A stretch of DNA of 64,000 nt from Microbacterium sp. ProA8. Its GTDB lineage: Bacteria > Actinomycetota > Actinomycetes > Actinomycetales > Microbacteriaceae. Shown here piece by piece: positions 1 through 64,000 of the stretch. The stretch is from positions 3,286,001 to 3,350,000 of the forward strand of contig NZ_CP157000.1 in NCBI RefSeq assembly GCF_039905635.1, given 5' to 3'. The position numbers and the translations under genes were made by a program. Below the pieces are notes generated by a model that was not told where the DNA came from, did not search any database, and was given only the letters and a program-made list of their open reading frames with translations. Position 1 is the first letter of the stretch. Every line of letters begins with the position of its first letter.

Positions 1-50
1 GCGAGGGAGCGCCAGCGACCGAGACGGAACGCCTCGAACCCACCGAAGAC

Positions 51-79
51 GTTTCGACTCGCAAGCTCGCTCAACGACC
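51..79 (+). repeat. Dispersed Microbacteriaceae-type intergenic repeat, divergent copy
   Basis: The string runs TTTCGACTCG then AAGCTCGCTCAACGACC and resembles the CTTCGACAGGCTCAGCGACC element seen near 63.6 kb and 40.8 kb in this window. It lies just upstream of malate synthase. Function is unknown; such copies usually sit between genes. Confidence 0.4.
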
Positions 80-104
80 GGGACCGCACAGACAGGACAG
101 GGAC

Positions 105-1769
105 ATGACACCTGCAACCGCCACCCCGATGCGTACGCGCACCGGCCCCATCCCCACCCAGATCCACGAGCCGTCGATCGAGATCGCCGGCCGCATGCAG
201 CCCCGGTACGACGAGGTCCTCAGCCCCGAGGCCATCGCGTTCCTCACCGAGCTGCACCAGCGCTTCGGCGCCCGCCGGCACGACCGCCTCGCCGACCGCA
301 TGCGCCGCCGCTTCGAGATCGGCAACGGGCACGACCCGCAGTTCCGCGACGACACCCGCCACATCCGCGAGGACTCCGAGTGGTCGGTCGCCGGTGCAGG
401 TCCCGGACTCGAGGACCGCCGCGTCGAGATCACGGGCCCGACCGACCCGAAGATGACGATCAACGCGCTCAACTCCGGCGCGAAGGTGTGGCTCGCCGAC
501 CAGGAGGACGCCACCAGTCCCACGTGGAAGAACGTCATCGAGGGCCAGCTGAGCCTGCGCGACGCGATCCGCGGCGAGCTCTCGTTCACCAGCCCCGAAG
601 GCAAGCGCTACGAGGTCACCGCCACCGAGACGCCAACCATCGTGATGCGGCCGCGCGGCTGGCACCTGCCCGAGCAGCACATCCGCTTCACCGACCGCAC
701 CGGCCGCACGATGGCCGCGTCGGGGTCGCTCGTGGACTTCGGGCTGTACTTCTTCCACAACGCCGAGCGACTGATCGCGAACGGCCGTGGGCCCTACTTC
801 TACATCGCCAAGCTCGAGTCGAGCGAGGAGGCGAAGCTGTGGGACGACGTCTTCACCTTCAGTGAGAAGTACATCGGGATCCCGCACGGCACGATCCGGG
901 CGACCGTGCTGATCGAGACCCTGCCGGCGGCGTTCGAGATGGAGGAGATCCTCTTCGAGCTGCGCGACCACTGCGCGGGCCTGAACGCCGGCCGCTGGGA
1001 CTACATCTTCTCGATCATCAAGAACTACCGCGGCCGCGGTGCGCGCTTCGTGCTGCCCGACCGCAGCGAGGTCACGATGACCGTGCCGTTCATGCGCTCG
1101 TACACCGAGCTGCTCGTGCAGACGTGCCACAAGCGCGGCGCCTTCGCGATCGGCGGCATGAGCGCCTTCATCCCGAACCGGCGCGACCCCGAGGTGACCG
1201 CGACGGCGTTCGAGAAGGTCGCCGCCGACAAGAAGCGCGAGGCCGGCGACGGCTTCGACGGCACGTGGGTGGCCCACCCCGACCTGATCCCGGTCGCGCG
1301 GGCCGAGTTCGACGCGGTGCTGGGCGATCGCCCGAACCAGCTCGACCGTCAGCGTCCCGAGGTCCGTGTGAGCGCAGCCGACCTGATCGACGTGCACATC
1401 GGGCGTCCGGTCACGGCGGCGGGCGTGCACGCGAACGTCTCGGTGGCGATCCGCTACCTCGAGGCCTGGCTGCGGGGCCTCGGCGCAGTGGCGATCGACA
1501 ACCTCATGGAGGATGCCGCGACGGCCGAGATCTCGCGCTCGCAGGTGTGGCAGTGGATCCACCAGGACCGCACCACGGACGACGGCACCGCGATCACCCG
1601 CGACTACGTCGAGGGCCTGATCTCCCAGGTGCTGGACGAGGTCCAGCGCAGCGAAGGCGACCGCTTCGACGACGCGGCGGAGATCTTCCGCGATGTCGCC
1701 CTCGGCCAGGACTTCCCGGCGTTCCTGACGCTGCCCGCCTACTCGCGCTTCCTGATCGAGACCGACTGA
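105..1769 (+). CDS. aceB: Malate synthase A (glyoxylate bypass)
   Basis: This 554-residue protein condenses glyoxylate with acetyl-CoA to give malate, the second step of the glyoxylate bypass, in the cytoplasm. Its length matches the malate synthase A family (about 530-550 residues), and it carries the family's typical stretches, such as the ITGPTDPKM segment near residue 108 and the ANVSVAIRYLEAWLRG segment near residue 445. The ATG start is preceded by a purine-rich AGGACAGGGA ribosome site. Isocitrate lyase follows 110 bp downstream on the same strand, so the two enzymes of the bypass are paired. I am confident of the identity; the substrate is inferred from family membership. Confidence 0.95.
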   Translation: MTPATATPMRTRTGPIPTQIHEPSIEIAGRMQPRYDEVLSPEAIAFLTELHQRFGARRHDRLADRMRRRFEIGNGHDPQFRDDTRHIREDSEWSVAGAGPGLEDRRVEITGPTDPKMTINALNSGAKVWLADQEDATSPTWKNVIEGQLSLRDAIRGELSFTSPEGKRYEVTATETPTIVMRPRGWHLPEQHIRFTDRTGRTMAASGSLVDFGLYFFHNAERLIANGRGPYFYIAKLESSEEAKLWDDVFTFSEKYIGIPHGTIRATVLIETLPAAFEMEEILFELRDHCAGLNAGRWDYIFSIIKNYRGRGARFVLPDRSEVTMTVPFMRSYTELLVQTCHKRGAFAIGGMSAFIPNRRDPEVTATAFEKVAADKKREAGDGFDGTWVAHPDLIPVARAEFDAVLGDRPNQLDRQRPEVRVSAADLIDVHIGRPVTAAGVHANVSVAIRYLEAWLRGLGAVAIDNLMEDAATAEISRSQVWQWIHQDRTTDDGTAITRDYVEGLISQVLDEVQRSEGDRFDDAAEIFRDVALGQDFPAFLTLPAYSRFLIETD

Positions 1770-1778
1770 CGCGTCATC

Positions 1779-1853
1779 CGTGTCCCGATTTCCCCCGCTT
1801 GCGACCGCGCGAGCGGTGGAGATCGGGACACGACGACCGCTTATCGGGACACG
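1779..1853 (+). promoter_or_regulatory. Hairpin and triple operator-like repeat between aceB and aceA
   Basis: CGTGTCCCGAT (1779-1789) is the exact inverse of ATCGGGACACG at 1822-1832, and a third copy of ATCGGGACACG stands at 1843-1853, exactly 21 bp after the second. The first pair plus inner bases (CCGCT with AGCGG) gives a stem of about 19 of 21 pairs around a 12-nt loop. No T-run follows. It could be a regulator operator (two sites on one DNA face), an attenuator with two alternative right arms, or both. Confidence 0.6.
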
Positions 1854-1879
1854 AACACCCCTATCGCAAAGGACACACC

Positions 1880-3475
1880 ATGACCGCGTACGAAGACGAC
1901 ATCGAAGCCATCCAGGCGCTCAAGGAGCTGCACGGCTCCAGCTGGGACGCCATCGACCCCGAGTCCGCCGCTCGCATGCGGGCGCAGAACCGCTTCCGGA
2001 CGGGACTCGAGATCGCCCAGTACACCGCCGACATCATGCGCCGCGACATGGCGGAGTACGACGCCGACTCGTCGGTGTACACCCAGTCGCTCGGGGTGTG
2101 GCACGGCTTCATCGGCCAGCAGAAGCTCATCTCGATCAAGAAGCACCTCAAGAGCACCAACAAGCGCTACCTCTACCTGTCGGGCTGGATGGTCGCCGCG
2201 CTCCGCTCGGAGTTCGGCCCCCTCCCCGACCAGTCGATGCACGAGAAGACCTCCGTGCCGGCGCTCATCGAGGAGCTCTACACCTTCCTGCGCCAGGCCG
2301 ACGCCCGCGAGCTCGACCTGCTCTTCACCCAGCTCGACGGGGCACGTGCCGCCGGCGACGAGACCGCGGTGGAGTTCATCCAGTCGCAGATCGACAACTA
2401 CGAGACCCACGTGGTGCCGATCATCGCCGACATCGATGCCGGGTTCGGCAATCCCGAGGCGACCTACCTCCTCGCGAAGAAGATGATCGAGGCGGGCGCC
2501 TGCGCCATCCAGATCGAGAACCAGGTGTCGGACGAGAAGCAGTGCGGCCACCAGGACGGCAAGGTCACCGTTCCCCACGAGGACTTCATCGCGAAGCTCA
2601 ACGCGGTCCGCTACGCGTTCCTCGAGCTCGGCATCGAGAACGGCATCGTCGTCGCCCGCACCGACTCGCTCGGTGCCGGCCTCACCCAGAAGCTCGCGGT
2701 CTCCCAGCAGCCCGGCGACCTGGGCGACCAGTACAACTCGTTCCTCGACGTCGAAGAGATCTCGGAGGGCGATCTGGGAAACGGCGACGTGGTGATCAAG
2801 CGCGACGGAAAGCTGCTGCGCCCGAAGCGTCTCGCCAGCAACCTCTACCAGTTCCGCCCCGGAACCGGTGAGGAGCGCGTCGTGCTCGACTGCATCACGT
2901 CGCTGCGCAACGGCGCCGACCTGCTGTGGATCGAGACCGAGAAGCCGCACGTCGAGCAGATCGCCGGCATGGTGGACGCGATCCGCAAGGAGATCCCGAA
3001 CGCGAAGCTCGTCTACAACAACAGCCCGTCGTTCAACTGGACGCTCAGCTTCCGCCAGCAGGCCTACGACCTGCTCGCTGAGCGGGGCGAGGATGTCTCG
3101 GCCTACGACCGCGGCGACCTGATGAACGTCGACTACGACGACACGGAGCTCGCGCGACTGGCCGACGAGAAGATCCGCACGTTCCAGCGCGAGGGTTCCG
3201 CGCGCGCCGGGATCTTCCACCACCTGATCACACTCCCGACGTACCACACGGCGGCGCTGTCGACCGATGACCTCGCCAAGGGCTACTTCGGCGACGAGGG
3301 CATGCTCGCGTACGTGAGGGGGGTGCAGCGCCGCGAGATCCGCGAGGGCATCGCCACGGTCAAGCACCAGAACATGGCGGGCAGCGACATCGGCGACAAC
3401 CACAAGGAGTACTTCGCCGGCGACGCGGCCCTCAAGGCCGGCGGTCAGCACAACACGATGAACCAGTTCAGCTGA
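1880..3475 (+). CDS. aceA: Isocitrate lyase, long (about 531-residue) class
   Basis: The enzyme cleaves isocitrate to glyoxylate and succinate, opening the glyoxylate bypass. The signature around the catalytic cysteine reads KQCGH near residue 218 instead of the more usual KKCGH, and the protein is 531 residues, clearly longer than the 430-residue lyases of Corynebacterium or E. coli. In both respects it resembles the long lyase known from Pseudomonas aeruginosa. The ATG at 1880 was chosen because AAAGGA lies 8 nt upstream and the family's N-terminus begins there; the frame is open much further upstream, but that part lies inside aceB. A strong terminator follows the stop. Confidence 0.95.
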   Translation: MTAYEDDIEAIQALKELHGSSWDAIDPESAARMRAQNRFRTGLEIAQYTADIMRRDMAEYDADSSVYTQSLGVWHGFIGQQKLISIKKHLKSTNKRYLYLSGWMVAALRSEFGPLPDQSMHEKTSVPALIEELYTFLRQADARELDLLFTQLDGARAAGDETAVEFIQSQIDNYETHVVPIIADIDAGFGNPEATYLLAKKMIEAGACAIQIENQVSDEKQCGHQDGKVTVPHEDFIAKLNAVRYAFLELGIENGIVVARTDSLGAGLTQKLAVSQQPGDLGDQYNSFLDVEEISEGDLGNGDVVIKRDGKLLRPKRLASNLYQFRPGTGEERVVLDCITSLRNGADLLWIETEKPHVEQIAGMVDAIRKEIPNAKLVYNNSPSFNWTLSFRQQAYDLLAERGEDVSAYDRGDLMNVDYDDTELARLADEKIRTFQREGSARAGIFHHLITLPTYHTAALSTDDLAKGYFGDEGMLAYVRGVQRREIREGIATVKHQNMAGSDIGDNHKEYFAGDAALKAGGQHNTMNQFS

Positions 3476-3497
3476 GTCCTGCCGCAAGACGGCAGAA

Positions 3498-3542
3498 GAC
3501 GACGGATGCCGCGACCCAGCCGGGGTCGCGGCATCCGTCGTC
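3498..3542. terminator. Bidirectional intrinsic terminator
   Basis: A perfect 20-bp stem with a 5-nt loop lies between the convergent aceA and response-regulator genes. The stem core is CGGATGCCGCG, the string shared by several terminators in this window. Confidence 0.85.
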
Positions 3543-3567
3543 CGTCCCCCGTCGTCCCGTCCCTCCG

Positions 3568-4200
3568 CTACCCGAGGAGGCCGCGCTCCATCGCAAGCGT
3601 CACCGCGCGCGTGCGGTCGGCGACGCCGAGCTTCTCGAAGATCTTCAGCAGGTGGGTCTTGACGGTGGACTCGCCGATGCCGAGCGTCACCGCGATCTGC
3701 TTGTTGCTCTGCCCGGTCGCGACGAGCCGGAGCACGTCGAGTTCGCGCGCCGTGAGCACGACCGCCGGCTCCGGCCGCCGCATCCGTTCGACCAGGCGCA
3801 CCGCGACCTGCGGCGAGAGCGCCGACTGTCCGGCCGCCACCGAGCGGATGCCGGCCACGATCTCGGCCTGCGGTGCGGCCTTCAGCAGGTATCCCGACGC
3901 GCCCGCCTCGATCGCCGCAAGGATCTGGTCGTCGGATTCGTAGGTCGTGAGGATCAGGACGCGGGGCGCCGGGTCGCCGGCCTCTCCCCCGGCGATCCGC
4001 GCGGTCGCCGCGACACCGTCCACGCGGGGCATGCGCAGGTCCATCAGGACGACGTCGGGACGCGTCGCCGCGGCGAGCCGCACGGCTTCTTCACCGTCGG
4101 ATGCCTCGGCCACGACCTCGAAGCCGGGTTCGTCCGAGAGGAGGCCCGACAGCCCGGCGCGCACCACGGGGTGATCGTCGGCGATGAGCAGCCGGATCAT
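3568..4200 (-). CDS. NarL/LuxR-family response regulator
   Basis: The 210-residue protein has an N-terminal receiver domain (residues 1-120; acidic pair D8-D9, phospho-acceptor D54 in VVLMDLRMP, and the conserved lysine in GYLLKA) and a C-terminal LuxR-type helix-turn-helix (about 145-205). It overlaps the upstream histidine kinase by 4 bp (ATGA), so the two are almost certainly a translationally coupled pair. Upstream on the same strand lie an ABC exporter's permease and ATPase, so the likely target is the exporter operon. The signal is not deducible from the sequence. Confidence 0.9.
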   Translation of the reverse strand: MIRLLIADDHPVVRAGLSGLLSDEPGFEVVAEASDGEEAVRLAAATRPDVVLMDLRMPRVDGVAATARIAGGEAGDPAPRVLILTTYESDDQILAAIEAGASGYLLKAAPQAEIVAGIRSVAAGQSALSPQVAVRLVERMRRPEPAVVLTARELDVLRLVATGQSNKQIAVTLGIGESTVKTHLLKIFEKLGVADRTRAVTLAMERGLLG

Positions 4201-5399
4201 GCGACGCCTCCTGAGACATCGTCCACGGCATCCTGACCTGCCCTGGGAAGATGCACGCGCAGCGCCGTCCCCCGCCCCGCTGTCGAGTCGACCTCGAAGG
4301 TGCCCCCGGCCAGCGCGACGCGCTCCCGCATGCCGTCGAGACCGAACCCCGCGCCGGGCGCGGCGGGCTCGAACCCGCGGCCGTCGTCGGCGACCTCGAG
4401 GGCCGCGCCGCCCCCGGCGTCCACGCGGACGCGCACGCGCACCAGGTCTGCGGCGGAATGCTTCGCGGCGTTCGACAGCGCCTCCTGCAGGCAGCGCAGG
4501 AGCACGACCTGCGTCTCGCGATCGAGCTCGCCCGCCGCATCGGCGGTGTCGAGCTCGATCGCTGCACGGCCCTGAGCGCGGAAGCGCTCCACCAGCCGCT
4601 CGACCGCAGCGGCGAAAGCCGGCTCCCGGGGCACGGCGGCCGTGCGGGCGACAAGGGCCCGGGCCTCCGCCAGAGCGTCGCGGGCGACCTGCTCGACGGT
4701 CGCGATCGTCGCGGCCGCGGCATCCGTCTGCCCCTCTCGCGATTGCCGGCCGGCGCGCTCGGCGAAGATCACGAGGCCGGCGAGCGTCTGCGCGAGGGTG
4801 TCGTGGATGTCGCGGGCCAGCCGTTCACGCTCGGCCGAGGCGCCGCGCTCGCGGCTGAGGGCCTCCACCTGTCCCTGCGCGGCGGTGAGCTCGGAGAGCA
4901 GTCGCTCGCGCTCCTCGCCGTACTCGGCGATGCGGGCGATCCACAGGCCGATGGCGATCGCGAACGCCAGCGAGAAGACAGCGGTCGTCGCGCCTGCCAG
5001 CACCGAATCGGCATCGGCGCCGTTGCCGATGATCACGCCGACGAACACGCTGCCGGCGATGACGGCCGACCCGCCGATCCCCCGCTGCCGCGAATCGCCG
5101 ATCACCCACACGAGCGGGTAGGCGAGCGTCTGCAGCATGGCCATGAAGGGCGCCGCGCCGACGCCGATGCCCACCGCGACCGCTGCGACGGAGAGGAACG
5201 CGGGGTAGCGCCACGCCGCGCGCGGCGGTTCGACGGCGGCGCGGCCCACGAAGGCGTAGCCCGCCACGAAGATCACGATCGCCGCGAGACTCACCGCGGT
5301 GCGGGCGGGCGTGGGCGGCGCGAAGAGGAACACCACCGCGAGGGCGATCACCGTCGCCACGATGGCGACGATCGCATCCCACCGCCGCTCACTCAACAT
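4197..5399 (-). CDS. Sensor histidine kinase (HisKA_3 type)
   Basis: The 400-residue kinase has about five or six N-terminal membrane segments in the first 160 residues, a short coiled linker, the dimerisation and phospho-acceptor helix with H199 in RDIHDTLAQ, and an ATP-binding domain with a DGRGF motif. It should autophosphorylate and pass the phosphate to the adjacent regulator. There is no extracytoplasmic sensor domain of any size, as in kinases that sense the membrane itself. I place the start at the ATG at 5399, where a GGCGGAG site lies upstream; an in-frame start 63 bp earlier is possible but its extra residues look non-coding. Confidence 0.88.
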   Translation of the reverse strand: MLSERRWDAIVAIVATVIALAVVFLFAPPTPARTAVSLAAIVIFVAGYAFVGRAAVEPPRAAWRYPAFLSVAAVAVGIGVGAAPFMAMLQTLAYPLVWVIGDSRQRGIGGSAVIAGSVFVGVIIGNGADADSVLAGATTAVFSLAFAIAIGLWIARIAEYGEERERLLSELTAAQGQVEALSRERGASAERERLARDIHDTLAQTLAGLVIFAERAGRQSREGQTDAAAATIATVEQVARDALAEARALVARTAAVPREPAFAAAVERLVERFRAQGRAAIELDTADAAGELDRETQVVLLRCLQEALSNAAKHSAADLVRVRVRVDAGGGAALEVADDGRGFEPAAPGAGFGLDGMRERVALAGGTFEVDSTAGRGTALRVHLPRAGQDAVDDVSGGVA

Positions 5400-5556
5400 G
5401 CTCCGCCACCCTCGCTTCCCTGCGTTCGTCTCCCCCGCCCCGCGTCGAACCTGCCGGGGCACGCACCGTCAGGCTAGCGGCGCGAGCCTGCCCCGCGCCC
5501 GGCGCGAACCGGTCCCGCGCGCGGGTAGAACCAGACTCCGCGGCGATCGGGCGAGG

Positions 5557-6432
5557 TCAGGCATCGCGGCGCATCCACCGGAAGGTGACGCGGGAGAGCA
5601 CCAGCCCCACGACCAGCCACACGGCGAGCGCGATCACGACGCCGGCGAGATCCCACTCGCCGTTCTGCTCGAGCGCCGCGTACTCCTCGGGCAGGAACAC
5701 GGCACGCATGCCCTGCGCCATCCACTTGAGCGGGAACAGCCCGGCGACGTTCTGCAGCCAGTCCGGCAGCTGCGAGAACGTCAGGTACACGCCGGAGATG
5801 AACTGCAGCGCGAGCGCGATCGGCACGACCACGGCCGTGGCGCTCTTGCCGGTGCGTGGCACTGCCGACAGGGCCACGCCGAGGAGCGCCGACGTGGTGA
5901 TGCCCAGGACGAACACCCAGGCGAACGTCGCCCAGCTCTCGGCGGAGGTCGGAAGCTCCACGCCGAGCACCAGCGACGCGAACGCCAGGAGCAGCGCGGA
6001 CTGCAGGACACCGGTCACCAGGACCTGCCCGATCTTGCCGAGGAAGTAGCTCACCGGCGACAGCGGCGTGCCGCCGAGGCGCTTGAGCATGCCTTCGGAG
6101 CGCTCGATCGCGATGTCCATCGCGAGGTTCTGGAAGCCCGACAGCAGCAGGCCCGCCGCGATCATGCCGGGAAGGTACAGCTGCGCCATCGGGATGGCCG
6201 GCACGCCGGGGGCGATCTGCACGTCGCCGTCCGAGCCGAAGGCCACGCTGAACAGCCCCAGCATGAAGATCGGGAACAGGAAGGTGAAGAACAGCGTGTC
6301 GCCCGAGCGGAAGTACTGCACCAGCTCGAAGCGGGCGCGCCAGACGCCCACCGCGAAGACGCTGCGCCGTCGTGAGTGATGCCGCGCCGGCATCGGCCGG
6401 CTCGGCGACGTGCTCCGTGTCGTGGTGCTCAT
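5557..6432 (-). CDS. ABC-2 type transporter permease
   Basis: This 291-residue protein has the six-helix layout of ABC-2 permeases (ABC exporters for drugs, lantibiotics or lipids): a first membrane segment around residues 45-65, a long outward loop, and five more segments ending near the C-terminus. Its ATG overlaps the stop of the ATPase gene by 4 bp, so the pair forms one exporter. The kinase gene begins about 160 bp downstream in the same direction. The frame is open for 69 codons further upstream, but that part lies within the ATPase gene. The substrate is unknown. Confidence 0.88.
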   Translation of the reverse strand: MSTTTRSTSPSRPMPARHHSRRRSVFAVGVWRARFELVQYFRSGDTLFFTFLFPIFMLGLFSVAFGSDGDVQIAPGVPAIPMAQLYLPGMIAAGLLLSGFQNLAMDIAIERSEGMLKRLGGTPLSPVSYFLGKIGQVLVTGVLQSALLLAFASLVLGVELPTSAESWATFAWVFVLGITTSALLGVALSAVPRTGKSATAVVVPIALALQFISGVYLTFSQLPDWLQNVAGLFPLKWMAQGMRAVFLPEEYAALEQNGEWDLAGVVIALAVWLVVGLVLSRVTFRWMRRDA

Positions 6433-7343
6433 CGCTCTTCCCCTCCGATCGCGACGGCATCGCCGATGCTGTCGACGGATGCCTCGGCCTCGGCGACGAG
6501 CGCCAGGTAGATGTCCTCGAGACTCGGCCGCACGATCTCGAGCTCGTCGGGCGCGCCACCGAGCCGGGCGGCCAGCGCCGTCGCGAACCCGAACGGGTCG
6601 GCGGTGCGTTCCTGCCGCGGCATCCCCTGCTCGTGCCACTTCACGATCGGCATCCGCGCCTCGTCGCCGCCGAACCCCGCGACCGGGCCGATCGCACGCA
6701 TGCGCCCCGCCGCGATCACGCCGACGCGATCGGCGAGCTGCGCGGCTTCGTCGAGGTAGTGCGTGGTGAGCACGATCGTGGTGCCCTCTGCCTGCAGACC
6801 GCGGATGAGATCCCAGAACTCTCGGCGTGCGTGCGGGTCGAACCCCGTCGTCGGCTCGTCCAGGAACAGCAGCTCCGGCCGGCCGATGATGCCGAGCGCG
6901 ACATCGACGCGCCGCTGCTGCCCGCCCGAGAGCCGCGAGATGCGCGTCTTCGCCTGGGTCTGCAGGCCCACGGCCGCGATCACCTCGTCGACGTCGCGCG
7001 GGTGCGGGTAGAACCCCGCGAACTGCCTCAGCTGCTCGCGCACCGTCGCCATACCGGACTGCGCCGTCGACTGCAGCACGATGCCCAGCCGCGCCTTCAG
7101 ATCGAGCCCGCCCGTCGCCGGATCCATCCCGAGCACCTCGACATCACCTCCGGAGCGGCGCCGGTACCCCTCGAGGATCTCGACCGTCGTCGACTTGCCC
7201 GCACCGTTCGGTCCGAGCAGCGCGAAGGTCTCGCCTCGCTCGATCTCGAACGACACGCCGTCGACCACTGCTCGGTCGCCGTACGTCTTCCGCAGATCGC
7301 GCGCCCGCACCGCGACCGCGCCCGCACCCTCATCCGTCTGCAT
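6429..7343 (-). CDS. ABC transporter ATP-binding protein (drug/peptide export type)
   Basis: The 304-residue ATPase shows Walker A GPNGAGKST at 44-52, signature LSGGQ at 138-142, Walker B LLFLDEP at 158-164 and the H-loop histidine in TTHYLDEA. A C-terminal extension of about 70 residues is typical of DrrA/CcmA-like exporter ATPases. It energises the permease encoded directly downstream. The start ATG lies only 1 nt from a GGAGG, which is too close for a normal ribosome site, so initiation may instead use the in-frame GTG near codon 11; the choice is uncertain. ATPase, permease, kinase and regulator read as one transcription unit. Confidence 0.9.
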   Translation of the reverse strand: MQTDEGAGAVAVRARDLRKTYGDRAVVDGVSFEIERGETFALLGPNGAGKSTTVEILEGYRRRSGGDVEVLGMDPATGGLDLKARLGIVLQSTAQSGMATVREQLRQFAGFYPHPRDVDEVIAAVGLQTQAKTRISRLSGGQQRRVDVALGIIGRPELLFLDEPTTGFDPHARREFWDLIRGLQAEGTTIVLTTHYLDEAAQLADRVGVIAAGRMRAIGPVAGFGGDEARMPIVKWHEQGMPRQERTADPFGFATALAARLGGAPDELEIVRPSLEDIYLALVAEAEASVDSIGDAVAIGGEER

Positions 7344-7397
7344 GCCTCCAGCCTCGCCGCCGCAGCAGACCGAGACCAGCCGTCATCCGCTGGAGCA

Positions 7398-7421
7398 GGC
7401 ATCCCCCATTCGGTGGATGCC
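7398..7421. terminator. Small GGCATCC/GGATGCC hairpin
   Basis: A 7-bp inverted repeat with a 10-nt loop lies between the membrane-protein gene at 7448 and the ABC ATPase start. It could end the first transcript or serve as an operator for the ABC operon. Confidence 0.35.
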
Positions 7422-7447
7422 GAGGCCGCGGTGCGCCGGCGACCGGG

Positions 7448-7792
7448 TCAGCGTCCCGGCGCCGGAGTGGGCCCGGCTACCGTGACCGCGACGCCGGACG
7501 CGGCATCCGCTCGCTCTTCGGCGCGGAGCAGGCGCTGACCGCGGATGCCGCCCGCAAGCGCCCAGGCGAGCAGCCAGACGCCCGACCCGATGGTGATGAC
7601 GGCGGCGGCGCGCAGGCCCGCCTCGGGATCCAGCAGCACGACGAGGGCGATGAGCGACAGCACGCCGCCGAAGATCGCGCCCGTGGCGCCGACCCTGGTG
7701 AGCACGCAGCCGCGCGCGAGCCACCACGCGATCCCGCCCGCAGTGACGAGCACGAGCGCGAGCACGACGGCTCCCCAGATCCAGGCGTCCAC
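7448..7792 (-). CDS. Small integral membrane protein
   Basis: A 114-residue protein with three predicted membrane helices (about residues 5-25, 35-55 and 62-85) and a polar C-terminal tail. I do not recognise a family. The GTG start at 7792 is supported by the hexamer TAGCCT 7 nt upstream, the leaderless-promoter spacing seen repeatedly in this window. The frame extends 40 codons further upstream, but those residues are arginine-rich and look non-coding. It is divergent from the aminotransferase gene, 170 bp away. Confidence 0.6.
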   Translation of the reverse strand: MDAWIWGAVVLALVLVTAGGIAWWLARGCVLTRVGATGAIFGGVLSLIALVVLLDPEAGLRAAAVITIGSGVWLLAWALAGGIRGQRLLRAEERADAASGVAVTVAGPTPAPGR

Positions 7793-7799
7793 GAGGCAC

Positions 7800-7805
7800 A
7801 GGCTA
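7800..7805 (-). promoter_or_regulatory. Leaderless -10 hexamer TAGCCT
   Basis: TAGCCT on the minus strand, 7 nt before the GTG at 7792. Confidence 0.55.
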
Positions 7806-7950
7806 CCGCGCACCGGTACAGCCCGGAAGGGCACGCTCCACGGAATGGGACGGGCCGCGCTCCGGACGCTCCGTCGCGCCTGTCGCGCATCGCGCACACT
7901 CTCGGGCCGCACGGGCGTGATTGGCCGCAGACCGCGACGCGCGCTCGGAC

Positions 7951-7956
7951 TACGCT
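7951..7956 (+). promoter_or_regulatory. Leaderless -10 hexamer TACGCT
   Basis: TACGCT lies 6 nt before the GTG at 7963, so transcription should start at or next to the start codon. Confidence 0.6.
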
Positions 7957-7962
7957 CGAACC

Positions 7963-9201
7963 GTGACAGAACGCGCCCCGCTCACCCGTACGCCCTCGCT
8001 CTCCCGCAAGCTCAGCGCCATCGCCGAGTCGGCGACCCTCAAGGTCGATGCCAAGGCCAAGGCCCTGCAGGCCGCCGGCCGGCCGGTCATCTCGTATGCG
8101 GCCGGCGAGCCCGATTTCGCGACGCCGCAGTTCATCGTGGATGCCGCCGCCGAGGCGCTGCACAACCCCGCCAACTTCCGCTACACGCCCGCCGCGGGTC
8201 TGCCGGCCCTGCGCGAGGCGATCGCCGCGAAGACGCTGCGCGACTCCGGCCTCGAGGTCGACCCCTCGCAGATCATCGTCACCAACGGCGGCAAGCAGGC
8301 GGTGTACCAGGCCTTCCAGACCGTGGTGAACCCCGGCGACGAGGTGCTGCTGCCGGCCCCGTACTGGACGACCTATCCCGAGGCGATCGCCCTGGCCGAC
8401 GGCATCCCCGTCGAGGTCTTCGCCGGTGCCGATCAGCACTACAAGGTGACCGTCGAGCAGCTCGAGGACGCCCGCACCGACCGCACGGTCGCGCTCGTGT
8501 TCGTCTCGCCGTCCAACCCGACCGGGTCGGTGTACACCCTCGAAGAGACGCGGGCGATCGGCGAGTGGGCCGTCGAGCACGGCATCTGGATCATCACCGA
8601 CGAGATCTACCAGAACCTCGTCTACGCGCCCGACGGCTCGGACGCTCCGGTGAAGGCCGTCTCGATCGTGGAGGCGGTTCCGGATGCCGCGGCCCAGACG
8701 ATCCTCGTCAACGGCGTCGCCAAGACCTACGCGATGACCGGCTGGCGCCTCGGCTGGATGGTCGGCCCCAAAGAGGCGATCAAGATCGCCGGCAACCTGC
8801 AGTCGCACCTGTGCTCGAACGTGAACAACATCGCGCAGCGTGCGGCGCTCGCGGCCCTCACCGGCCCGCAGGACGAGGTCGAGCAGATGCGCCAGGCCTT
8901 CGACCGCCGCCGCCGCACGATCGTGTCCGAGCTGTCGAAGATCGACGGCGTCGAGGTCCCCACGCCGCTGGGTGCGTTCTACGCGTACCCCGACGTGCGC
9001 GGCCTCCTCGGCCGCGAGTGGGCCGGTTCGACGCCGACCACGTCGCTCGAGCTCGCGGACCTCATCCTCGAGCAGGCCGAGGTCGCGGTCGTCCCGGGCG
9101 AGGCCTTCGGCCCCTCGGGCTACCTGCGCCTGTCGTACGCGCTCGGCGACGACGCCCTCCTCGAGGGCGTCCAGCGTCTGCAGCGCCTCTTCGCCTCGTA
9201 G
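7963..9201 (+). CDS. Aspartate-type aminotransferase (PLP, fold type I, class I)
   Basis: The 412-residue enzyme transfers an amino group between aspartate or another amino acid and 2-oxoglutarate through a PLP Schiff base. Visible family marks are AAGEPDF near residue 47, [24 protein letters not shown], the PLP lysine in [16 protein letters not shown], and the substrate-carboxylate arginine in LRLSYA. The layout is that of the bacterial Ib aspartate aminotransferases. The GTG start is chosen from the TACGCT hexamer 6 nt upstream (leaderless) and because family members begin close to this point. A strong terminator follows. Substrate preference cannot be fixed from sequence. Confidence 0.92.
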
Positions 9202-9217
9202 CCCCACACTCTCGAGC

Positions 9218-9252
9218 GAACGCGGATGCCTCGGTGCGAGGCATCCGCGTTC
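9218..9252 (+). terminator. Intrinsic terminator of the aminotransferase gene
   Basis: GAACGCGGATGCCTC pairs perfectly with GAGGCATCCGCGTTC around a 5-nt loop, followed by a T-rich stretch. Confidence 0.9.
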
Positions 9253-9311
9253 TTCGTTCGGTCCCGTAGGTCACCGCCTGCACCTCAGTCAGGTGTCCGC
9301 ACCCGCGATTT

Positions 9312-9622
9312 TGGCGAGTCGCCAATGGTGCGCTCCGAGCGCCGCGAATATGGCGAGCGCCAGGGAGCGCCGAGTACAGAGCTGAGCAAAGGGGGGCGTT
9401 CCGCCAAAAACGACCACCGCAGACAGCTCTGTTTGGCGAGTCGCCAAGAAGCGCGGAACGCCGAGCTGAGCAAAGGGGCGGCAGGCCCCTCGCCAAGAAC
9501 GACCACCGCAAACAGCTCTGTCTGGCGAGTCGCCAGGAAGCGCGGAACGCCGAGCTGAGCGAGCGCGGCAGGTCATTCGCCAGGAACGACCACCGCAGAC
9601 GGCCGAATATGGCGAGTCGCCG
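9312..9622 (+). repeat. Left array of TGGCGAGTCGCCA palindromes within 87-89 bp tandem repeats
   Basis: The 13-mer TGGCGAGTCGCCA occurs at 9312-9324, 9434-9446 and 9523-9535; a shortened form lies at 9351-9362 and a one-mismatch form at 9610-9622. The copies at 9434, 9523 and 9610 are 89 and 87 bp apart and sit in tandem repeats that also share a GAGCTGAGC block, a TCGCCARGAACGACCACCGC block and a CAGCTCTGT block. No credible gene lies between 9201 and 9743; the frames open across the array translate the repeat itself. Confidence 0.85.
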
Positions 9623-9742
9623 AAAAGCCAGACAATGCATGGAGCGAGGGAGCTCTCCTCCCCAGGCGGGCACGCCCGCTGTTCGTCCGCAGAGTCGGGC
9701 AGACGGGCCGTCGTTGCGAGCGCCAGCATCGACCATCGACAC

Positions 9743-10627
9743 ATGAAGACGCCGTCGCTGCCACCGCACCTCGTGCCCGCGTTCACTCTTCGCGAAGGCC
9801 GAGAAGCCGGAGTCGCCGAATTGCAGCTTCGCAGCCGCAAGCTGCTGGCGCCGTTTCACGGAACCCGTGCTGTGCGTGAGGTGGACGGGTTCGTGCGCCT
9901 CCGGCTCCTCATGCGCGTCCTCCCTTCGCATGCCTTCGCCTGTGGCCCCACGGCGGCGGCCCTGCTGGGCTTCCCGTTGCCTGCCGCCGTTCGCCGTGAC
10001 GCATTCGGCCGGCCGACCATCGCCGTGTCATATCCGCGAAACCGCATCCGGGGACGTGGTGTCCGCGGACGGTCATTGCAGATCGCGGAGACCGAACTCG
10101 AGATGCGGCGAGAGATTCGTGTGACCCGCAACACCCGGACGTGGCTGGACCTCTCCGCCGAGCTGGACCTGCCCGCCCTGGTCGCAGTCACTGACTTTCT
10201 GATCTCTCGCCGCCGACGCCGCTGCACGCGAGAGGAATTGGCCGCTGAGCACGCCGCTTCGCCGCACGCTCCGGGCGCTCAGAACCGTCGGCGGGCCCTA
10301 GACCTCTGTACGGAGCACTCGGAATCGCCACGCGAGTCGGAGCTGCGGTGCGCGCTCGAGCAGGCGGGATTGCCTCGCCCAGAGTGCAACGTCGAGATCT
10401 ACGACGGTTCGCGTTTCGTCGCTCGCGTCGACATCCTCTATCGCGATCAGAAGCTGGTAGTCGAGTACCACGGGGACTACCACCGCGACCCCGACCAGTG
10501 GAGCCGCGACGAGATCCGGCGTGCCGAACTGGAATCCCTCGGATACCGCGTCACGGTCGTCACACGGCGGGACTTCGACGACCTGGCTGCGCTCGCAGAT
10601 CGAATCCGCCGACTTCTGATGGCGTGA
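9743..10627 (+). CDS. DUF559 (Vsr/PD-(D/E)XK-like nuclease fold) protein with AbiEi-like N-terminus
   Basis: The 294-residue protein has an N-terminal half resembling the AbiEi/type IV antitoxin-like region found in many actinobacterial DUF559 proteins (FACGPTAAALLGFPLP near residue 72) and a C-terminal DUF559 domain (about 200-294) with VDILY and VVEYHGDYHR, where the acidic residues and histidine match the Vsr-like restriction-endonuclease fold. A nuclease activity is therefore plausible but not shown. The ATG was picked by family N-terminus; I see no good ribosome site. The gene is enclosed by two arrays of a palindromic repeat, and has no methylase or toxin partner next to it. Many such paralogues occur in Microbacteriaceae, and their job is not established. 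Confidence 0.8.
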   Translation: MKTPSLPPHLVPAFTLREGREAGVAELQLRSRKLLAPFHGTRAVREVDGFVRLRLLMRVLPSHAFACGPTAAALLGFPLPAAVRRDAFGRPTIAVSYPRNRIRGRGVRGRSLQIAETELEMRREIRVTRNTRTWLDLSAELDLPALVAVTDFLISRRRRRCTREELAAEHAASPHAPGAQNRRRALDLCTEHSESPRESELRCALEQAGLPRPECNVEIYDGSRFVARVDILYRDQKLVVEYHGDYHRDPDQWSRDEIRRAELESLGYRVTVVTRRDFDDLAALADRIRRLLMA

Positions 10628-10700
10628 GCCGCGCGGACGAGTCGCCGCGGCCGGCGGGTTCCCGCCCGCCCAGTCGTGCCAGCGTCCTATCCGCGCGCTA

Positions 10701-10893
10701 TGGCGACTCGCCAAGAAGCGCGCACCGCTGGCGTTTGTGGCGACTCGCCAAAACCACTCACGGAGGCCGGCAGCTCTGGCGACTCGCCAAAAACTCGGTG
10801 AAGTCGGGACCCCCCGACTGTTCGTGCGCACCGCCCGCTTCCGTGACTCGCCAGAAACGTCGTCCCGCAGCGGCATTTGTTGGCGACTCGCCA
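10701..10893 (+). repeat. Right array of TGGCGACTCGCCA palindromes
   Basis: Perfect 13-mers occur at 10701-10713, 10738-10750, 10777-10789 and 10881-10893, plus a partial GTGACTCGCCA near 10843-10853. Every copy has C at the centre, whereas every left-array copy has G. The first right copy continues with AAGAAGCGCG, the same flank as left copies, so the flank keeps its direction while the centre base is switched. Confidence 0.85.
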
Positions 10894-10971
10894 CGAACGC
10901 GCCGGCATTCGTCGACCCGTCGCCCGCTCGTTCGTCGTCCTTGGTGAGGACGATCAACGAAAGGACACCCC

Positions 10972-11100
10972 ATGGGACGGCGAATCGACCTGGTGATGGA
11001 GTGGGCGGCGGCGCTGGCGAACCTGATGCCCGCGCACCGCACGCTGCTGCTCGCAGACGACGAGGGGCACCGCGCGGACGGCGAAAGGGGCTGCGGCTAG
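10972..11100 (+). CDS. Possible 42-residue small protein
   Basis: An ATG with a good AAGGA ribosome site 7 nt upstream opens a 42-codon frame that encodes an amphipathic helix-like N-terminus (RRIDLVMEWAAALANLM) and a charged tail. Its TAG stop overlaps the TAG stop of the convergent murB gene within the palindrome CTAG. I do not recognise it. The ribosome site argues for expression; the short length and the neighbouring repeat array argue caution. Confidence 0.35.
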   Translation: MGRRIDLVMEWAAALANLMPAHRTLLLADDEGHRADGERGCG

Positions 11101-12233
11101 AGCTCCACGTTGACCAGCACCGGCTCGGGCTGCAGGATCAGCCCGAACTCGGACTGCACGCGGCCCTGGATGAAGCGGGCGAGCTCGGCGAGCTCGGCGG
11201 CGGTCGCCGTGCCGCGGTTCGTCAGGGCGAGGGCGTGCTTCGTCGACAGGCCGGCACGCGAGCGGGGCAGCTTGAAGCCCTTGCGCACGCCGGCGTGCTC
11301 GATGAGCCATCCGGCACTGACCTTGACATCGGACTCGACGGTCGGCGCCGGCGGCACGTAGCCGTCGAAGCTCGCGAGCGGGATGACGAGCACCGGGTCG
11401 AGGTCGGGGTGCACCGGCCAGCGCGGGCACTCGTCGGGGAGCGTGCGGGCGAAGGATGCCGACACCACCGCGTTCTGGAAGAACGAGCCCGCACTGTACG
11501 TGTCGGGGTCGTCGGGATCGAGCACCATCCCCTTGCTGCGGCGCGTCTCGAGGATGCGCTCGCGGACCCACGCCAGTGTCACTTCGTCGTCGGGCCCGAG
11601 CCGCAGCGCGGTGCGCAGCTGGTCGCCGGCGATGCGGCGCGCCCCATGGCCGATCTCGGGGAGGTCGAGGGTGACCGTCAGGATCACCGCCCGCCGCGCG
11701 GGCGCCGAGCCGTAGTGGTGCTTCAGCACCGACGTGCGGAAGCCGAGCCCGAGCTCGGCGGCCGGCACCGTCGAGACCTCGCCGGTGGACTCGTCCAGCA
11801 GCTCGACTTCACTGAGCGTCTGAACGATCTCCTGGCCGTAGGCGCCGATGTTCTGCACGGGAGCGGCGCCGACGGTGCCGGGGATCCCCGACATCGCCTC
11901 GACGCCGCCGAGGCCCTCGGCCACCGCGTAGGCGACGAGCGCGTCCCAGTCGTGGCCCGCCTGCACGCGCAGGCGCACACGTCCGGCCAGGGGCGACGGC
12001 ATCCGTTCGATGCCGTTCGTGAGCACGCGCACCACGGCGCCGTCGAACGGCTCGTCACCGGCGAGCAGGTTCGAGCCGCCGCCGAGCACGAGCCACTCGT
12101 CGCCGGACGCCCAGACGTCGCGGAGGGCGTCGACGAGCTCGTCGGTGGTGGGCGCGTCGATCATGCGGGTGGGCGTGCCGCCGGTGCGCAGGGTCGTGAG
12201 CCGCGACAGCGGGATCGGGGTGACGTCGGGCAT
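11097..12233 (-). CDS. murB: UDP-N-acetylenolpyruvoylglucosamine reductase
   Basis: This 378-residue flavoenzyme reduces the enolpyruvyl group of UDP-GlcNAc-enolpyruvate with NADPH to give UDP-MurNAc, a committed step of peptidoglycan synthesis. The FAD-binding GGGSNLLAGDEPFDG segment (about 50-64), the SGIPGTVGAAPVQNIGAYGQE segment and the catalytic serine region YSAGSFFQN are all present, and FRTSVLK replaces the tyrosine-bearing loop of the E. coli-type enzyme. It sits 3 bp downstream of a MaoC-type dehydratase gene, an arrangement common in Actinobacteria. Confidence 0.95.
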   Translation of the reverse strand: MPDVTPIPLSRLTTLRTGGTPTRMIDAPTTDELVDALRDVWASGDEWLVLGGGSNLLAGDEPFDGAVVRVLTNGIERMPSPLAGRVRLRVQAGHDWDALVAYAVAEGLGGVEAMSGIPGTVGAAPVQNIGAYGQEIVQTLSEVELLDESTGEVSTVPAAELGLGFRTSVLKHHYGSAPARRAVILTVTLDLPEIGHGARRIAGDQLRTALRLGPDDEVTLAWVRERILETRRSKGMVLDPDDPDTYSAGSFFQNAVVSASFARTLPDECPRWPVHPDLDPVLVIPLASFDGYVPPAPTVESDVKVSAGWLIEHAGVRKGFKLPRSRAGLSTKHALALTNRGTATAAELAELARFIQGRVQSEFGLILQPEPVLVNVEL

Positions 12234-12236
12234 GCG

Positions 12237-12650
12237 TCAGATCGTCCGCACGCGCACCTGCGCCTTGACCAGCACCGTCGCGCCGTTGAACGACACGGTG
12301 AGGTCGACGCGCGCCGACTCGTCGTCGACGGCGCCGACCTTCGCGACGACGGTCACGTCGGCTCCGGTCTCGGCGTCGACCACGACGGGCTTGGTGAACC
12401 GGACGCCGTAGTCGAGGATGCGGCCGGTGTCACCGAGCCAGGGCTCGATCGTGCCGACGGCGAGGCCCATCGTGAGCATCCCGTGGGCGAGGACGCCCGG
12501 GAGCCCCACGGCGGCGGCGACGTCGTCGCGGTAGTGGATGGGATTGAAATCCCCGGATGCCCCGGCATAGCGCACGAGGGACTCCCGCGTGAGATGCACC
12601 GTGCGCTCGGCGACGACGTCTCCGACGGTGAGGTTCGTCAGCGCGCTCAC
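12237..12650 (-). CDS. MaoC-like (R)-hydroxyacyl dehydratase, HadB-like subunit
   Basis: The 137-residue hot-dog-fold protein carries the hydratase 2 motif ASGDFNPIHYRDDVAAAVGLPGVLAHGML, with the catalytic Asp and His. It overlaps the HadA-like gene by 4 bp, and in mycobacteria the corresponding HadA/HadB subunits form the beta-hydroxyacyl-ACP dehydratase of type II fatty acid synthesis. In an organism without mycolic acids the role is probably a general fatty-acyl dehydratase; that is inference. Confidence 0.85.
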   Translation of the reverse strand: MSALTNLTVGDVVAERTVHLTRESLVRYAGASGDFNPIHYRDDVAAAVGLPGVLAHGMLTMGLAVGTIEPWLGDTGRILDYGVRFTKPVVVDAETGADVTVVAKVGAVDDESARVDLTVSFNGATVLVKAQVRVRTI

Positions 12651-13096
12651 TGCTCGCCCTCCCCCACCAGCAGGATGGACGTCGCGGTGACGACGTGGTC
12701 GCCCGCGGCATCCGTGATCTCGGACTCGCTCGTCACCATGGCGGCCGCTCCCATCGCACGGATGCCGGTGACAGCGAGCTTCGCGGTCAGCTCGTCGCCC
12801 GCGACGATCGGCCGGGAGTAGCGGAACTTCTGCTCGGCGTGCAGCACGTTCTTGAGGACGATGCCCGAGTCGGGCTCACCGAGCAGCTGCTTCAGCGTGG
12901 ACTCGGCGACGACGATGGCGAAGGTCGGCGGGGCGACGACATCGGGGTAGCCGAGCGCCTGCGCGGCGGCGGGATCGAGGTGCTGCGGGTCTTCGGCGAA
13001 GACGGCGCGCGCGAACTCGCGCACCTTCTCACGGCCCACGAGGTAGGGGGTCGTCGGCGGGAAGTCGCGGCCGACGAGCTCGGGGTTCACTGGCAC
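12647..13096 (-). CDS. MaoC N-terminal-domain (UPF0336/HadA-like) dehydratase subunit
   Basis: A 149-residue hot-dog-fold protein of the HadA type, which lacks the full hydratase motif and acts as the substrate-binding partner of the catalytic HadB-like subunit encoded next to it. The stretch FAEDPQHLDPAAAQALGYPDVVAPPTFA is typical. Two GTG codons are adjacent; I choose 13096, because TAGGAT lies exactly 6 nt upstream, giving a leaderless start and the N-terminus MPVNPELVG. It heads the hadA-hadB-murB transcription unit. Confidence 0.85.
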   Translation of the reverse strand: MPVNPELVGRDFPPTTPYLVGREKVREFARAVFAEDPQHLDPAAAQALGYPDVVAPPTFAIVVAESTLKQLLGEPDSGIVLKNVLHAEQKFRYSRPIVAGDELTAKLAVTGIRAMGAAAMVTSESEITDAAGDHVVTATSILLVGEGEQ

Positions 13097-13102
13097 CACG
13101 CC

Positions 13103-13108
13103 ATCCTA
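13103..13108 (-). promoter_or_regulatory. Leaderless -10 hexamer TAGGAT
   Basis: TAGGAT on the minus strand, 6 nt before the GTG at 13096. Confidence 0.6.
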
Positions 13109-13259
13109 CCGAGCGGCTTCCGCCGGACCGGACGGGAGCGGGCCGGCGTCAGCCGTCGAGCCAAGGGATCCGCGGCGAGACCAGGGCCACCGCCCCCGGT
13201 TTCGGCGCGAGTGCTCTGTCTCGCCGGCGATCCGCTGGACTGACGCCGCGGACGGCCGG

Positions 13260-14066
13260 TCACGCCCGGCGCGGACGCCCGCGCCAGGCCCGCAGCGCCA
13301 TCTGCACGGCGATCACCACGAGGTAGACGGCGAACAGCGCGTTGGCCACGAACGGGTCGAGGAGCACCGCGGCCCACGCGCCGAGCGCCGTCGTCGTGCA
13401 CGCGGCGACACCCACGATCGCGGCGGCGACGAGGTCGACGTTGCGTCGACGCATGTTGCCGACAGTGCCCGACACGGCCGTCGGGATCATCATGAGCAGC
13501 GAGGTCCCCTTGGCCACGAGGTCGCTGGTGCCGAACAGCACCATGAGGGCGGGGACCACGATGATCCCCCCGCCCACGCCGATGAGGCCCGACAGGATGC
13601 CGGTGACCACGCCCAGGGCGACCAGTGCGGCGCCGCTCAGCACGGTGAGGGTGAGCTCGGCGTCGCGCGACGGGATCACGACGAAGAGGCTCACGATCAC
13701 GGCGACGAGGAACCCGACGAAGGCCCACCGCAGCACCGTCAGCGACAGTCGCGGGAGCAGCCACGTGCCGATCTGCGCGCCGAACACGGCGCCGGCCGCG
13801 AGCAGCAGCGCCGGGATCCAGGCCACCGAGCCGTGCACGGCGTAGGAGATCACGCCCACGGCCGCCGTCGGGACGATCGCCGCGAGCGACGTGCCGGCGG
13901 CGAGGCGCTGGTCGAAGCGGAGCAGCAGCACGAGGAAGGGCACGATCACCGTTCCGCCGCCGACGCCGAACAGGCCGGAGAGCAGCCCTGCGAGCAGTCC
14001 GATCCCGACGCAGACGAGGTAGAAACGGAGGTCGTGCGGAGGGCGCTCGGTTTCGGGCGCGGTCAT
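13260..14066 (-). CDS. TauE/SafE-family membrane permease
   Basis: The 268-residue protein has eight hydrophobic segments and two copies of the family signature, GLLSGLFGVGGGTVIVP (N-terminal half) and GILSGLIGVGGGIIVVP (C-terminal half), which mark the sulfite/sulfonate exporter TauE/SafE fold. Members move small organic or inorganic sulfur anions, but assignments are weak and no sulfur gene lies nearby. Its ATG overlaps the stop of the DUF2510 gene by 4 bp, so both are one transcript. Confidence 0.88.
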   Translation of the reverse strand: MTAPETERPPHDLRFYLVCVGIGLLAGLLSGLFGVGGGTVIVPFLVLLLRFDQRLAAGTSLAAIVPTAAVGVISYAVHGSVAWIPALLLAAGAVFGAQIGTWLLPRLSLTVLRWAFVGFLVAVIVSLFVVIPSRDAELTLTVLSGAALVALGVVTGILSGLIGVGGGIIVVPALMVLFGTSDLVAKGTSLLMMIPTAVSGTVGNMRRRNVDLVAAAIVGVAACTTTALGAWAAVLLDPFVANALFAVYLVVIAVQMALRAWRGRPRRA

Positions 14067-14929
14067 TCGTACGAGAGGTCGTCGATCACCCACGCGCCGT
14101 CGGCCTGGACGAGCGTGTAGTAGTACACCGTCGAACCCGGCGACGGGTCTGCCGGCTCGCCGTTGGCGTCGACGAGTGCCGTGAACGTCTCATTCGTCGT
14201 CACAGCGATCTCGTCGCCCAGAGTCTCGACGTCGGTGATCGTGACCTCGTAGTCCTCGAAGTTCTCGTCGAAGCGGACGGAGTCCTCTTCGAAGGTGACG
14301 CAGTCGGTGAAGCCGCTCTGGGTGCGGAAGTCTTCGGTGGTCGAGGCGGTGAACGTCTCGCAGTCGCCGTCCTGCCAGGCCTCGTCGTACAGCTCGACCG
14401 TGGCGACCGCTGAGCGCTCGTCGTCGGACTGGGCGCCGCCGGCCTGGCTGGAGGACGAAGTGGCCGAGAGGAAGAGCAGCGGGATGACCACGGCGGCCGC
14501 GATCACGATGCCGAGCAGCACCACGCCGAGAACGACCCAGACGATCCAGAGCTTCGACTTGCGCGGCTCGGTGGCTGCGGTGAATCCTCCGCCGGCAGGC
14601 GCACCGGGCGCACCGGGGTACATGCCCTGCGGGTATCCCGGGGCGGCAGGCGGATACTGCTGCGCGGCGGGGTAGCCGGGCTGGGCGGCGCCGTCGGGCT
14701 GGCCGGCCGGTCCGGGGACCGCGCCCGCGTCGACCTGCGCGGCGGTCTCGCTCGCTCCCACCGGCTGCTGCTGCTCGAATCCGAGCTGGGCGGCGACGAT
14801 CTCCGCCTCCGTGGGGGCCGGCGACGACTCGGCGTCGGGCTGGGCGACGTGCTCCGTCCACTGCGTCCCGTCCCACCAGCGCAGAGCGCCGTGACCGTCG
14901 TCGTACCAGCCGGGAGGAGTCGTCTTCAT
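14063..14929 (-). CDS. DUF2510 domain membrane protein with extracytoplasmic domain
   Basis: The 288-residue protein begins with a DUF2510 motif (PPGWYDDGHGALRWWDGTQWTEH, residues 5-27 region), continues with a Gln/Pro/Gly-rich cytoplasmic linker, one membrane helix around residues 130-155, and an extracytoplasmic domain of about 130 residues with two cysteines that resembles DUF4878/NTF2-like lipoprotein domains. Function is unknown; DUF2510 proteins are common in Actinobacteria envelopes. The ATG at 14929 follows TAGGGT by 6 nt and is therefore a leaderless start; an upstream TTG is rejected. Confidence 0.8.
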   Translation of the reverse strand: MKTTPPGWYDDGHGALRWWDGTQWTEHVAQPDAESSPAPTEAEIVAAQLGFEQQQPVGASETAAQVDAGAVPGPAGQPDGAAQPGYPAAQQYPPAAPGYPQGMYPGAPGAPAGGGFTAATEPRKSKLWIVWVVLGVVLLGIVIAAAVVIPLLFLSATSSSSQAGGAQSDDERSAVATVELYDEAWQDGDCETFTASTTEDFRTQSGFTDCVTFEEDSVRFDENFEDYEVTITDVETLGDEIAVTTNETFTALVDANGEPADPSPGSTVYYYTLVQADGAWVIDDLSYE

Positions 14930-14935
14930 TGTCAA

Positions 14936-14941
14936 ACCCTA
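14936..14941 (-). promoter_or_regulatory. Leaderless -10 hexamer TAGGGT
   Basis: TAGGGT on the minus strand, 6 nt before the ATG at 14929. Confidence 0.6.
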
Positions 14942-15071
14942 TCGCCGCGCCCAGCGCCCGCCCACAGCGAGCCACAACTCCGCATGGACCGGATGTCACG
15001 TCGAGCCGTTCGCCGGATCGGCACCGTTCGCGTCCGTCGCAGTGCCCGACGAGGAGGAGTCGAGGCCCGCT

Positions 15072-15108
15072 GATGAGCGGATGCCGGCGGTTGCGGCATC
15101 CGCTCATC
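15072..15108 (-). terminator. Terminator downstream of the copper ATPase gene
   Basis: GATGAGCGGATGCC pairs with GGCATCCGCTCATC around a 9-nt loop, directly after the stop at 15116. Confidence 0.85.
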
Positions 15109-15115
15109 CACGGTG

Positions 15116-17443
15116 TCAGCGGTCGAGGACGGCCTGGGTGCTGCGCTCGGGGGTCAGGTCGAGCCGGCGCAGCAGCTGCGCGTTCACAGCGACCACGACG
15201 GTCGACAGCGACATCAGGATCGCGCCCACCGACATCGGCAGCACGAATCCGATCGGAGCGAGCACACCCGCCGCGAGGGGCACCGAGATCAGGTTGTACC
15301 CCGCGGCCCACCAGAGGTTCTGCGTCATCTTGCGGTAGCTCGCACGCGACAGTTCGATGACTGACAGCACCGACCGAGGATCGCTCGACGCCAGGATCAC
15401 GCCCGCCGACCCGATCGCGACGTCCGTGCCGGCACCGATCGCGATGCCCACGTCGGCGCGGGCCAGCGCGGGGGCGTCATTCACGCCGTCTCCGACCATC
15501 GCGACCTTGAGGCCCTCGCCCTGCAGCTCCGCGACCTTCCGCTCCTTGTCTTCGGGACGCACACCGGCGAAGACACGGCGGATGCCGAGAGCCTCGGCGA
15601 CCGCGCGGGCGACGGGCTCGGCATCCCCGGTGATCATGACCACCTCGACGCCGAGCTTCTGGAGCGCGGCGACGGCGTCGCGCGATTCGGGTCGGATCTC
15701 GTCGGCGAGTGCGAGCCCGCCGACGACCTCGCCGTCGCGCACGACATGGAGGATGATCGCCCCCTTCGCGCGCCACTGCTCTGCGGCGGCGACGTCCGCA
15801 CCGCCCACCTCCTCGAGCAGGCGCGGGCCGCCCACGCGGACGACGTGCCCGTCGACGTGCGCGGTGATGCCGACCGCGGGCGACGACTCGAAGCCGGTGG
15901 CCGCGGCGAGCGCCAGTCCGCGCGCCTGGGCGGCACGGACGATCGCCCTGGCGAGCGGGTGCTCGCTGTCGGCCTCGGCGGATGCCGCCAGTGCCAGCAC
16001 CGCGTCGGCGTCGAGCGCAGCGGGGGTGGAGGCGGTCGCGACATCCATCACCGTCGGCTCGCCCTTGGTGAGGGTGCCGGTCTTGTCGAACAGCACCGCG
16101 CCGATGGAGCGCATGCTCTCCAGCGCCAGCCGGTCCTTGATCAGCACACCACCGCGCGCGGCGCGCTCGGTCGCGATCGAGACCACCAGCGGGATCGCGA
16201 GACCCAGCGCGTGGGGGCAGGCGATCACGAGCACCGTGATGGTGCGCACGACCGCCTCGTCCGGCATCCCGAACGCACTCCACACCACGGCGGTGAGCGC
16301 GGCCACGCCGAGCGCGAACCAGAACAGCCAGCCCGCCGCGCGGTCGGCGAGGCGCTGTGCGCGCGACGTCGAGTTCTGGGCTTCGGCGACGAGCCGCTGG
16401 ATGCCGGCGAGCGTGGTGTCGTCCCCCGTCGCGGTGACCTCCACCCGCAGCCCGGAGTCGGTCGCGACCGTGCCCGCGGTGACCTGGTCGCCCGTGGTGC
16501 GGGCTACGGGGCGGGATTCTCCGGTCACCATCGACTCGTCGAGGTCGGCGCGTCCGTCGACGATGCGACCGTCGGCCGGAACGCTGCCGCCGGGGCGGAC
16601 GACGACGACATCGCCGACGCGCAGCTCGGAGGGCGGCACCGTCACGACGCGGTCGCCCTCGACGCGCTCGGCCTCGTCGGGAAGGAGAGCGGCGAGCGAG
16701 TCGAGCGCCGACGTCGTCTGCGCGAGCGAGCGCATCTCGATCCAGTGGCCGAGCAGCATGATCACGATGAGGAGCGCCAGCTCCCACCAGAACTCCAGCT
16801 CGTGGTGGAGCAGGCCGAGGCTCGCACCCCACGATGCGAAGAACGCCACGGTGATGGCGAGGCCGATGAGGAGCATCATCCCGGGCTTGCGGGCGCGGAG
16901 CTCCGAGACGGCGCCGGTGAGGAACGGCCAGCCGCCCCAGAAGTACATGACCGTCCCGAGCACCGGCGAGATCCAGCGCACGAGCGACACGTCGGGGAGC
17001 GTGTAGCCCAGCACCATCGCGAACATGCCCGAGAACAGGACGACGGGCACCGCCAGCACCAGGTTGATCCAGAACAGCCGCCGGAAGCGCGCGACGTGGT
17101 CGGCGCCGTGACCCGCGTGGCCCCCGTGCGCGCCGTGCGCGCCGTGCGCACCGTGGTCGGCGTGAGCCACTGCGGTGTGGTCGTGGGCGGAGTGGTCGGC
17201 GTGAGCCATGGCGCCGTGGTCGTGCGCGAGGTGGGCGTGGGGGTCGGCCGCCTGCGCGTGGTCGTGGTCGGCGTGCTGGTGGCCGGCTTGGCGCAGCCCC
17301 GGGTGGTCGTGGTCGGCACCCGTGGTGGGCGGCGTCATCGCCGCGTGGTCGTGTCCGGAGTGCGCGGAATGATCGTGGCCGGCGTGCGGCTGTTCGGCGT
17401 GCGCGACGGCGCTCAGGTCGCGGTCGCGATTCGGATCGGTCAC
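15116..17443 (-). CDS. copB: Copper-translocating P1B-type ATPase, CopB class
   Basis: The 775-residue pump should export copper (or silver) from the cytoplasm. It has no HMA domain; instead residues 17-116 form a long His/Ala/Asp-rich metal-binding N-terminus. Eight membrane segments, the actuator TGES at 307-310, the transmembrane metal-site motif CPH at 409-411 (CPH rather than CPC marks the CopB/P1B-3 class), the phosphorylation motif DKTGTLT at 453-459, the SEHPLA dipeptide region and GDGVNDAPAL are all present. The GTG at 17443 was chosen because GAGGAG lies 7 nt upstream. The promoter holds a CsoR-like operator, so induction by copper is expected. Confidence 0.93.
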   Translation of the reverse strand: MTDPNRDRDLSAVAHAEQPHAGHDHSAHSGHDHAAMTPPTTGADHDHPGLRQAGHQHADHDHAQAADPHAHLAHDHGAMAHADHSAHDHTAVAHADHGAHGAHGAHGGHAGHGADHVARFRRLFWINLVLAVPVVLFSGMFAMVLGYTLPDVSLVRWISPVLGTVMYFWGGWPFLTGAVSELRARKPGMMLLIGLAITVAFFASWGASLGLLHHELEFWWELALLIVIMLLGHWIEMRSLAQTTSALDSLAALLPDEAERVEGDRVVTVPPSELRVGDVVVVRPGGSVPADGRIVDGRADLDESMVTGESRPVARTTGDQVTAGTVATDSGLRVEVTATGDDTTLAGIQRLVAEAQNSTSRAQRLADRAAGWLFWFALGVAALTAVVWSAFGMPDEAVVRTITVLVIACPHALGLAIPLVVSIATERAARGGVLIKDRLALESMRSIGAVLFDKTGTLTKGEPTVMDVATASTPAALDADAVLALAASAEADSEHPLARAIVRAAQARGLALAAATGFESSPAVGITAHVDGHVVRVGGPRLLEEVGGADVAAAEQWRAKGAIILHVVRDGEVVGGLALADEIRPESRDAVAALQKLGVEVVMITGDAEPVARAVAEALGIRRVFAGVRPEDKERKVAELQGEGLKVAMVGDGVNDAPALARADVGIAIGAGTDVAIGSAGVILASSDPRSVLSVIELSRASYRKMTQNLWWAAGYNLISVPLAAGVLAPIGFVLPMSVGAILMSLSTVVVAVNAQLLRRLDLTPERSTQAVLDR

Positions 17444-17471
17444 AGCGGTTCTCCTCATCGGTACGATGTCA

Positions 17472-17500
17472 TTCATACCCCCTAGGGGTATCAGAGTCAA
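17472..17500 (-). promoter_or_regulatory. copB promoter with CsoR-type operator in the spacer
   Basis: On the minus strand TTGACT (17500-17495) and TATGAA (17477-17472) are 17 bp apart, a near-ideal -35/-10 pair. The spacer and -10 are occupied by the inverted repeat ATACCCC-N3-GGGGTAT (17475-17491), the form of known CsoR copper-repressor sites. Bound CsoR would cover the promoter. No csoR gene is in this window. Confidence 0.8.
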
Positions 17501-17589
17501 TCGTCGGCCACCTCGACGTATTCCCCTGTCGCGGATGTCGGAGGATCCCGCCACACTGGCTGCACCTCTCATCACGCGAAGGAGCGGAC

Positions 17590-18972
17590 GTGGACATCAT
17601 CCTGGTTGCAGGACTATGGATGGGCGGATGGGCGTGGTACCAGGTCGCACCCGCCCTCGAGGAGGCCGGCCACCGACCGGTCGCCCTGACGCTTCCCGGC
17701 ATGGAGTCGGCCGACGCGGACCGCTCGGCGATCACTCTCGACGACCATGTCGCAGCCGTCGTGGCGGCGATCGACGCAGCGCCCGGCGAGAAGGTGATCC
17801 TCGTGGGGCATTCGGCAGGGGCCGGCATCGTCTATGCGGCAGCCGACGCCCGGCCGCACCGGGTGGCCCGGCTGATCCTGATCGGCGGCTTCCCGACGCC
17901 TGACGGCGCGCCGCTCCTCTCCGGCTATGAACCGGTCGGCGGCGAACTGCCGCTCCCCGATTGGAGCGAGTTCGACGAGGCAGACCTCCGCGACCTCGGT
18001 GAGGGCGGCATGGCGGCGTTCCGCGCGTACGCGATCCCCTCACCGGCCGGCGTGGTCACCGGCATCCAGCATCTGCACGACGACCGGCGCCGCGCGATCC
18101 CGGTCACCGCGGTGGCCACCGAGTACAGCGTCGCCGACCTGCGCTCCTGGATCGACGAGGGCGCCGCGCCCGTTCAGGAGTTCGCCACCATGGAGGACGT
18201 CACGTTCCTCGACCTGCCGACCGGGCACTGGCCGCAGCTGACCCGCCCGCAGTCGCTCGTGCGTCTCATCCTCGCCCAGCCGCCCCTCGGCGACGGCACG
18301 ATCGCACCCGAGGTCGAGACGATCAGCGCGCAGACCTTCCACGCGTCCGAGGGCGTCGAGGACTGGCGCGTCCTCTACTGGGGTGCGCACGCGTTCTTCC
18401 GCGCCGGATCACTCGCGCAGGGCGCCCGCCTCGTCGCCGAGATCGTGCCGATCGCCGAGGAGCTCGATCACTTCCCCGACATCGACCTGCGCCCGGAGGG
18501 GGTGTTCGTCAAGACGTTCAGCCGGCCCGACGGGGCACTGAGCAGGGCGGATGCCGACCTTGCGGCATCCGTCTCCCGCGCCGCGCGTGACCTCGGCCTC
18601 GAGCCGGACCCCTCCGCGCTGACGGTCGTCGGCATCGCCGTCGCGCAGGGTCCCGACGCCCACGTGCGGCCGTTCTGGAGCGCCGCCCTGGGCTACGACC
18701 CGCTCGGCGCCGAGGACGCCATCGACCCGCTGCGTCGCAATCCGCACGTGTGGTTCCACCCGCTCGCGCCTCCGAAGCCCGGTCGCGGCCGCACGCACAT
18801 CGACATCTCGGTGCCGCGCGACCAGGTGCAGGCGCGCATCGCCGCAGCGCTGGCCGCGGGCGGACGAATGACCGACGACTCCCACGCGCCCAACTACTGG
18901 ACCCTGACGTCCCCCGACAACCACGGCGTCGACATCGCGGCGTGGACGGACGACTCGGACTTCCCCGGCTGA
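17590..18972 (+). CDS. Three-domain fusion: alpha/beta hydrolase, pterin dehydratase-like, VOC domain
   Basis: The 460-residue protein joins three folds. Residues 1-232 are an alpha/beta hydrolase (nucleophile S75 in GHSAG, probable catalytic H213 in TGHWPQ, MenH/methylesterase-like). Residues 247-335 match the pterin-4a-carbinolamine dehydratase fold (AEELDHFPDIDL at 289-300), but the usual HHP reads HFP. Residues 343-453 look like a glyoxalase/VOC domain ending in GVDIAAW. Dehydratase-VOC pairs are known in Actinobacteria; adding a hydrolase is unusual. GTG start has AAGGAG 5 nt upstream. It is divergent from copB, but I see no functional link to copper. Activity of each domain is unproven. 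Confidence 0.75.
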   Translation: MDIILVAGLWMGGWAWYQVAPALEEAGHRPVALTLPGMESADADRSAITLDDHVAAVVAAIDAAPGEKVILVGHSAGAGIVYAAADARPHRVARLILIGGFPTPDGAPLLSGYEPVGGELPLPDWSEFDEADLRDLGEGGMAAFRAYAIPSPAGVVTGIQHLHDDRRRAIPVTAVATEYSVADLRSWIDEGAAPVQEFATMEDVTFLDLPTGHWPQLTRPQSLVRLILAQPPLGDGTIAPEVETISAQTFHASEGVEDWRVLYWGAHAFFRAGSLAQGARLVAEIVPIAEELDHFPDIDLRPEGVFVKTFSRPDGALSRADADLAASVSRAARDLGLEPDPSALTVVGIAVAQGPDAHVRPFWSAALGYDPLGAEDAIDPLRRNPHVWFHPLAPPKPGRGRTHIDISVPRDQVQARIAAALAAGGRMTDDSHAPNYWTLTSPDNHGVDIAAWTDDSDFPG

Positions 18973-18992
18973 GAGCCTGCGGCGCCCCGCCG

Positions 18993-19487
18993 TCAGCGCA
19001 CCATGCGTGCGTCGACGAGCGCCGGGATGCCCGGATACGCCTCCTCCACGCCATCGAATTCGAAGCCGTTGCGGCGGTAGAACGCGATCGCCCGCGGATT
19101 CTCCTTCGCGACCCACAGCACCGCGGGCTCGTCGCCGAGCACTTCGTCGAACAGCGCCTGACCCGCTCCGTGTCCGTATTCGGCCGCGAGCACGTAGAGC
19201 ATGTAGAGCTGGCGCTCGCGCGGAGGGTCCTGACCCTCTGTCGCCGTGCTCGGACCGGCCGTCGCGAGCCCGATGATCCGGCCGTCGCGCTCCGCGACGC
19301 GGACGCGCCAGTCGTCTCGCGGATTCTCCAGCAGCCGACGCCAGAGCGCGCGGCGGGCCTCCACGTACTCCTCGTCGAAGAACCCCTCGGGCAGGAGATG
19401 CGTATAGGTCTCGCGCCACGTCACGACGTGGACATCGGCGATCTCCGCTGCTTCGCTCAGCTCCGGGACCCGCACGGTGAACGTCAT
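18993..19487 (-). CDS. GNAT-family N-acetyltransferase
   Basis: The 164-residue protein has the acetyl-CoA-binding GNAT core: the beta-4/alpha-3 region reads LYMLYVLAAEYGHGAGQALFDEVL and the C-terminal NPRAIAFYRRNGFEFDG segment is characteristic. It acetylates an amine of unknown identity. The ATG at 19487 is preferred over an upstream start whose extra residues are arginine-rich and non-conserved in look. Convergent with the fusion gene, divergent from the rhomboid gene. Confidence 0.85.
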   Translation of the reverse strand: MTFTVRVPELSEAAEIADVHVVTWRETYTHLLPEGFFDEEYVEARRALWRRLLENPRDDWRVRVAERDGRIIGLATAGPSTATEGQDPPRERQLYMLYVLAAEYGHGAGQALFDEVLGDEPAVLWVAKENPRAIAFYRRNGFEFDGVEEAYPGIPALVDARMVR

Positions 19488-19576
19488 CCCGCCATCCTGC
19501 CAGGCAGCACGGCACCGGCCCGAGCGCCGCGGACGTCCGTCACGCGGCACATTCCCGCGGATGCGACGATGGGCAG

Positions 19577-20185
19577 GTGACGAGCGCACCTTCAACGCCC
19601 TCCCGCGGCGGCACCATCGTGGCCCGGATCGCTCAGCCGCTGCTCCTGCTCGCGATCATGTGGGTCGTCCGCGTGCTCGACGATCTGCTGCCCGGCGACG
19701 CGAACGGCGAATTCGGTCTCCGGTCGTGGGCGCTCGACGGACTCGACGGCGTGCTGTTCGGCCCGGGGTTGCACGCGGGATGGTCCCATCTGCTCGCCAA
19801 CAGCGTCCCGTTGGTCGTCCTCGGGGTGCTGGTCGCGCTGGACGGCGTCGGCCGGTTCTGGGCGGTGACGGGCATCATCGCCGTCGTCGGCGGGCTGGGC
19901 ACCTGGGTCTTCAGCGCGCCGGGAGTCGTCACCGTCGGCGCGTCGGGGCTGGTGTTCGGGTACTTCGGCTATCTGCTGATCCGGGCCTTCGTCGCGCCGT
20001 CGCTCGGCCACGGCATCCTCTACGCGCTCATCGCCACCGCGGTCGCCGTCCTGTACGGCGGCAGCATGCTCGCCGGGGTCTTCGGGGCGCCCGCGGGGGT
20101 GTCGTGGCAGGCCCACCTCTTCGGCGCGATCGGCGGAGGCGTCGCCGCGATCCTGATGCGGCCGAGACGCGCCGTCGCACCCTGA
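19577..20185 (+). CDS. Rhomboid-family intramembrane serine protease
   Basis: The 202-residue membrane protein has six helices and the rhomboid catalytic set: HxxxN in WSHLLANSV (H71, N75), the nucleophile S123 in GASGLVFGYFGYLL, and H180 in WQAHLFGAIGGG. It should cleave single-pass membrane proteins within the bilayer. The start is a GTG with only a weak upstream signal. The gene after it on the opposite strand ends 16 bp away. Substrate is unknown. Confidence 0.9.
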   Translation: MTSAPSTPSRGGTIVARIAQPLLLLAIMWVVRVLDDLLPGDANGEFGLRSWALDGLDGVLFGPGLHAGWSHLLANSVPLVVLGVLVALDGVGRFWAVTGIIAVVGGLGTWVFSAPGVVTVGASGLVFGYFGYLLIRAFVAPSLGHGILYALIATAVAVLYGGSMLAGVFGAPAGVSWQAHLFGAIGGGVAAILMRPRRAVAP

Positions 20186-20201
20186 GACGCCACGGACGCG
20201 C

Positions 20202-21842
20202 TCAGTGCGGAGACCGGAAGGCCGTGAAGAACCGGTCGCGGAAGGCATCCATCCGCCACACCGGTGAGTCGGCGGCGGGCTGCAGACCCGGCTCCCAGCC
20301 CCACGCTGTGATCGCGTCGAGCACGGCGGGGTCCTTCGTGATGATGCTGATCGGCACGTCGCGGTCGGCATCCTCTCCGCTGACGATCGCAGCCGGCTGA
20401 TGATCGCCGAGCGCGACGACGACCAGGTTCGAGTCATCGACGTTCTCGAGGAACGAGAACATGGCGCCCAGGGCGTATTCGATCGAGAGTCCATAGAACC
20501 GCCGCACTGTCTTCGGGTCCTCCCAGACCTCATTCGCGGGTCGGCTCGCCTCGGGCTGCCCGGCGAAGATCGAGCCGTCTCCGATCTGCGACCACGCGAC
20601 GAGCTCCGGCAGCGGGGCCCACGGCGTATGCGACGAGACCAGGTCGATCTCGGCCATCACCGGTTGGCCGGCAACGGCGAGCTCGTGGTCGGCGAAGTGC
20701 TTCCACGTGTACTGATCGGGGATGCGCGCGTATCCGAACCGGGGCCCGCGATAGCCGACGTTCGTCGCGTCCAGCAGTGTGCCGAACCGGTAGAAGTCCC
20801 GACCGACCGGCCAGTCCTGCGTGTTGGACGGCACGTCGCTGACCGTCCGCCACCCGCCGGCTGCGAAGGCACCGCTGAGCGTCAGGCGGTCGCTGCCCAC
20901 CACCTCGGTGTAGACCGTCTGCGAGTCGATCCAGACTCCCGTCTGCAGCGTCGCGTGCGCGAGCCAGCTCGCACCGCCGTAGGTCGGCGAAGTCAGCCAG
21001 GCGCTCTCGGCGACATACCCTTCGGCGGCCAGCGTGCTCTCGCCCCGGCGCAGCAGCGCGTTGACGCCGTCCGACACGCCGTCGCCCTCCAGCGCGACCC
21101 TGCCGTAGCTCTCGATGAACGCGAACACGACGTTCTTGCCTCGGAGGGCGGTGAGCAGCTGGTCCGCGTCGACCTCGGCGAACGGGTCGTCGGCGATCGC
21201 CGTGGCGACGACCTCCCGCGCGTGCAGTGCAGCGACGGTCCGCGACACCGCCGAGCCGATGGCCCCGGTGGATGCCGCAGCCGCCGACGGGTTGGGCATG
21301 CCCAGCGGTGGTGCCAGGGCGGCGACGGCGACCCATCCGGCGGTCATGGCGGCGAGCGCGGCGCGGCCCCGTCCTTCGTCCCTGCGCACCGCGGCGTCCA
21401 CGCGCAGCGCGGCCCACGCGAGCGCGGTCGCCACCCCCGCGACCAGGACGGCCGCCGCAGCGACGAGGGCGGTCGCGGGTGCCGCGCCGATGGCCGCCGC
21501 GACGACCCCGTACGCGTCGCCGAGCTGCTGCCAATCGAGGGGCACGAAATGGATGCCGAGCGCGGCCTCGTAGCCGACATCGATGCCCGCGAGCACCACC
21601 GCCAGGCAGACGAACAGCCCGAAGGCGGCCGCGAGCACGATGCGCGGCCGGGCCCACGGCACGAGCGCGAGGACGAGGAGGATCACGATCGACTCGACCG
21701 GTATCCGCAGCAGGGCGAGCACCGACCCTGCGACCAACGCCCCGGGTACGAGCGGCAGGACGAGAAGCACGGCGACGGCTGTGGCGACCGCGAGGCGGCC
21801 CCGCCATGCCCGCGACCCCGCGCCGGCGAGCGGACGGTTCAC
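20202..21842 (-). CDS. Membrane alkaline-phosphatase-superfamily enzyme (sulfatase/LTA-synthase-like)
   Basis: The 546-residue protein has about five membrane helices (first 210 residues) followed by a large extracytoplasmic domain of the sulfatase/alkaline phosphatase fold: a metal-binding strand NVVFAFIESYGR near residue 237, a region with the probable nucleophile threonine (SPTYGGASWLAH), and the metal ligands in ALGDHQP near residue 497. Relatives transfer phosphoglycerol, phosphoethanolamine or cleave sulfate and phosphate esters outside the membrane. It is the last gene of the seven-gene overlapping operon; the GTG start overlaps the RibD-like gene's TGA by 4 bp. It may add or remove a polar group on the lipid that the operon builds. 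Confidence 0.75.
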   Translation of the reverse strand: MNRPLAGAGSRAWRGRLAVATAVAVLLVLPLVPGALVAGSVLALLRIPVESIVILLVLALVPWARPRIVLAAAFGLFVCLAVVLAGIDVGYEAALGIHFVPLDWQQLGDAYGVVAAAIGAAPATALVAAAAVLVAGVATALAWAALRVDAAVRRDEGRGRAALAAMTAGWVAVAALAPPLGMPNPSAAAASTGAIGSAVSRTVAALHAREVVATAIADDPFAEVDADQLLTALRGKNVVFAFIESYGRVALEGDGVSDGVNALLRRGESTLAAEGYVAESAWLTSPTYGGASWLAHATLQTGVWIDSQTVYTEVVGSDRLTLSGAFAAGGWRTVSDVPSNTQDWPVGRDFYRFGTLLDATNVGYRGPRFGYARIPDQYTWKHFADHELAVAGQPVMAEIDLVSSHTPWAPLPELVAWSQIGDGSIFAGQPEASRPANEVWEDPKTVRRFYGLSIEYALGAMFSFLENVDDSNLVVVALGDHQPAAIVSGEDADRDVPISIITKDPAVLDAITAWGWEPGLQPAADSPVWRMDAFRDRFFTAFRSPH

Positions 21843-22588
21843 GGGCGTTCGGCGGCGACCGGCTCCCGCCCGGGTTCGGCGCTCTCGGGCTCGAGCATGC
21901 CGAACCGGTCGGAGAGGGCGTAGCGCAGCAGCACCACATCGCCGATCCGGCGGGTGTCCGCGAGCCGGGCCCGGCGCGAGGCGGTCCAGGGGAACGCTCC
22001 CGATCGCACGACCCGCGGCGCGCGGTCTTCACCGACGAAGAACGGCGCGACGACGAGATGAAGCTCGTCGACGAGGTCCGCGCCGAGGAACTGCGTCAGC
22101 ACGGTGCCGCCGCCCTCGACCATGAGGCTCCGGACGCCGCGGTGCGCCGCGAGATCGTCCAACAGCGCGGCCATCATGACGCAGTCGTCGCCGAGTCCGA
22201 CGACGATCGCGCGCTCGCCCAGCCGTTCCTGCAGCTGCGCCGCCCGGGACTGCGGGCAGTAGACGATCCGCGGCCCCTCCCCCGTCGTGAAGAAGGCGGC
22301 GTCGGCGGCCAGGTCGCCGCTCGAGGTCACCGTCACCTTCACGGGAGACTCCCGGCGCCCGGAGGCGAGCCGGCGCGCGCGCCGCGCGGCGTCCCGCACT
22401 AGCAGCCGCGGGTTGTCTCGGCGCACCGTCGAGGCGCCCACCATGATCGCGTCGTGCAGTGAACGCACATCGTCGACGCGGTCGAGGTCGGCCGCGTTCG
22501 ACATCGCCAGCCGGTGCGGCTCAGCGCTGTCGAGATAGCCGTCGATCGACATCGCGCAGCTGAGGGTCACGTAGGGTCTCTCGCTCAT
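21839..22588 (-). CDS. RibD C-terminal (dihydrofolate-reductase-like) family reductase
   Basis: The 249-residue protein has the RibD_C/DHFR fold: YVTLSCAMSIDGYL at the N-terminus, DAIMVGASTVRRDNPRLLVR near residue 46, and VEGGGTVLTQFLGADLVDELHLVVAP near residue 150. Relatives reduce the ribosyl group of pyrimidine intermediates in riboflavin or methanopterin synthesis with NADPH. No deaminase domain is fused. The ATG follows a strong GAGGAGGAG ribosome site. It overlaps its neighbours on both sides by 4 bp, so its substrate is likely made or used by the same operon rather than by riboflavin synthesis. Confidence 0.85.
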   Translation of the reverse strand: MSERPYVTLSCAMSIDGYLDSAEPHRLAMSNAADLDRVDDVRSLHDAIMVGASTVRRDNPRLLVRDAARRARRLASGRRESPVKVTVTSSGDLAADAAFFTTGEGPRIVYCPQSRAAQLQERLGERAIVVGLGDDCVMMAALLDDLAAHRGVRSLMVEGGGTVLTQFLGADLVDELHLVVAPFFVGEDRAPRVVRSGAFPWTASRRARLADTRRIGDVVLLRYALSDRFGMLEPESAEPGREPVAAERP

Positions 22589-23526
22589 ACGGGTCTCCTC
22601 CTCTCGATCATGCTCCTCCGGCGAGACGAACGGAAGCGGTCCCCCAGGAGGGCCACGGCACCCGGCGCGACGGCGACGATCGTGAGCACGCCGAACGCCG
22701 TGGAGACGGCGACGCCGGCGCCGGCGCCCAGCCCGGCGAGCGCGAACGCGGCGGCGGCGACGGCCTCGCGCGGCCCCCAGCCTCCGACATTGACCGGGAT
22801 CGCCGCAGCCGCGAGCACGATCAGAGCGACCACTGCGAGATCGGCCGGGTCGGCGTGGACGCCTGCGGCGAGCCCCGCCACCACGAACGTGGCGGTGTGT
22901 GCGGCCAGGACGACGACCGATGCCGCCGTGATCGCGAGCAGCGTCAGCGGCCGCGAGAGCACGGGCCGCAGCATCCGGTACTCGCGGGCCAGCGCGGCGC
23001 GCCCCCGCGGAGTGAGCGCCACGATGGCGATGCCGGCGACGATGAGCAGGGCGACCGCCCCGCTGATCCACGCGAGCGGGGCCAGCGGCGACGTCAGGCC
23101 GAGCGGCAGCAGGATCGCCAGCGTGAGGACGAGCTGCACGAGCTGCCCGGCGATGCGCTCGGCCGCCACCGCGCGGGCAGCGAGATCGAGGCGATCGTGC
23201 ATGCGTCCCTGGACGTACGCGCGCTGCACGTCGCCCACAACGCCGCCGGGCAGCACCATGTTGAGGAACTGCGACCGGTAGTACGCGGCGAAGGCGTCGC
23301 CCCAGGCGAGCGGCAGCCCGAATCCGGTCGACATCATCCGCCACCGCCAGGCCGCCGCAGCGGTGGCGACCGCGGCGAGCGCGACGGCGGCGACGATCGT
23401 CCAGGGTGAGACCGCCGCGAGTCCGTCGAGAAAGGGCGCGGCGCCGACGACGGCGGCCGTCCCGACCAGCACCGCGAGCGCGGCCACGATCCGTGCACCG
23501 GATCGCAGACGCGGCGACATGCTCAT
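22585..23526 (-). CDS. YbhN/UPF0104 (lysylphosphatidylglycerol synthase TM-like) membrane protein
   Basis: The 313-residue protein has seven to eight hydrophobic helices and the family motif QFLNMVLPGGVVGDVQRAYVQ near residue 85, with VNVGGWGPREA toward the C-terminus. The family includes the flippase-like membrane part of MprF and is often coded beside glycosyltransferases. Here a role in flipping a lipid-linked intermediate across the membrane is plausible but inferred. The start overlaps the methyltransferase stop by one base (TGATG); a second ATG two codons on is possible. Its stop overlaps the RibD-like start. Confidence 0.82.
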   Translation of the reverse strand: MSMSPRLRSGARIVAALAVLVGTAAVVGAAPFLDGLAAVSPWTIVAAVALAAVATAAAAWRWRMMSTGFGLPLAWGDAFAAYYRSQFLNMVLPGGVVGDVQRAYVQGRMHDRLDLAARAVAAERIAGQLVQLVLTLAILLPLGLTSPLAPLAWISGAVALLIVAGIAIVALTPRGRAALAREYRMLRPVLSRPLTLLAITAASVVVLAAHTATFVVAGLAAGVHADPADLAVVALIVLAAAAIPVNVGGWGPREAVAAAAFALAGLGAGAGVAVSTAFGVLTIVAVAPGAVALLGDRFRSSRRRSMIERRRPV

Positions 23527-24368
23527 CACCCAGGCCACGCCAGCAGGTCCTCGTGCGACACCATCACCCGCAGCCGGCCGGCGGCCGCCTGCGCCAGGCG
23601 AAGCCGGCGGTACGCCTCCGCGTCGTCCACCAAGTCCGGCCGCCATTCGACGGCGGCGTCGATCCACCCGTCCAGCCATTCGCTCGTCAGCGCGCTGTCT
23701 CGTCCCTTCAGGCGCCAGGGTGTCGGCACCGTGCGGACGTTCCATCCGGCGGCGGCGAACAGCTCGGCCGTCGCGGCGACGGCATCGGGTCCCAGCATCC
23801 GTCGCCCGTCGGCGTCCCGTCGCTGGTGGTCGTCGAAGGCGGCGCTGAGGACCTGTTCGACGGCATCCAGCCGCGCGGACGGGCGCAGCGTCACGACGCC
23901 TGTGACGGTGAGGCTGAAGAGCGCGGGAGTGTCCGCGGCGACGCATGCCGCGACGATGTGCGCGGCCTCCGCATGCGTGATGACGTCGAGGAGGGCGGAT
24001 GCCGTCACCGCCGCTGCGCCGTCGAACGCATCCTTCGGCAGCTCGGCGAGGTCTTCGACGACGACGTCCGCGTCGATCCGACAGCCATCGGCGTCGACGA
24101 CGGCATCGAGGTCCACGTGCTCGACGATGTCGGCGTCCCCGTCGCGCAGCACCCAGCGCTGCCGGCCAGGCAGCTGCGGTGCGAGCCAGCGGGTCATCGA
24201 GCCGGTGCCCGCGCCCAGGTCGTGGAGCACGAGGGGGGCGGCCGCGCTCGGGCGACGGGCGGCGAGCAGCCGGCCGAGTTCCCGGGCGAGCTCCGTCGAC
24301 CGCGCGGCGTCGTCGGCCGGCGCCCGCAGTGCGAGCCAGTCCGGTGTCGCCGTCGACATCGAGGTCAT
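23526..24368 (-). CDS. Class I SAM-dependent methyltransferase
   Basis: The 280-residue protein carries the SAM-binding motif I as LHDLGAGTGSMTRWL (about 48-62), an acidic residue after the next strand, and the motif DVVVEDLAELP. The C-terminal half (LFAAAGWNVRTVPTPWRLKGRD) is typical of class I methyltransferases of secondary metabolism. The ATG overlaps the glycosyltransferase stop by 4 bp. The acceptor is unknown; context suggests the operon's lipid or pteridine-like intermediate. Confidence 0.82.
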   Translation of the reverse strand: MTSMSTATPDWLALRAPADDAARSTELARELGRLLAARRPSAAAPLVLHDLGAGTGSMTRWLAPQLPGRQRWVLRDGDADIVEHVDLDAVVDADGCRIDADVVVEDLAELPKDAFDGAAAVTASALLDVITHAEAAHIVAACVAADTPALFSLTVTGVVTLRPSARLDAVEQVLSAAFDDHQRRDADGRRMLGPDAVAATAELFAAAGWNVRTVPTPWRLKGRDSALTSEWLDGWIDAAVEWRPDLVDDAEAYRRLRLAQAAAGRLRVMVSHEDLLAWPG

Positions 24369-25378
24369 GCCGCCTCCAGCACGTCGGCGACGCGCGCGAC
24401 GGCGTCGCTCCACGTCGGCAGGGTGGCGCGGGCCGTGAGTGCTTCGCGCCGCAGTCGGGCCCGCAGCGGCGGGTCCGACATCCATGCCTCCAATGCCCCG
24501 GCCAGTGCAGCGGGGTCGTCGGGCGGCACGACGAGTCCGCCGCCGCCGGTGAGAGCCTCGGGGATCCCGCCGGTGTCGGCGCCGATGACGGGCAGTCCCC
24601 GCGCCCGCGCCTCGCCGATGGCCATGCCCCAGCTCTCGACACGGGACGGTGCGACAAGCAGCGCGCTGCGCTGATACGCCTCGGCGAGCGCATCGTCGTC
24701 GAGCACGCCGGCGATGCTGACCCTCCCGTCGAAGGCGGCGGCACGGTCGGCGATGGTCGCCGCGAAGTCCGGGAACGGCTCGGCGGATCCGACGACGGCG
24801 CACGTCCAATCGGCGGTCGGCAGCCGCGCGAGCGCATCGAGCAGCGTGTCCTGACCCTTGTGCGGCGCCAGCACCCCGACGCAGAGCAGATCGTTCTCGT
24901 CGCGCGGCGTGACGGCGTCGGCCCGGTCCACGCCAGGAACGGCGACCGTGACCCGCGAGGGACCGACCAGCCCTCGTCGAGCCAGCTCGTCCGCGGTCCA
25001 GTGACTCGTCACGACCACGGCGCGGGCGACCCCCAGCGCTCGTCGCTCCGCCTCGGCCGCGGCATTCGTGGCATCGGGGAAGGCCGTGACCACCATGTGC
25101 GCGAGCAGCACCACGCGCAGGCGCGGCGCGTGCTCCTCGAGCGCGGCGGGCGTCCATCCCCCCACGAGTCCGTCCACCAGCACCAGGGCACCGTCGGGCG
25201 CATCGCGGAGAGCGGATGCCGCAGCCGCCGCATCCGCCACCTCCTGCGTCGTCACCTCCCAGCCGCGCGCGCGCAGTCCGTCCCGGATGTGCCGGTCGTA
25301 CACGTTGCCGCCGCTGACGCGACGGGGGTCGTCGACCCCTTCGGGGACGAGGAAGCGGACCGAGGGTCCGCTCGTCAC
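24365..25378 (-). CDS. Glycosyltransferase family 4
   Basis: The 337-residue protein has the GT-B fold and GT4 signatures: [13 protein letters not shown] near the N-terminus, [21 protein letters not shown] in the middle, and the nucleotide-sugar motif [29 protein letters not shown] in the C-terminal half, with E7-type spacing. It transfers a sugar from a nucleotide donor to an acceptor, here probably a lipid. GTG start overlaps the PTPS-like gene's TGA by 4 bp; the frame is open upstream only inside that gene. Confidence 0.87.
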
Positions 25379-25770
25379 AACGCCACCTCGTAGGAGGCCC
25401 AGGCGACATGGGACTCGTGCAGCGTCACCATGATGCCGGTCAGGGGCGACGCGCCGACCGCGCCGTCGCGCACACGCGCCGCGAGGCGGTCGCCCACGAT
25501 CTGGCACAGCCGCTCGGTCGTGGTGTTCAGCCCCTCGAAGTCCGGCTCGTCGTCGAGGTTGCGGTATGTCAGCGCGCCGACGATCTCGCGGACCACCTCG
25601 CTCGCACGGCCGATGTCCACCACGACGCCATCGGCGTCGAGCTCGTCGGCGCGGAAGGTCGCGTCGACCAGGAAGGTGGCCCCGTGCAGCTGCTGCGCCG
25701 GGCCGAAGACTTCGCCGCGCAGGCTGTGGGCGATCATCAGATGGTCGCGGACGGTCACGCTGAAGGTCAC
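25375..25770 (-). CDS. PTPS/QueD-like protein lacking canonical active-site residues
   Basis: The 131-residue protein aligns with 6-pyruvoyl-tetrahydropterin synthase/QueD over its whole length: H15 matches the first zinc histidine, LHGA (28-31) matches [14 protein letters not shown] (67-76) matches LDHHYLNDIP and E119 matches the substrate-binding glutamate. But the catalytic Cys is replaced by A25, the third zinc histidine by A31, and the catalytic Asp-His by T68-Y69. So it keeps the T-fold but probably not the QueD reaction. GTG start overlaps the dehydrogenase stop by 4 bp. It may bind a pteridine or catalyse a different step. Confidence 0.8.
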
Positions 25771-26840
25771 TTCGACTCCCTTTCGTCGCTCAGCGCCTCA
25801 CCGGCGCTGCTCCAATCGATCGTGTGGCACAGCTCGCCGGCCGTGCCCGCAGCGAGGGAGGCGGTGATCTCCGGCAGCTGTCGCCACGACGATCCTCCAC
25901 CCAGCAGCAGATCGAATGCGGGATCTTCGAGCAGCCGGAGCGCCACCGCCAGCCGGTCACGGGTGGTGCGGCTGCCACGGCGACGCGGTGAGACGGCGCC
26001 GACCTGGCTGGAGCGGATCGTCAGCCGGCGCGAGTGGAAGTCGGCGCCGAGCTCGATCGGCACGGCCCGGCTGCCGTACCAGCTGGCGACGACCACCTCG
26101 CCGTCGGTGGGCGCCAGCCGCAGCGCGAGCTCGAGTCCCGTGCCGCTGCCGCTCGCTTCGACGACGACGTCCGGCTCGAGCGGCTGGTCCTCCGCGTCCG
26201 GGCCGAGCACGAACCTCACCCCGAGGGCTCGAGCGATCGCCGCCTTCGCCGGATCGACGTCGACGAGCGTGACGTCGGCGCCCGGGATGCCGCGCGCCAC
26301 CCGCGCGATGGCGCATCCGATCATGCCGGCCCCGACGATGACCACGCGGTCGCCGATCAGTGGGGCGGCGTCCCACAGCACATTGACCGCCGTCTCGACC
26401 GCGCCGGCCAGCACCGCTCGACGGGGCGGGACGGATTCCGGCACGGCGACGAGCGCATCCGCCGCGACCACGTACCGCGACTGGTGCGGGACCAGGGCGA
26501 ACACCGTGCGGCCCTGCAGCGATGCCGGGCCCTCCTCGACGGTGCCGACATTGAGATAGCCGTACTTCACCGGGAAGGGGAAGTCGCCGCCCTGGAACGG
26601 CGCTCGCATGCGGGTCCGCTCCGACTCCGGCACCTCGCCGCGGGCGACGAGCGCCTCGGTGCCGCGGCTCACACCGGTCCAGAGCGTCCGCACCGACGCC
26701 TCGCCCTCGGCCGGGCGTGGCAGTCCTTCGGACCGGAACTCGCCCTGCCCGGGACCGATCGTCCACCAGGCGATCGCGGCATCCGGAGCATCACTGTGAA
26801 CCGCGGCGGGTGTCTGCGTCGTGTTCCCGGTGACCGCCAT
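25767..26840 (-). CDS. Zinc-site-less MDR dehydrogenase (BchC-like)
   Basis: The 357-residue protein is a medium-chain dehydrogenase/reductase with a Rossmann motif [20 protein letters not shown] near residue 180. The usual zinc ligands (Cys of GxCGTD, GHE) are missing; the N-terminus instead has [17 protein letters not shown], like the bacteriochlorophyllide dehydrogenase BchC group. It should oxidise or reduce an alcohol/ketone with NAD(P)H. The ATG at 26840 was chosen as the residues before it are arginine-rich and overlap the divergent gene. It is the first gene of the seven-gene operon, and only 20 bp separate it from the divergent CDP-alcohol transferase. Confidence 0.82.
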
Positions 26841-26860
26841 GAGGAATACACGGAGCGCGC

Positions 26861-27700
26861 ATGGGAAAAGTTCAGTGGTCCGCAGGGCTTTTCGCCGCAT
26901 GGGCTCAGCCGTGGTGGTGGGTCGCGGCCGGGACGGTGGGCCTCGTCGCGATCGGCGTGGCCGTGCCGCTGTCGGCCTTGGCCGTGACGGTGGGGTTCGC
27001 CTACCTGGTCGTTTCGACGATGCTGCTGACCGTCGCGCTGCGCCGTCGGGGCGCCGGTCGGTTCGGACCTGCGAACGCCGTCACCGCCACCCGCTCGACG
27101 CTCGTCGGCCTCGTGACCGCCCTGACGGTCGCTTCCCTGGAGGGCACGACCGGGCCCACGCCGCCGGACGCTTCGCTCGACGCGCCGGCGGCGGGCGGTG
27201 GGGCCGTGGGGACCACCGTTCTGCTGGTGTCTCTCGTGGCCTGCGCGCTCGCGCTGGACGGGGTGGACGGGTACGTCGCCCGCCGCACCGGCAGCGAGAG
27301 CGAGCTGGGCGCCCGCTTCGACATGGAGGTCGATGCCTTCCTGCTGCTCGTGCTGTCCGTGTACGACGCGCGGTATGTGGGCTGGTGGGTGCTGTCGATC
27401 GGTCTGCTGCGCTACGCCTTCGTCGTGGCGGGCGCGCTGCTGCCCTGGATGCGCCGGACCCTGCCGCCGAGGTACTGGCGCAAAGTGGTCACCGCGGCCT
27501 CGGGGATCGCCCTCGCGGTCGTCGCGGCGCAAGTGCTGCCGTCGACCGCCACCCTGGCCGTCGCCGCCGCGGCCCTCTTGCTGATGCTCGAGTCGTTCGG
27601 CCGCGACGTCACGTGGCTCGTGCGGATGAACCTCCGCAGCCGCGCCCTCGTTTCCCTCGAGAAGGCGTCGACGACCTCACCTCCACCGGAGAGCAGATAA
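26861..27700 (+). CDS. CDP-alcohol phosphatidyltransferase family enzyme
   Basis: The 279-residue membrane protein carries a perfect CDP-alcohol transferase motif DG-x2-AR-x8-G-x3-D-x3-D near residues 131-153 (DGYVAR then GARFDMEVD), and six membrane helices. It joins a CDP-activated lipid or alcohol to an alcohol acceptor, releasing CMP. ATG has GGAG 5 nt upstream. It is divergent from, and within 20 bp of, the MDR dehydrogenase, which fits one pathway: this enzyme would make the phospholipid-type anchor that the minus-strand genes modify. The exact substrate is unknown. Confidence 0.88.
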   Translation: MGKVQWSAGLFAAWAQPWWWVAAGTVGLVAIGVAVPLSALAVTVGFAYLVVSTMLLTVALRRRGAGRFGPANAVTATRSTLVGLVTALTVASLEGTTGPTPPDASLDAPAAGGGAVGTTVLLVSLVACALALDGVDGYVARRTGSESELGARFDMEVDAFLLLVLSVYDARYVGWWVLSIGLLRYAFVVAGALLPWMRRTLPPRYWRKVVTAASGIALAVVAAQVLPSTATLAVAAAALLLMLESFGRDVTWLVRMNLRSRALVSLEKASTTSPPPESR

Positions 27701-27704
27701 GACC

Positions 27705-28133
27705 ATGACCGAATCCACAGAGACCACCGGACGCGTGCTCTGGACCATGCGGATCCTCAGCGCGATCGCGCTCCTCGCGGCAGGTGGGATCCACCTGTTC
27801 CTCGTGTTCAACGGCGTCGGCGGCTTCCTGGGGGTGATGTTCGTCCTCAACGCCGTGGCGGCGCTCGTGCTCACGATCGGGATGGTGGCGCTGCACGGCC
27901 GCCTGTTGCAGGTGGCGACGGTGCTGAGCCTGCTCTTCCTCATCGCCACCCTCCTCGCGCTCATCCTCGCGCTGACCGTGGGGCTGTTCGGCATCACCTC
28001 CACCTGGGACTTCACCCTCGTGCCCGAGACCATCATCGTCGAGTCCATCGGGGTCGTGATCCTGGCGATCACGACCGTGCTCGTGCTGCGCCGGACCCCG
28101 GCCACAGCGGGAACGAGGCGGCAGGGCGTCTGA
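27705..28133 (+). CDS. Four-helix small membrane protein
   Basis: A 142-residue protein with four hydrophobic helices (about 15-35, 43-62, 68-92 and 105-128) and no recognised motif beyond AAGGIHLFLVF in the first helix. It begins 5 bp after the CDP-alcohol transferase and ends before a strong terminator, so the two are one transcript. Possibly an accessory subunit; function unknown. Confidence 0.7.
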   Translation: MTESTETTGRVLWTMRILSAIALLAAGGIHLFLVFNGVGGFLGVMFVLNAVAALVLTIGMVALHGRLLQVATVLSLLFLIATLLALILALTVGLFGITSTWDFTLVPETIIVESIGVVILAITTVLVLRRTPATAGTRRQGV

Positions 28134-28165
28134 GCGCCGTCGCGCGCGCTCGGCTCGAGACGGCG

Positions 28166-28196
28166 GAACGCCCCGTCACAACGTGACGGGGCGTTC
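28166..28196. terminator. Bidirectional terminator
   Basis: GAACGCCCCGTCAC pairs perfectly with GTGACGGGGCGTTC around a 3-nt loop, between two convergent genes. Confidence 0.9.
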
Positions 28197-28217
28197 GACT
28201 GGCCGAGGACCCGCCGG

Positions 28218-29588
28218 TCAGGCGGAGGTGGGCACCTTCTCGGCGGCCAGCTGTTCCTCGTCGATGCGGTCGAGATCGTGCAGCGACGATCCCTTGGTCT
28301 CGCGCATCGACAGCGCGGCGATGAGCGTGACGCCCGCCGCGATCGCCAGGTACACGGCGACCGGGACGTACGACCCGGTGCTCGACAGCAGCGCCGTGGC
28401 GATGATCGGTGCGAGCGAGCCCGCGATGATCGAGGTCACCTGATAGCCCAGCGAAACGCCCGAATACCGCATGCGCGTCGGGAACATCTCGGACATGATC
28501 GCCGGCTGCGGCGCGTACATGAACGCGTGGATGAAGAGGCCGAGGCTGATCGCCGCGACGATGATCACGGGATTGCGCGTGTCGAACATGGGGAAGGCCA
28601 CGAAGCCCCATGCGGCCGCGCCGACGGTGCCGATCAGGTACACCGGCTTGCGGCCGAGCCGGTCGGTCAGACCGCCGATGAGCGGGATGACGATCATGTG
28701 CACGATGTGCGCGATGACCAGGAGCCCGAGGATCTCGGAGGTGTCGACCTCCAGGGCGACCGCCAGGTAGGTGATCGAGAACGTCACGACGAGGTAGTAC
28801 ATGATGTTCTCGGCGAATCGCAGGCCCATGGCCGTGAGCACGCCGCGCGGATAGCGCTTGATCACCTCGAGCACACCGAAACGCACGGCCTTGGACTGCT
28901 CGACCTGCTTCTGGACCTCCACGAAGATCGGCGCGTCGGTGACACGTGTGCGGACGTAATAGCCGACGGCGACGATGACGACCGAGAGCCAGAAACCGAT
29001 GCGCCAGCCCCAGGCGAGGAACTGCTCCTCGGTCAGGGTGCGGCTCAGGACGAGCAGCACGACGGTGGCCAGGAGGTTGCCGATCGGCACTGCGGCCTGC
29101 GGCCACGATGCCCAGAAGCCGCGCGTCTTGTTGGGCGAGTGCTCCGCGACCAAAAGGATCGCGCCGCCCCATTCGCCGCCCACCGCGAAGCCCTGCGCGA
29201 AGCGCAGAGCCACGAGAAGGGCAGGCGCCCAGTAGCCGATCATGTCGAACGTGGGCAGGCACCCCATGAGGAATGTGGCGATGCCCACGAGGATGATCGC
29301 GAACTGGAGCAGCTTCTTGCGCCCGTACTTGTCGCCGAAATGCCCGAAGACGATGCCGCCGAGCGGCCGGGCGATGAAGCCGACGGCGTAGGTGACGAAC
29401 GCCGCGATGATCGGCGCGTACGGGTCGTCCGACGGCGGGAACATGATCTTGTTGAACACGAGTGTCGCCGCCGTGGCGTAGAGGAAGAACTCGTACCACT
29501 CGACGACGGTTCCGGCCATCGAAGCCGTGACGACCCGACGCAGACTCGATTGCTTCATCGTGTCTGGTGATTGCTGCGTGGATGCCAT
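28218..29588 (-). CDS. MFS transporter, metabolite:H+ symporter (MHS) family
   Basis: The 456-residue protein has twelve membrane helices and the MHS traits: the N-terminal GTVVEWYEFFLYATAATL, the loop motif GHFGDKYGRKK between helices 2 and 3, and RFAQGFAVGGEWGGAILLVAEH in helix 5. Family members (ProP, ShiA, KgtP-like) import organic acids or osmolytes with protons. A good GGAGG lies upstream of the ATG. The promoter contains an inverted repeat within its spacer, suggesting repression by a regulator not in this window. Substrate unknown. Confidence 0.9.
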   Translation of the reverse strand: MASTQQSPDTMKQSSLRRVVTASMAGTVVEWYEFFLYATAATLVFNKIMFPPSDDPYAPIIAAFVTYAVGFIARPLGGIVFGHFGDKYGRKKLLQFAIILVGIATFLMGCLPTFDMIGYWAPALLVALRFAQGFAVGGEWGGAILLVAEHSPNKTRGFWASWPQAAVPIGNLLATVVLLVLSRTLTEEQFLAWGWRIGFWLSVVIVAVGYYVRTRVTDAPIFVEVQKQVEQSKAVRFGVLEVIKRYPRGVLTAMGLRFAENIMYYLVVTFSITYLAVALEVDTSEILGLLVIAHIVHMIVIPLIGGLTDRLGRKPVYLIGTVGAAAWGFVAFPMFDTRNPVIIVAAISLGLFIHAFMYAPQPAIMSEMFPTRMRYSGVSLGYQVTSIIAGSLAPIIATALLSSTGSYVPVAVYLAIAAGVTLIAALSMRETKGSSLHDLDRIDEEQLAAEKVPTSA

Positions 29589-29643
29589 GCGCTGATACCT
29601 CCTTGTAGAGCGCGGACACGGCTGGGGGAAGCCGCTCTGCGGG

Positions 29644-29673
29644 ACGATACCTGACGCGCGATTCAGGTTTCAA
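29644..29673 (-). promoter_or_regulatory. MFS-gene promoter with an ACCTGA-N8-TCAGGT operator
   Basis: On the minus strand TTGAAA (29673-29668) and TATCGT (29649-29644) are 18 bp apart. Between them, ACCTGA (29649-29654) and TCAGGT (29663-29668) form an inverted repeat that would be covered by a dimeric repressor. Confidence 0.55.
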
Positions 29674-29693
29674 GGGGTCTCAAGCGGTTGTGG

Positions 29694-29719
29694 ATGAGAA
29701 GTTCCGCCGAACTTCTCAT
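29694..29719. terminator. Terminator-like hairpin after the LexA-boxed small gene
   Basis: ATGAGAAGTTC pairs perfectly with GAACTTCTCAT around CGCC. It lies after the stop at 29755 on the minus strand and upstream of the MFS promoter. Confidence 0.65.
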
Positions 29720-29754
29720 TCCTTGCCTCCGCAGCGCTCCCTACAGCTCGGCCC

Positions 29755-29988
29755 TCAGTCCCACGAGGCGACCAGCATCCACTGGCCGTCCACCTCTTCG
29801 ACGTCCATGACGCGCGTACGGTGATCCACGTCGCTGCGCGCGGTGAACCGCCAGCTCTGGAAGAGCAACCCGCCGTCCGACCGCGTCGGGGTGTCGATGA
29901 TGCGCCAGCGTTCGCCATCGACCACGAGACGAACCGGCCGGTCATGCTCGCACCAGACTTGGACATCTTCTCGACTTGCCATCCTCAT
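29755..29988 (-). CDS. Small conserved-looking protein under a LexA-like box
   Basis: A 77-residue soluble protein rich in beta-strand residues (VQVWCEHDRPVRLVVDGERWRIID, then a tryptophan-containing strand, ending in DGQWMLVASWD). The layout is reminiscent of DUF6504-type small barrel proteins that accompany translesion polymerase genes, but this is only a similarity in pattern. The ATG at 29988 has a strong AAGGAGG 5 nt upstream; further upstream codons are rejected. An SOS-type box 15 bp upstream suggests DNA-damage control. Confidence 0.65.
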   Translation of the reverse strand: MRMASREDVQVWCEHDRPVRLVVDGERWRIIDTPTRSDGGLLFQSWRFTARSDVDHRTRVMDVEEVDGQWMLVASWD

Positions 29989-30002
29989 GACGTCCTCCTT
30001 GA

Positions 30003-30018
30003 TCGAATCTATGTTCGA
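30003..30018 (-). promoter_or_regulatory. LexA/SOS-box-like palindrome
   Basis: TCGAAT-CTAT-GTTCGA differs by one base from the actinobacterial and Gram-positive SOS consensus TCGAAC-N4-GTTCGA. On the minus strand it directly follows a TAGTAT -10 hexamer and precedes the ribosome site of the gene ending at 29755. Confidence 0.65.
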
Positions 30019-30064
30019 TACTAGGACGCGCGCAAGGCGGCCCGCAAGACCGGGAGCGACGACC

Positions 30065-30271
30065 TCAGGCCGTGGCGGAGCCGGCGTCGGCGCTCGCTTC
30101 GACCGCGGCGAGATGGATCGCGGCGACACCCTCGCGCAGCGCGCCGACCGGCGCTTCGACGGTCTCGTAGTGCGACGTGAACCCGTTCTCGTCGACCACG
30201 GTGATCGTCACCAGCACGTGGCCTCGGCGCGGCAGCTGCGACGAGGTACGAGCGAGTCTTTTGGTCTTCAT
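30065..30271 (-). CDS. Hypothetical 68-residue protein
   Basis: A small protein with a basic N-terminus and a probable beta-hairpin (HVLVTITVVDENGFTSHYETVEAP) followed by an alanine-rich helix. The ATG has GGAGG 4 nt upstream, a strong sign of translation. I do not recognise a family. The SOS-type box lies after its stop, so it is not obviously under that control. Confidence 0.55.
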   Translation of the reverse strand: MKTKRLARTSSQLPRRGHVLVTITVVDENGFTSHYETVEAPVGALREGVAAIHLAAVEASADAGSATA

Positions 30272-30367
30272 GTCGCCTCCGCGTCTCACCGTAACGGCAA
30301 CCGCCGACACCCGCGCACTCCATGCGCGGGTGCCGGCGACTCCTACGGCGTGTCGGGCGCTACGCGG

Positions 30368-30889
30368 CTACCCCGCCGCGGCAGAGGCGCGCGAGGCGGC
30401 CACCTGACGGTGCAGCTCGTCGTGATCGTCCGTCGTCAGGGCCTCGTTCCCGTCGAAGACGTACGGAGCGCCCCGCCCGGTCTCGATCAGCGCCTTGAGG
30501 CTGCCGTTCACGAACATGCCCCAGGCGTTGGTGCAGATCTCGTAGCACTCGTCGTCCGCGGTGAGGCCTTCATGGGTGAAGACGACCTGGGTGCGGCCGT
30601 CCACCTCCGTGATGTCGAAGCGCACCGTGCTGCCGTTCCATTCCTGCTTGTCAGCGACGAAGTCGAGGTAGCTCCCCGTGACCAGCCACGAGACACGGCT
30701 GGCGGGCTCGAGCTCGGTCACCCGGAAGCCGCTGTAGTGCAGCCCCGGGACGACGTAGACGAACTCGTCGTCGACGGCCGTCGTCGAGCCGGTGATGCGT
30801 CCCCACCAGCTGGAGACGTCGTTGATCGCATCGAACGCCGCCTGCGGCGAGGCGTCGACGGTGATGGTGGTCGTGAAGTTGGCAGTCAT
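30368..30889 (-). CDS. SRPBCC/AHSA1-like START-fold protein
   Basis: The 173-residue protein begins FTTTITVDASPQAAFDAINDVSSWW, the usual start of the AHSA1/polyketide-cyclase-like START fold, and ends in a helix. Such proteins bind hydrophobic ligands or act as stress-related chaperone partners. The second of two close ATGs (30889) is chosen, with GAGGAG 7 nt upstream. It is divergent from an HxlR regulator, across a paired operator, so it is very likely the regulator's target. Confidence 0.8.
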   Translation of the reverse strand: MTANFTTTITVDASPQAAFDAINDVSSWWGRITGSTTAVDDEFVYVVPGLHYSGFRVTELEPASRVSWLVTGSYLDFVADKQEWNGSTVRFDITEVDGRTQVVFTHEGLTADDECYEICTNAWGMFVNGSLKALIETGRGAPYVFDGNEALTTDDHDELHRQVAASRASAAAG

Positions 30890-30922
30890 GTGCATGCTCC
30901 TCTGCGTGCTGCTCGGGGGTGA

Positions 30923-30970
30923 CTTGCGTGATGCAAGCGACCATAGCGCTGGCTGCTTGCATCACGCAAG
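30923..30970. promoter_or_regulatory. Double HxlR operator: 16-bp arms in perfect inverted repeat
   Basis: CTTGCGTGATGCAAGC (30923-30938) is repeated as its exact inverse at 30955-30970, 16 bp apart. Each arm is itself a dyad, CTTGC-N5-GCAAG. A TATGGT -10 for the SRPBCC gene lies between the arms, and the HxlR gene's TAGATT lies 3 bp beyond the right arm, so both promoters could be repressed together. Confidence 0.75.
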
Positions 30971-30973
30971 TGT

Positions 30974-30979
30974 TAGATT
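30974..30979 (+). promoter_or_regulatory. Leaderless -10 hexamer TAGATT
   Basis: TAGATT lies 6 nt before the ATG of the HxlR regulator. Confidence 0.6.
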
Positions 30980-30985
30980 CGAGGC

Positions 30986-31462
30986 ATGTTGGGCAAGACG
31001 TATGACTCCCAGGTGTGCTCCATCGCGCGATCGCTCGAGCTGGTCGGCGAGCGGTGGAGTCTGCTCATCATCCGCGACGCCCTGTTCGCCGGCGTGACGC
31101 GCTTCGGCGACTTTCAGCACAACCTGGGGATCGCCAGCAACGTGCTCGCCTCCCGGCTGGAGTCGTTCGTGGCGAGCGGCATCATGGACCGTGACGGCGC
31201 GGCCGACTACGTCCTCACGCCGAAGGGCCACGACCTCGCGGTCGCGCTCATCGCTCTCACCGAGTGGGGAGACGAGTGGGCCTCCTCCGTCGAGCCGCCG
31301 ATCCTGTACCGGCACTCCCGCTGCGACGGAGCGGTGCATGCCGCCGCCGCGTGCGAGTCGTGCGGCGTGGTTCCGGCCGACGAGATCGGGGTCCGCATCG
31401 GCCCCGGCATGCCGCCGGAGTACCTGGCCGCACGGCGGGGCGGTGCTCGCGCGAAGGCATAA
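30986..31462 (+). CDS. HxlR-family transcriptional regulator
   Basis: The 158-residue protein has the HxlR winged helix: the cysteine-bearing VCSIARSLELVGERWSLLIIRDALFAGVTRFGDFQ (about 10-44) and NVLASRLESFVASGIMDRD in the recognition region. C11 is the typical redox or electrophile-sensing cysteine position. A C-terminal stretch with CESCG (two cysteines) could bind metal. It likely represses itself and the divergent SRPBCC gene through the double palindrome between them. Leaderless ATG start. Confidence 0.9.
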   Translation: MLGKTYDSQVCSIARSLELVGERWSLLIIRDALFAGVTRFGDFQHNLGIASNVLASRLESFVASGIMDRDGAADYVLTPKGHDLAVALIALTEWGDEWASSVEPPILYRHSRCDGAVHAAAACESCGVVPADEIGVRIGPGMPPEYLAARRGGARAKA

Positions 31463-31494
31463 GACGGATGCCGCGGCCGCAACTTCGAGCGCTA

Positions 31495-31511
31495 CCCGCG
31501 GTTCACGCGGG
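31495..31511. terminator. Short hairpin between convergent genes
   Basis: CCCGCG and CGCGGG separated by GTTCA, between the HxlR gene and the stop of the DUF4166 gene. Confidence 0.35.
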
Positions 31512-31516
31512 CTGTG

Positions 31517-32185
31517 TCACGTGCGCGCCTCGTGCCGGCGGGGCTTGAGGCGCGCGGGCGCGTCGACTGCCGGCATCCATTCGCACTGGAAGCTGCCGCG
31601 ATAGCCGAACAGGAAGCCGAACCAGCGGTTGTGCACCTCGAGGTCGACATGGAACCGCTCGTCGGCGTCGTCGTAGTACTCGCGCAGATGCGCGCGGCCG
31701 CTGAAGATCATCGGGAACCGGAAGCCGACCAGGCCTTCGTAGAAGCGCTGCGCACCGGAGGTCAGCAGCAGCCCACCGCGTTCGTCCACGCGCAGGTCGA
31801 GATCGACGGCGAGGTGCTGGTGCGTGCCGAGATAGTCGACGACACGCCCCTTGTCGAGGATCATCGTGGCGTCGAATCTGCGGCGGCGAGAGCCGATGCG
31901 GTACTCCCGGACGAAGGTGACGGTCTCGCGTCCGAGCGGGTCGCGATAGGGATAGTTCTCGATGACGAAGGGGACGTCGACGCCGGTGTCGGGGATCAGG
32001 ATGTTGCGAAGCCGCCCGATCTGCAGGAACGGGATCGTCCACCACGGACCCCGCCGGATGATCGCCATCACGCCCCGGCCGACGCAGGCCTCCCCCGCGT
32101 CGAGGCCGACGCCGAAGCGCCGCTTCATCATCGGATGCAGGCGGTCGAAGTCCGCGCCGAGCGCGCGCTCGAAGATGGAGGTCAT
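31517..32185 (-). CDS. DUF4166 domain protein
   Basis: The 222-residue protein starts SIFERALGADFDRLHPMMKRRFG, characteristic of DUF4166 proteins, and contains a beta-rich body with FQCEWMPA near the end. Function is unknown; in other actinobacteria DUF4166 occurs fused or next to SDR or SRPBCC domains. Here its ATG overlaps the stop of an SRPBCC gene by 4 bp, so the two act together, perhaps on a lipid-like ligand. Confidence 0.8.
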   Translation of the reverse strand: MTSIFERALGADFDRLHPMMKRRFGVGLDAGEACVGRGVMAIIRRGPWWTIPFLQIGRLRNILIPDTGVDVPFVIENYPYRDPLGRETVTFVREYRIGSRRRRFDATMILDKGRVVDYLGTHQHLAVDLDLRVDERGGLLLTSGAQRFYEGLVGFRFPMIFSGRAHLREYYDDADERFHVDLEVHNRWFGFLFGYRGSFQCEWMPAVDAPARLKPRRHEART

Positions 32186-32808
32186 ACCGCCGCTCCCGGG
32201 TCGGGCAGGGCCGCCAGCGTGGCGGGTGCATCCTGCAGATGGTCCGCGCGGCGCCGCCCGGACACCGGTGCGCGGCGGCAGCGCGCCGCACGAGGTCGAT
32301 CCGCACGCCACCACCACAGCACGCTCCAGAAGGGCCACCGCTCGGGCGGGACGCCGGTCTCCAGCCAGATGCGGAGCCGGTCGAAGCTCCACGCCGTGGC
32401 CCAGCCGAGCAGAGGGCGGACGACGACGTCCAGGATGCCCCACCCGGGGCTGTAGTCGTACCCGGTGACGAACGTGATCCCCCGCTCGTGCGGGACATAG
32501 CGCCAGTACCCGCGTCCTGCCCGGATCGGCGACAGCGGATCGTCGGTGTGGAAGCGCAGCGCCGACGTCCGCACACCGTCCGGGCGCTGCGTCTCGCCGA
32601 TGCTCACACCGGTCCCGCGGATGCTGTGCCCGGGCGCACGGCGTTCGTAGGCGAAGGTCGTGGCACCGGCATCCGTCACTCCGTCGGGCGTGATCCGGGT
32701 GAACCTGACATCCCACCGGACGTGCTCGGCGGGGTCTTGCGTGGCGGCCCACACCGCCTCGAGGTCGGCGGCGATCATCGTCTCCACATAGATGCCGCTG
32801 CGACCCAC
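32182..32808 (-). CDS. SRPBCC (polyketide cyclase-like) protein
   Basis: A 208-residue START-fold protein: IYVETMIAADLEAVWAATQDPAEHVRWDVRFTRI at the N-terminus and YWRYVPHERGITFVTGYDY in the core are typical. A basic arginine-rich tail (about 165-195) follows, which may be low-complexity. The GTG at 32808 follows TAGCGT by 6 nt (leaderless). Operon with the DUF4166 gene by ATGA overlap. Ligand unknown. Confidence 0.8.
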   Translation of the reverse strand: MGRSGIYVETMIAADLEAVWAATQDPAEHVRWDVRFTRITPDGVTDAGATTFAYERRAPGHSIRGTGVSIGETQRPDGVRTSALRFHTDDPLSPIRAGRGYWRYVPHERGITFVTGYDYSPGWGILDVVVRPLLGWATAWSFDRLRIWLETGVPPERWPFWSVLWWWRADRPRAARCRRAPVSGRRRADHLQDAPATLAALPDPGAAV

Positions 32809-32814
32809 ACGACG

Positions 32815-32820
32815 ACGCTA
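32815..32820 (-). promoter_or_regulatory. Leaderless -10 hexamer TAGCGT
   Basis: TAGCGT on the minus strand, 6 nt before the GTG at 32808. Confidence 0.55.
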
Positions 32821-32909
32821 CGGCACGATCTCCGCTGAGCCGACTCGCCCACCCGTCGCACGGGCAAGAAGAAAGCCCCGGAGAATCGGCGAGATTCCGG
32901 GGCGATCCG

Positions 32910-32983
32910 TAGCAGGAGCGGGGCTTGAACCCGCGACCTCACGATTATGAGTCGTGCGCTCTCACCAACTGAGCTACCCTGCC
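32910..32983 (-). tRNA. tRNA-Met (anticodon CAT)
   Basis: A 74-nt cloverleaf: acceptor GGCAGGG/TCCTGCT (two G-T pairs at its ends), D arm GCTC/GAGC, anticodon stem CACGA/TCGTG around CTCATAA, and T arm GCGGG/CCCGC. CCA is not encoded. CAT could also be an Ile2 tRNA, but the overall form matches actinobacterial elongator tRNA-Met. Confidence 0.9.
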
Positions 32984-33019
32984 GCACGGCATCCGTGGTC
33001 ATTCGAATTGGATGCTGCG

Positions 33020-33091
33020 AGCCCCGAGTCAGGATTGAACTGACGACCCCTTCCTTACCATGGAAGTGCTCTGCCACTGAGCTATCGGGGC
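33020..33091 (-). tRNA. tRNA-Thr (anticodon GGT)
   Basis: A 72-nt cloverleaf: acceptor GCCCCGA/TCGGGGC, anticodon stem CTTCC/GGAAG around ATGGTAA, T loop TTCAATC. CCA is not encoded. It lies just upstream of tRNA-Met and likely forms one transcript with it. Confidence 0.93.
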
Positions 33092-33153
33092 GTGCTGCCT
33101 GCGAGCAGGCAACTAGAAGAGGATACCAGAGGCCCGGCATCCTTCCGAACCGG

Positions 33154-35271
33154 TCAGCCCACCGTGTGGGTGCCGTCGGTGTACTGCTGAAGCCACGGCC
33201 ACGGGTCGATGGCGGTGGTGCCGTTCTTCAGAAGCTCGAAGTGCGTGTGGGCCCCGTACGAGCGTCCGGTGTTGCCGGTGTGGCCGATCACGGTGCCGAC
33301 GGTGACCCGCTGACCCGGGCTGACCTGCAGCGAGCCGTACTGCAGGTGCGCGTAGTGGCTCGAGATGAGCTGGCCGTCGACGATGTGGTCGATGGTCACG
33401 TGCACGCCGTAGGCGCCACCGGCCTCCGACGCGATGCGGACGGTGCCGTCGGCGATGGCCTGCACGGGGGCGCCGTTGCCGGGCGTGAAGTCGATGCCCT
33501 CGTGCATCCGGCCCGAGCGCATGCCGAACCCGTACGACATCGTCACACCCACCGAGAACGGCCACTGGATGTTCGAGTTCGGGTTGTTGCGGAACAGGTT
33601 CGAGAAGTTCTTGATGCCGGCCTCGGACGCCAGCTGGGCCGTCGTCGTGGTCGTGTAGTTGCCACTGCGCTCGAGGGTGTCGTTCTGGACGTCACCGGGA
33701 GCCACATAGGCCTGGATCTCGGCTTCGTCGATCACCGGTGCCGCGTTGTCGCCGAGGGCGACGACGGACAGCGATGCGTCGGTGCCGTGCATCGCGGCGA
33801 CCGCCTCCGCCGGCGTGGTCATGGCGACGGCCATGAGCCCGACGATCCCCAGCACGCCCACCGAGAACGAGGCTGTGGCAGTGCGCTTGAACGCGGCGCC
33901 GCGGCGAGCAGGAGCGCTGCGGGTGGCCGCATGCGGGGCGGGCTGTGCGTCCCCCGCGGGCTGCGCGTCGGGCTGTGCCTGCTGGACGGGGGTCTCGCCC
34001 GTGAACGCGAACAGTCGCGAGGCGGCCTCGAATTCGTCGACATCGGATGCCGCGGGCTGAGGGATGGGCCCGGTGAGAGGTCCGACGCGCTCGGGCCGGG
34101 GCTGCTCAGCGTGCGTCGGCGCCGTCGGCGCGTCGGCCGGCCGAGCCGCGGAGGCGGAGGTCGGCGCGGCGGTCGTCGGCGACGGGACGTCGACGCGCGG
34201 CGCAGGAGCGGCAGGGGATGCAGCAGCCGGCGCCATCGGAACTGCGGGCTGGGTGGTCGTCTGGTGCGCGGCGGCGCGGCGGCGTCCGGGCACCGTCCGC
34301 GGCGGGACAGTGGTCTGCGCCTCGGCCTGGGGCGCTGCGGTCTGCGGCCCGGCGGTCGTCTGCGGCTCCGCGAGCGTCGGCTCGGCCTGCGCATGCGGCG
34401 CGGCGGTCTGCGCGGTGTGGACCGGTTCGGCCGCGGCCGTCGACGCGACGGTGGCTGCGGCGTCGGCCGCCAGAAGCTTCGCGAAGGTCTCGGCGATCCA
34501 CGTGGAGGCGGTCTCGCCGGCGGGGGCCGGAGCGGCCGGCTCGGCGGCAAGGGTGACAGCCTCGACGGGGGCCGCAGCCTCGACGGCGGGTGAGAGCAGC
34601 TCGAACGGCTCGGCGGGCACGAGCACGGTGTCGAGCAGCGGTGCCGGCTCTTCGCGCGTGGGCAGCGCCGCCTCGAAGACGGCTGCCGCGCGCTCCGGCG
34701 CGGCGGGCGTCTGCGCGGCGATGGGCGGGACGTCGACGACGGGCTGCGCACCTGTCTGGATGCGGCGGGTGCGGCGGCTCACGTGCTCGGCGGGAGCGGC
34801 CGGCGCCGCCGGCACGGCGGCCCGGGCGCGGGCGCGAGGAGCGATCGGGTCGATGACCGGGCCGGAGGCCACGGGGACGTCGACCGACGACGGGGCCGGT
34901 GCCACGGGGGCCGGGGCGGCGAGCGCAGGGCCCGATGCCACGGGAGCGGAATCGACGTCGGGGAGCACGGGAGCGACAAGAGCGTCCGCGGCCGACAGCG
35001 ACGGTCGCGGCGCCGGAACGTCGGACGCGGGCGTCACGTACGACGACGCCGGGGCCTGCGGGGCGGGCGGGGCTGCGGCATCCGTCCGCTTCGGGTCGAC
35101 CGAGCGACCCCAGACCACCGCGGGGCGCTCGGGAGTCGCGCTCGCCGCCTGACGCCGCACTGTGGCACGGCCGGTCCCCGGGGTCTCCGACGTCGCCTGC
35201 ACAGGCGTGGGAGAGGTACGGCTGGATCTGCGCGTGGGCGCAGGCTCAGCCAAAGGGGAGTCGAAAGGCAA
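33154..35271 (-). CDS. M23 metallopeptidase with a very long Ala/Pro-rich cytoplasmic N-terminus
   Basis: About 705 residues. Residues 1-460 are low-complexity Ala/Pro/Thr sequence, probably disordered and cytoplasmic. One membrane helix follows near 470-490. The C-terminal domain (about 560-690) is an M23 lysostaphin-like endopeptidase with zinc ligands in MHEGIDF (near 590) and HTHFE (near 675). It should cut peptidoglycan cross-bridges outside the membrane. The first codon is taken as TTG at 35271, since no ATG or GTG is in frame upstream; the true start is uncertain. About 200 bp of upstream DNA may be a leader. Confidence 0.85.
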   Translation of the reverse strand: MPFDSPLAEPAPTRRSSRTSPTPVQATSETPGTGRATVRRQAASATPERPAVVWGRSVDPKRTDAAAPPAPQAPASSYVTPASDVPAPRPSLSAADALVAPVLPDVDSAPVASGPALAAPAPVAPAPSSVDVPVASGPVIDPIAPRARARAAVPAAPAAPAEHVSRRTRRIQTGAQPVVDVPPIAAQTPAAPERAAAVFEAALPTREEPAPLLDTVLVPAEPFELLSPAVEAAAPVEAVTLAAEPAAPAPAGETASTWIAETFAKLLAADAAATVASTAAAEPVHTAQTAAPHAQAEPTLAEPQTTAGPQTAAPQAEAQTTVPPRTVPGRRRAAAHQTTTQPAVPMAPAAASPAAPAPRVDVPSPTTAAPTSASAARPADAPTAPTHAEQPRPERVGPLTGPIPQPAASDVDEFEAASRLFAFTGETPVQQAQPDAQPAGDAQPAPHAATRSAPARRGAAFKRTATASFSVGVLGIVGLMAVAMTTPAEAVAAMHGTDASLSVVALGDNAAPVIDEAEIQAYVAPGDVQNDTLERSGNYTTTTTAQLASEAGIKNFSNLFRNNPNSNIQWPFSVGVTMSYGFGMRSGRMHEGIDFTPGNGAPVQAIADGTVRIASEAGGAYGVHVTIDHIVDGQLISSHYAHLQYGSLQVSPGQRVTVGTVIGHTGNTGRSYGAHTHFELLKNGTTAIDPWPWLQQYTDGTHTVG

Positions 35272-35469
35272 AGCGGAGTCGGGCTCTCGGGTCGTGCCGC
35301 GAGGGGGGGTGCACGCAGCAAGGCGGTCGTTCGGGCTAGGACCACCTCCGCCGTTCGGGCGGCGAAGGTAACGATCGGGTAAACACTACCCCGGGCGTGC
35401 TGGGAATGCCATGTGCGACTTGGATTTCATGACGCGCGTTTCGTGAAAGTTCGATGAGAGACGCCCGCC
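35272..35469 (-). other. Non-coding region upstream of the M23 peptidase gene
   Basis: Read on the minus strand, this holds GTTTACC and GTTACC strings 8 bp apart and then a GCCGCC/GGCGG stem-loop. The long distance to the first codon suggests a structured 5' leader; actinobacterial wall hydrolase genes often carry a c-di-AMP (ydaO) riboswitch, but I cannot fit the conserved core with confidence. It could also hold the inositol monophosphatase terminator. Confidence 0.3.
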
Positions 35470-36273
35470 TCAGACCAGTCCGGCCGCCTCTGCGAGGCGG
35501 TCGAAGATGGCCGGAGTCGCCGCCACGACCAGCGGTCCGCGGGTGCCGCCGTCAGGCTCAGCCCGACCGAAGCGGCCACCCGCCTCGGTCACGATCAACG
35601 AGCCTGCGGCGAGGTCCCACGGTGCCAGTCCGCGCTCGAAGTACCCGTCCAGACGCCCGGCGGCGACGAACGACAGGTCCAGCGAGGCGGCCCCGCCACG
35701 GCGCAGGTCGCGGGCGAGTGACGGCATCACCCGGGCGATCAGCTCGAGGTCGCCGGGGCGGGTGGCCGGGTCGTACCCGAAGCCTGTCGCGAGGAGCGCG
35801 CCCGCGGGTCCGACCTCGGGGTTGACGGCGAGCCGGCTCACGCCCAGCCACGCACCTTCCCCCCGTGCTGCGTGAAACACCTCCCCGCTGACCGGCGCGT
35901 AGACGACACCCGCGAGCGCCGTCCATTCCCGAGGGTCCGGCTCCCCGTGGACGGCCGCGATGCTGACGGCGTAGGTGGGGATGCCGTACGCATAGTTGAC
36001 GGTTCCGTCGATGGGATCGACGACCCACGTCACGTCGCCGGCGCCCCGCTCGGCACCGGACTCCTCCCCGAGGAAGCCGTCGTCGGGTCGCGCGGCCTTC
36101 AGCCGTGCGCGGATCAGCGCTTCGACCTCGCGGTCGGCCTCCGTCACGATGTCGGCGAGCGCCGACTTGGTCGCGGCGATGGCGACACCGGCCTCGCGAC
36201 GCACCCGGGCGAGCTCACCGGCTTCGCGGGCGATCTCCATGGCAAGGGATTCGAGGTCGTGCTCGAGGCTCAT
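35470..36273 (-). CDS. Inositol monophosphatase family phosphatase
   Basis: The 267-residue enzyme has the two family signatures: WVVDPIDGTVNYAYG (metal ligands D-x-D-G, near residue 82) and WDLAAGSLIVTEAGG near 219, plus GEESG. It hydrolyses inositol phosphates or related sugar phosphates with Mg2+. The ATG is placed by a TACCGT hexamer 6 nt upstream; the GGAGG next to the ATG is too close to be a ribosome site. Substrate preference is unknown. Confidence 0.9.
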   Translation of the reverse strand: MSLEHDLESLAMEIAREAGELARVRREAGVAIAATKSALADIVTEADREVEALIRARLKAARPDDGFLGEESGAERGAGDVTWVVDPIDGTVNYAYGIPTYAVSIAAVHGEPDPREWTALAGVVYAPVSGEVFHAARGEGAWLGVSRLAVNPEVGPAGALLATGFGYDPATRPGDLELIARVMPSLARDLRRGGAASLDLSFVAAGRLDGYFERGLAPWDLAAGSLIVTEAGGRFGRAEPDGGTRGPLVVAATPAIFDRLAEAAGLV

Positions 36274-36279
36274 GCCTCC

Positions 36280-36285
36280 ACGGTA
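36280..36285 (-). promoter_or_regulatory. Leaderless -10 hexamer TACCGT
   Basis: TACCGT on the minus strand, 6 nt before the ATG at 36273. Confidence 0.55.
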
Positions 36286-36328
36286 TCCGGGTCGGCCACG
36301 GCGACGCCCGCCTCCCGATGAAGCGCTG

Positions 36329-36405
36329 CCCCACAGGTCAACCGCGGCTCTACAGGAGGTTGGAACGACTCAACCTCCTGTGGAAACCCGGTTGACCTGT
36401 TGGGG
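36329..36405. repeat. Nested inverted repeat (77 nt) between divergent genes
   Basis: CCCCACAGGTCAACCG (36329-36344) pairs with CGGTTGACCTGTTGGGG (36389-36405) with one bulged base. Inside, ACAGGAGGTTG (36352-36362) pairs perfectly with CAACCTCCTGT (36371-36381). It lies upstream of both flanking genes, so it is not a terminator for either. It may be a small mobile relic, a protein-binding site or part of an RNA. Confidence 0.7.
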
Positions 36406-36487
36406 TGAGGCGAGACCCATGTTCGGCGGCGCCTCGGGTCCGGCGGCAAACGGCGGGCGACGCTCGCGCGAGGGCGGGCGGCCTCGG

Positions 36488-36493
36488 TAGCGT
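36488..36493 (+). promoter_or_regulatory. Leaderless -10 hexamer TAGCGT
   Basis: TAGCGT lies 6 nt before the ATG at 36500. Confidence 0.6.
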
Positions 36494-36499
36494 GACCCC

Positions 36500-38086
36500 A
36501 TGGCCGCTGCCGTCCGCTCCCCCGTGTACGACGCCGCCATCGTCGGAGGCGGCCACAATGCCCTCGTCGCCGCGGCGTACCTGGCCCGCGCGGGACGATC
36601 GGTCGTCGTGCTCGAGCGGCTCGACCACCTCGGCGGCGCCGCGGTGTCCCAGCAGCCGTGGCCGGGCGTCGCCGCACGACTGTCGCGCTACTCCTACCTC
36701 GTGAGCCTGCTGCCCCGCCGCATCATCGACGACCTCGGACTCGGCATCCACCTCCGGCGCCGGCGGTACTCCTCGTACACGCCCGATACACACGACCCTT
36801 CGCGAGGCATCCTGATCGACACGGCGGATGCCGCGGCCACCGCCGACGCCTTCGCCCGCGTCACCGGTGGTGCCGGCGAGGCGACGCGGTTCTCGCAGTT
36901 CTCCGAACGGCTCGAACCGGTCGCCCGGCTGCTCTTCCCGTCGATGACCGAGCCGCTGCGCCGAGGCGGAGAGGTTCGTGCCGCACTCGCGGACGACAGG
37001 CTCTGGCAGGCACTGTTCGAGCGCCCGCTGGGCGAGCTGCTGAGATCGTCGCTCGACACGGACATCGCCCGTGGCATCGCACTCACCGACGGACTGATCG
37101 GCACCTTCGCGTCGGCCGACGACGAGAGCCTGCGACAGAACCGCTGCTTTCTCTACCACGTGATCGGCGGCGGCACCGGCGACTGGGACGTGCCCGTCGG
37201 CGGCATGGGCAGCGTGTCAGCCGAGCTGGAGCGCGCCGCGAGAGAGGCGGGCGCCGAACTGCGCACCGGCGCCGAGGTGGTGGCGGTCTCGCCCGACGGC
37301 GCGATCACGCTCGACGACGATTCGACGGTGCACGCGCGACTGGTGCTGAGCGGCGTCGGCCCGGCCGTGCTCGCGCGGCTTCTCGCCTCCGGCGGCGCCG
37401 GCGTTGGGGCCGTACCCGCGCCGGAGGGCGCGCAGCTCAAGGTCAACATGCTGCTGCGGCGCCTCCCCCGCCTCCGCGACGATCGGGTGGCGCCCGAGGC
37501 CGCGTTCGCCGGCACGTTCCATGTCAACGAGACCATGTCACAGCTCGAGAGGGCGCATGCGACGGCCGTACGCGGCGGCATCCCGGATCCGCTGCCGGCC
37601 GAGATCTACTGCCATTCGCTGACCGACCCGTCGATCCTCGGCCCCGAGCTGCGAACATCGGGTGCGCACACCCTGACGCTCTTCGGTCTGCAGGTGCCGC
37701 ATCGACTGCTCGAGGGACGGGACACGGATGCCGCGCGCGCGGCGCTCCTCGATGCGGCTCAGCGCTCGCTCGACACGGTGCTGGCCGAGCCCATCGCCGA
37801 CTGCCTGCACGAGGCGCCCGACGGGTCGCCGTGCGTCGAGGCACGGACCACGGCAGACCTCGAGAGCACCCTCGGGATGGTGGGGGGCGACATCTTCCAC
37901 GGTGAGCTGTCGTGGCCGTGGGCGGGTGACGACGATGCCCTCGCCACGCCCGCCGAGCGCTGGGGCGTCGCCACCGAGCACCCGATCGTGCTCGTGTGCG
38001 GCTCGGGTGCGCGCCGGGGCGGCGCGGTGAGCGGGCTGGGCGGCCACAATGCCGCGATGGCCGCTCTCGAGCTTCTGGCGCGCTGA
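36500..38086 (+). CDS. Phytoene-desaturase-like FAD oxidoreductase (CrtI/PYROXD2 family)
   Basis: The 528-residue protein begins with a dinucleotide-binding motif (AAIVGGGHNALVAAAYLARAG) and ends in GSGARRGGAVSGLGGHNAA, the C-terminal FAD-binding region of the CrtI/PYROXD2 family. GTGDWDVPVGGMGSVSAELERAA near residue 225 is also typical. Such proteins remove or add hydrogens on isoprenoid-like or other substrates; no carotenoid gene lies nearby, so the broad family label is kept. Leaderless ATG start. Confidence 0.88.
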   Translation: MAAAVRSPVYDAAIVGGGHNALVAAAYLARAGRSVVVLERLDHLGGAAVSQQPWPGVAARLSRYSYLVSLLPRRIIDDLGLGIHLRRRRYSSYTPDTHDPSRGILIDTADAAATADAFARVTGGAGEATRFSQFSERLEPVARLLFPSMTEPLRRGGEVRAALADDRLWQALFERPLGELLRSSLDTDIARGIALTDGLIGTFASADDESLRQNRCFLYHVIGGGTGDWDVPVGGMGSVSAELERAAREAGAELRTGAEVVAVSPDGAITLDDDSTVHARLVLSGVGPAVLARLLASGGAGVGAVPAPEGAQLKVNMLLRRLPRLRDDRVAPEAAFAGTFHVNETMSQLERAHATAVRGGIPDPLPAEIYCHSLTDPSILGPELRTSGAHTLTLFGLQVPHRLLEGRDTDAARAALLDAAQRSLDTVLAEPIADCLHEAPDGSPCVEARTTADLESTLGMVGGDIFHGELSWPWAGDDDALATPAERWGVATEHPIVLVCGSGARRGGAVSGLGGHNAAMAALELLAR

Positions 38087-38114
38087 CCTCGCGCGGCACT
38101 GAAATCAGCGCGCC

Positions 38115-38194
38115 TCGACTTCATGTGCTCTCGCCCAGGGCACACGATGGGTGCGTCTCAAGCACGTGCTCTCGGCGAGATCACATGATGTCGA
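38115..38194. terminator. Imperfect 21-bp inverted repeat between convergent genes
   Basis: The left arm (38115-38135) and right arm (38174-38194) match at 19 of 21 positions, with a 38-nt loop. Key strings are CATGTG and CACATG. It may end both convergent transcripts or be a degraded repeat element. Confidence 0.45.
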
Positions 38195-38217
38195 CGTGCC
38201 ACACAGCGCGGGCGCGG

Positions 38218-39210
38218 CTACGGGCGCGGCGGCAGCGGCGGAGGCGGCGGGTAGCCCTCGTATCCGACAGCCGGGGCGGGCTGCGCCGGAGCGATGGCCT
38301 GCGGCGGGGCCGGGGCGGCCTGCGGCTCGACATGCGCCGCCGGCGCGATCGCCGTGAAGACATGCGCGCCCGGCGACGGGTGGCCGGTGTAGTAGGCGTT
38401 CCAGTCGGGCGAGCCGTCGGGAAGCATGGGCAGTGGCGTCACCGCGTCGACGTACGTCGGCCACGGCAGGAGCTCCTGCGCAGCAGGCACGGTGGACGCG
38501 GCCGGAGCGGCGGGCGCGGCGATCGGTGCGTGAGCGACCTGGGGGCGCGGCTTCTTCGGCGCGAACAGGACGTTCACGAGCGGCACGAGCGCCGTGCCGA
38601 GCGCCGCGAGGATCGCGATGGCCACCACGATGCGCCAGTAGACGCCGGCGAGCGCGAGCCACTCCCCGAACGCCAGCGGGATGATCAGCAGCACCGCCAG
38701 GGCGATGACGAGCGCGATGGTGACGATCGTGACCGTGCGGGTGAACGGCGTGTCGTAGCGCTGGAACGCCTTGAGGTAGAAGCGCACGTGCAGCAGCACC
38801 AGCTGCAGGATGAGCACGATCAGCAGGAATTGGATGAAGCGAGAGAATCCGAGCCAGGGGAAGCGCTCCGGCATCCAGATCATGATCGCGCCGAGCAGGA
38901 GGGCGATGACCCACGAGGCCATGCTCGCCAGGGCGAACCACGCGGGGCGACTGGGCGCGAGGTGCGCGTCGAGGATCGCGACGCCGGCGAAGCCCGCCAG
39001 CAGCAGGATCGTCAGGAAGGCACGGCCGACGATGTCGTTCGCGTCCCGCGTGCCCAGCAGCACCCACAGCACGCAGACGATCGCGGCCGCGATGAGCGCG
39101 CCGATCGCCACCCAGATCGCGGCGCGCAGCAGCGACGAGCGCGAGCTGTCCGCATGCGCCGCCTGATCCGTCGTCGGGGCGGGCGTCGCATACGGGTCGG
39201 GCGCGGTCAT
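38218..39210 (-). CDS. Multi-helix membrane protein with Pro/Ala-rich C-terminal tail
   Basis: The 330-residue protein has about six or seven hydrophobic helices (residues 28-210) and a C-terminal tail of about 120 residues rich in Pro and Ala, ending in PPPPPLPPRP. I do not recognise the family. An AGAGGA ribosome site precedes the ATG at 39210; the frame open upstream is not used. Tails of this type often contact cytoplasmic partners, but this is speculation. Confidence 0.75.
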   Translation of the reverse strand: MTAPDPYATPAPTTDQAAHADSSRSSLLRAAIWVAIGALIAAAIVCVLWVLLGTRDANDIVGRAFLTILLLAGFAGVAILDAHLAPSRPAWFALASMASWVIALLLGAIMIWMPERFPWLGFSRFIQFLLIVLILQLVLLHVRFYLKAFQRYDTPFTRTVTIVTIALVIALAVLLIIPLAFGEWLALAGVYWRIVVAIAILAALGTALVPLVNVLFAPKKPRPQVAHAPIAAPAAPAASTVPAAQELLPWPTYVDAVTPLPMLPDGSPDWNAYYTGHPSPGAHVFTAIAPAAHVEPQAAPAPPQAIAPAQPAPAVGYEGYPPPPPLPPRP

Positions 39211-39460
39211 GGCGTTCCTCTCGTGACGCGGGCAGAGTGCCTGCACGCCCATCCTGACATGTCGCGCCGCACCGTGTGGAGGCCGATCCGGGCGGTGATG
39301 CGAGGCTCGGAGCAGTCGTGGGACGAAACCGCGGATGCCTCCGCCCGCGGCGCGTCCGAGCCGTTCATGACACTTCGATGAGAAGCCTCAGCAAGCGCTT
39401 CCCTTGCACTGCGGGATGCGCTGGCATGTGAGGACCACGTCATACAGAACTGGAGACACC

Positions 39461-40630
39461 GTGCAGAGAAGCAGAAGAGTCACCCTCGCCGCGCTGACGA
39501 GCGCCGTCCTCGTGGGCGCGGCGGGCATCGTCGCCGCGCCCGCCGCGCAGGCCATCCCCGTCAATTCCCACTGCGGAACAGAGTCGGCGGGCAACCGGTC
39601 CGCGTTCGTGACGCACGATCAGCTGACGAAGGAGCTGGAACGCATCGAGACCACGACCGGAGGGGTCGTCGATGTCTCGGTCGCCGGCTACAGCAACGAG
39701 GGTCGCGAGATCTATCAGGCGCGAGTGGGCACCGGAGACACGGTCGTCCTGGTGCAGTCGCAGATCCACGGGAACGAGAACCACGGCACGGAAGCCCTGC
39801 TCTCGCTGCTCAAGGAGTTCGGCGGCAACACGGCGGCCGCGGCGGAGATCCGCGAGAACGTGACGATCGTCGCGATCCCCCGCCTCAACGTCGACGGCGG
39901 CGAGCGCGACACCCGGCAGAACCGGATGAGCTGGGACGAGGTCGTCGAGGACTTCCCGCAGCTCGCCGGAGTGGACCCGGCGTGGAACTATCAGCCGGCC
40001 GTTCCCGGCTTCGACGTCAACCGCGACTTCAACCCCGACCTGGACTACGTCCCACTGCCCGAGGACTTCCCCGGCAACAGCGCCGACACCGGCTGGTACA
40101 TCACGCCCGAGGCCCAGACCGTGCGAGACGTGTACGCGGGCCTCGAGACTGAGTTCGGCATCGTCGACTACTTCGTCGACCTCCACAACCAGTGGCCGTG
40201 CTACGCCCAGGAGGGCACCGGCGACATGTCGCCGCTGTCGATCTCGGCGCGGTTCATCGCCGACCCGTCGGAGTTCGGCGACTGGCCGAACTTCGACTAC
40301 GACGCCTCGCGCCGCGCCAATGTCGCGGTCTACGACGCCCTGCAGGCCCACGGCGAGTCGGCGTTCGGCGACCTCACGCTCTACCCGCAGGACACCAACC
40401 TTCCCGGCACCGCGCTGGGCTCGTTCGCTCTGCGAGGCAGCGCCACCATCCTGTTCGAGACCTCGAGCAACACCCAGTCCGACGGCCAGAAGCGCAACGG
40501 CTTCCTCGCGAAGCAGGTCGAGATCGGAGTCCGCGGGCTGATCACCGCGGTGGCCGACGGCTCCATCGAGTCCCTCGATCCTGAGGCGTACGAGGAGATC
40601 CCGGAGCGCATCTTCCTCCCCGCCGACTGA
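39461..40630 (+). CDS. Secreted M14-family zinc carboxypeptidase
   Basis: The 389-residue protein starts with a signal peptide (QRSRR then a hydrophobic helix, cleavage probably after AAQA near residue 31). The peptidase domain has the M14 zinc ligands H103 and E106 in QIHGNENHG, H242 in VDLHNQ, and the catalytic E333 in ILFETSSN. It should remove C-terminal residues from peptides outside the cell. The GTG at 39461 has GGAG 6 nt upstream. A terminator follows. Confidence 0.9.
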   Translation: MQRSRRVTLAALTSAVLVGAAGIVAAPAAQAIPVNSHCGTESAGNRSAFVTHDQLTKELERIETTTGGVVDVSVAGYSNEGREIYQARVGTGDTVVLVQSQIHGNENHGTEALLSLLKEFGGNTAAAAEIRENVTIVAIPRLNVDGGERDTRQNRMSWDEVVEDFPQLAGVDPAWNYQPAVPGFDVNRDFNPDLDYVPLPEDFPGNSADTGWYITPEAQTVRDVYAGLETEFGIVDYFVDLHNQWPCYAQEGTGDMSPLSISARFIADPSEFGDWPNFDYDASRRANVAVYDALQAHGESAFGDLTLYPQDTNLPGTALGSFALRGSATILFETSSNTQSDGQKRNGFLAKQVEIGVRGLITAVADGSIESLDPEAYEEIPERIFLPAD

Positions 40631-40644
40631 CGCATAGCAACGTC

Positions 40645-40677
40645 GAGGGCCGTCCGGTCTGCATCCGGGCGGCCCTC
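40645..40677 (+). terminator. Terminator after the carboxypeptidase gene
   Basis: GAGGGCCGTCCGG pairs with CCGGGCGGCCCTC, one mismatch, 7-nt loop. Confidence 0.8.
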
Positions 40678-40716
40678 GCGCACGAGGTCTCCGCCCGCTT
40701 CGTCGCCGACCCTGCT

Positions 40717-40803
40717 GCCTCGATCGCTGAGCCTTGCCTCGATCGCTGAGCCTGGTGCTTCGGTCGCTGAGCCTGATGCTTCGGTCGCTAAGCCTGTCGA
40801 AGC
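40717..40803 (+). repeat. Four tandem copies of a TCGCTGAGCCT unit, ending in a dispersed repeat
   Basis: Units of about 19-22 bp read CCTCGATCGCTGAGCCTT, CCTCGATCGCTGAGCCTG, CTTCGGTCGCTGAGCCTG, CTTCGGTCGCTAAGCCTG. The last continues with TCGAAGC and so is the inverse of the CTTCGACAGGCTCAGCGACC element found at 63646-63665 with one base difference. Confidence 0.75.
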
Positions 40804-40862
40804 GCCCCTCGACGGACGCAGTGGCCGGAACCGGCCGTCGCCCGAATCCCGCAGCTGGCGCC

Positions 40863-41420
40863 TTACTCCGTGGTGCGTCCGAGGCCTTCGACCAGTTCAG
40901 CGCCCGGCAGCGCGAGGAGAGCGCGGCCCGGCAGGAACAGCTTGCTCCCGCGCACTCCCCCGCCGATGACCACCTCGGGCGCGGCTGCGACGGCCGCGTC
41001 GACGAAGATCGGCCAGTCGGCGGGAAGCCCGATCGGCGCGATGCCGCCGTACTCCATGCCGGTCAGCGCGACCGCCTCGTCCATGGGGGCGAAAGACGCG
41101 CTCCGCACGTCGAGCCTCCGGCGCACGACCCCGTTCACATCGGCCCGCGTCGTGGCGAGCACCATGCACGCCGCGAACCGCACCTCGCCGCCGCGCTTGC
41201 CCTTCACGACGACGCAGTTGGCAGAGGCATCCGGCGCCACGCCGTACCGCTCGCAGAACGCCGCCGTATCGGCGAGAGCCGGATCGATCGCAGCAACGCC
41301 CACGCTGGCCGCAACATCCGGATCGAGGTGGATCAGGCCGTCCGCGACGGCGGGACTGATCAGTTCAGGATGCCGCGTCGCGGCCTCCGCGGTGAGGGTT
41401 CCGGTGGCGGTCCAGGTCAT
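40863..41420 (-). CDS. YbaK/EbsC-family aminoacyl-tRNA deacylase-like protein
   Basis: The 185-residue protein fits the YbaK/ProX editing fold: NCVVVKGKRGGEVRFAACMVLATTRADVNGVVRRRL in the middle (conserved lysine) and VIGGGVRGSKLFLPGRALLALPGAELVEGL at the end. Members hydrolyse mischarged aminoacyl-tRNAs. The ATG at 41420 follows TAGCCT by 7 nt (leaderless); the frame open further upstream runs into the tRNA-Tyr gene and is rejected. Confidence 0.88.
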   Translation of the reverse strand: MTWTATGTLTAEAATRHPELISPAVADGLIHLDPDVAASVGVAAIDPALADTAAFCERYGVAPDASANCVVVKGKRGGEVRFAACMVLATTRADVNGVVRRRLDVRSASFAPMDEAVALTGMEYGGIAPIGLPADWPIFVDAAVAAAPEVVIGGGVRGSKLFLPGRALLALPGAELVEGLGRTTE

Positions 41421-41427
41421 GGCCACC

Positions 41428-41433
41428 AGGCTA
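41428..41433 (-). promoter_or_regulatory. Leaderless -10 hexamer TAGCCT
   Basis: TAGCCT on the minus strand, 7 nt before the ATG at 41420. Confidence 0.55.
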
Positions 41434-41477
41434 CGACCCGGAAACCACGAAGCGCCCCACGAAGGGGCGCTTGCAGT

Positions 41478-41562
41478 TGGTGGCGAGTGAGGGATTCGAA
41501 CCCCCGAATGCTGAGCAGTCTGATTTACAGTCAGATCCCTTTGGCCGCTTGGGTAACTCGCC
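41478..41562 (-). tRNA. tRNA-Tyr (anticodon GTA)
   Basis: Acceptor GGCGAGT/ACTCGCC, an anticodon stem around CTGTAAA, a long class II variable arm and T loop TTCGAAT. Unlike tRNA-Met and tRNA-Thr here, CCA is encoded (41478-41480). Confidence 0.95.
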
Positions 41563-41683
41563 AGGCGCACCCGTCCGACTTTTCCAGACGACCGGAGGCG
41601 CGATCCACAATGTTACTCGTAGATGCGCGAGGTCAGAAATCCGCCTTGTCGGCGGCGGCGCGGCGTCTCCTGATCAGAGCCGT

Positions 41684-42625
41684 TCAGGTGCCGATGCGGT
41701 CCAGATCGATGCCGCCGAGGGCGCTCGGAGTGCGCAGCAGCGCTCCCTCGAAGCGGCACGTGGCGGCCGCGGCATCCATTGCGGACTGCAGCACCGCCTC
41801 CCACTCGACAGTGTCCACCGGCGTGCCGTGGACGAGCGCCGCGACGGTCGCGGCGAACGCGGCGTCGCCGGCGCCCATCGTGTCGACGATGCGTCCCGGA
41901 AGGTTCGAGATCGGCCGCGTCACGATCACCTCGCCGGCCTCGATCGTGGCGCCGGCCGCGCCTTCGGTCGCGAGCACAGCCCGGGCGCCGAGGTCGATGA
42001 GGCGGGCGCGCAGCACGTCGAGGCGGTCGCCGTACAGCAGGGCGGCGTCGTCCTCGCCGACCTTCACGACCGCGGCGTCGGCCGCCAGCCGCTCGAAGCC
42101 CCGCACGAACTCGGCCTTGTCGTGGAGCATCCCGGTCCGCGGATTCGGGTCGACGGCGACCGGCACTCCGCCCTGCCCCTCATCGCGCGCGAGCGCCCGG
42201 GCCTGCGCGATCCCGTCCACCAGTTCGGCGGTCTGCTCGGCGTCGTCGAACGCGAAGCAGCTGACGACCACGAGATCGGCATCCGCGAATGCCCTCCGCT
42301 CGTCGTCGCCGAACCTGATGCGGCGCCGCTGCGCCGCCTCGTTGAACTCGTACACGGGCTCACCGCCGCCGGAACGCGTGCTCACGGCACGCGCCGTGCC
42401 GAGCAGCGACGGCGTCGCGATGAGGTCGACGCCGAAGTCGGCGAGGTAGCGCCGCACCCGCGACGCGGGCTCGTCGTCACCGAGCATGGCGACGAGCACG
42501 GCGGGCACGCCCAGCTGCGCGAGCCCGACGGCGACGTTGAGCGCGGCGCCGCCGACGAACTCCCGCACCCCGTGATCATCGCGCAGCTCGTCGATGAGCG
42601 CGTCGCCCACCACGACGACGGTCAT
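41684..42625 (-). CDS. PfkB-family carbohydrate kinase
   Basis: The 313-residue kinase has the PfkB signatures: the N-terminal GGAALNVAVGLAQLG (residues 25-39) and the C-terminal DTMGAGDAAFAATV with the catalytic aspartate. It phosphorylates a sugar (fructokinase or ribokinase-like); the substrate is undecided. Its start overlaps the zinc-finger gene's stop by 4 bp. No sugar transporter is adjacent. Confidence 0.9.
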   Translation of the reverse strand: MTVVVVGDALIDELRDDHGVREFVGGAALNVAVGLAQLGVPAVLVAMLGDDEPASRVRRYLADFGVDLIATPSLLGTARAVSTRSGGGEPVYEFNEAAQRRRIRFGDDERRAFADADLVVVSCFAFDDAEQTAELVDGIAQARALARDEGQGGVPVAVDPNPRTGMLHDKAEFVRGFERLAADAAVVKVGEDDAALLYGDRLDVLRARLIDLGARAVLATEGAAGATIEAGEVIVTRPISNLPGRIVDTMGAGDAAFAATVAALVHGTPVDTVEWEAVLQSAMDAAAATCRFEGALLRTPSALGGIDLDRIGT

Positions 42626-43122
42626 CGCGCGACGCCCGCCGTCTCGAGCACCCGACCGACGAAGGCCTCGGTGCGCCGCCGGGTGCCGTCGATCTTGCGG
42701 TCGACGCTCGCCCGAACCTCGTTCGGCGCGAGGGGCGCGGCGAGCCGCACGTTCTCATGACACGACAGGTCGGCGCAGATGTACGTGCCGACGCTGTCGC
42801 CGTGCGCGCCCGCCTCACCCGCTTTGCGGGCCGTGTACATCACGACCTGGTCGGCCGGCTGCATGGTGTGGCACAGGTTGCAGAGCGCGGCGCGCGCGTG
42901 CGAGGCCCCTTCGGCGCCGCGCAGCACGATGGCGACGGCCTCGCCGTCGACCTCGGCGATCAGATAGCCGCGGCCCCGCGTCCGGGGATCACGCCACGCC
43001 AGGAAGTCGAGGTGATCCCAGTCGGTGAGCAGAAAGTCGGCCGGCAGCGTGACGAGCCGCAGTTCGTCGGACGTGGCGTTCACGAACGACGAACGCACTT
43101 CTTCTTCGGTCAGTGGGCGCAT
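42622..43122 (-). CDS. FBP/FusB-type treble-clef zinc-finger protein
   Basis: The 166-residue protein matches the FBP family, whose C-terminal zinc finger is shared with FusB, the EF-G-binding fusidic-acid resistance protein: C81-x2-C84 (CNLC) and C116-x4-C121 (CADLSC). The N-terminal half (LTDWDHLDFLAWRDP) is the FBP-specific helix region. Binding to elongation factor G and ribosome rescue is the known activity of FusB, but for chromosomal actinobacterial homologues it is inference. The ATG has GAGGAGG upstream. It is coupled to a PfkB kinase gene. Confidence 0.82.
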   Translation of the reverse strand: MRPLTEEEVRSSFVNATSDELRLVTLPADFLLTDWDHLDFLAWRDPRTRGRGYLIAEVDGEAVAIVLRGAEGASHARAALCNLCHTMQPADQVVMYTARKAGEAGAHGDSVGTYICADLSCHENVRLAAPLAPNEVRASVDRKIDGTRRRTEAFVGRVLETAGVAR

Positions 43123-43230
43123 GGCACCTCCTCGCCCGCCCAGTCTACGAACGACGGTCCCCACGCCCACCCCCCTCGCCGGGGAGCGGTGATCGACGCC
43201 GTACGGCGGAGGCATCCGTCCGCCCCGCTC

Positions 43231-44142
43231 TCAGGCGGACGCGGCCGGGGCTGCGGTGTCGTCGACCGGGTCGGACGCGGTGTCGTCGGCCGCCCCGGAG
43301 CGGCCGCGGATGAGGAAGCCGAAGCCGAACGCGATGAAGAACATGAGCACGCCGTACACCGCCGCCGGCAGCGACAGTTCGACCGAGCCGAGCACCGTCT
43401 GCGCGATGACGATCGCGAGGGTGGCGTTGTGGATGCCGATCTCGAACGACGACGCGATCGACTGCCGCTTGCCCACCCTGACCAGCCGCGGGGCGAAGTA
43501 GCCGACGGTCAGGCTGATGAGGCAGAAGACGATGGTGATCAGAGACAGCCGCCCGAAGTTCTCGAGCAGCAGCGCCCAGTTCTGCGCGACGGCGCCGACG
43601 ATCACGACGACGAGGATGATGACCGACGCGATCCGCACCGGCTTGTCCATCGCCTTCGCGAAACGCGGCCAGAAGTGCCGCACGATCATGCCGAGGGCGA
43701 CCGGCAGCAGCACGATCGCGAAGACCTCGACGGTCTTCGCCCACTGCAGCCCCAGCTGATCGTCGAAGGGGTTGAAGTACAGGATCGCGAGGTTGGTGAT
43801 GAGCGGGAGCGTGAACACCGCGATCACCGAGTTCACGGCCGTGAGCGAGATGTTCAGGGCCACATCGCCGCGGAACAGGTGACTGTAGAGGTTGGCGGTG
43901 GTGCCGCCCGGCGAGGCCGCGAGCATCATCATGCCCACCGCCAGGATCGGCGGCAGCTGGAATGCCAGCACGAGCCCGAAGCAGATCAAGGGCAGCAGGA
44001 TCAGCTGGCACAGCAGCGCGACGATCACCGCCTTCGGCTGCTTGAGGACGCGGGCGAAGTCGCCGGGAGTGAGGCTCAGGCCGAGGCCGAGCATGATGAT
44101 GCCGAGGGCTACGGGCAGCCCGATGGTGGTCAACGCTGACAT
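43231..44142 (-). CDS. Bile acid:sodium symporter (BASS) family transporter
   Basis: The 303-residue protein has nine to ten membrane helices and BASS motifs: MMLAASPGGTTANLYSHLFRGDVALNISLTAVNS near residue 72, and SFEIGIHNATLAIVIAQTVL near 226 (the Na+ site region). Members import organic anions with Na+; in bacteria the natural substrate is seldom bile acid. No partner genes are adjacent. The C-terminal tail is Asp/Ala-rich. A strong sequence palindrome GCAGGATCCTGC lies upstream at 44157-44168. Confidence 0.88.
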   Translation of the reverse strand: MSALTTIGLPVALGIIMLGLGLSLTPGDFARVLKQPKAVIVALLCQLILLPLICFGLVLAFQLPPILAVGMMMLAASPGGTTANLYSHLFRGDVALNISLTAVNSVIAVFTLPLITNLAILYFNPFDDQLGLQWAKTVEVFAIVLLPVALGMIVRHFWPRFAKAMDKPVRIASVIILVVVIVGAVAQNWALLLENFGRLSLITIVFCLISLTVGYFAPRLVRVGKRQSIASSFEIGIHNATLAIVIAQTVLGSVELSLPAAVYGVLMFFIAFGFGFLIRGRSGAADDTASDPVDDTAAPAASA

Positions 44143-44234
44143 GGGACTCAGTGTGCAGGATCCTGCGACTAGGTGTCACCGACTGTCCACAGCCCGAGCG
44201 CGGCGTACCGCGGGCACGCGGGCGCGTCAGAACG

Positions 44235-44266
44235 GGCAGAGCGGATGCCGCGGCATCCGCTCTGCC
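44235..44266 (-). terminator. Terminator of the maltose-type transporter operon
   Basis: GGCAGAGCGGATGCCG pairs perfectly with CGGCATCCGCTCTGCC with no designed loop, just after the stop at 44281. Confidence 0.85.
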
Positions 44267-44280
44267 GATTCGGGGTCGTC

Positions 44281-45228
44281 TCAGCCCTTGGTCGCGCCGG
44301 CGGTCAGTCCGCCCACGATGTACTTCTGCAGGAGCAGGAACACCACGACCACCGGGATCGCCGCCATGACGGCACCCGCCGAGAACGCCGACCAGTCGGC
44401 GTAGCGGGGGTTGGAGACCAGCTTCGTCAGCCCGACGACGAGGGTCTGCTTCTCGGGGTCGATCAGCATGACGCTCGCGATGACGTACTCGTTGACGATG
44501 CCGATGAAGGACAGCAGGCCCACCACCGCGAGGATCGGCGCCACCAGCCGCAGGATGATCGTGAAGAAGATGCGCGCATGGCCGGCGCCGTCGATCTTCG
44601 CCGCCTCGTCGAGCTCCTTGGGGATCGTGTTGAAGAACCCGTACATGAGGTACGTGTTGACCCCCAGCGCACCGCCGAGATAGATGAGGATCAGGCCGCT
44701 GAGCGTGTTCAGGCCGATCGCCGGGAACCAGTCGCCGATGGCGCTCATCATGAGGAAGATCGCCACCACGGCGAGGAGCTGCGGGAACATCTGCACCACC
44801 ACGATCGTGATCAGGCCCACGCGGCGGCCCGCGAAGCGCATGCGCGAGAACGCGTACGCGGCGAGCGCCCCGATGAACACCATGACGAAGCCGGTGATCG
44901 TGGCGACCAGGATCGTGTTGAGGAACCACATCGGGTACGGGATCTGCGGATCGGTCAGGATGCGCACGTAGCTGTCGATGCCGATCGCCGAGAACAGCTG
45001 GTTCGAGCCCGTCAGGGTGCCCTGCGGGTTCAGCGACGCCGAGAGCACGTAGAGCAGCGGGAAGATGGCGAAGATCGAGACCACGATCGCGACGACATGG
45101 CGCCACCCCGTGTCGGCGAACCACCGGCCGAAGGAACGGCGGCGCTTGGTCGGCTCGTACGCCGTCGCCGTATCCGTCGCGTTCTCGGCGACGGTCTGGT
45201 CACTGTGTGACAGTCGGACCTCGGTCAT
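44281..45228 (-). CDS. Maltose-type ABC transporter permease (MalG-like)
   Basis: The 315-residue permease has six membrane helices and the ATPase-contact EAA loop ELDEAAKIDGAGHARIFFTIILRLVAP near residue 207. It follows the MalF-like gene with a 1-bp gap. Together with the binding protein upstream they form an importer for malto-oligosaccharides or a related sugar. No ATPase is in the cluster, so a shared MsiK-type ATPase elsewhere is expected, as in other actinobacteria. Confidence 0.9.
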   Translation of the reverse strand: MTEVRLSHSDQTVAENATDTATAYEPTKRRRSFGRWFADTGWRHVVAIVVSIFAIFPLLYVLSASLNPQGTLTGSNQLFSAIGIDSYVRILTDPQIPYPMWFLNTILVATITGFVMVFIGALAAYAFSRMRFAGRRVGLITIVVVQMFPQLLAVVAIFLMMSAIGDWFPAIGLNTLSGLILIYLGGALGVNTYLMYGFFNTIPKELDEAAKIDGAGHARIFFTIILRLVAPILAVVGLLSFIGIVNEYVIASVMLIDPEKQTLVVGLTKLVSNPRYADWSAFSAGAVMAAIPVVVVFLLLQKYIVGGLTAGATKG

Positions 45229-45229
45229 G

Positions 45230-46849
<1,620 letters not shown>

Positions 46850-46877
46850 GCTTCGTCCTCGTCGTGAGTAGTGCCAT

Positions 46878-46911
46878 GACCGGGGCGGGTGCGCGAGCAC
46901 CCGCCCCGGTC
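46878..46911 (-). terminator. Intercistronic hairpin between malE- and malF-like genes
   Basis: GACCGGGGCGGGTG pairs perfectly with CACCCGCCCCGGTC around a 6-nt loop, with no T-run. A second hairpin, GCGGTCC-GCG-GGACCGC, lies at 46918-46934. It likely stabilises or attenuates, giving more binding protein than permease. Confidence 0.65.
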
Positions 46912-46944
46912 ACCGTTGCGGTCCGCGGGACCGCGACGGACTGC

Positions 46945-48171
46945 TTACTGGATGGCGGTGGTCACGTCATCGACGAGCTTCTGCCACGTCGCGGTGGGGT
47001 CGGCGCCGTTGATGATCGCAGCCTCGGCCACGCCCCAGAACTCCCAGACCGCACCCATCTGCGGGATCGCGGGCATCGGGACGGCCTCGGCGCCGACGGC
47101 CTGGAAGCCGGCGACGATCGGGTCGGACGCGGCCGCGTCGGCGGCAGCGGTGAGGGCGGGCAGCACGTTGCCGGCCTCGAACAGCGACAGCTGGACGTCC
47201 TCGGTGCCGATGTAGTTGACCAGGAAGTCGTTCGCGGCGACCTTGTTGTCGGACTCCGAGCTCACGAAGAAGCCCTTGACACCGGCGAACGGCTGCGCCG
47301 GGGCGTCGGTCGGGCTGGGGATGACGTCGATCGCGACGTTGATGCCGCCGTCGACCGCCGCACCCACGTTCCACGGGCCGGTCAGCCAGAAGGCCGCCTC
47401 ACCCGCGAGGAACTTGTCCTTCGCGATCTGGCCGTCGATGTCGGTGTTGAACGCACCGGCGGCACCCTGCGCGCCGAGCCACGTGGCGAACTGGAAGCCG
47501 CCCTCGTTGCCCATCTGCAGGTCGGTCGGGTCGTAGTTGCCCTCGGCGTCGGTGCCGAACACCGGTGCGCCGAACGCCGTCTGGTACGGGTACAGGTGGT
47601 ACGGGTTGCCCTCGACGCCCTGCTCCACGACGAACGGCGTGGCGAGGCCTGCCGCGGTGCCCTTGGCGATCATGTCGTCGAAGCTCGCAGCGGCCTCGGG
47701 GATGAGGTCGGCGTTGCGGAGCACCGCGATGTTCTCGACCGCGTACGGGAGCATGTAGGTCGTGCCCTCGTAGGTCGACGCCTGCAGCGCGACGGGAGCG
47801 TAGTCGGCTGCGGTGTCGCCGAGCTCGATCGGGGCGACCACGCCGTTCGACGAGAGCTCGCCGAGCCAGTCGTGCGCGCCCATGACGACGTCGGGTCCGC
47901 GGCCGGTGGGCGCCTGCTGGATGAAGTCGTTCTTGATGTTGTCGACGTCCTTGCCGACGAGGTCGACCTCGACACCGGTCTTCTCGGAGTAGGCCTCCGC
48001 GGCGTCCTTCAGCGCGTCGACGCGTTCGGTGTCGACCCAGACGGTCAGTGCCGTCGATGCGTCGCCCTCATCGCTGTCGGCGGGGGTGCCGCTGCCGGCG
48101 CAGCCGGCGAGGACGATGGATGCGACGGCCAGGCCGCCGAGAGCGAGCCAGCTCTTCTTGTTCACCTTCAT
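46945..48171 (-). CDS. Maltose-type ABC transporter substrate-binding lipoprotein
   Basis: The 408-residue protein has a lipoprotein signal with the lipobox VLAGC (Cys near residue 23) and the MalE-like binding fold (TALTVWVDTERVDALKDAAEAYSEKTGVEVDLV near residue 41; WLTGPWNVGAAVDGG near 262). It binds a malto-oligosaccharide-like sugar outside the cell and hands it to the two permeases. The promoter carries a LacI-type operator. ATG start has a GAGAGG about 11 nt upstream. Confidence 0.92.
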   Translation of the reverse strand: MKVNKKSWLALGGLAVASIVLAGCAGSGTPADSDEGDASTALTVWVDTERVDALKDAAEAYSEKTGVEVDLVGKDVDNIKNDFIQQAPTGRGPDVVMGAHDWLGELSSNGVVAPIELGDTAADYAPVALQASTYEGTTYMLPYAVENIAVLRNADLIPEAAASFDDMIAKGTAAGLATPFVVEQGVEGNPYHLYPYQTAFGAPVFGTDAEGNYDPTDLQMGNEGGFQFATWLGAQGAAGAFNTDIDGQIAKDKFLAGEAAFWLTGPWNVGAAVDGGINVAIDVIPSPTDAPAQPFAGVKGFFVSSESDNKVAANDFLVNYIGTEDVQLSLFEAGNVLPALTAAADAAASDPIVAGFQAVGAEAVPMPAIPQMGAVWEFWGVAEAAIINGADPTATWQKLVDDVTTAIQ

Positions 48172-48254
48172 CGGTGCAGTGCCTCTCTGGAGTACTGAGT
48201 GAGTTCGGCCGCGTTGCCGATCGCGACAGTGCGGCTGTGACTCGTGCTGCGAAA

Positions 48255-48297
48255 TGCAAGCGCTTACATTCTTACCTTGCGCCGCGAAATCTGGCAA
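48255..48297 (-). promoter_or_regulatory. Promoter and LacI-type operator of the sugar transporter
   Basis: On the minus strand TTGCCA (48297-48292) and TAAGAA (48274-48269) are 17 bp apart. Directly downstream is TGTAAGCGCTTGCA (48268-48255), a near-perfect palindrome of the LacI-family form. A partial second site, ATCGCTTGCAGGCGC, lies near 48347-48361. The regulator gene is not in this window. Confidence 0.75.
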
Positions 48298-48434
48298 CAC
48301 GGGCTTCGGATCGATATCCGGCTGTGATAAAACGAGAAGATTTGGAATCGCTTGCAGGCGCTTTCCCGCGTCTGATCGGCTCGGGCTCGCGGGGACACCG
48401 CCACGACACCGGGGCGCAGCATCCGCTCGGCCAC

Positions 48435-48440
48435 TAAACT
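48435..48440 (+). promoter_or_regulatory. Leaderless -10 hexamer TAAACT
   Basis: TAAACT lies 7 nt before the ATG at 48448. Confidence 0.65.
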
Positions 48441-48447
48441 TCCCCGC

Positions 48448-48936
48448 ATGGCAGATTCCTCGTTCGACATCGTCAGCAAGGTCGACCACCAGGAGGCGGA
48501 GAACGCCCTCAACCAGGCGCGCAAAGAGATCGAGCAGCGCTACGACTTCAAGGGCACCGGCGCCTCCGTGGAGTGGAGCGGCGAGTCCGTGCTCATCAAG
48601 GCGAGCACGGAGGAGCGCGCGAAGGCCGTGCTCGACGTGTTCCAGTCGAAGCTCATCAAGCGCGGCATCTCGCTGAAGAGCCTCGAGTCCGGCGAGCCCT
48701 TCGCCAGCGGCAAGGAGTACCGGATCGTCTCGACGATCAAGGACGGCATCTCGTCGGAGAACGCGAAGAAGATCTCCAAGATCATCCGCGACGAAGGCCC
48801 CAAGGGCGTCAAGTCGCAGATCCAGGGCGACGAACTGCGCGTGCAGTCCAAGTCCCGCGACGACCTGCAGGAGGTGCAGCGCCTGCTGAAGGCCGCCGAC
48901 CTCGAGGTCGACCTGCAGTTCGTCAACTACCGCTGA
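48448..48936 (+). CDS. yajQ: YajQ-family nucleotide-binding protein
   Basis: The 162-residue protein fits the family exactly in length: [35 protein letters not shown] at the start and [12 protein letters not shown] at the end. The family was named UPF0234; in Xanthomonas a member binds cyclic di-GMP, but for actinobacteria that activity is not established. Leaderless ATG. Divergent from the sugar transporter. Confidence 0.92.
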
Positions 48937-49040
48937 CCCGCTGATCCGAGCGCCGAGGGTCGCGACGCCGACAGCCACTTCTCTAGTTTGTCTAGCGATT
49001 CGGGACTACTCTCGATAGACCGACGGAGACGGGGTGCACC

Positions 49041-49322
49041 GTGGCAGAGATCACAAGGGCTCGCGTGGATGGTCAGGCGTTCATCCTCGACCCCGGCCAG
49101 GACGTCGGCGAGCTGAAGCGACTGATCGTGGAGGCGGTGCGGCATGGGGGCGGGTTCGTCCAATTCGAGACGATCGGAAGATCGACCATCACCGCGCTGA
49201 TCACCCCTCATATCGGGGTGCGGTTCGAGCTTCTCGAGCGATCCGACGAACAGCTGATGGAGTGGGCCGAGAATCCGCCGAGCATGGATCCCGGCCACGA
49301 CGTCTACGACGATTACTACTGA
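49041..49322 (+). CDS. Hypothetical 93-residue protein
   Basis: A small acidic protein with GTG start; a GGAGACGGGG stretch lies upstream. Visible features are an N-terminal strand (EITRARVDGQAFILDPGQDVGELKRLIVEAVRHGGGFVQF), a central THR/ILE-rich strand, and an acidic tail (HDVYDDYY). No family recognised. It may be a small RNA- or ligand-binding regulator, but this is a guess. Confidence 0.55.
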   Translation: MAEITRARVDGQAFILDPGQDVGELKRLIVEAVRHGGGFVQFETIGRSTITALITPHIGVRFELLERSDEQLMEWAENPPSMDPGHDVYDDYY

Positions 49323-49342
49323 CGACGCCTGTCGGTGATCGC

Positions 49343-50458
49343 TTATCCGTCGGAGCTCGATGGGCTGGGCGTAGGAGTCGCCTGCTGGAGTTCGGAGATC
49401 GCCTGCTCGAACGCGGCGATGGTGGCGGCATCCACGGTGCCGGTCGGCTCGACGCCCAGCTCGACTTGGAACGCGGCGACGGCTTCGGTGAGTTCGGGGG
49501 TCCAGACGCCGTCCACAGGGCCGTCCCAGAAGCCGGTCAGCTTCAAGGTCTGCTGCACGGCAGCCGTCGATGCCACGGCATCCTGCGCGGCGACCCCGCC
49601 CAGCGCGATGAGCTCCGCCTGGAGCGCTTCCGCGGTCGCTTTGTCGACGGTGCCGGTGACCGGCAGCTCTTGCGCCTCCTGCAGGCTCTCGACCGCCTCG
49701 ACGGTCAAGGGACCGTAGATGCCGTCGACGGCGCCGGTGTAGTACCCCGCGGTCGTCAGCTCCTGCTGGAGGGCGGTCGTGTATGCCCGGACGGCTGCCT
49801 CGGCCTGCTGCTGCTGCTCGTCGGCGAGGCATCCGGCATCGGCGAACAGCCGCAGCCATGCCATCTCCAGCTCGACCGCGGCACTGTTGAACAGCTCCGA
49901 CGCATCGGACAGAGGTGTGTCGTCGGTGACGGCAGACAGCGCGGCGTCGAACTCCGACTCCGCCTGGTCGACGCGGTCGACGGTCGCGGCGGGAGCCAGC
50001 GGCGACGCGGACGGCATCGCTGTGTCGACCGGGGCGGGTGTGCCGGTGGGGCCGGCCTCGGCTGCGGCGAGTTCTGCGCGGGCGTCGGCGAGCTCCTGCT
50101 CCGCCGATACGAGGTCCGCCTGCGTGTCGACCGCAGCCTGAGCGCTGTCGAGCGCGTCATCACGAGGTTCGACGAGATCGGCTCCCGCAGTCCGGACGTC
50201 GCCGACCGTCGGCGCGGTCTCGTTGAGCACATCGCCGTAGCGGTCGAGCGCCTCGATGTAGCTCTCCCCCGCCTGGCAGAACTCGTCGGATGCCGCATCG
50301 AACGCGTCCTGGGCTTCGGCCACCGCATCCTCGCTCGCCGACACCTTGGCTTGAGCACGCTCGACATCGCTGACTTCGCCGGCGCATCCCGCAAGCGCCA
50401 CCGCGGTCACCGCGACCGACACGACCGCGATCGACACGCGCGTTCCCATCCCAGGCAT
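49343..50458 (-). CDS. Lipoprotein with coiled coil and two peptidoglycan-binding domains
   Basis: The 371-residue lipoprotein has a lipobox VALAGC near residues 20-25, an alpha-helical coiled region (about 30-230) and two peptidoglycan-binding_1 motifs: GYYTGAVDGIYGPLTVEAVESLQEAQELPVTG (about 239-270) and GFWDGPVDGVWTPELTEAVAAFQVELGVEPTG (about 312-343), then a Pro/Ser tail. It should be anchored in the membrane and bind the wall. No enzymatic domain is visible. Confidence 0.8.
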   Translation of the reverse strand: MPGMGTRVSIAVVSVAVTAVALAGCAGEVSDVERAQAKVSASEDAVAEAQDAFDAASDEFCQAGESYIEALDRYGDVLNETAPTVGDVRTAGADLVEPRDDALDSAQAAVDTQADLVSAEQELADARAELAAAEAGPTGTPAPVDTAMPSASPLAPAATVDRVDQAESEFDAALSAVTDDTPLSDASELFNSAAVELEMAWLRLFADAGCLADEQQQQAEAAVRAYTTALQQELTTAGYYTGAVDGIYGPLTVEAVESLQEAQELPVTGTVDKATAEALQAELIALGGVAAQDAVASTAAVQQTLKLTGFWDGPVDGVWTPELTEAVAAFQVELGVEPTGTVDAATIAAFEQAISELQQATPTPSPSSSDG

Positions 50459-50614
50459 CGGTCCCTCGATCCATCTCGCGTGCGGCCATCATGGCACCCC
50501 GCCGCCCGCCCGCAACGACTTCGGCTGCGACGCGCCGACCGACGGGGTGAGAACGGATGCCGCGGCCCGAGCTCTTCGCAGCGACGATCCGGCCGCTCCT
50601 CCGCCGGCTGCGCC

Positions 50615-51229
50615 TCAGGACAGGAGCGCGACGAGCTGCGCCTTGCTCAGGCGCGAGTACCCCGTCTTGCCGGCCGCCCGGGCGCGGTCCCGCAGCGCGG
50701 CGACCGTGAGCGATGAGAGGTCGGATGCACTGTGCCGGCCCGTGGCGGAAGCCGCTCGCGAGGACCTCGCACGCGGTGCGGCGGGAGCGTCCTCGCCGAT
50801 GGCTGGCGAGTTTGGAGCTTTCGCGCGGGACGCGGGTCGTGCGGGCGCCTTGCGCGCCGACGCCTTGGCCGCCTGCGATAGCTGTGCGAGCTGGTCTGCC
50901 TCGGCGTTCACCCGCGCCGCTTCTGCCGTGGTGCGCTCGGCCTCTGCCCGCAGACGGGCCTTCTTCTCGGCCTTGGCGACCGCTTGGGCCGTCGCCTTCA
51001 CGAGCTTGTCCGCCGCTCGCGTGGCACGCTCGGCAACTTTGGCGGGCTTCTTTCGCAGCGCTTTCTTCGAGACATCGGCGGCGTCTCGGGCGTCTTCGGA
51101 CAGCTGGCGCAGCTTCTTGGCGCTCTTGCCAGGCAGAGCCTTGGCCGCCTTCTTCGCCTGCTTGGCCGCCGCCGCGGCGTCGTCCATCGCGTCCAGCGCC
51201 TGGCGTTGTGCCTTCGTCGTCTTGGCCAT
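50615..51229 (-). CDS. Lys/Ala-rich histone H1-like protein with C-terminal Rho-N/SAP-like motif
   Basis: The 204-residue protein is dominated by Lys/Ala/Arg helices (AKTTKAQRQALDAMDDAAAAAKQAKKAAKALPGKS) and ends in LTVAALRDRARAAGKTGYSRLSKAQLVALL, similar to the Rho N-terminal/SAP-like helix pair found in several actinobacterial DNA-binding proteins. It could be a nucleoid-associated protein. Leaderless ATG with TAAGGT 6 nt upstream. Confidence 0.6.
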   Translation of the reverse strand: MAKTTKAQRQALDAMDDAAAAAKQAKKAAKALPGKSAKKLRQLSEDARDAADVSKKALRKKPAKVAERATRAADKLVKATAQAVAKAEKKARLRAEAERTTAEAARVNAEADQLAQLSQAAKASARKAPARPASRAKAPNSPAIGEDAPAAPRARSSRAASATGRHSASDLSSLTVAALRDRARAAGKTGYSRLSKAQLVALLS

Positions 51230-51235
51230 AGCCGC

Positions 51236-51241
51236 ACCTTA
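51236..51241 (-). promoter_or_regulatory. Leaderless -10 hexamer TAAGGT
   Basis: TAAGGT on the minus strand, 6 nt before the ATG at 51229. Confidence 0.55.
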
Positions 51242-51286
51242 GCGCGGGTGGGTCAGCGGACGCCTCGGTCACCGCTGCTTTCCGGT

Positions 51287-52504
51287 CTAGCCGATCCCGA
51301 GCAGGCGCTCGACGAACCAGACCAGCCCCACCACGGTCACGCCCGCGGCGATGACGACTCCGACGACCAGACCCGTTCTCGGGGCCGCCTTGCGGACCGC
51401 CAGCAGGATGGGGAACGTCACGACGATGATCGCCACCTGCACGGCTTCGATCCCCAGATTGAAAACGAGCAGCGCACCGAGCAGCGACCAGGACGAGGGC
51501 TCGTGGATGCCGAGGGCGCCGGCGAAGCCGACCCCGTGGAGCAGCCCGAATCCGAAGACCACGGCGAATCGTGCCATCTGGGTGCGGTCGAACCCGGTGT
51601 CGGTCGGCGATGCGTACAGCTGCGCCGGCTCTCGGCGCTGACGCCACACCCGCCAGAGATACCAGCAGCCGACCACCGCGATCGACAGCGCGATGAGCGG
51701 CTCCACGAGCGCGGCGGGCAACGACACGATCCCCAGCGCGGCGAGGATGAATGTCACGGAGTGCGCGACGGTGAAGGCCGTCGCCGCCAGCACGATGTCA
51801 CGCAGACGGCGGGAGCCGACGATGAGGGCGAGGAGGAACAGGATGTGGTCGATGCCGAACAGCAGGTGCTCGGATCCGAGCACGAAGAACCGCCCGAGTC
51901 GTTCGAACAGCGCCTGCTCCGTGCTGAACGCCGGCTCCTGGCGCGTCAATGTCGCACTGCCCGAGGTGTGATCGACGGCGTACTCGACGATCGTGACGGT
52001 GCCCCGCACGAAGCCCTCCTCGTCGGGAAAGAGCGCGCTGCGCAGCTCGTGCGCGGCAGCCTGCTCGCAGACGTAGTCGAGCGTGAGCACGGCGTACGGC
52101 ACGTCGTGCCGCTCGGTGACCCTCAGCGCGCCGGTGCGCTCCGGCACGCACGGGACGTCGTCCGCCGAGACCTCGAGACGTTCGGTCACGTAGTCGACGA
52201 TCGCCTCGGGATGCGCGTTGAGCGCGTCAGCCTCTTCGCCGGTGCCGAAGACGTCCATGCCGTCCTCGAAGAACTCCGGCGCGTCCTCGGCGTCGGACAC
52301 GGACAGCACCAGCAGGTCGTACTCCAGTCCGATCTCGGCACGGACCACCCCCGGCACCGGTGCCGTCGCATCCACGTACACGGTCGTGGTGAACCCGTGG
52401 CCGTGGGCAGAGGCAGGAGTGAAGAGGACGGATGCCGCAGCGGAGGCGACGGCGATGGCGATGGGGATCGCGGCCAGCCGATGGCGGCGTATCAGCGCGG
52501 TCAA
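51287..52504 (-). CDS. HupE/UreJ-like membrane protein with secreted N-terminal domain
   Basis: The 405-residue protein has a signal peptide (cleavage near residue 33, before HGHGF), an extracytoplasmic domain of about 140 residues with two cysteines, then seven membrane helices with the family motif GSEHLLFGIDHILFLLALI and VAHSVTFILAALG, and the histidines LHGVGFAGALG that may bind nickel or cobalt. The TTG start at 52504 is preferred to an earlier ATG because AAGGAG lies 5 nt upstream. Members may transport Ni/Co; substrate here is unknown. Confidence 0.8.
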   Translation of the reverse strand: MTALIRRHRLAAIPIAIAVASAAASVLFTPASAHGHGFTTTVYVDATAPVPGVVRAEIGLEYDLLVLSVSDAEDAPEFFEDGMDVFGTGEEADALNAHPEAIVDYVTERLEVSADDVPCVPERTGALRVTERHDVPYAVLTLDYVCEQAAAHELRSALFPDEEGFVRGTVTIVEYAVDHTSGSATLTRQEPAFSTEQALFERLGRFFVLGSEHLLFGIDHILFLLALIVGSRRLRDIVLAATAFTVAHSVTFILAALGIVSLPAALVEPLIALSIAVVGCWYLWRVWRQRREPAQLYASPTDTGFDRTQMARFAVVFGFGLLHGVGFAGALGIHEPSSWSLLGALLVFNLGIEAVQVAIIVVTFPILLAVRKAAPRTGLVVGVVIAAGVTVVGLVWFVERLLGIG

Positions 52505-52602
52505 GCGGGCTCCTTCACAGACAGGGTGATGCTCGTTCATGCAGATGAACGGCGTGGGATCGCGGGGAGAACACCTCGGAATCCTCGGCCGTCGGCGCGC
52601 GG

Positions 52603-52642
52603 GAGGGCCTGCTCCCCGCGGTGCAGCGGGGAACAGGCCCTC
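52603..52642 (-). terminator. Terminator after the metallophosphoesterase gene
   Basis: GAGGGCCTGCTCCCCGC pairs with GCGGGGAACAGGCCCTC, one mismatch, 6-nt loop. It lies after the stop at 52657 and isolates the HupE gene. Confidence 0.85.
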
Positions 52643-52656
52643 TCGAGGGTCTCCGC

Positions 52657-55600
52657 CTACTCCGACGAGGGAGGCGTCTGCTCCACCGTCGGCGACGGCT
52701 CCGGGGCGGGAGTCGTCACCGGGCTCGGCGTGGGCGTCGGGGTCGGCGTCGCGTACGGCGCCAGCTCAGGAGTGACCTGCCTCTCAGCTGTCGCCTTGTC
52801 GCCGGTCACGAACACGCTCGGCAGTGACGGCGTCTCGCCGCCGCCGACCGACCGGGCCACGACGAACCACGCGTAGGCGGTGTTCTTCTTCAGGCCCGTC
52901 CACGTCACTGAGGCCACCTGACCCGAGGCGGCGGTCGTCTCGCCGATGACCGCGATCGGGTTGTAGAGCGCGAGCGAATCCGTGCGGAAGCTCGTCGTAC
53001 GCGAGGTGAGATCGACCGGCAGCACCATGTTGTCGGCCTCCGGCAGGTACCGCAGCGCCGGGTCGTACTCGTCGGCGCCGAACTCGCCGAGGAACGGCGA
53101 GTACGTGTCGACGAGCATCTCCGACCGGTCCACGTCGAACTGCAGCAGACGCAGGAAGCTGGCGCCGAAGCGCAGCTTGTCGGTGGGCGCGTATCCGCCG
53201 ATCCCGGTCAGGCCCAGCTGCTCGGCAGAGACCGTGAACGCCTGGTAGTCCGCGAGCAGCTCGACGACTCCGTGGCCGACCTGGCCGACCTCGGGCTTGA
53301 CGTTCGTACCCAGGCCGTGGATGTGCCCCGCGAGGATGAGGAACACGTTCGGGTTGGGTTCGACGATCTTCTTGTACAGCAGAGCACCGTCGGGAGCCGC
53401 GTAGCCGGAGTTGCGTCCGTCGGTCTGAGCGCTCGCGGCGAGGTAGTCGTGCGAGAGCAGGATGCCGTTGCGATCCGGGTAGCGAGCGAAGATCTCCGCC
53501 GCCCACGCTGTCTCCTCGTTGGTGACACCGTAGGACAGCCCTACCGCGACGAAGTCGAGGCCGCCGGCCGAGAACAGGGTGTAGTTGTTCTGGTTGTCGC
53601 CCTCGCGCCACGGTCCGCCGTACTCGGCGTCGATCCACGCGTCGTCCGCCGCCTCGTAACGGTCGGGGCCGAAGTACTGGTTGTACAGGGCCTCGGGGCC
53701 GTTCTCGGTGCCGGAGCGGTTGTCGTGGTTCCCCGCGATCACCTGATTGGTGACCCCGGCGTCGTCGAGAATCGCCTGCTGACGCGATGACACCTCGAAC
53801 TCGCCGATCACCTGCTGCATCATCGCCTCGTCCGCGGGCGTGCGGATGTTGTTCTCGATGATGTCGCCGGTGTGTGCGACGTACTCGATCTTGCGGTCCG
53901 CGGCGTTGTCGGCGATCCAGCGGGTGGTGTCACCGTACGCCTTCTCCCAGATCGCACGCTCGGCCGCCGTCTCCTGCTCGACGGCCCCCTCCGACAGGTA
54001 CTGTGTGTCGGTGAAGTGCGCGATCGAGAAGTCGTACGACGCGGGGTCGGCGAAGCCCTCCTCGCCGGGGTCGATCTCATCGGCGAAGGGATCCTCACCG
54101 GTGATCATGACGTGCACCTGCTGGCCGTCGATGTAGCGGGCGTCGACCAGCGAGGTGAGCACCGTGTTGCCCTCGAGGGCGCCTCGCGAGCTGGCGAGGA
54201 CGTCCCACGCCGCCGCCTGGAGGTTCCAGGCGCGCAGCGCGACGACGCGGGTCGGGTCGATGACCCCCTCCCAGCGCAGCACCGGATCGGCGACCTGTCC
54301 CTTGAGCTGCACGTCGAACCGCTGGTACGTCACGTCGCGGCCCACCGGCGAGTCCAGCGTGACGCCGTCACCCGGGGCCAGCGACTTCGTGGAGCCGATG
54401 TTCGACTCGCCGGCGACCCCGAGGCTGGTCGGCACGTCGGTCGAGGTGCCCTGCCATCCCTGGTTGGGCGTGAGGATCTCGGCCTGCGAGAAGGTCGCCG
54501 TGACGTCACCGCCGTCGGGCTCGCCGACGGTCGCGCCGAGCGTCACCGATCCCGAGACTCCGCCCGTGCCGGTCGTCGGCGTGAGGTCCGTCGGCACGTC
54601 GGGGATGCCCGCCGACGAGAACGCCACCTCGCGCTGCGCCGAGTTGCCGAGCGAGTCGGTCGCCGTCACGGCGATCGTGTGCTGACCGGCCGAAAGGCCC
54701 GGTCCGACGAGATCGCCGAGGGCGACCGGGGCGCCGTCGAGCGTGAGCTCGGGCGTACCCATCAGACCAGAGGCGTCCTCGAGCTGCACGTCGAGCGCCA
54801 CCGCCGAGGTGATCGTCGTACCGACGGCAGGAGTGCTCGACGAGATCACCGGAGCGGTGTTGTCGGTCAGCAGCTGGCGCGTCGCGGTCTCACCGGTGGT
54901 CGACGTGGCGGCGATCGTGTGAGCACCGTCCGTGAGGGAGGCGGTGTCGACCTCTGCGCGCAGGCCCTGTGCCGAGGCATCCGTCACCAGGAAGTGGACG
55001 TCGATCTCGGCGAACGAGTTGACGTTCGAACCGCATGTGCCGTCTCCCATCGCGTACGACGCCTTCAGGCGCTGACCCGTCGCGGTGCCGGCGGCCGGCG
55101 TGAGCGCGAGGTTCGAGATCGTGAAGTCGTCGCGGTTGCAGCCGGTCTCGGTGGTGCCGGTCACGACGTCGATCGTGTTCCAGCCGGGCAGCAGCCACTC
55201 GTTCGGGATGACGATGTCGACCCGCTCGCCGACGTGGACGCCGCCGAGCAGCTGAGGGATCCCGTTGACGTAGAGCATGTTGGCGAACACGTCGTCGATC
55301 GAGTTGGTTCCGACGTCGAAGCTGAACGTCGCCTCGCCGGAACCGAGGGTGGGCAGGGTCGAGACCGCGGGAGCGTCGATCGTCCAGCTCGTGTCGGCCC
55401 GGGCGAGGGCGGTCGTCGAGGAGCCGCAGTTGCCGTCGCCCATCGAATACGACGTAGCGACATTCCGACCGGCAGCGGTGCCGTCGCTGACCTGCAGTGC
55501 GAGCTCGGTGACGGTGAAGTCGTCGAGGTTCGCGCCGCAGCTCGAGCTCACGTCGCCTGCGACGATGGCTACGGCGTTGTCACCCGGAACGAGGTAGCGG

Positions 55601-56697
55601 TTGGGAACCGGCACCTCGACCCGCTGGTTGACCCAGTCGCCGAGGATGTCGACTTTGTGCCCGTTGACCAGCAGGTGGTTCTGGTACCGGTGCTCAATCG
55701 AGTTCGAGCCCACCGTGAACGCGAAGATCGACGACCCGGCGCCGAGCGAGACCGCCGCGGGAGCCGGGGCGCCGTCGACCGTGAGGGCGCTCACGCCGCC
55801 GTCGCCGCTCGCTGGCAGCGACGCCGAGACGGTCTGCACGCCGCGGGTCAGGGTGCCGTCTTCCGGCGAGACCTGCGGAGCGCCGACCGGCGCGTTGTTG
55901 ACCGAGACGGCGTGCGCCACGGTGCCGCCCGCGGCGGTCGTCGCGACGATCTCGTGCTGTCCATTGGCCAGCGCGGTCGTGTCTACGTCGGCTGTCAGGC
56001 CGGTCGAGGCGAGCGGAGCGCCGAGCACGAAGAACGACAGCTCCGCGTGGGTGATGTCGCCTGTCTGCGTGCCGCAGTCTCCGTCGCCGAAGTTGAGCGT
56101 GAACGGGTTGTCCTCACCGTCGGCGACCTCGCCGAGCAGTTCGAGGCTGACGTCCGTGACGACGAAGTCGTCGTAGTTCACGCCGCATGCCGCATCCGCG
56201 GTGCCGGCGAAGATCTCGATGGTGTTCTCGCCCGTGACGAGCCAATCGTTCGGGATCGGGATGTCGACCCGCTCGGATACCCACGTGCGGTCCTGATCGA
56301 TGCGGTGCCCGTTCACGATGAGGTAGTTCGCGTACGACAGGGCGGCCGAGTTGCTGCCGACGTCGAACAGCAGGTGCGACAGGCCCGGTGTCGGCGACAC
56401 AGTCAACTCCTGGCCGTCGATCGTGAGGTTCGTCACGGGGTCGCCTGCGGTGGTCGCGTCCGAGGCGACGGTGACCGTCCCCTCGACCCAGGAGCCGTCC
56501 GCCGGCGTCAGCGTCGGTGCGACGGGAGGTGCCTCAGGGCTGGGCTTCGCCGTGGAGAGCGGTGCAGCGGATGCCGCGGGTGCCGCCAATCCGGTGACGA
56601 GGAGCGCGGCCGCGATGCCCGCAGCCGTCACCCTTGTCTTCGTCCAGTGTGTGCGTTGCGCCCCGCTGGGGTCGGGGCGTCTCGAACTCGGCCGCAT
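52657..56697 (-). CDS. Large secreted metallophosphoesterase with three tandem novel-looking domains
   Basis: The 1346-residue secreted protein has a signal peptide (cleavage near residue 45), then three repeats of about 110 residues (about 109-220, 325-434 and 457-568) sharing a GSNS core, VNGH, PVPNRYLVPG-type turns, and a Cys pair in CGxNxDDF and GDGxCG. Ig-like linkers follow. Residues about 890-1190 are a calcineurin-like phosphoesterase with HFTDTQYL, HTGDIIEN (GD near 944), GNHD (near 989), SHDY and GHIHG. A Pro/Thr-rich C-terminus has no LPXTG sorting signal. ATG at 56697 has AAAGGA 9 nt upstream. It may cleave phosphoesters outside the cell. Confidence 0.85.
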   Translation of the reverse strand: MRPSSRRPDPSGAQRTHWTKTRVTAAGIAAALLVTGLAAPAASAAPLSTAKPSPEAPPVAPTLTPADGSWVEGTVTVASDATTAGDPVTNLTIDGQELTVSPTPGLSHLLFDVGSNSAALSYANYLIVNGHRIDQDRTWVSERVDIPIPNDWLVTGENTIEIFAGTADAACGVNYDDFVVTDVSLELLGEVADGEDNPFTLNFGDGDCGTQTGDITHAELSFFVLGAPLASTGLTADVDTTALANGQHEIVATTAAGGTVAHAVSVNNAPVGAPQVSPEDGTLTRGVQTVSASLPASGDGGVSALTVDGAPAPAAVSLGAGSSIFAFTVGSNSIEHRYQNHLLVNGHKVDILGDWVNQRVEVPVPNRYLVPGDNAVAIVAGDVSSSCGANLDDFTVTELALQVSDGTAAGRNVATSYSMGDGNCGSSTTALARADTSWTIDAPAVSTLPTLGSGEATFSFDVGTNSIDDVFANMLYVNGIPQLLGGVHVGERVDIVIPNEWLLPGWNTIDVVTGTTETGCNRDDFTISNLALTPAAGTATGQRLKASYAMGDGTCGSNVNSFAEIDVHFLVTDASAQGLRAEVDTASLTDGAHTIAATSTTGETATRQLLTDNTAPVISSSTPAVGTTITSAVALDVQLEDASGLMGTPELTLDGAPVALGDLVGPGLSAGQHTIAVTATDSLGNSAQREVAFSSAGIPDVPTDLTPTTGTGGVSGSVTLGATVGEPDGGDVTATFSQAEILTPNQGWQGTSTDVPTSLGVAGESNIGSTKSLAPGDGVTLDSPVGRDVTYQRFDVQLKGQVADPVLRWEGVIDPTRVVALRAWNLQAAAWDVLASSRGALEGNTVLTSLVDARYIDGQQVHVMITGEDPFADEIDPGEEGFADPASYDFSIAHFTDTQYLSEGAVEQETAAERAIWEKAYGDTTRWIADNAADRKIEYVAHTGDIIENNIRTPADEAMMQQVIGEFEVSSRQQAILDDAGVTNQVIAGNHDNRSGTENGPEALYNQYFGPDRYEAADDAWIDAEYGGPWREGDNQNNYTLFSAGGLDFVAVGLSYGVTNEETAWAAEIFARYPDRNGILLSHDYLAASAQTDGRNSGYAAPDGALLYKKIVEPNPNVFLILAGHIHGLGTNVKPEVGQVGHGVVELLADYQAFTVSAEQLGLTGIGGYAPTDKLRFGASFLRLLQFDVDRSEMLVDTYSPFLGEFGADEYDPALRYLPEADNMVLPVDLTSRTTSFRTDSLALYNPIAVIGETTAASGQVASVTWTGLKKNTAYAWFVVARSVGGGETPSLPSVFVTGDKATAERQVTPELAPYATPTPTPTPSPVTTPAPEPSPTVEQTPPSSE

Positions 56698-56873
56698 GCG
56701 CGCGCCGTCCTTTCCTCTGGGAGTGGAGGGCGCACGACTCCCGGTGGGGACTCGGGGTGCACGCCCGCTCGACACGCTGGCCGCGCCGGGTGAACGCCAG
56801 GAGAGCGGAAAGCGACGAGCAGGCGGCGGAAATGGGGCTTGTCAACGGCTCCCGGGCCGGCGTGAGCACGCCG

Positions 56874-56879
56874 TAGCAT
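56874..56879 (+). promoter_or_regulatory. Leaderless -10 hexamer TAGCAT
   Basis: TAGCAT lies 6 nt before an ATG at 56886 that opens only an 18-codon frame upstream of the hydrolase gene. Confidence 0.5.
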
Positions 56880-56885
56880 GACCGG

Positions 56886-56942
56886 ATGGCGTCGGCGGAG
56901 CAGAGGGCACGGGTCACCACGGAGCGAGACGTCCATGCCTGA
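56886..56942 (+). CDS. Possible 18-residue leader peptide coupled to the hydrolase gene
   Basis: A leaderless-type ATG (TAGCAT 6 nt upstream) starts a frame MASAEQRARVTTERDVHA whose TGA (56940-56942) overlaps the hydrolase ATG at 56935. Ribosomes finishing this peptide could restart on the hydrolase. No repeated rare codon run is present, so it is unlikely to be an attenuator of the amino-acid type. Confidence 0.4.
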   Translation: MASAEQRARVTTERDVHA

Positions 56943-57690
56943 CCGGGCGCGACCGGCCCAGTGGCGCGTCGATGTCGGAGACCTCGTGTTCCGGGTGCTG
57001 TCGTCCGTCGCACCGGAGAGCCGCGAACCCGCGATCGTGCTCGTGCACGGCATCGGCGTGTCCCACCGCTACCTCTCGCGGCTGCACGACGAGCTGGCGG
57101 CCCGCCGTACCGTCTTCTCGATCGATCTGCCGGGCTTCGGCGGGCTCCCGAAGCCTCGCCGCGACCTGGACGTGCCCGAGATGGCGCACGCTCTCGGGCA
57201 GGTCGTGGCGGGACTCGGCGTCGGACCGGTGGTGCTCCTCGGCCATTCGATGGGATGCCAGTGGGTCGTCGAAGCGGCTCTCCAGCGCCCCGACCTCGTC
57301 ACGACGGTGGTGGCGATGGGGCCGGTCGCAGATGACCGGCACCGGACCATGATCGGCCAGACGCGCGCGCTCGCGGTCGACACCCTGGGTGAGCCTCCGT
57401 CAGTGAACGTGATCGTGTTCACCGACTACCTGCGCTGCGGAGTCCCCTGGTATCTGACGCAGTTGCGGCACATGCTCGCCTATCGGCTGGAAGAGCGCGT
57501 GCCCGACCTCGCCGTGCCCCTCCTCCTCATCCGGGGCGGCGCCGACCCGATCGCCGGACTCGAATGGTGCCGGCGGCTTCGCCGGAGCGCTCCGACAGCT
57601 CAACAAGTGCTCATCCCGCGACACCACCATGTCGCACAGCACTCGTCACCGAAGGCCGTCGCCTCGGCGATCCTGACGCTCGCCTCGTGA
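56935..57690 (+). CDS. Alpha/beta hydrolase
   Basis: The 251-residue protein has the hydrolase core: VLVHGIGVSHRYLSRL (oxyanion loop), the nucleophile serine in LLGHSMGCQWVVEAAL, an acid residue in RGGADPI and the catalytic His in PRHHHVAQH. Substrate unknown; esterase or lipase-like. ATG at 56935 was chosen because the family N-terminus begins there; it is probably translated by coupling to the short upstream frame. Confidence 0.85.
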   Translation: MPDRARPAQWRVDVGDLVFRVLSSVAPESREPAIVLVHGIGVSHRYLSRLHDELAARRTVFSIDLPGFGGLPKPRRDLDVPEMAHALGQVVAGLGVGPVVLLGHSMGCQWVVEAALQRPDLVTTVVAMGPVADDRHRTMIGQTRALAVDTLGEPPSVNVIVFTDYLRCGVPWYLTQLRHMLAYRLEERVPDLAVPLLLIRGGADPIAGLEWCRRLRRSAPTAQQVLIPRHHHVAQHSSPKAVASAILTLAS

Positions 57691-57744
57691 GGCCCGCCGA
57701 TCTCGAGGCCGACACTCCCGTTCGCCGACCACCGGAGGCGCGCC

Positions 57745-59763
57745 TCACGCGGGAAGGGGCAGTCGCGCCGCGACGGTCCAGCCGCCGGGCGACGGCCCGA
57801 CTTCGACGGTGCCGCCGAGCTCTTCGACACGTTCGGTGAGTGAGCGGATGCCGACACCCGGCGAGAACCCTGCGTCCGGCGTCCCGTCGTCGCGCACGAC
57901 GGCCTCCAGCGTCCCTGACCGGGCCGACAGCGCGACGACCACCCGGCTGGCGGTCGAGTGGCGGTTCGCATTGGCGATGGCCTCGACGACCACCCGGTAC
58001 GCGGCGAGCTCGACCGCCGGCGAGATCTCGGGCAGCGGACCGATTTCGAGCGTCACCGGGAGCCCCGCCAGATGCCCCGCCTGCTCGCGCAGCGCACCGA
58101 CGAGACCGTCACCGTCCAGCGCGACCGGTCGCAGGCCGTACACGACACGGCGCACCTCGGCGAGCGCTTCGCCGAGGTCGTCACGAGCCTGCGTCAGCAT
58201 CGAGTCGGCGCGCGCGGGTTCGTCGGGCACGAGGTTGCGTGCGGCGTCCACGTGCAGCGCCGCGCTCGTCAGCGTCGGGCCGAGACCGTCATGCAGGTCC
58301 CGATGCAGCGCCTTGCGCTCGGTCTCGCGCGCCTCCGCCGTCTGCGCGCGCGCGATACGCAGCTCGGCGACGAGCCGCTGCTCGCGCAGCACGAGCGCAA
58401 GCGACGGCGTGAGCAGCTCGAGGGTCCGACGGTCGGCTTCGTGGAGCCGCACCTCGCCCGCTCGCAGCGTCACGACGAGCACAGCGTCCCGGCCCAACGG
58501 AAGGGAATCGTGGGCGGCGTCCGCGGGATCGACACCGTCTGCCGCAACGACTCGACCGCCCGCGTGCACGGCGATCCGCGGCATCCGCAATGCCTGGCGC
58601 AGCTCGTGCAGCACCTCATCGAGCGTGTCCGCACTGATCGCCGCGCCGACCCGCCCCGCCGTTGTCGCAGGATCGTCGCGGGTGCCGTAGAAGAGCCGGC
58701 CGATTCCGCGCTGCGCCAGCAGTCGGAGGGGGTTGAACAGGAGAGCGACCAGCACGGCGGCGACCACGGCGACAGTCCGATCCGCGTCGGCCGGCACCAC
58801 CAGCGTGAGTGCGGCCACGAGTCCTGCGTAGAGGGCGACGACCACCGCGATGACGCTGCCGTAGACGAGCGTGCGCGACAGCACCACCCGGATGTCCAGG
58901 AGTCCCTCGCGGACGATCGCGATCGCGATCGCGATCGGCACGAACACGGTGCTGAACAGGAGCACGATCGGCCCGTCCCCGGTGACGAACCGCTGCAGGT
59001 TGAAGACGGCGATGGCGAGTATGGCGAGCATGAGCCACATGACCTGTCGCCGGGTGCGCGCATCGCCGCGCACGAAGCGCACGATGAGGGAAGCGACGGC
59101 GATCGGCAGGACCGCGAACCCCACGACGAGGCCCACGGCGTCGAGCGTCTGGGGATCCAGGCCCGCGATCGCCAGTATCGACATCGAACCCGGTTCACCC
59201 GGAATGGCCTCGAAGGGACCGACTACGGTCGACACGAGCACCCAGGCGATGGCGACGGTGAAGTACACCGCGGCCCAGCGCCACCGCCGCGAGAGCAGCC
59301 TTCCATCGGGGTAGTACAGCAGCGCGAGCATGAAGAGGGCGGGAAGCCCGAGCGTCCACGCGCCCAGGTACACCGTCGTCAGGGTTCGCGTGGTCCATTC
59401 CGGCCAGCCCTGGTCCAGCCCGAGCGTGGCGATCGGTGCGACAGCCGCCGAGACGAGGTGCCCCATACCGGCGACGGCCATGAGCACGCCGACCGGATGC
59501 CGCGGCCGGAACCATGCGATGAAGAGCCCCGATGCGGCGAGGGCGACGCCGACCACGAGGTTCGAGGCCGTGTACGAGCTCAGCCATTCGTCGAGGGACA
59601 TGCCGGCCACGATGGCGGCGACGACGGATGCCGCAACCAGTGCCACCATGCCGCTCCACGCGACGACGACTCCGGCGCGCCGGACGGCGGGAGCCGCGGT
59701 ACTGGCGGCGGCCCCGGCCGGATCGAGCGGTGCGCCCGCGTAGGCGGGCTCGGGCGTCGTCAC
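57745..59763 (-). CDS. Sensor histidine kinase (HisKA_3 type, ten membrane helices)
   Basis: The 672-residue kinase begins with about ten membrane helices (residues 30-350), a GAF-like linker (about 380-455), a coiled coil, H491 in LHRDLHDGLGPT, and an ATP-binding domain that includes AIANANRHS. The architecture resembles membrane-sensing kinases of the NarL class. The GTG start overlaps the regulator's stop by 4 bp (GTGA), giving an exceptional regulator-then-kinase order. Signal unknown. Confidence 0.88.
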   Translation of the reverse strand: MTTPEPAYAGAPLDPAGAAASTAAPAVRRAGVVVAWSGMVALVAASVVAAIVAGMSLDEWLSSYTASNLVVGVALAASGLFIAWFRPRHPVGVLMAVAGMGHLVSAAVAPIATLGLDQGWPEWTTRTLTTVYLGAWTLGLPALFMLALLYYPDGRLLSRRWRWAAVYFTVAIAWVLVSTVVGPFEAIPGEPGSMSILAIAGLDPQTLDAVGLVVGFAVLPIAVASLIVRFVRGDARTRRQVMWLMLAILAIAVFNLQRFVTGDGPIVLLFSTVFVPIAIAIAIVREGLLDIRVVLSRTLVYGSVIAVVVALYAGLVAALTLVVPADADRTVAVVAAVLVALLFNPLRLLAQRGIGRLFYGTRDDPATTAGRVGAAISADTLDEVLHELRQALRMPRIAVHAGGRVVAADGVDPADAAHDSLPLGRDAVLVVTLRAGEVRLHEADRRTLELLTPSLALVLREQRLVAELRIARAQTAEARETERKALHRDLHDGLGPTLTSAALHVDAARNLVPDEPARADSMLTQARDDLGEALAEVRRVVYGLRPVALDGDGLVGALREQAGHLAGLPVTLEIGPLPEISPAVELAAYRVVVEAIANANRHSTASRVVVALSARSGTLEAVVRDDGTPDAGFSPGVGIRSLTERVEELGGTVEVGPSPGGWTVAARLPLPA

Positions 59764-60413
59764 GTCCGCCTCCCCAGGCCCGCGTCCCTTGCCGTCACGA
59801 TCGCCTCGGCACGGGTGGCCACGCCGAGCTTGAGGAAGATCGCCGAGACGTGGTTGCCGACCGTCTTGGGCGCCACGCCCAGGCGCTCCGCGATCGCCGA
59901 GTTCGAGAGTCCCGCAGCGATGAGGTCCGTCACCTCGAGTTCGCGCGCCGTCAGCTGCGGCAGGGACGATCCCGCCGGCGTCGGTGCGATGTGCCGCAGC
60001 ACGCGGGAGGCTACGGAACTGCTGAAGATGGCCTCCCCGGCCGCGACAGCGCGGATCGCACGCTCGATCTCCTCCTGCTGCGCGCCCTTCAGCAGGTAGC
60101 CGCGCGCGCCGGCGGCGAGCGCGTCGGCGATGAGTGCGTCCTCGTCGAACATCGTCAGGACCAGGACGGCGACCTCCGGGTAGTCCTGAGCGATGCGCCG
60201 GGTCGCGGCGACGCCGTCGGTGCCCGCCATGCGCAGGTCCATCACGACCACATGCGGACGGCGAAGCGCGACCTCGCGCACGGCCGCCTCGCCGTCGTCG
60301 GCCCGACCGACGACCTCGATGCCCGGCAGCGTCTCGAAAAGCGCCGCCAGACCGGCCAGCACGACGGGGTGGTCGTCCACGAGGACGACCCGCGTGACGC
60401 CATCGCCGGCCAT
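59760..60413 (-). CDS. NarL/LuxR-family response regulator
   Basis: The 217-residue protein has a receiver domain (D13-D14 acidic pair, phospho-acceptor D59 in VVVMDLRMAG, lysine in GYLLKGA) and a LuxR helix-turn-helix (about 145-210; ELEVTDLIAAGLSNSAIAERLGVAPKTVGNHVSAIF). Start ATG at 60413. A perfect 18-bp palindrome upstream of the gene is a candidate for its binding site. Paired with the large kinase downstream. Confidence 0.9.
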   Translation of the reverse strand: MAGDGVTRVVLVDDHPVVLAGLAALFETLPGIEVVGRADDGEAAVREVALRRPHVVVMDLRMAGTDGVAATRRIAQDYPEVAVLVLTMFDEDALIADALAAGARGYLLKGAQQEEIERAIRAVAAGEAIFSSSVASRVLRHIAPTPAGSSLPQLTARELEVTDLIAAGLSNSAIAERLGVAPKTVGNHVSAIFLKLGVATRAEAIVTARDAGLGRRT

Positions 60414-60467
60414 GGCTTGATTCTGCCGCTCTGCCGCCCCGGCCCCTAGGGGTACGCCCCCAGGCCT

Positions 60468-60485
60468 TCCGGGAGATCTCCCGGA
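60468..60485. promoter_or_regulatory. 18-bp perfect palindrome upstream of the regulator
   Basis: TCCGGGAGATCTCCCGGA lies between the regulator and the divergent membrane-protein gene. A second dyad with CCCCTAGGGG lies 20 bp nearer the regulator. Both could bind the LuxR-type regulator and control the two divergent units. Confidence 0.6.
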
Positions 60486-60585
60486 CACCGCCCGGCGGTC
60501 CGGCCTGTGCCCTCAGGCCCGGAAGCCGCGCGACGACGACGATGTGGCGTGCGGCCGAAGCGCGGTCCGCAGAACGGAGCAGCTC

Positions 60586-60969
60586 ATGTCCACCCCGTCC
60601 GTCTCCACCCGACGTCCTCGCGTGGGCGTCCTCCGCACCGGCCTCACCCTCGCCGGCCTGCTCGGTGCGCTCGACATCGCCGGCGGCATCATGCAACTCG
60701 GCGGGGCCGCCCTCCTTCCGACGGCCGTCGCCGTGCTGATGATCGCCTTCGGCGTGGCGACGCTCGTCCTCGTCCCGTTCGCCTGGCGCGGTTCGGCGTG
60801 GGCCGGCTGGACCATCGTGGGCGTGAGGATCCTGTCGGCCATGACCGGTCTGCCGGCATTCTTCGTCCCGGGCGTTCCGGCGGGCGCCGTGGTCGCGGCA
60901 TCCACCGGGCTCCTCCTCGCGGTGATGGTCGCCACGCTGATCGCTCTCGGCATCGAGTCGCGGCGATGA
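60586..60969 (+). CDS. Four-helix membrane protein
   Basis: The 127-residue protein has four hydrophobic segments and no known motif. The ATG at 60586 has GGAG 6 nt upstream; the frame open upstream is not used. Its stop overlaps the next gene's start by 4 bp, so both act together. The divergent two-component system across the palindrome suggests they are its targets. Confidence 0.75.
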   Translation: MSTPSVSTRRPRVGVLRTGLTLAGLLGALDIAGGIMQLGGAALLPTAVAVLMIAFGVATLVLVPFAWRGSAWAGWTIVGVRILSAMTGLPAFFVPGVPAGAVVAASTGLLLAVMVATLIALGIESRR

Positions 60970-61673
60970 ACGCCGTCGACACCGCGGCGGGCGTCACGCC
61001 ACGCCGCGCCGACCTCCGCACGTTCGATCGCGTCGTGGCTGCGGCCCTGATGCCGGTGGGGCCGGCGGCCGTCGCCGTCATCCGGTTCGTCATCCCCTTC
61101 GAGCCGGTCGGGGAATCCGTCACTGCAGACCCGGATGCGCAACGACTCGTGATGGCGCTGGGCGTCGCCGCGACGTTCACGATGGTTCCCGGTCTGTACG
61201 CGGCACTCCGGCTGCTGCGCCGGGGATCTCCACGTCTCACCGCGTGGACGGCCGCGATCCTGGTGCCGGCCTACCTGGCGATGCTCGCCGGGGGCATGGA
61301 CGCGGCGACCATGGCCGCCTACGACGCCGGCTTCACGCCCGCCGAGATGGACCGTCTGAACATGGCCATGTGGATGCTGCCGTCGACGATGGTGTTCGGC
61401 GTGGTGTTCGTCATCGGCCACATCGTGGGCACCGTGCTGCTGGGCGTCACGATGATCGTCAGCCGCACGACGTCGATCCTCGTGGGCGTGGCGATGGCGA
61501 TCTCGCAGCCGCTCCACTTCGTGGCCCTGGTGGTGTTCCAGAGCCGCATGCTCGACCTCATCGCCTGGGGCACGACGTCCGTGTGCATGGGCGTGCTCGC
61601 CTGGCACGTGCTGCGGACACCGAACGATGAGTGGGATCTGCCACCGCTGCCGGCGCGCCCCGCACGGCGGTGA
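60966..61673 (+). CDS. Multi-helix membrane protein of unknown family
   Basis: The 235-residue protein has six hydrophobic helices (starting near residues 30, 66, 95, 130, 160 and 190) and charged loops. I recognise no family. Coupled by ATGA overlap to the preceding four-helix protein. Perhaps a transporter or sensor half; unknown. Confidence 0.75.
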   Translation: MNAVDTAAGVTPRRADLRTFDRVVAAALMPVGPAAVAVIRFVIPFEPVGESVTADPDAQRLVMALGVAATFTMVPGLYAALRLLRRGSPRLTAWTAAILVPAYLAMLAGGMDAATMAAYDAGFTPAEMDRLNMAMWMLPSTMVFGVVFVIGHIVGTVLLGVTMIVSRTTSILVGVAMAISQPLHFVALVVFQSRMLDLIAWGTTSVCMGVLAWHVLRTPNDEWDLPPLPARPARR

Positions 61674-61683
61674 GCCTGAGGAG

Positions 61684-61721
61684 GAGGGGACGGATGCCGC
61701 GGTCCGCGGCATCCGTCCCTC
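61684..61721 (+). terminator. Terminator after the membrane-protein pair
   Basis: ACGGATGCCGCG pairs perfectly with CGCGGCATCCGT around GTC, with GAGGG/CCCTC flanks extending the stem. Confidence 0.85.
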
Positions 61722-61733
61722 GCACCGTCGCCC

Positions 61734-61739
61734 TACACT
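61734..61739 (+). promoter_or_regulatory. Leaderless -10 hexamer TACACT
   Basis: TACACT lies 6 nt before the ATG at 61746. Confidence 0.65.
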
Positions 61740-61745
61740 CGGGCC

Positions 61746-62249
61746 ATGCGCTTTCTCCGGGCCGTGCTGTCGGCCGTCGTCGCGACGCTTCCTGTGCTGG
61801 TCATCCTGCTCATCCCGACATTCGTGCGCGCCGATACCGGAGACACCGCATACACCGGAGTCGGCGGCACCCTTCTCAACGGCCTCTTCATCGCGGCGAT
61901 CATCCTGATCCCCACGGTGAACGGGTGGCTGGACCCGGAGGTGCCGGCGTGGACGGCCGCGACGGCGATGGCCGCGACGGCCCGCGTGTGGCGCAGCCGG
62001 ATCTGGTTCGCGCTCCTCGCGGTGCTCGCCCTGCTGGCGATCTTCGCCGCGGGCCAGACCGCGGCCTACCTCCTCAGCCAGAGCTCGCCGGCGGTCGTCG
62101 ACGGCGAGCTCGACTACAGCCGCTTCCTGGCGCAAGAGCTCGTCGTCTACCTCGCCGGTTACGTGCTCTCGCTCACGACGTACGTGCTGCTCATCCGCGT
62201 GCTCGCGCGCGGCACCGAGGCGCCGAAGAAGACGTCGAAGCGGCGGTAG
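61746..62249 (+). CDS. Four-helix membrane protein
   Basis: The 167-residue protein has four hydrophobic helices (about 8-28, 42-60, 88-110 and 138-158), a loop with a WLDPEVPAW motif between helices 2 and 3, and a basic KKTSKRR tail. No known family. Leaderless ATG. Terminator follows. Confidence 0.75.
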   Translation: MRFLRAVLSAVVATLPVLVILLIPTFVRADTGDTAYTGVGGTLLNGLFIAAIILIPTVNGWLDPEVPAWTAATAMAATARVWRSRIWFALLAVLALLAIFAAGQTAAYLLSQSSPAVVDGELDYSRFLAQELVVYLAGYVLSLTTYVLLIRVLARGTEAPKKTSKRR

Positions 62250-62273
62250 TCGAGCGGGGGGAAGCAACGTAAA

Positions 62274-62304
62274 AGGCCCCGGGTGCTGGGGACACCCGGG
62301 GCCT
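62274..62304 (+). terminator. Terminator after the four-helix protein
   Basis: AGGCCCCGGGTG pairs perfectly with CACCCGGGGCCT around a 7-nt loop. Confidence 0.85.
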
Positions 62305-62441
62305 GACGTCGCCTGCTCTCGCTACCAACCCCCCGGTCAGCGGCGCTGGACGACGGTTCGGGAAGGATTCTTGGGGAGGGCCTTCCCTGAGATGCTGGGG
62401 ACATCTCCCTTAAAGGGTAACCCGGCTCGCAAGGTGTGTGC
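62305..62441. other. Uncharacterised structured intergenic stretch
   Basis: No gene seen. It holds TGCTGGGGACA at 62391-62401, the same 11-mer as 62285-62295 inside the preceding terminator region, and a CCCTTAAAGGG palindrome near 62407. It could encode a small RNA or be a repeat relic. Confidence 0.3.
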
Positions 62442-62461
62442 TGTCCCCTCTTCGGGGGACA
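62442..62461 (-). terminator. Terminator of the hydrolase gene with UUCG-type loop
   Basis: TGTCCCC pairs with GGGGACA around TCTTCG, just after the stop at 62473. Confidence 0.75.
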
Positions 62462-62472
62462 TTTCGCGTCCG

Positions 62473-63621
62473 TCAGTCCGGTACGGCGTAGCCCGTCACC
62501 CAACGGTCGAGAGCATCGTACGCCCGCTCGCGCGGTTCGTCACGCGACAGGAAGACGTCGTGGATGGCGTCGCGGATGCGTGAGATCGTCACGAGCTCGC
62601 CGATCTTCGTCGCCGCGCGGGCGATGTCGTCGACGACCAGCACAGAGTCGGTCGACGTCATCGATTCGCGCCATGAGAGCGGTGCCGTCGAAGCCTTCGA
62701 GAGCAGCACCATGGCGGGACAGCCGACGTCGACTCCCGCCGCGACGCGGCGGTGCCCGGCCATCACGGCGGACAGCCAGCCGGGTGCCGTCGGAAAACCC
62801 CGGTCAGGCCGCCACAGCGCGCGATGGTCCGCGTGCGGAAGCGTGCCGATCTCCTCCTGCGCGCGCGTGTAGAAGCCGAAGTCGACGGCCGGCTGCGTTC
62901 CCCGCGGATCGATCCGGGCCCGCATATCGACCAGCGGTGCGAGCGCCTGCCGGCCCAGCGGGCCGAGCTGCAGCTCGAGCCACGGGCTGTTGAGCACGAG
63001 GGCGTCGGCGAAACCCGGATGGCGGGCGGCCCAGAGAGTGAGCGTGAGACCCCCGGTCGAATGTCCCATCAGCACGAGCCGGCGGCCGCGGCGCCGCTCA
63101 TGCCTGTCCGGTTCCTGCGGCTGCACGTTCGGCGCGGCCGCAGGCTGTTCGTGCGTCCGCTGCGCGCCCGCAGGCTGTGCGTGCGTGCGCGCAGCGAGAG
63201 CGGACAGGACGTGCGCCTCATGCGGGGCCGCCGTCTGGGCCGCGGGGGCAGGATGTCCCATCGCCCGCAGAGCGGCGCCGATGTCGGCGTCGTAGTCGTC
63301 GAGCGAGTCGATGTAGCCGGGAGCCTGGCCATCGCGCAGGCTCCGACCGTAGCGGCGCAGGTCGAGCGCATAGAACCGTGCGCCGCGTCGCGTCCAGAAC
63401 TCCGCGAGTTCGCGCTGGAAGAAGTAGTCCGACCAGCCGTGCACGTACAGCACATCGACATCCCGCAGCGACGCGAACGCGGTCGTCACCGGATTCGGGA
63501 TGCTGCGCACCAGCGTGGCGACGAGCGCCCCGTGCTCCCCGGTCACGCCCAGCGGCAGCGTCAGCTGCTCGAACGGCTTCCCGAGGATGTCGGGGACCCA
63601 CGCCGCAGTCGTCCCGGCCAT
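62473..63621 (-). CDS. Alpha/beta hydrolase with a low-complexity insertion
   Basis: The 382-residue protein has the hydrolase core: VLYVHGWSDYFFQREL, the nucleophile serine in LMGHSTGGLTLTL, and a C-terminal aspartate and histidine region (VLVVDDIARAA; IRDAIHDVFLSR). Between residues about 123 and 180, just before the nucleophile strand, there is an Ala/Gln/His/Pro-rich insertion not expected in the family. Lysophospholipase-like. Leaderless ATG with TAGGCT 6 nt upstream. Confidence 0.82.
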   Translation of the reverse strand: MAGTTAAWVPDILGKPFEQLTLPLGVTGEHGALVATLVRSIPNPVTTAFASLRDVDVLYVHGWSDYFFQRELAEFWTRRGARFYALDLRRYGRSLRDGQAPGYIDSLDDYDADIGAALRAMGHPAPAAQTAAPHEAHVLSALAARTHAQPAGAQRTHEQPAAAPNVQPQEPDRHERRRGRRLVLMGHSTGGLTLTLWAARHPGFADALVLNSPWLELQLGPLGRQALAPLVDMRARIDPRGTQPAVDFGFYTRAQEEIGTLPHADHRALWRPDRGFPTAPGWLSAVMAGHRRVAAGVDVGCPAMVLLSKASTAPLSWRESMTSTDSVLVVDDIARAATKIGELVTISRIRDAIHDVFLSRDEPRERAYDALDRWVTGYAVPD

Positions 63622-63627
63622 GGCCTC

Positions 63628-63633
63628 AGCCTA
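63628..63633 (-). promoter_or_regulatory. Leaderless -10 hexamer TAGGCT
   Basis: TAGGCT on the minus strand, 6 nt before the ATG at 63621. Confidence 0.6.
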
Positions 63634-63645
63634 CGGGGCGACCCG

Positions 63646-63665
63646 CTTCGACAGGCTCAGCGACC
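63646..63665 (+). repeat. Dispersed CTTCGACAGGCTCAGCGACC repeat
   Basis: A complete 20-mer; the inverse copy with one base changed is at 40783-40802. A degenerate copy (CTGTCGGGCAGGCTCGGC) follows at about 63686. Confidence 0.75.
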
Positions 63666-63724
63666 TCGTGGGAGAGGCCGTCGACCTGTCGGGCAGGCTC
63701 GGCAACCTGATCCGGCGGACGCGC

Positions 63725-64000
63725 TCACTCGCCGCGCGAGATCGTCACCATCTCGTCGCGCGGAACGACCTTGACCCGCGCACGCTCGTGCGGCGCGCCG
63801 AGCGCCATCTCGTGCTGGTCGAGGCGGTGCCAGCCCTCCAGGTCGGTCCACGCTACGCCGCGCGAGGCCAGCAGCTCGGGGATCGACTCCTCCGACGGGT
63901 CGGCCGGCTGCCACCACGTGCCCTGATCGTTGATGAGGTGGCGGATCGTCTCCATCGCATCGGACTTGGTGTGGCCGATGAGACCGACCGGTCCGCGCTT
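63725..64000 (-). CDS. Ferredoxin-NADP+ reductase (FprA-like), C-terminal part
   Basis: The frame is open to the window edge, so the N-terminus is missing. The 91 visible residues read KRGPVGLIGHTKSDAMETI, then a WWQPAD, ILELLASRGV-like segment and DLEGWHRLDQHEMALG, which are characteristic of the C-terminal end of FprA-type NADPH-ferredoxin reductases. The enzyme passes electrons between NADPH and ferredoxin. An ATG at 63955 is internal. The dispersed repeat lies just after its stop. Confidence 0.82.
   Translation of the reverse strand, partial: KRGPVGLIGHTKSDAMETIRHLINDQGTWWQPADPSEESIPELLASRGVAWTDLEGWHRLDQHEMALGAPHERARVKVVPRDEMVTISRGE

Follow-up and report, generated by a model that had tools for sequence, protein, structure and literature searches.

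What product would be made by a cluster of nine genes that places a PTPS-like protein and a RibD-type reductase beside a glycosyltransferase and several membrane enzymes? The cluster lies in a stretch of 64,000 nucleotides (the window) from Microbacterium sp. ProA8. A first-pass annotation described seven minus-strand genes that overlap by 1–4 bp, with two divergent genes beginning 20 bp away, and the coordinates of the nine open reading frames (20202..28133) agree with this description (Table 1). Starting from the 20202 side, the minus-strand overlaps are 4, 4, 1, 4, 4, and 4 bp. The proposed enzyme identities also hold up: six proteins score above the Pfam cut-offs (MDR (ADH_zinc_N), PTPS, GT4, YbhN (PF03706), RibD_C, and CDP-OH_P_transf), and predicted models back the methyltransferase and the alkaline-phosphatase (AP) fold.

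Table 1. Features of the cluster, with positions in the window.
Feature	Position	Strand	Basis
LtaS/EptA-like (alkaline-phosphatase superfamily) fold membrane enzyme	20202..21842	-	Predicted model and Foldseek
RibD_C-type pyrimidine reductase without deaminase domain	21839..22588	-	PF01872
YbhN/LPG_synthase_TM flippase-like membrane protein	22585..23526	-	PF03706
Class I SAM-dependent methyltransferase	23526..24368	-	PF13649 (below cut-off) and predicted model
GT4 glycosyltransferase	24365..25378	-	PF00534 and PDB matches
PTPS-like T-fold protein, SCO6650 ortholog by sequence	25375..25770	-	PF01242 and PDB 3d7j
MDR dehydrogenase, distantly BchC-like	25767..26840	-	PF00107 (ADH_zinc_N)
Divergent intergenic region (20 bp) between the start codons of MDR and CDP-alcohol transferase	26841..26860		Sequence
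Class I CDP-alcohol phosphotransferase	26861..27700	+	PF01066 and complete motif
Small membrane protein, loosely associated	27705..28133	+	No family match in Pfam or NCBIfam

Conservation of the cluster

We collected 112 related loci by way of the PTPS gene. Gene content was counted in the 86 loci with at least 7.5 kb of flanking sequence on each side; 26 were excluded for a nearby contig end. (The gene caller that was used for the loci cuts genes short at their starts and does not work in low-GC loci.) PTPS is present in 86 of 86 by construction. The MDR dehydrogenase and GT4 are each present in all 86 as well, YbhN and the CDP-alcohol enzyme are each in 82, and the methyltransferase is in 81. 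The CDP-alcohol gene is on the opposite strand in 74 of its 82 loci, and the AP-fold gene is present in 35 of the 86. Across 394 genomes of the class, we found the methyltransferase in 49, and 48 of these also have the PTPS. (At most 6 candidates per genome were scored in the methyltransferase census, and at most 10 in the PTPS census.) We looked for independent scattering of the genes in relatives, which the first-pass annotation had named as evidence against a shared pathway, and neither the 86 PTPS loci nor the pairing of methyltransferase and PTPS in the 394 class genomes showed it. The gene set is a real and old unit, not a chance association.

The unit is kept in the Actinomycetes, including Streptomyces, Micromonospora, Microbacterium, and small-genome Microbacteriaceae. 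A core of five enzymes (RibD_C, MDR, PTPS, GT4, and methyltransferase) was detected in two Rubrobacter loci (L080 and L081), with no detectable relatives of the CDP-alcohol, YbhN, or AP-fold genes near it; this search also failed to pick up the Rubrobacter methyltransferase, a gene recovered by Pfam, and may therefore have overlooked distant membrane genes as well. None of the 11 other genomes listed from the window's genus has the PTPS. The core genes co-diverge (r = 0.83–0.96); so do YbhN and the CDP-alcohol gene relative to the core (r = 0.83–0.92), and both persist in the small-genome loci L038–L040. Co-divergence with the rest is weaker for RibD_C (r = 0.52–0.68) and for the AP-fold gene (r = 0.65–0.81). 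Least tied to the unit is the small protein, whose gene may stand at one end of the cluster, at the other, or several kb off; matches to it were seen only in Microbacteriaceae and in two Nocardioides loci. The tree was built from 57 of the 112 loci, and the alignments likewise from part of the entries: 28 of 45 for the AP-fold protein, 24 of 75 for the CDP-alcohol enzyme, and 26 methyltransferases.

PTPS relatives in nine genomes, from five families of the phylum, were considered as extensions of the cluster and rejected: none of the nine has an MDR or GT4 match nearby. Eight sequences from these genomes have all of the canonical residues (Cys, HGH, and Asp-His). In two of the nine genomes, a match to GTP cyclohydrolase II lies about 5 kb from the PTPS relative; one of the two also shows a partial RibD match (36 bits). 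Because canonical PTPS genes occur without MDR or GT4 nearby, the count of PTPS genes (95 of 396 genomes) overstates the spread of the cluster. Among 30 loci from that survey, one (L053, from family f48) has no cluster gene beside its PTPS.

A PTPS-like protein with an altered active site

The PTPS-like protein, which is the only PTPS of the window's genome, matches PF01242 (85.5 bits) and PDB 3d7j, the structure of SCO6650 (E = 3e-55); by sequence, it is an ortholog of SCO6650. Two zinc ligands are retained (His15 and His29), and the third histidine is replaced by Ala31 in 108 of 108 aligned loci (109 were examined), while three Rubrobacter versions retain HGH. The place of the catalytic cysteine is taken by Ala25 (108 of 108 aligned) and that of the catalytic histidine by Tyr69 (107 of 109). 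Glu119 near the C-terminus, which we take to be the glutamate that anchors the pterin, is present in 109 of 109 loci. As judged from the alignment, the PTPS/QueD active site is gone: the catalytic triad (Cys, Asp, His) and one zinc ligand are lost, and the pterin-binding glutamate is kept.

A supply module from the riboflavin pathway

The RibD_C protein matches PF01872 at 148 bits (the curated cut-off is 24.1) and is the highest-scoring of the 15 RibD_C matches in the window's genome. It reaches no NCBIfam cut-off; the best family is the archaeal reductase TIGR01508 (133.5 bits, below the cut-off of 186.45). No GTP cyclohydrolase II is found in the window's cluster, but 55 of the 86 well-covered loci have one. 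The window's genome has a single copy elsewhere, and a strong RibD_C match lies about 1.5 kb from that copy.

The cluster cyclohydrolases come in two forms, and their partners change with the form. We aligned them to PDB 2bz0 and recorded the residue at position 105 of E. coli RibA: among 69 that could be classified (one more could not), it is Tyr in 21, Met in 45, His in 2, and Cys in 1. We take the replacement of this Tyr to be the mark of a FAPy-type GTP cyclohydrolase II, which would include 48 of the 69. The Tyr-form loci have RibD_C in 21 of 21 cases and a creatininase-family gene in 0 of 21, while the non-Tyr loci have the creatininase in 48 of 48 and RibD_C above the score cut in just 4 of 48. 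(Streptomyces locus L094, which is among the 44 below the cut, does have RibD_C by Pfam, and this gene overlaps the creatininase gene by 4 bp.) Thus, the supply module is exchangeable. The split follows the tree, so the 69 cases may go back to no more than one or two events. Four Streptomyces-like genomes have Met in the cluster cyclohydrolase and Tyr in the copies elsewhere. Two apparent additional components were rejected: f10, a family of about 150–216 amino acids that seemed to go with the non-Tyr cyclohydrolases and was considered as a deformylase, is the creatininase gene read in antisense, and the apparent RibD match beside YbhN in L094 is a separate RibD_C gene on the minus strand.

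Because related clusters carry a GTP cyclohydrolase II, and also a creatininase where the Tyr is absent, the likely substrate of the cluster reductase is a ribosylaminopyrimidine derived from GTP. BrbF, a creatininase-family protein, deformylates AFRPP (FAPy) to DARoPP (PMC9478397). Given the cyclohydrolases and creatininase-family genes of relatives, the cluster is probably a branch that leaves the route from GTP at the earliest riboflavin intermediates, a reading well supported by inference.

The other core enzymes

The MDR dehydrogenase scores 46.5 bits against the NCBIfam profile for bchC, far under the cut-off of 291. Its motifs SRGTE and KYGY are conserved over 111 loci and stand where MDR motifs would lead one to expect the zinc ligands. 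The methyltransferase scores 22.5 bits against Methyltransf_25 (PF13649; cut-off 27), and its predicted model (pLDDT 94.3) has SAM methyltransferases as its nearest folds. GT4 matches PF00534 at 100 bits, and its nearest relatives in PDB are Tll1590, followed by 3c4q/3c48 and 3oka. PDB names 3oka as a phosphatidylinositol monomannoside mannosyltransferase, whose acceptors are phosphatidylinositol mannosides; we take 3c4q/3c48 to be MshA, with a polyol phosphate as the acceptor.

The membrane proteins

The CDP-alcohol transferase (PF01066, 47.9 bits) has the complete class I motif, DxxDGxxARx8GxxxDxxxD, which is conserved over 104 loci; D133, D136, G137, A140, R141, G150, D154, and D158 are invariant in 24 aligned sequences. 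A PDB sequence search with this protein alone gave nothing useful. YbhN matches PF03706 (101.6 bits) and, below the cut-off of 43.2, TIGR00374 (36.3 bits). The AP-fold protein has no match in Pfam or NCBIfam, and PDB searches with its sequence and alignment gave nothing significant. Its AlphaFold model (pLDDT 86.6, pTM 0.77) has membrane helices and an AP-superfamily domain. Foldseek's best hits for this model were LtaP/LtaS, followed by EptA and GacH (E of about 1e-8) and MCR-1, with modest TM-scores against LtaS-type structures (0.35–0.49). The motifs ESYG, TSPTxGG, SSHxPW, and GDHQP are conserved over 44 loci. The model suggests that this protein is probably an extracytoplasmic transferase of phospho-groups or a phosphatase. 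Together, the CDP-alcohol, YbhN, and LtaS/EptA-like genes point to a product that is likely linked to a lipid or exported.

Proposed pathway and alternatives

On balance, we favor the view that this is a biosynthetic operon of the SCO6650–SCO6655 type that taps the first steps of riboflavin synthesis and forms a sugar-decorated product, most likely joined to a lipid. We infer the order of the steps, all of the substrates, and the lipid attachment. GTP cyclohydrolase II, encoded elsewhere in this genome and within the cluster in many relatives, would yield 2,5-diamino-6-ribosylamino-4(3H)-pyrimidinone 5'-phosphate (DARoPP); either of two enzyme sets could carry out this entry from GTP. RibD_C would reduce the ribosyl group of DARoPP to ribityl, without deamination. 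MDR, the altered PTPS-like protein, and the methyltransferase would convert the ribityl pyrimidine, perhaps with closure of a pterin ring. GT4 would attach a sugar. In Actinomycetes, the CDP-alcohol phosphotransferase would most likely join the product to a lipid, YbhN would carry it to the outer side of the membrane, where the LtaS/EptA-like enzyme would remove or transfer a phospho-group. The first-pass annotation had proposed a pteridine or ribityl-type intermediate and a lipid product. The former is strengthened by the cyclohydrolases and creatininases of related clusters. The latter draws on the linkage of GT4, CDP-alcohol, YbhN, and (in 35 of 86 loci) AP-fold genes, and is weakened by the Rubrobacter loci. 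We have less confidence in the lipid attachment and in the pteridine ring than in the precursor branch.

A product with no lipid is possible, but we doubt it. If the cluster formed a soluble or exported pyrimidine or pterin with sugar and methyl groups, then YbhN would be the exporter, and the CDP-alcohol and AP-fold enzymes would serve a neighboring lipid task. The five-gene core stands alone in Rubrobacter L080 and L081, as far as was detected, and most loci lack the AP-fold gene, both of which fit this alternative. However, YbhN and the CDP-alcohol gene are each in 82 of the 86 loci, the latter usually on the strand opposite to the others (74 of 82), and both co-diverge with the core and persist in the small-genome loci. 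We also considered a more specific, and in our view unlikely, version of the lipid product: a membrane-anchored pterin glycophospholipid whose ring is made without GTP cyclohydrolase I. Reduction to ribityl by RibD_C and oxidation of C2' to a ketone by MDR would be equivalent to an Amadori rearrangement; the T-fold PTPS-like protein would hold the substrate and close the ring on the 5-amino group; and methylation, glycosylation, joining to a lipid by the CDP-alcohol enzyme, and outward flipping would follow.

The remaining alternatives involve known pathways. A second route to a known pterin (of the dihydroneopterin or biopterin type), within an ordinary cofactor pathway, might be expected from a PTPS family member with a GTP-derived precursor supply in relatives. 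This is improbable, as the catalytic Cys, Asp, and His of canonical sequences are gone, GTP cyclohydrolase I is present in 12 of 12 genomes tested, and established pterin cofactor pathways need no GT4, CDP-alcohol transferase, or methyltransferase. An auxiliary operon for riboflavin synthesis would explain RibD_C in the cluster and GTP cyclohydrolase II in relatives, but there is no RibB, RibH, or RibE family among the annotated neighbors, and the genome has GTP cyclohydrolase II with a nearby RibD_C match elsewhere; we consider this very improbable. The database name for the PTPS-like protein, 6-carboxytetrahydropterin synthase, would imply the queuosine or 7-deazapurine pathway. The protein does match the QueD profile of NCBIfam, but at 43.7 bits, under the cut-off of 89.25; furthermore, the PTPS active site is lost and no radical SAM or QueC-like family is found among the annotated neighbors, which makes this scarcely credible.

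Returning to the operon that taps riboflavin precursors, its retention from Streptomyces and Micromonospora to Microbacterium and small-genome Microbacteriaceae, with the core in Rubrobacter, suggests that the product should be useful. Our proposal predicts a new use for a riboflavin precursor and would give SCO6650 and SCO6655, two proteins of S. coelicolor that have been studied singly, a concrete role. The predicted entry from GTP to DARoPP is open to existing assays. The pterin glycophospholipid, if it exists, would be the first of a new class of membrane lipids with a redox or light-absorbing role. A search of the open-access literature returned no paper on the cluster and no report of its product, so nothing there contradicts the earlier statement that no characterized pathway has this set of genes.

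Comparison with known systems

In the archaeal and rhizobial entry to riboflavin (GCHIII/ArfA with ArfB; BrbF), a separate amidohydrolase deformylates FAPy, and ArfB has no sequence similarity to BrbF (PMC9478397). The cluster creatininases of relatives belong to the same family as the BrbF described there (PMC9478397), a likeness at the family level. In contrast, the cyclohydrolase of these clusters is a GTP cyclohydrolase II family member, and the branch would lead to glycosylation and probably membrane steps instead of riboflavin.

The headgroup transferases LtaS, EptA, and GacH combine membrane helices with an AP-superfamily domain, as does the model of the window's protein, although the latter lacks significant Pfam, NCBIfam, or PDB sequence matches and its TM-scores are modest. 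Pathways of the phosphatidylinositol mannoside or mycothiol type, whose enzymes we take to include PgsA1, PimA, PimB', and MshA, share a CDP-alcohol transferase and a GT4 with the cluster (GT4 matches 3c4q/3c48 and 3oka). But no gene for inositol-phosphate synthesis is among the annotated neighbors, and the supply genes are those of the riboflavin pathway.

The SCO6650–SCO6655 cluster of Streptomyces coelicolor, in which SCO6655 is presumably a FAPy-forming GTP cyclohydrolase II with Met for Tyr, has an orthologous PTPS-like protein. In Streptomyces loci, the GTP cyclohydrolase II is of the non-Tyr form, a creatininase is present, and an AP-fold match is mostly lacking, whereas the window's cluster carries RibD_C and AP-fold genes but lacks a cyclohydrolase. 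The window and the Streptomyces loci that were read both have the co-directional order MDR-PTPS-GT4-methyltransferase-YbhN with a divergent CDP-alcohol gene.

Gene content of the cluster and its conservation

All nine open reading frames that the first-pass annotation placed at 20202..28133 are present there. The seven minus-strand genes (from 20202: AP-fold enzyme, RibD_C, YbhN, methyltransferase, GT4, PTPS-like and MDR) are joined by overlaps of 4, 4, 1, 4, 4 and 4 bp, and the MDR start and that of the divergent CDP-alcohol transferase gene lie 20 bp apart, as had also been described. This spacing might reflect leaderless transcripts or misplaced starts. As to the proposed families, six of the proteins pass curated Pfam cut-offs. 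The methyltransferase falls below the Pfam cut-off but is supported by its predicted model (pLDDT 94.3), whose closest folds in a structure search are SAM methyltransferases (TM about 0.4–0.6).

PTPS is present in 20 of 150 genomes from the window's family (including the window's own), and an MDR match adjoins it in all 20 loci. The window is part of one 4.37-Mb contig. Microbacterium yannicii and M. psychrotolerans have PTPS proteins with 92% identity, and the best named hits of a further search are also from Microbacterium, which places the host in or close to that genus. The distribution is patchy: the other 11 genomes of this genus in the census listing all lack PTPS. The cluster is also found elsewhere in the phylum, Streptomyces-like genomes among them; named relatives include Streptomyces, Micromonospora, Actinomadura, Nocardioides, Amycolatopsis, Nakamurella, Tetrasphaera, and Asanoa.

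Genes near PTPS in the 86 of 112 PTPS-containing loci (labelled with L numbers) with at least 7.5 kb on either side of PTPS; the window is counted once
Gene	Loci	Strand
MDR	86/86	PTPS strand wherever found
GT4	86/86	PTPS strand wherever found
YbhN	82/86	PTPS strand wherever found
CDP-alcohol gene	82/86	Opposite PTPS in 74/82
Methyltransferase	81/86	PTPS strand wherever found
GTP cyclohydrolase II	55/86	
RibD_C	48/86	
Creatininase	43/86	
AP-fold	35/86	

Across 394 genomes of the class, 57 have PTPS, 49 have the methyltransferase, and 48 have both, versus 7.1 expected if relatedness is ignored; one genome has the methyltransferase without PTPS and nine the converse. In these 48 genomes, the two genes are usually on the same strand and under 2 kb apart (44 genomes) or 3.9–4.4 kb apart (3 genomes); in the last, they are on opposite strands, 5.3 kb apart. 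Pairwise identities of MDR, PTPS, GT4, methyltransferase, YbhN, and the CDP-alcohol protein correlate (r = 0.83–0.96), more strongly than those of RibD_C (0.52–0.68) or the AP-fold enzyme (0.65–0.81). In a tree built on five proteins from 57 loci, the grouping is mostly taxonomic; L037, from the window's family, is placed next to L077, from another family, which may point to gene transfer.

Genome G548 has two cluster-type PTPS matches, on separate contigs (C111 and C134). The broken frames in L023 reflect either sequencing error or decay. The antisense frame of the creatininase genes was called as a gene family by an automatic caller; it is not a true family, and databases may carry false families at such genes.

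Coordinates of features at the cluster loci
Locus	Positions	Feature
Window	19577-20185	Rhomboid-family membrane protease gene (PF01694), convergent with the AP-fold gene; ends 16 bp before its stop
Window	26841-26860	Gap between two divergent start codons, tight for two promoters plus leaders
L023	8443-9464 and 13386-14998	MDR and AP-fold matches broken across frames; genome incomplete (86% complete)
L038	10864-12572	Inositol-monophosphatase-family and FkbM-like methyltransferase genes (the latter judged by eye) inside the set of a small-genome cluster
L074	13375-14139	Creatininase-family gene antisense to conserved-looking ORF (L074 and L094: up to 216 aa)
L094	14080-14799	Creatininase-family gene antisense to conserved-looking ORF

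Two putative modules for precursor supply

Outside the window's family, many of the clusters include a GTP cyclohydrolase II. The copy in Streptomyces-like L074 has Met at the position of Tyr105 of E. coli RibA (alignment to 2bz0). Across all 112 loci, the 21 with a Tyr-form cyclohydrolase all have RibD_C and never a creatininase, and each of the 48 with a non-Tyr form (45 Met, 2 His, 1 Cys) carries a creatininase-family gene, with RibD_C above the score cut in only four of them; identities were checked with Pfam for examples (two creatininases and several RibD_C). One copy was unclassifiable at this position. The remaining 42 loci lack a cyclohydrolase match; 33 of them, including the window, carry RibD_C. 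In L094, the creatininase and RibD_C genes overlap by 4 bp.

Among 22 GTP cyclohydrolase II matches from 12 genomes, Met was found in four cluster copies, from Streptomyces-like genomes, and Tyr in sixteen, including the cluster copy of G353; two partial matches from the Rubrobacter family were unclassifiable. The window's genome has a single GTP cyclohydrolase II, of the Tyr form and outside the cluster, as well as GTP cyclohydrolase I. The cluster's RibD_C is the top of fifteen matches in that genome (148.1 vs 144.8 bits).

SCO6655 of Streptomyces coelicolor, a non-Tyr form, is reported to stop at FAPy (AFRPP). PMC9478397 describes GTP cyclohydrolase II as opening the ring and then deformylating, and shows that the creatininase-family enzyme BrbF converts AFRPP to DARoPP by deformylation. 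We therefore propose that a non-deformylating cyclohydrolase plus a creatininase would be equivalent to canonical GTP cyclohydrolase II, and that both modules would feed DARoPP into one type of cluster. This exchangeable supply, with the putative creatininases placed at the family level, is the strongest functional clue. The Tyr/non-Tyr partition tracks the 57-locus tree, so it may reflect just one or two events. Linkage and published enzymology together make entry from GTP via DARoPP very probable.

What the cluster might make

The PTPS-like protein is an ortholog of SCO6650 (PDB 3d7j). In 109 loci, the catalytic Cys and the third zinc-binding His are each replaced by Ala (108/108 aligned) and the catalytic His by Tyr (107/109), while Glu119 is always retained. 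With these replacements, the group is ill described by its database name, "6-carboxytetrahydropterin synthase". All eight PTPS sequences examined from other families have the Cys, HGH, and Asp-His; the three Rubrobacter versions retain HGH and have lost the Cys and the Asp-His pair, an intermediate state.

As for the membrane half, the AP-fold assignment in the first-pass annotation has no sequence support, but the predicted model (pLDDT 86.6), with a membrane part and an AP-fold domain, matches LtaP, LtaS, EptA, GacH, and MCR-1 (E about 1e-8 to 1e-6, modest TM). In LtaS and EptA, the AP-type domain acts outside the cytoplasm. In the CDP-alcohol protein, the catalytic motif is complete. A PDB search with the profile of this protein hits choline/ethanolamine and serine phosphotransferases (E about 1e-6 to 1e-5) and, weakly, AF2299 and a glycerol-phosphate enzyme (0.01–0.03). 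Within the PDB, GT4 is closest to Tll1590, then 3c4q/3c48 and 3oka, and YbhN-type proteins are flippase-like. In L038, where no AP-fold match was found, the inositol-monophosphatase-family gene lies between a RibD_C-methyltransferase-PTPS-MDR block and GT4, which it overlaps by 4 bp. It fits a required dephosphorylation and is possibly an alternative phosphatase for the same step as the AP-fold enzyme. L039 has the FkbM-like gene and nothing of the inositol-monophosphatase family in the equivalent place.

Given the CDP-alcohol motif, the GT4 relatives, YbhN, the AP-fold enzyme, and the phosphatase-family gene of L038, a lipid-linked product is the simplest reading for Actinomycetes, and we lean slightly towards lipid attachment. 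A pteridine ring in the product is possible, if somewhat doubtful. Thus, of the earlier suggestion of a lipid built from a pteridine or ribityl-type intermediate, the precursor side gains support from the linked supply genes, and the lipid side stands as the simplest reading only.

A shorter set, RibD_C-MDR-PTPS-GT4-methyltransferase, occurs in L080 and L081 of family f18, which we call Rubrobacter because the L081 PTPS matches Rubrobacter proteins at 73–75% identity. Among loci L050–L069, an MDR match adjoins PTPS in 19 of 20, all from f18, and not in the one locus from another family. CDP-alcohol, YbhN, and AP-fold genes gave no match in L079–L081, which is weak evidence of absence, because the same search overlooked the L080 and L081 methyltransferases. 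Scans of four flanking proteins at Rubrobacter loci gave an acyltransferase, a selenium-binding protein, an MFS transporter, and a Na/Ca exchanger.

Relation to known systems

The gene set itself is not new, since public genomes show it and two orthologs of its members have been studied singly. In the open-access literature searched, we found no report of the precursor-branch assignment or the two interchangeable modules. PMC9478397 describes the AFRPP-making enzyme of BrbF-containing bacteria as still undiscovered; a non-Tyr GTP cyclohydrolase II, like those of these clusters, would be a candidate for this kind of enzyme.
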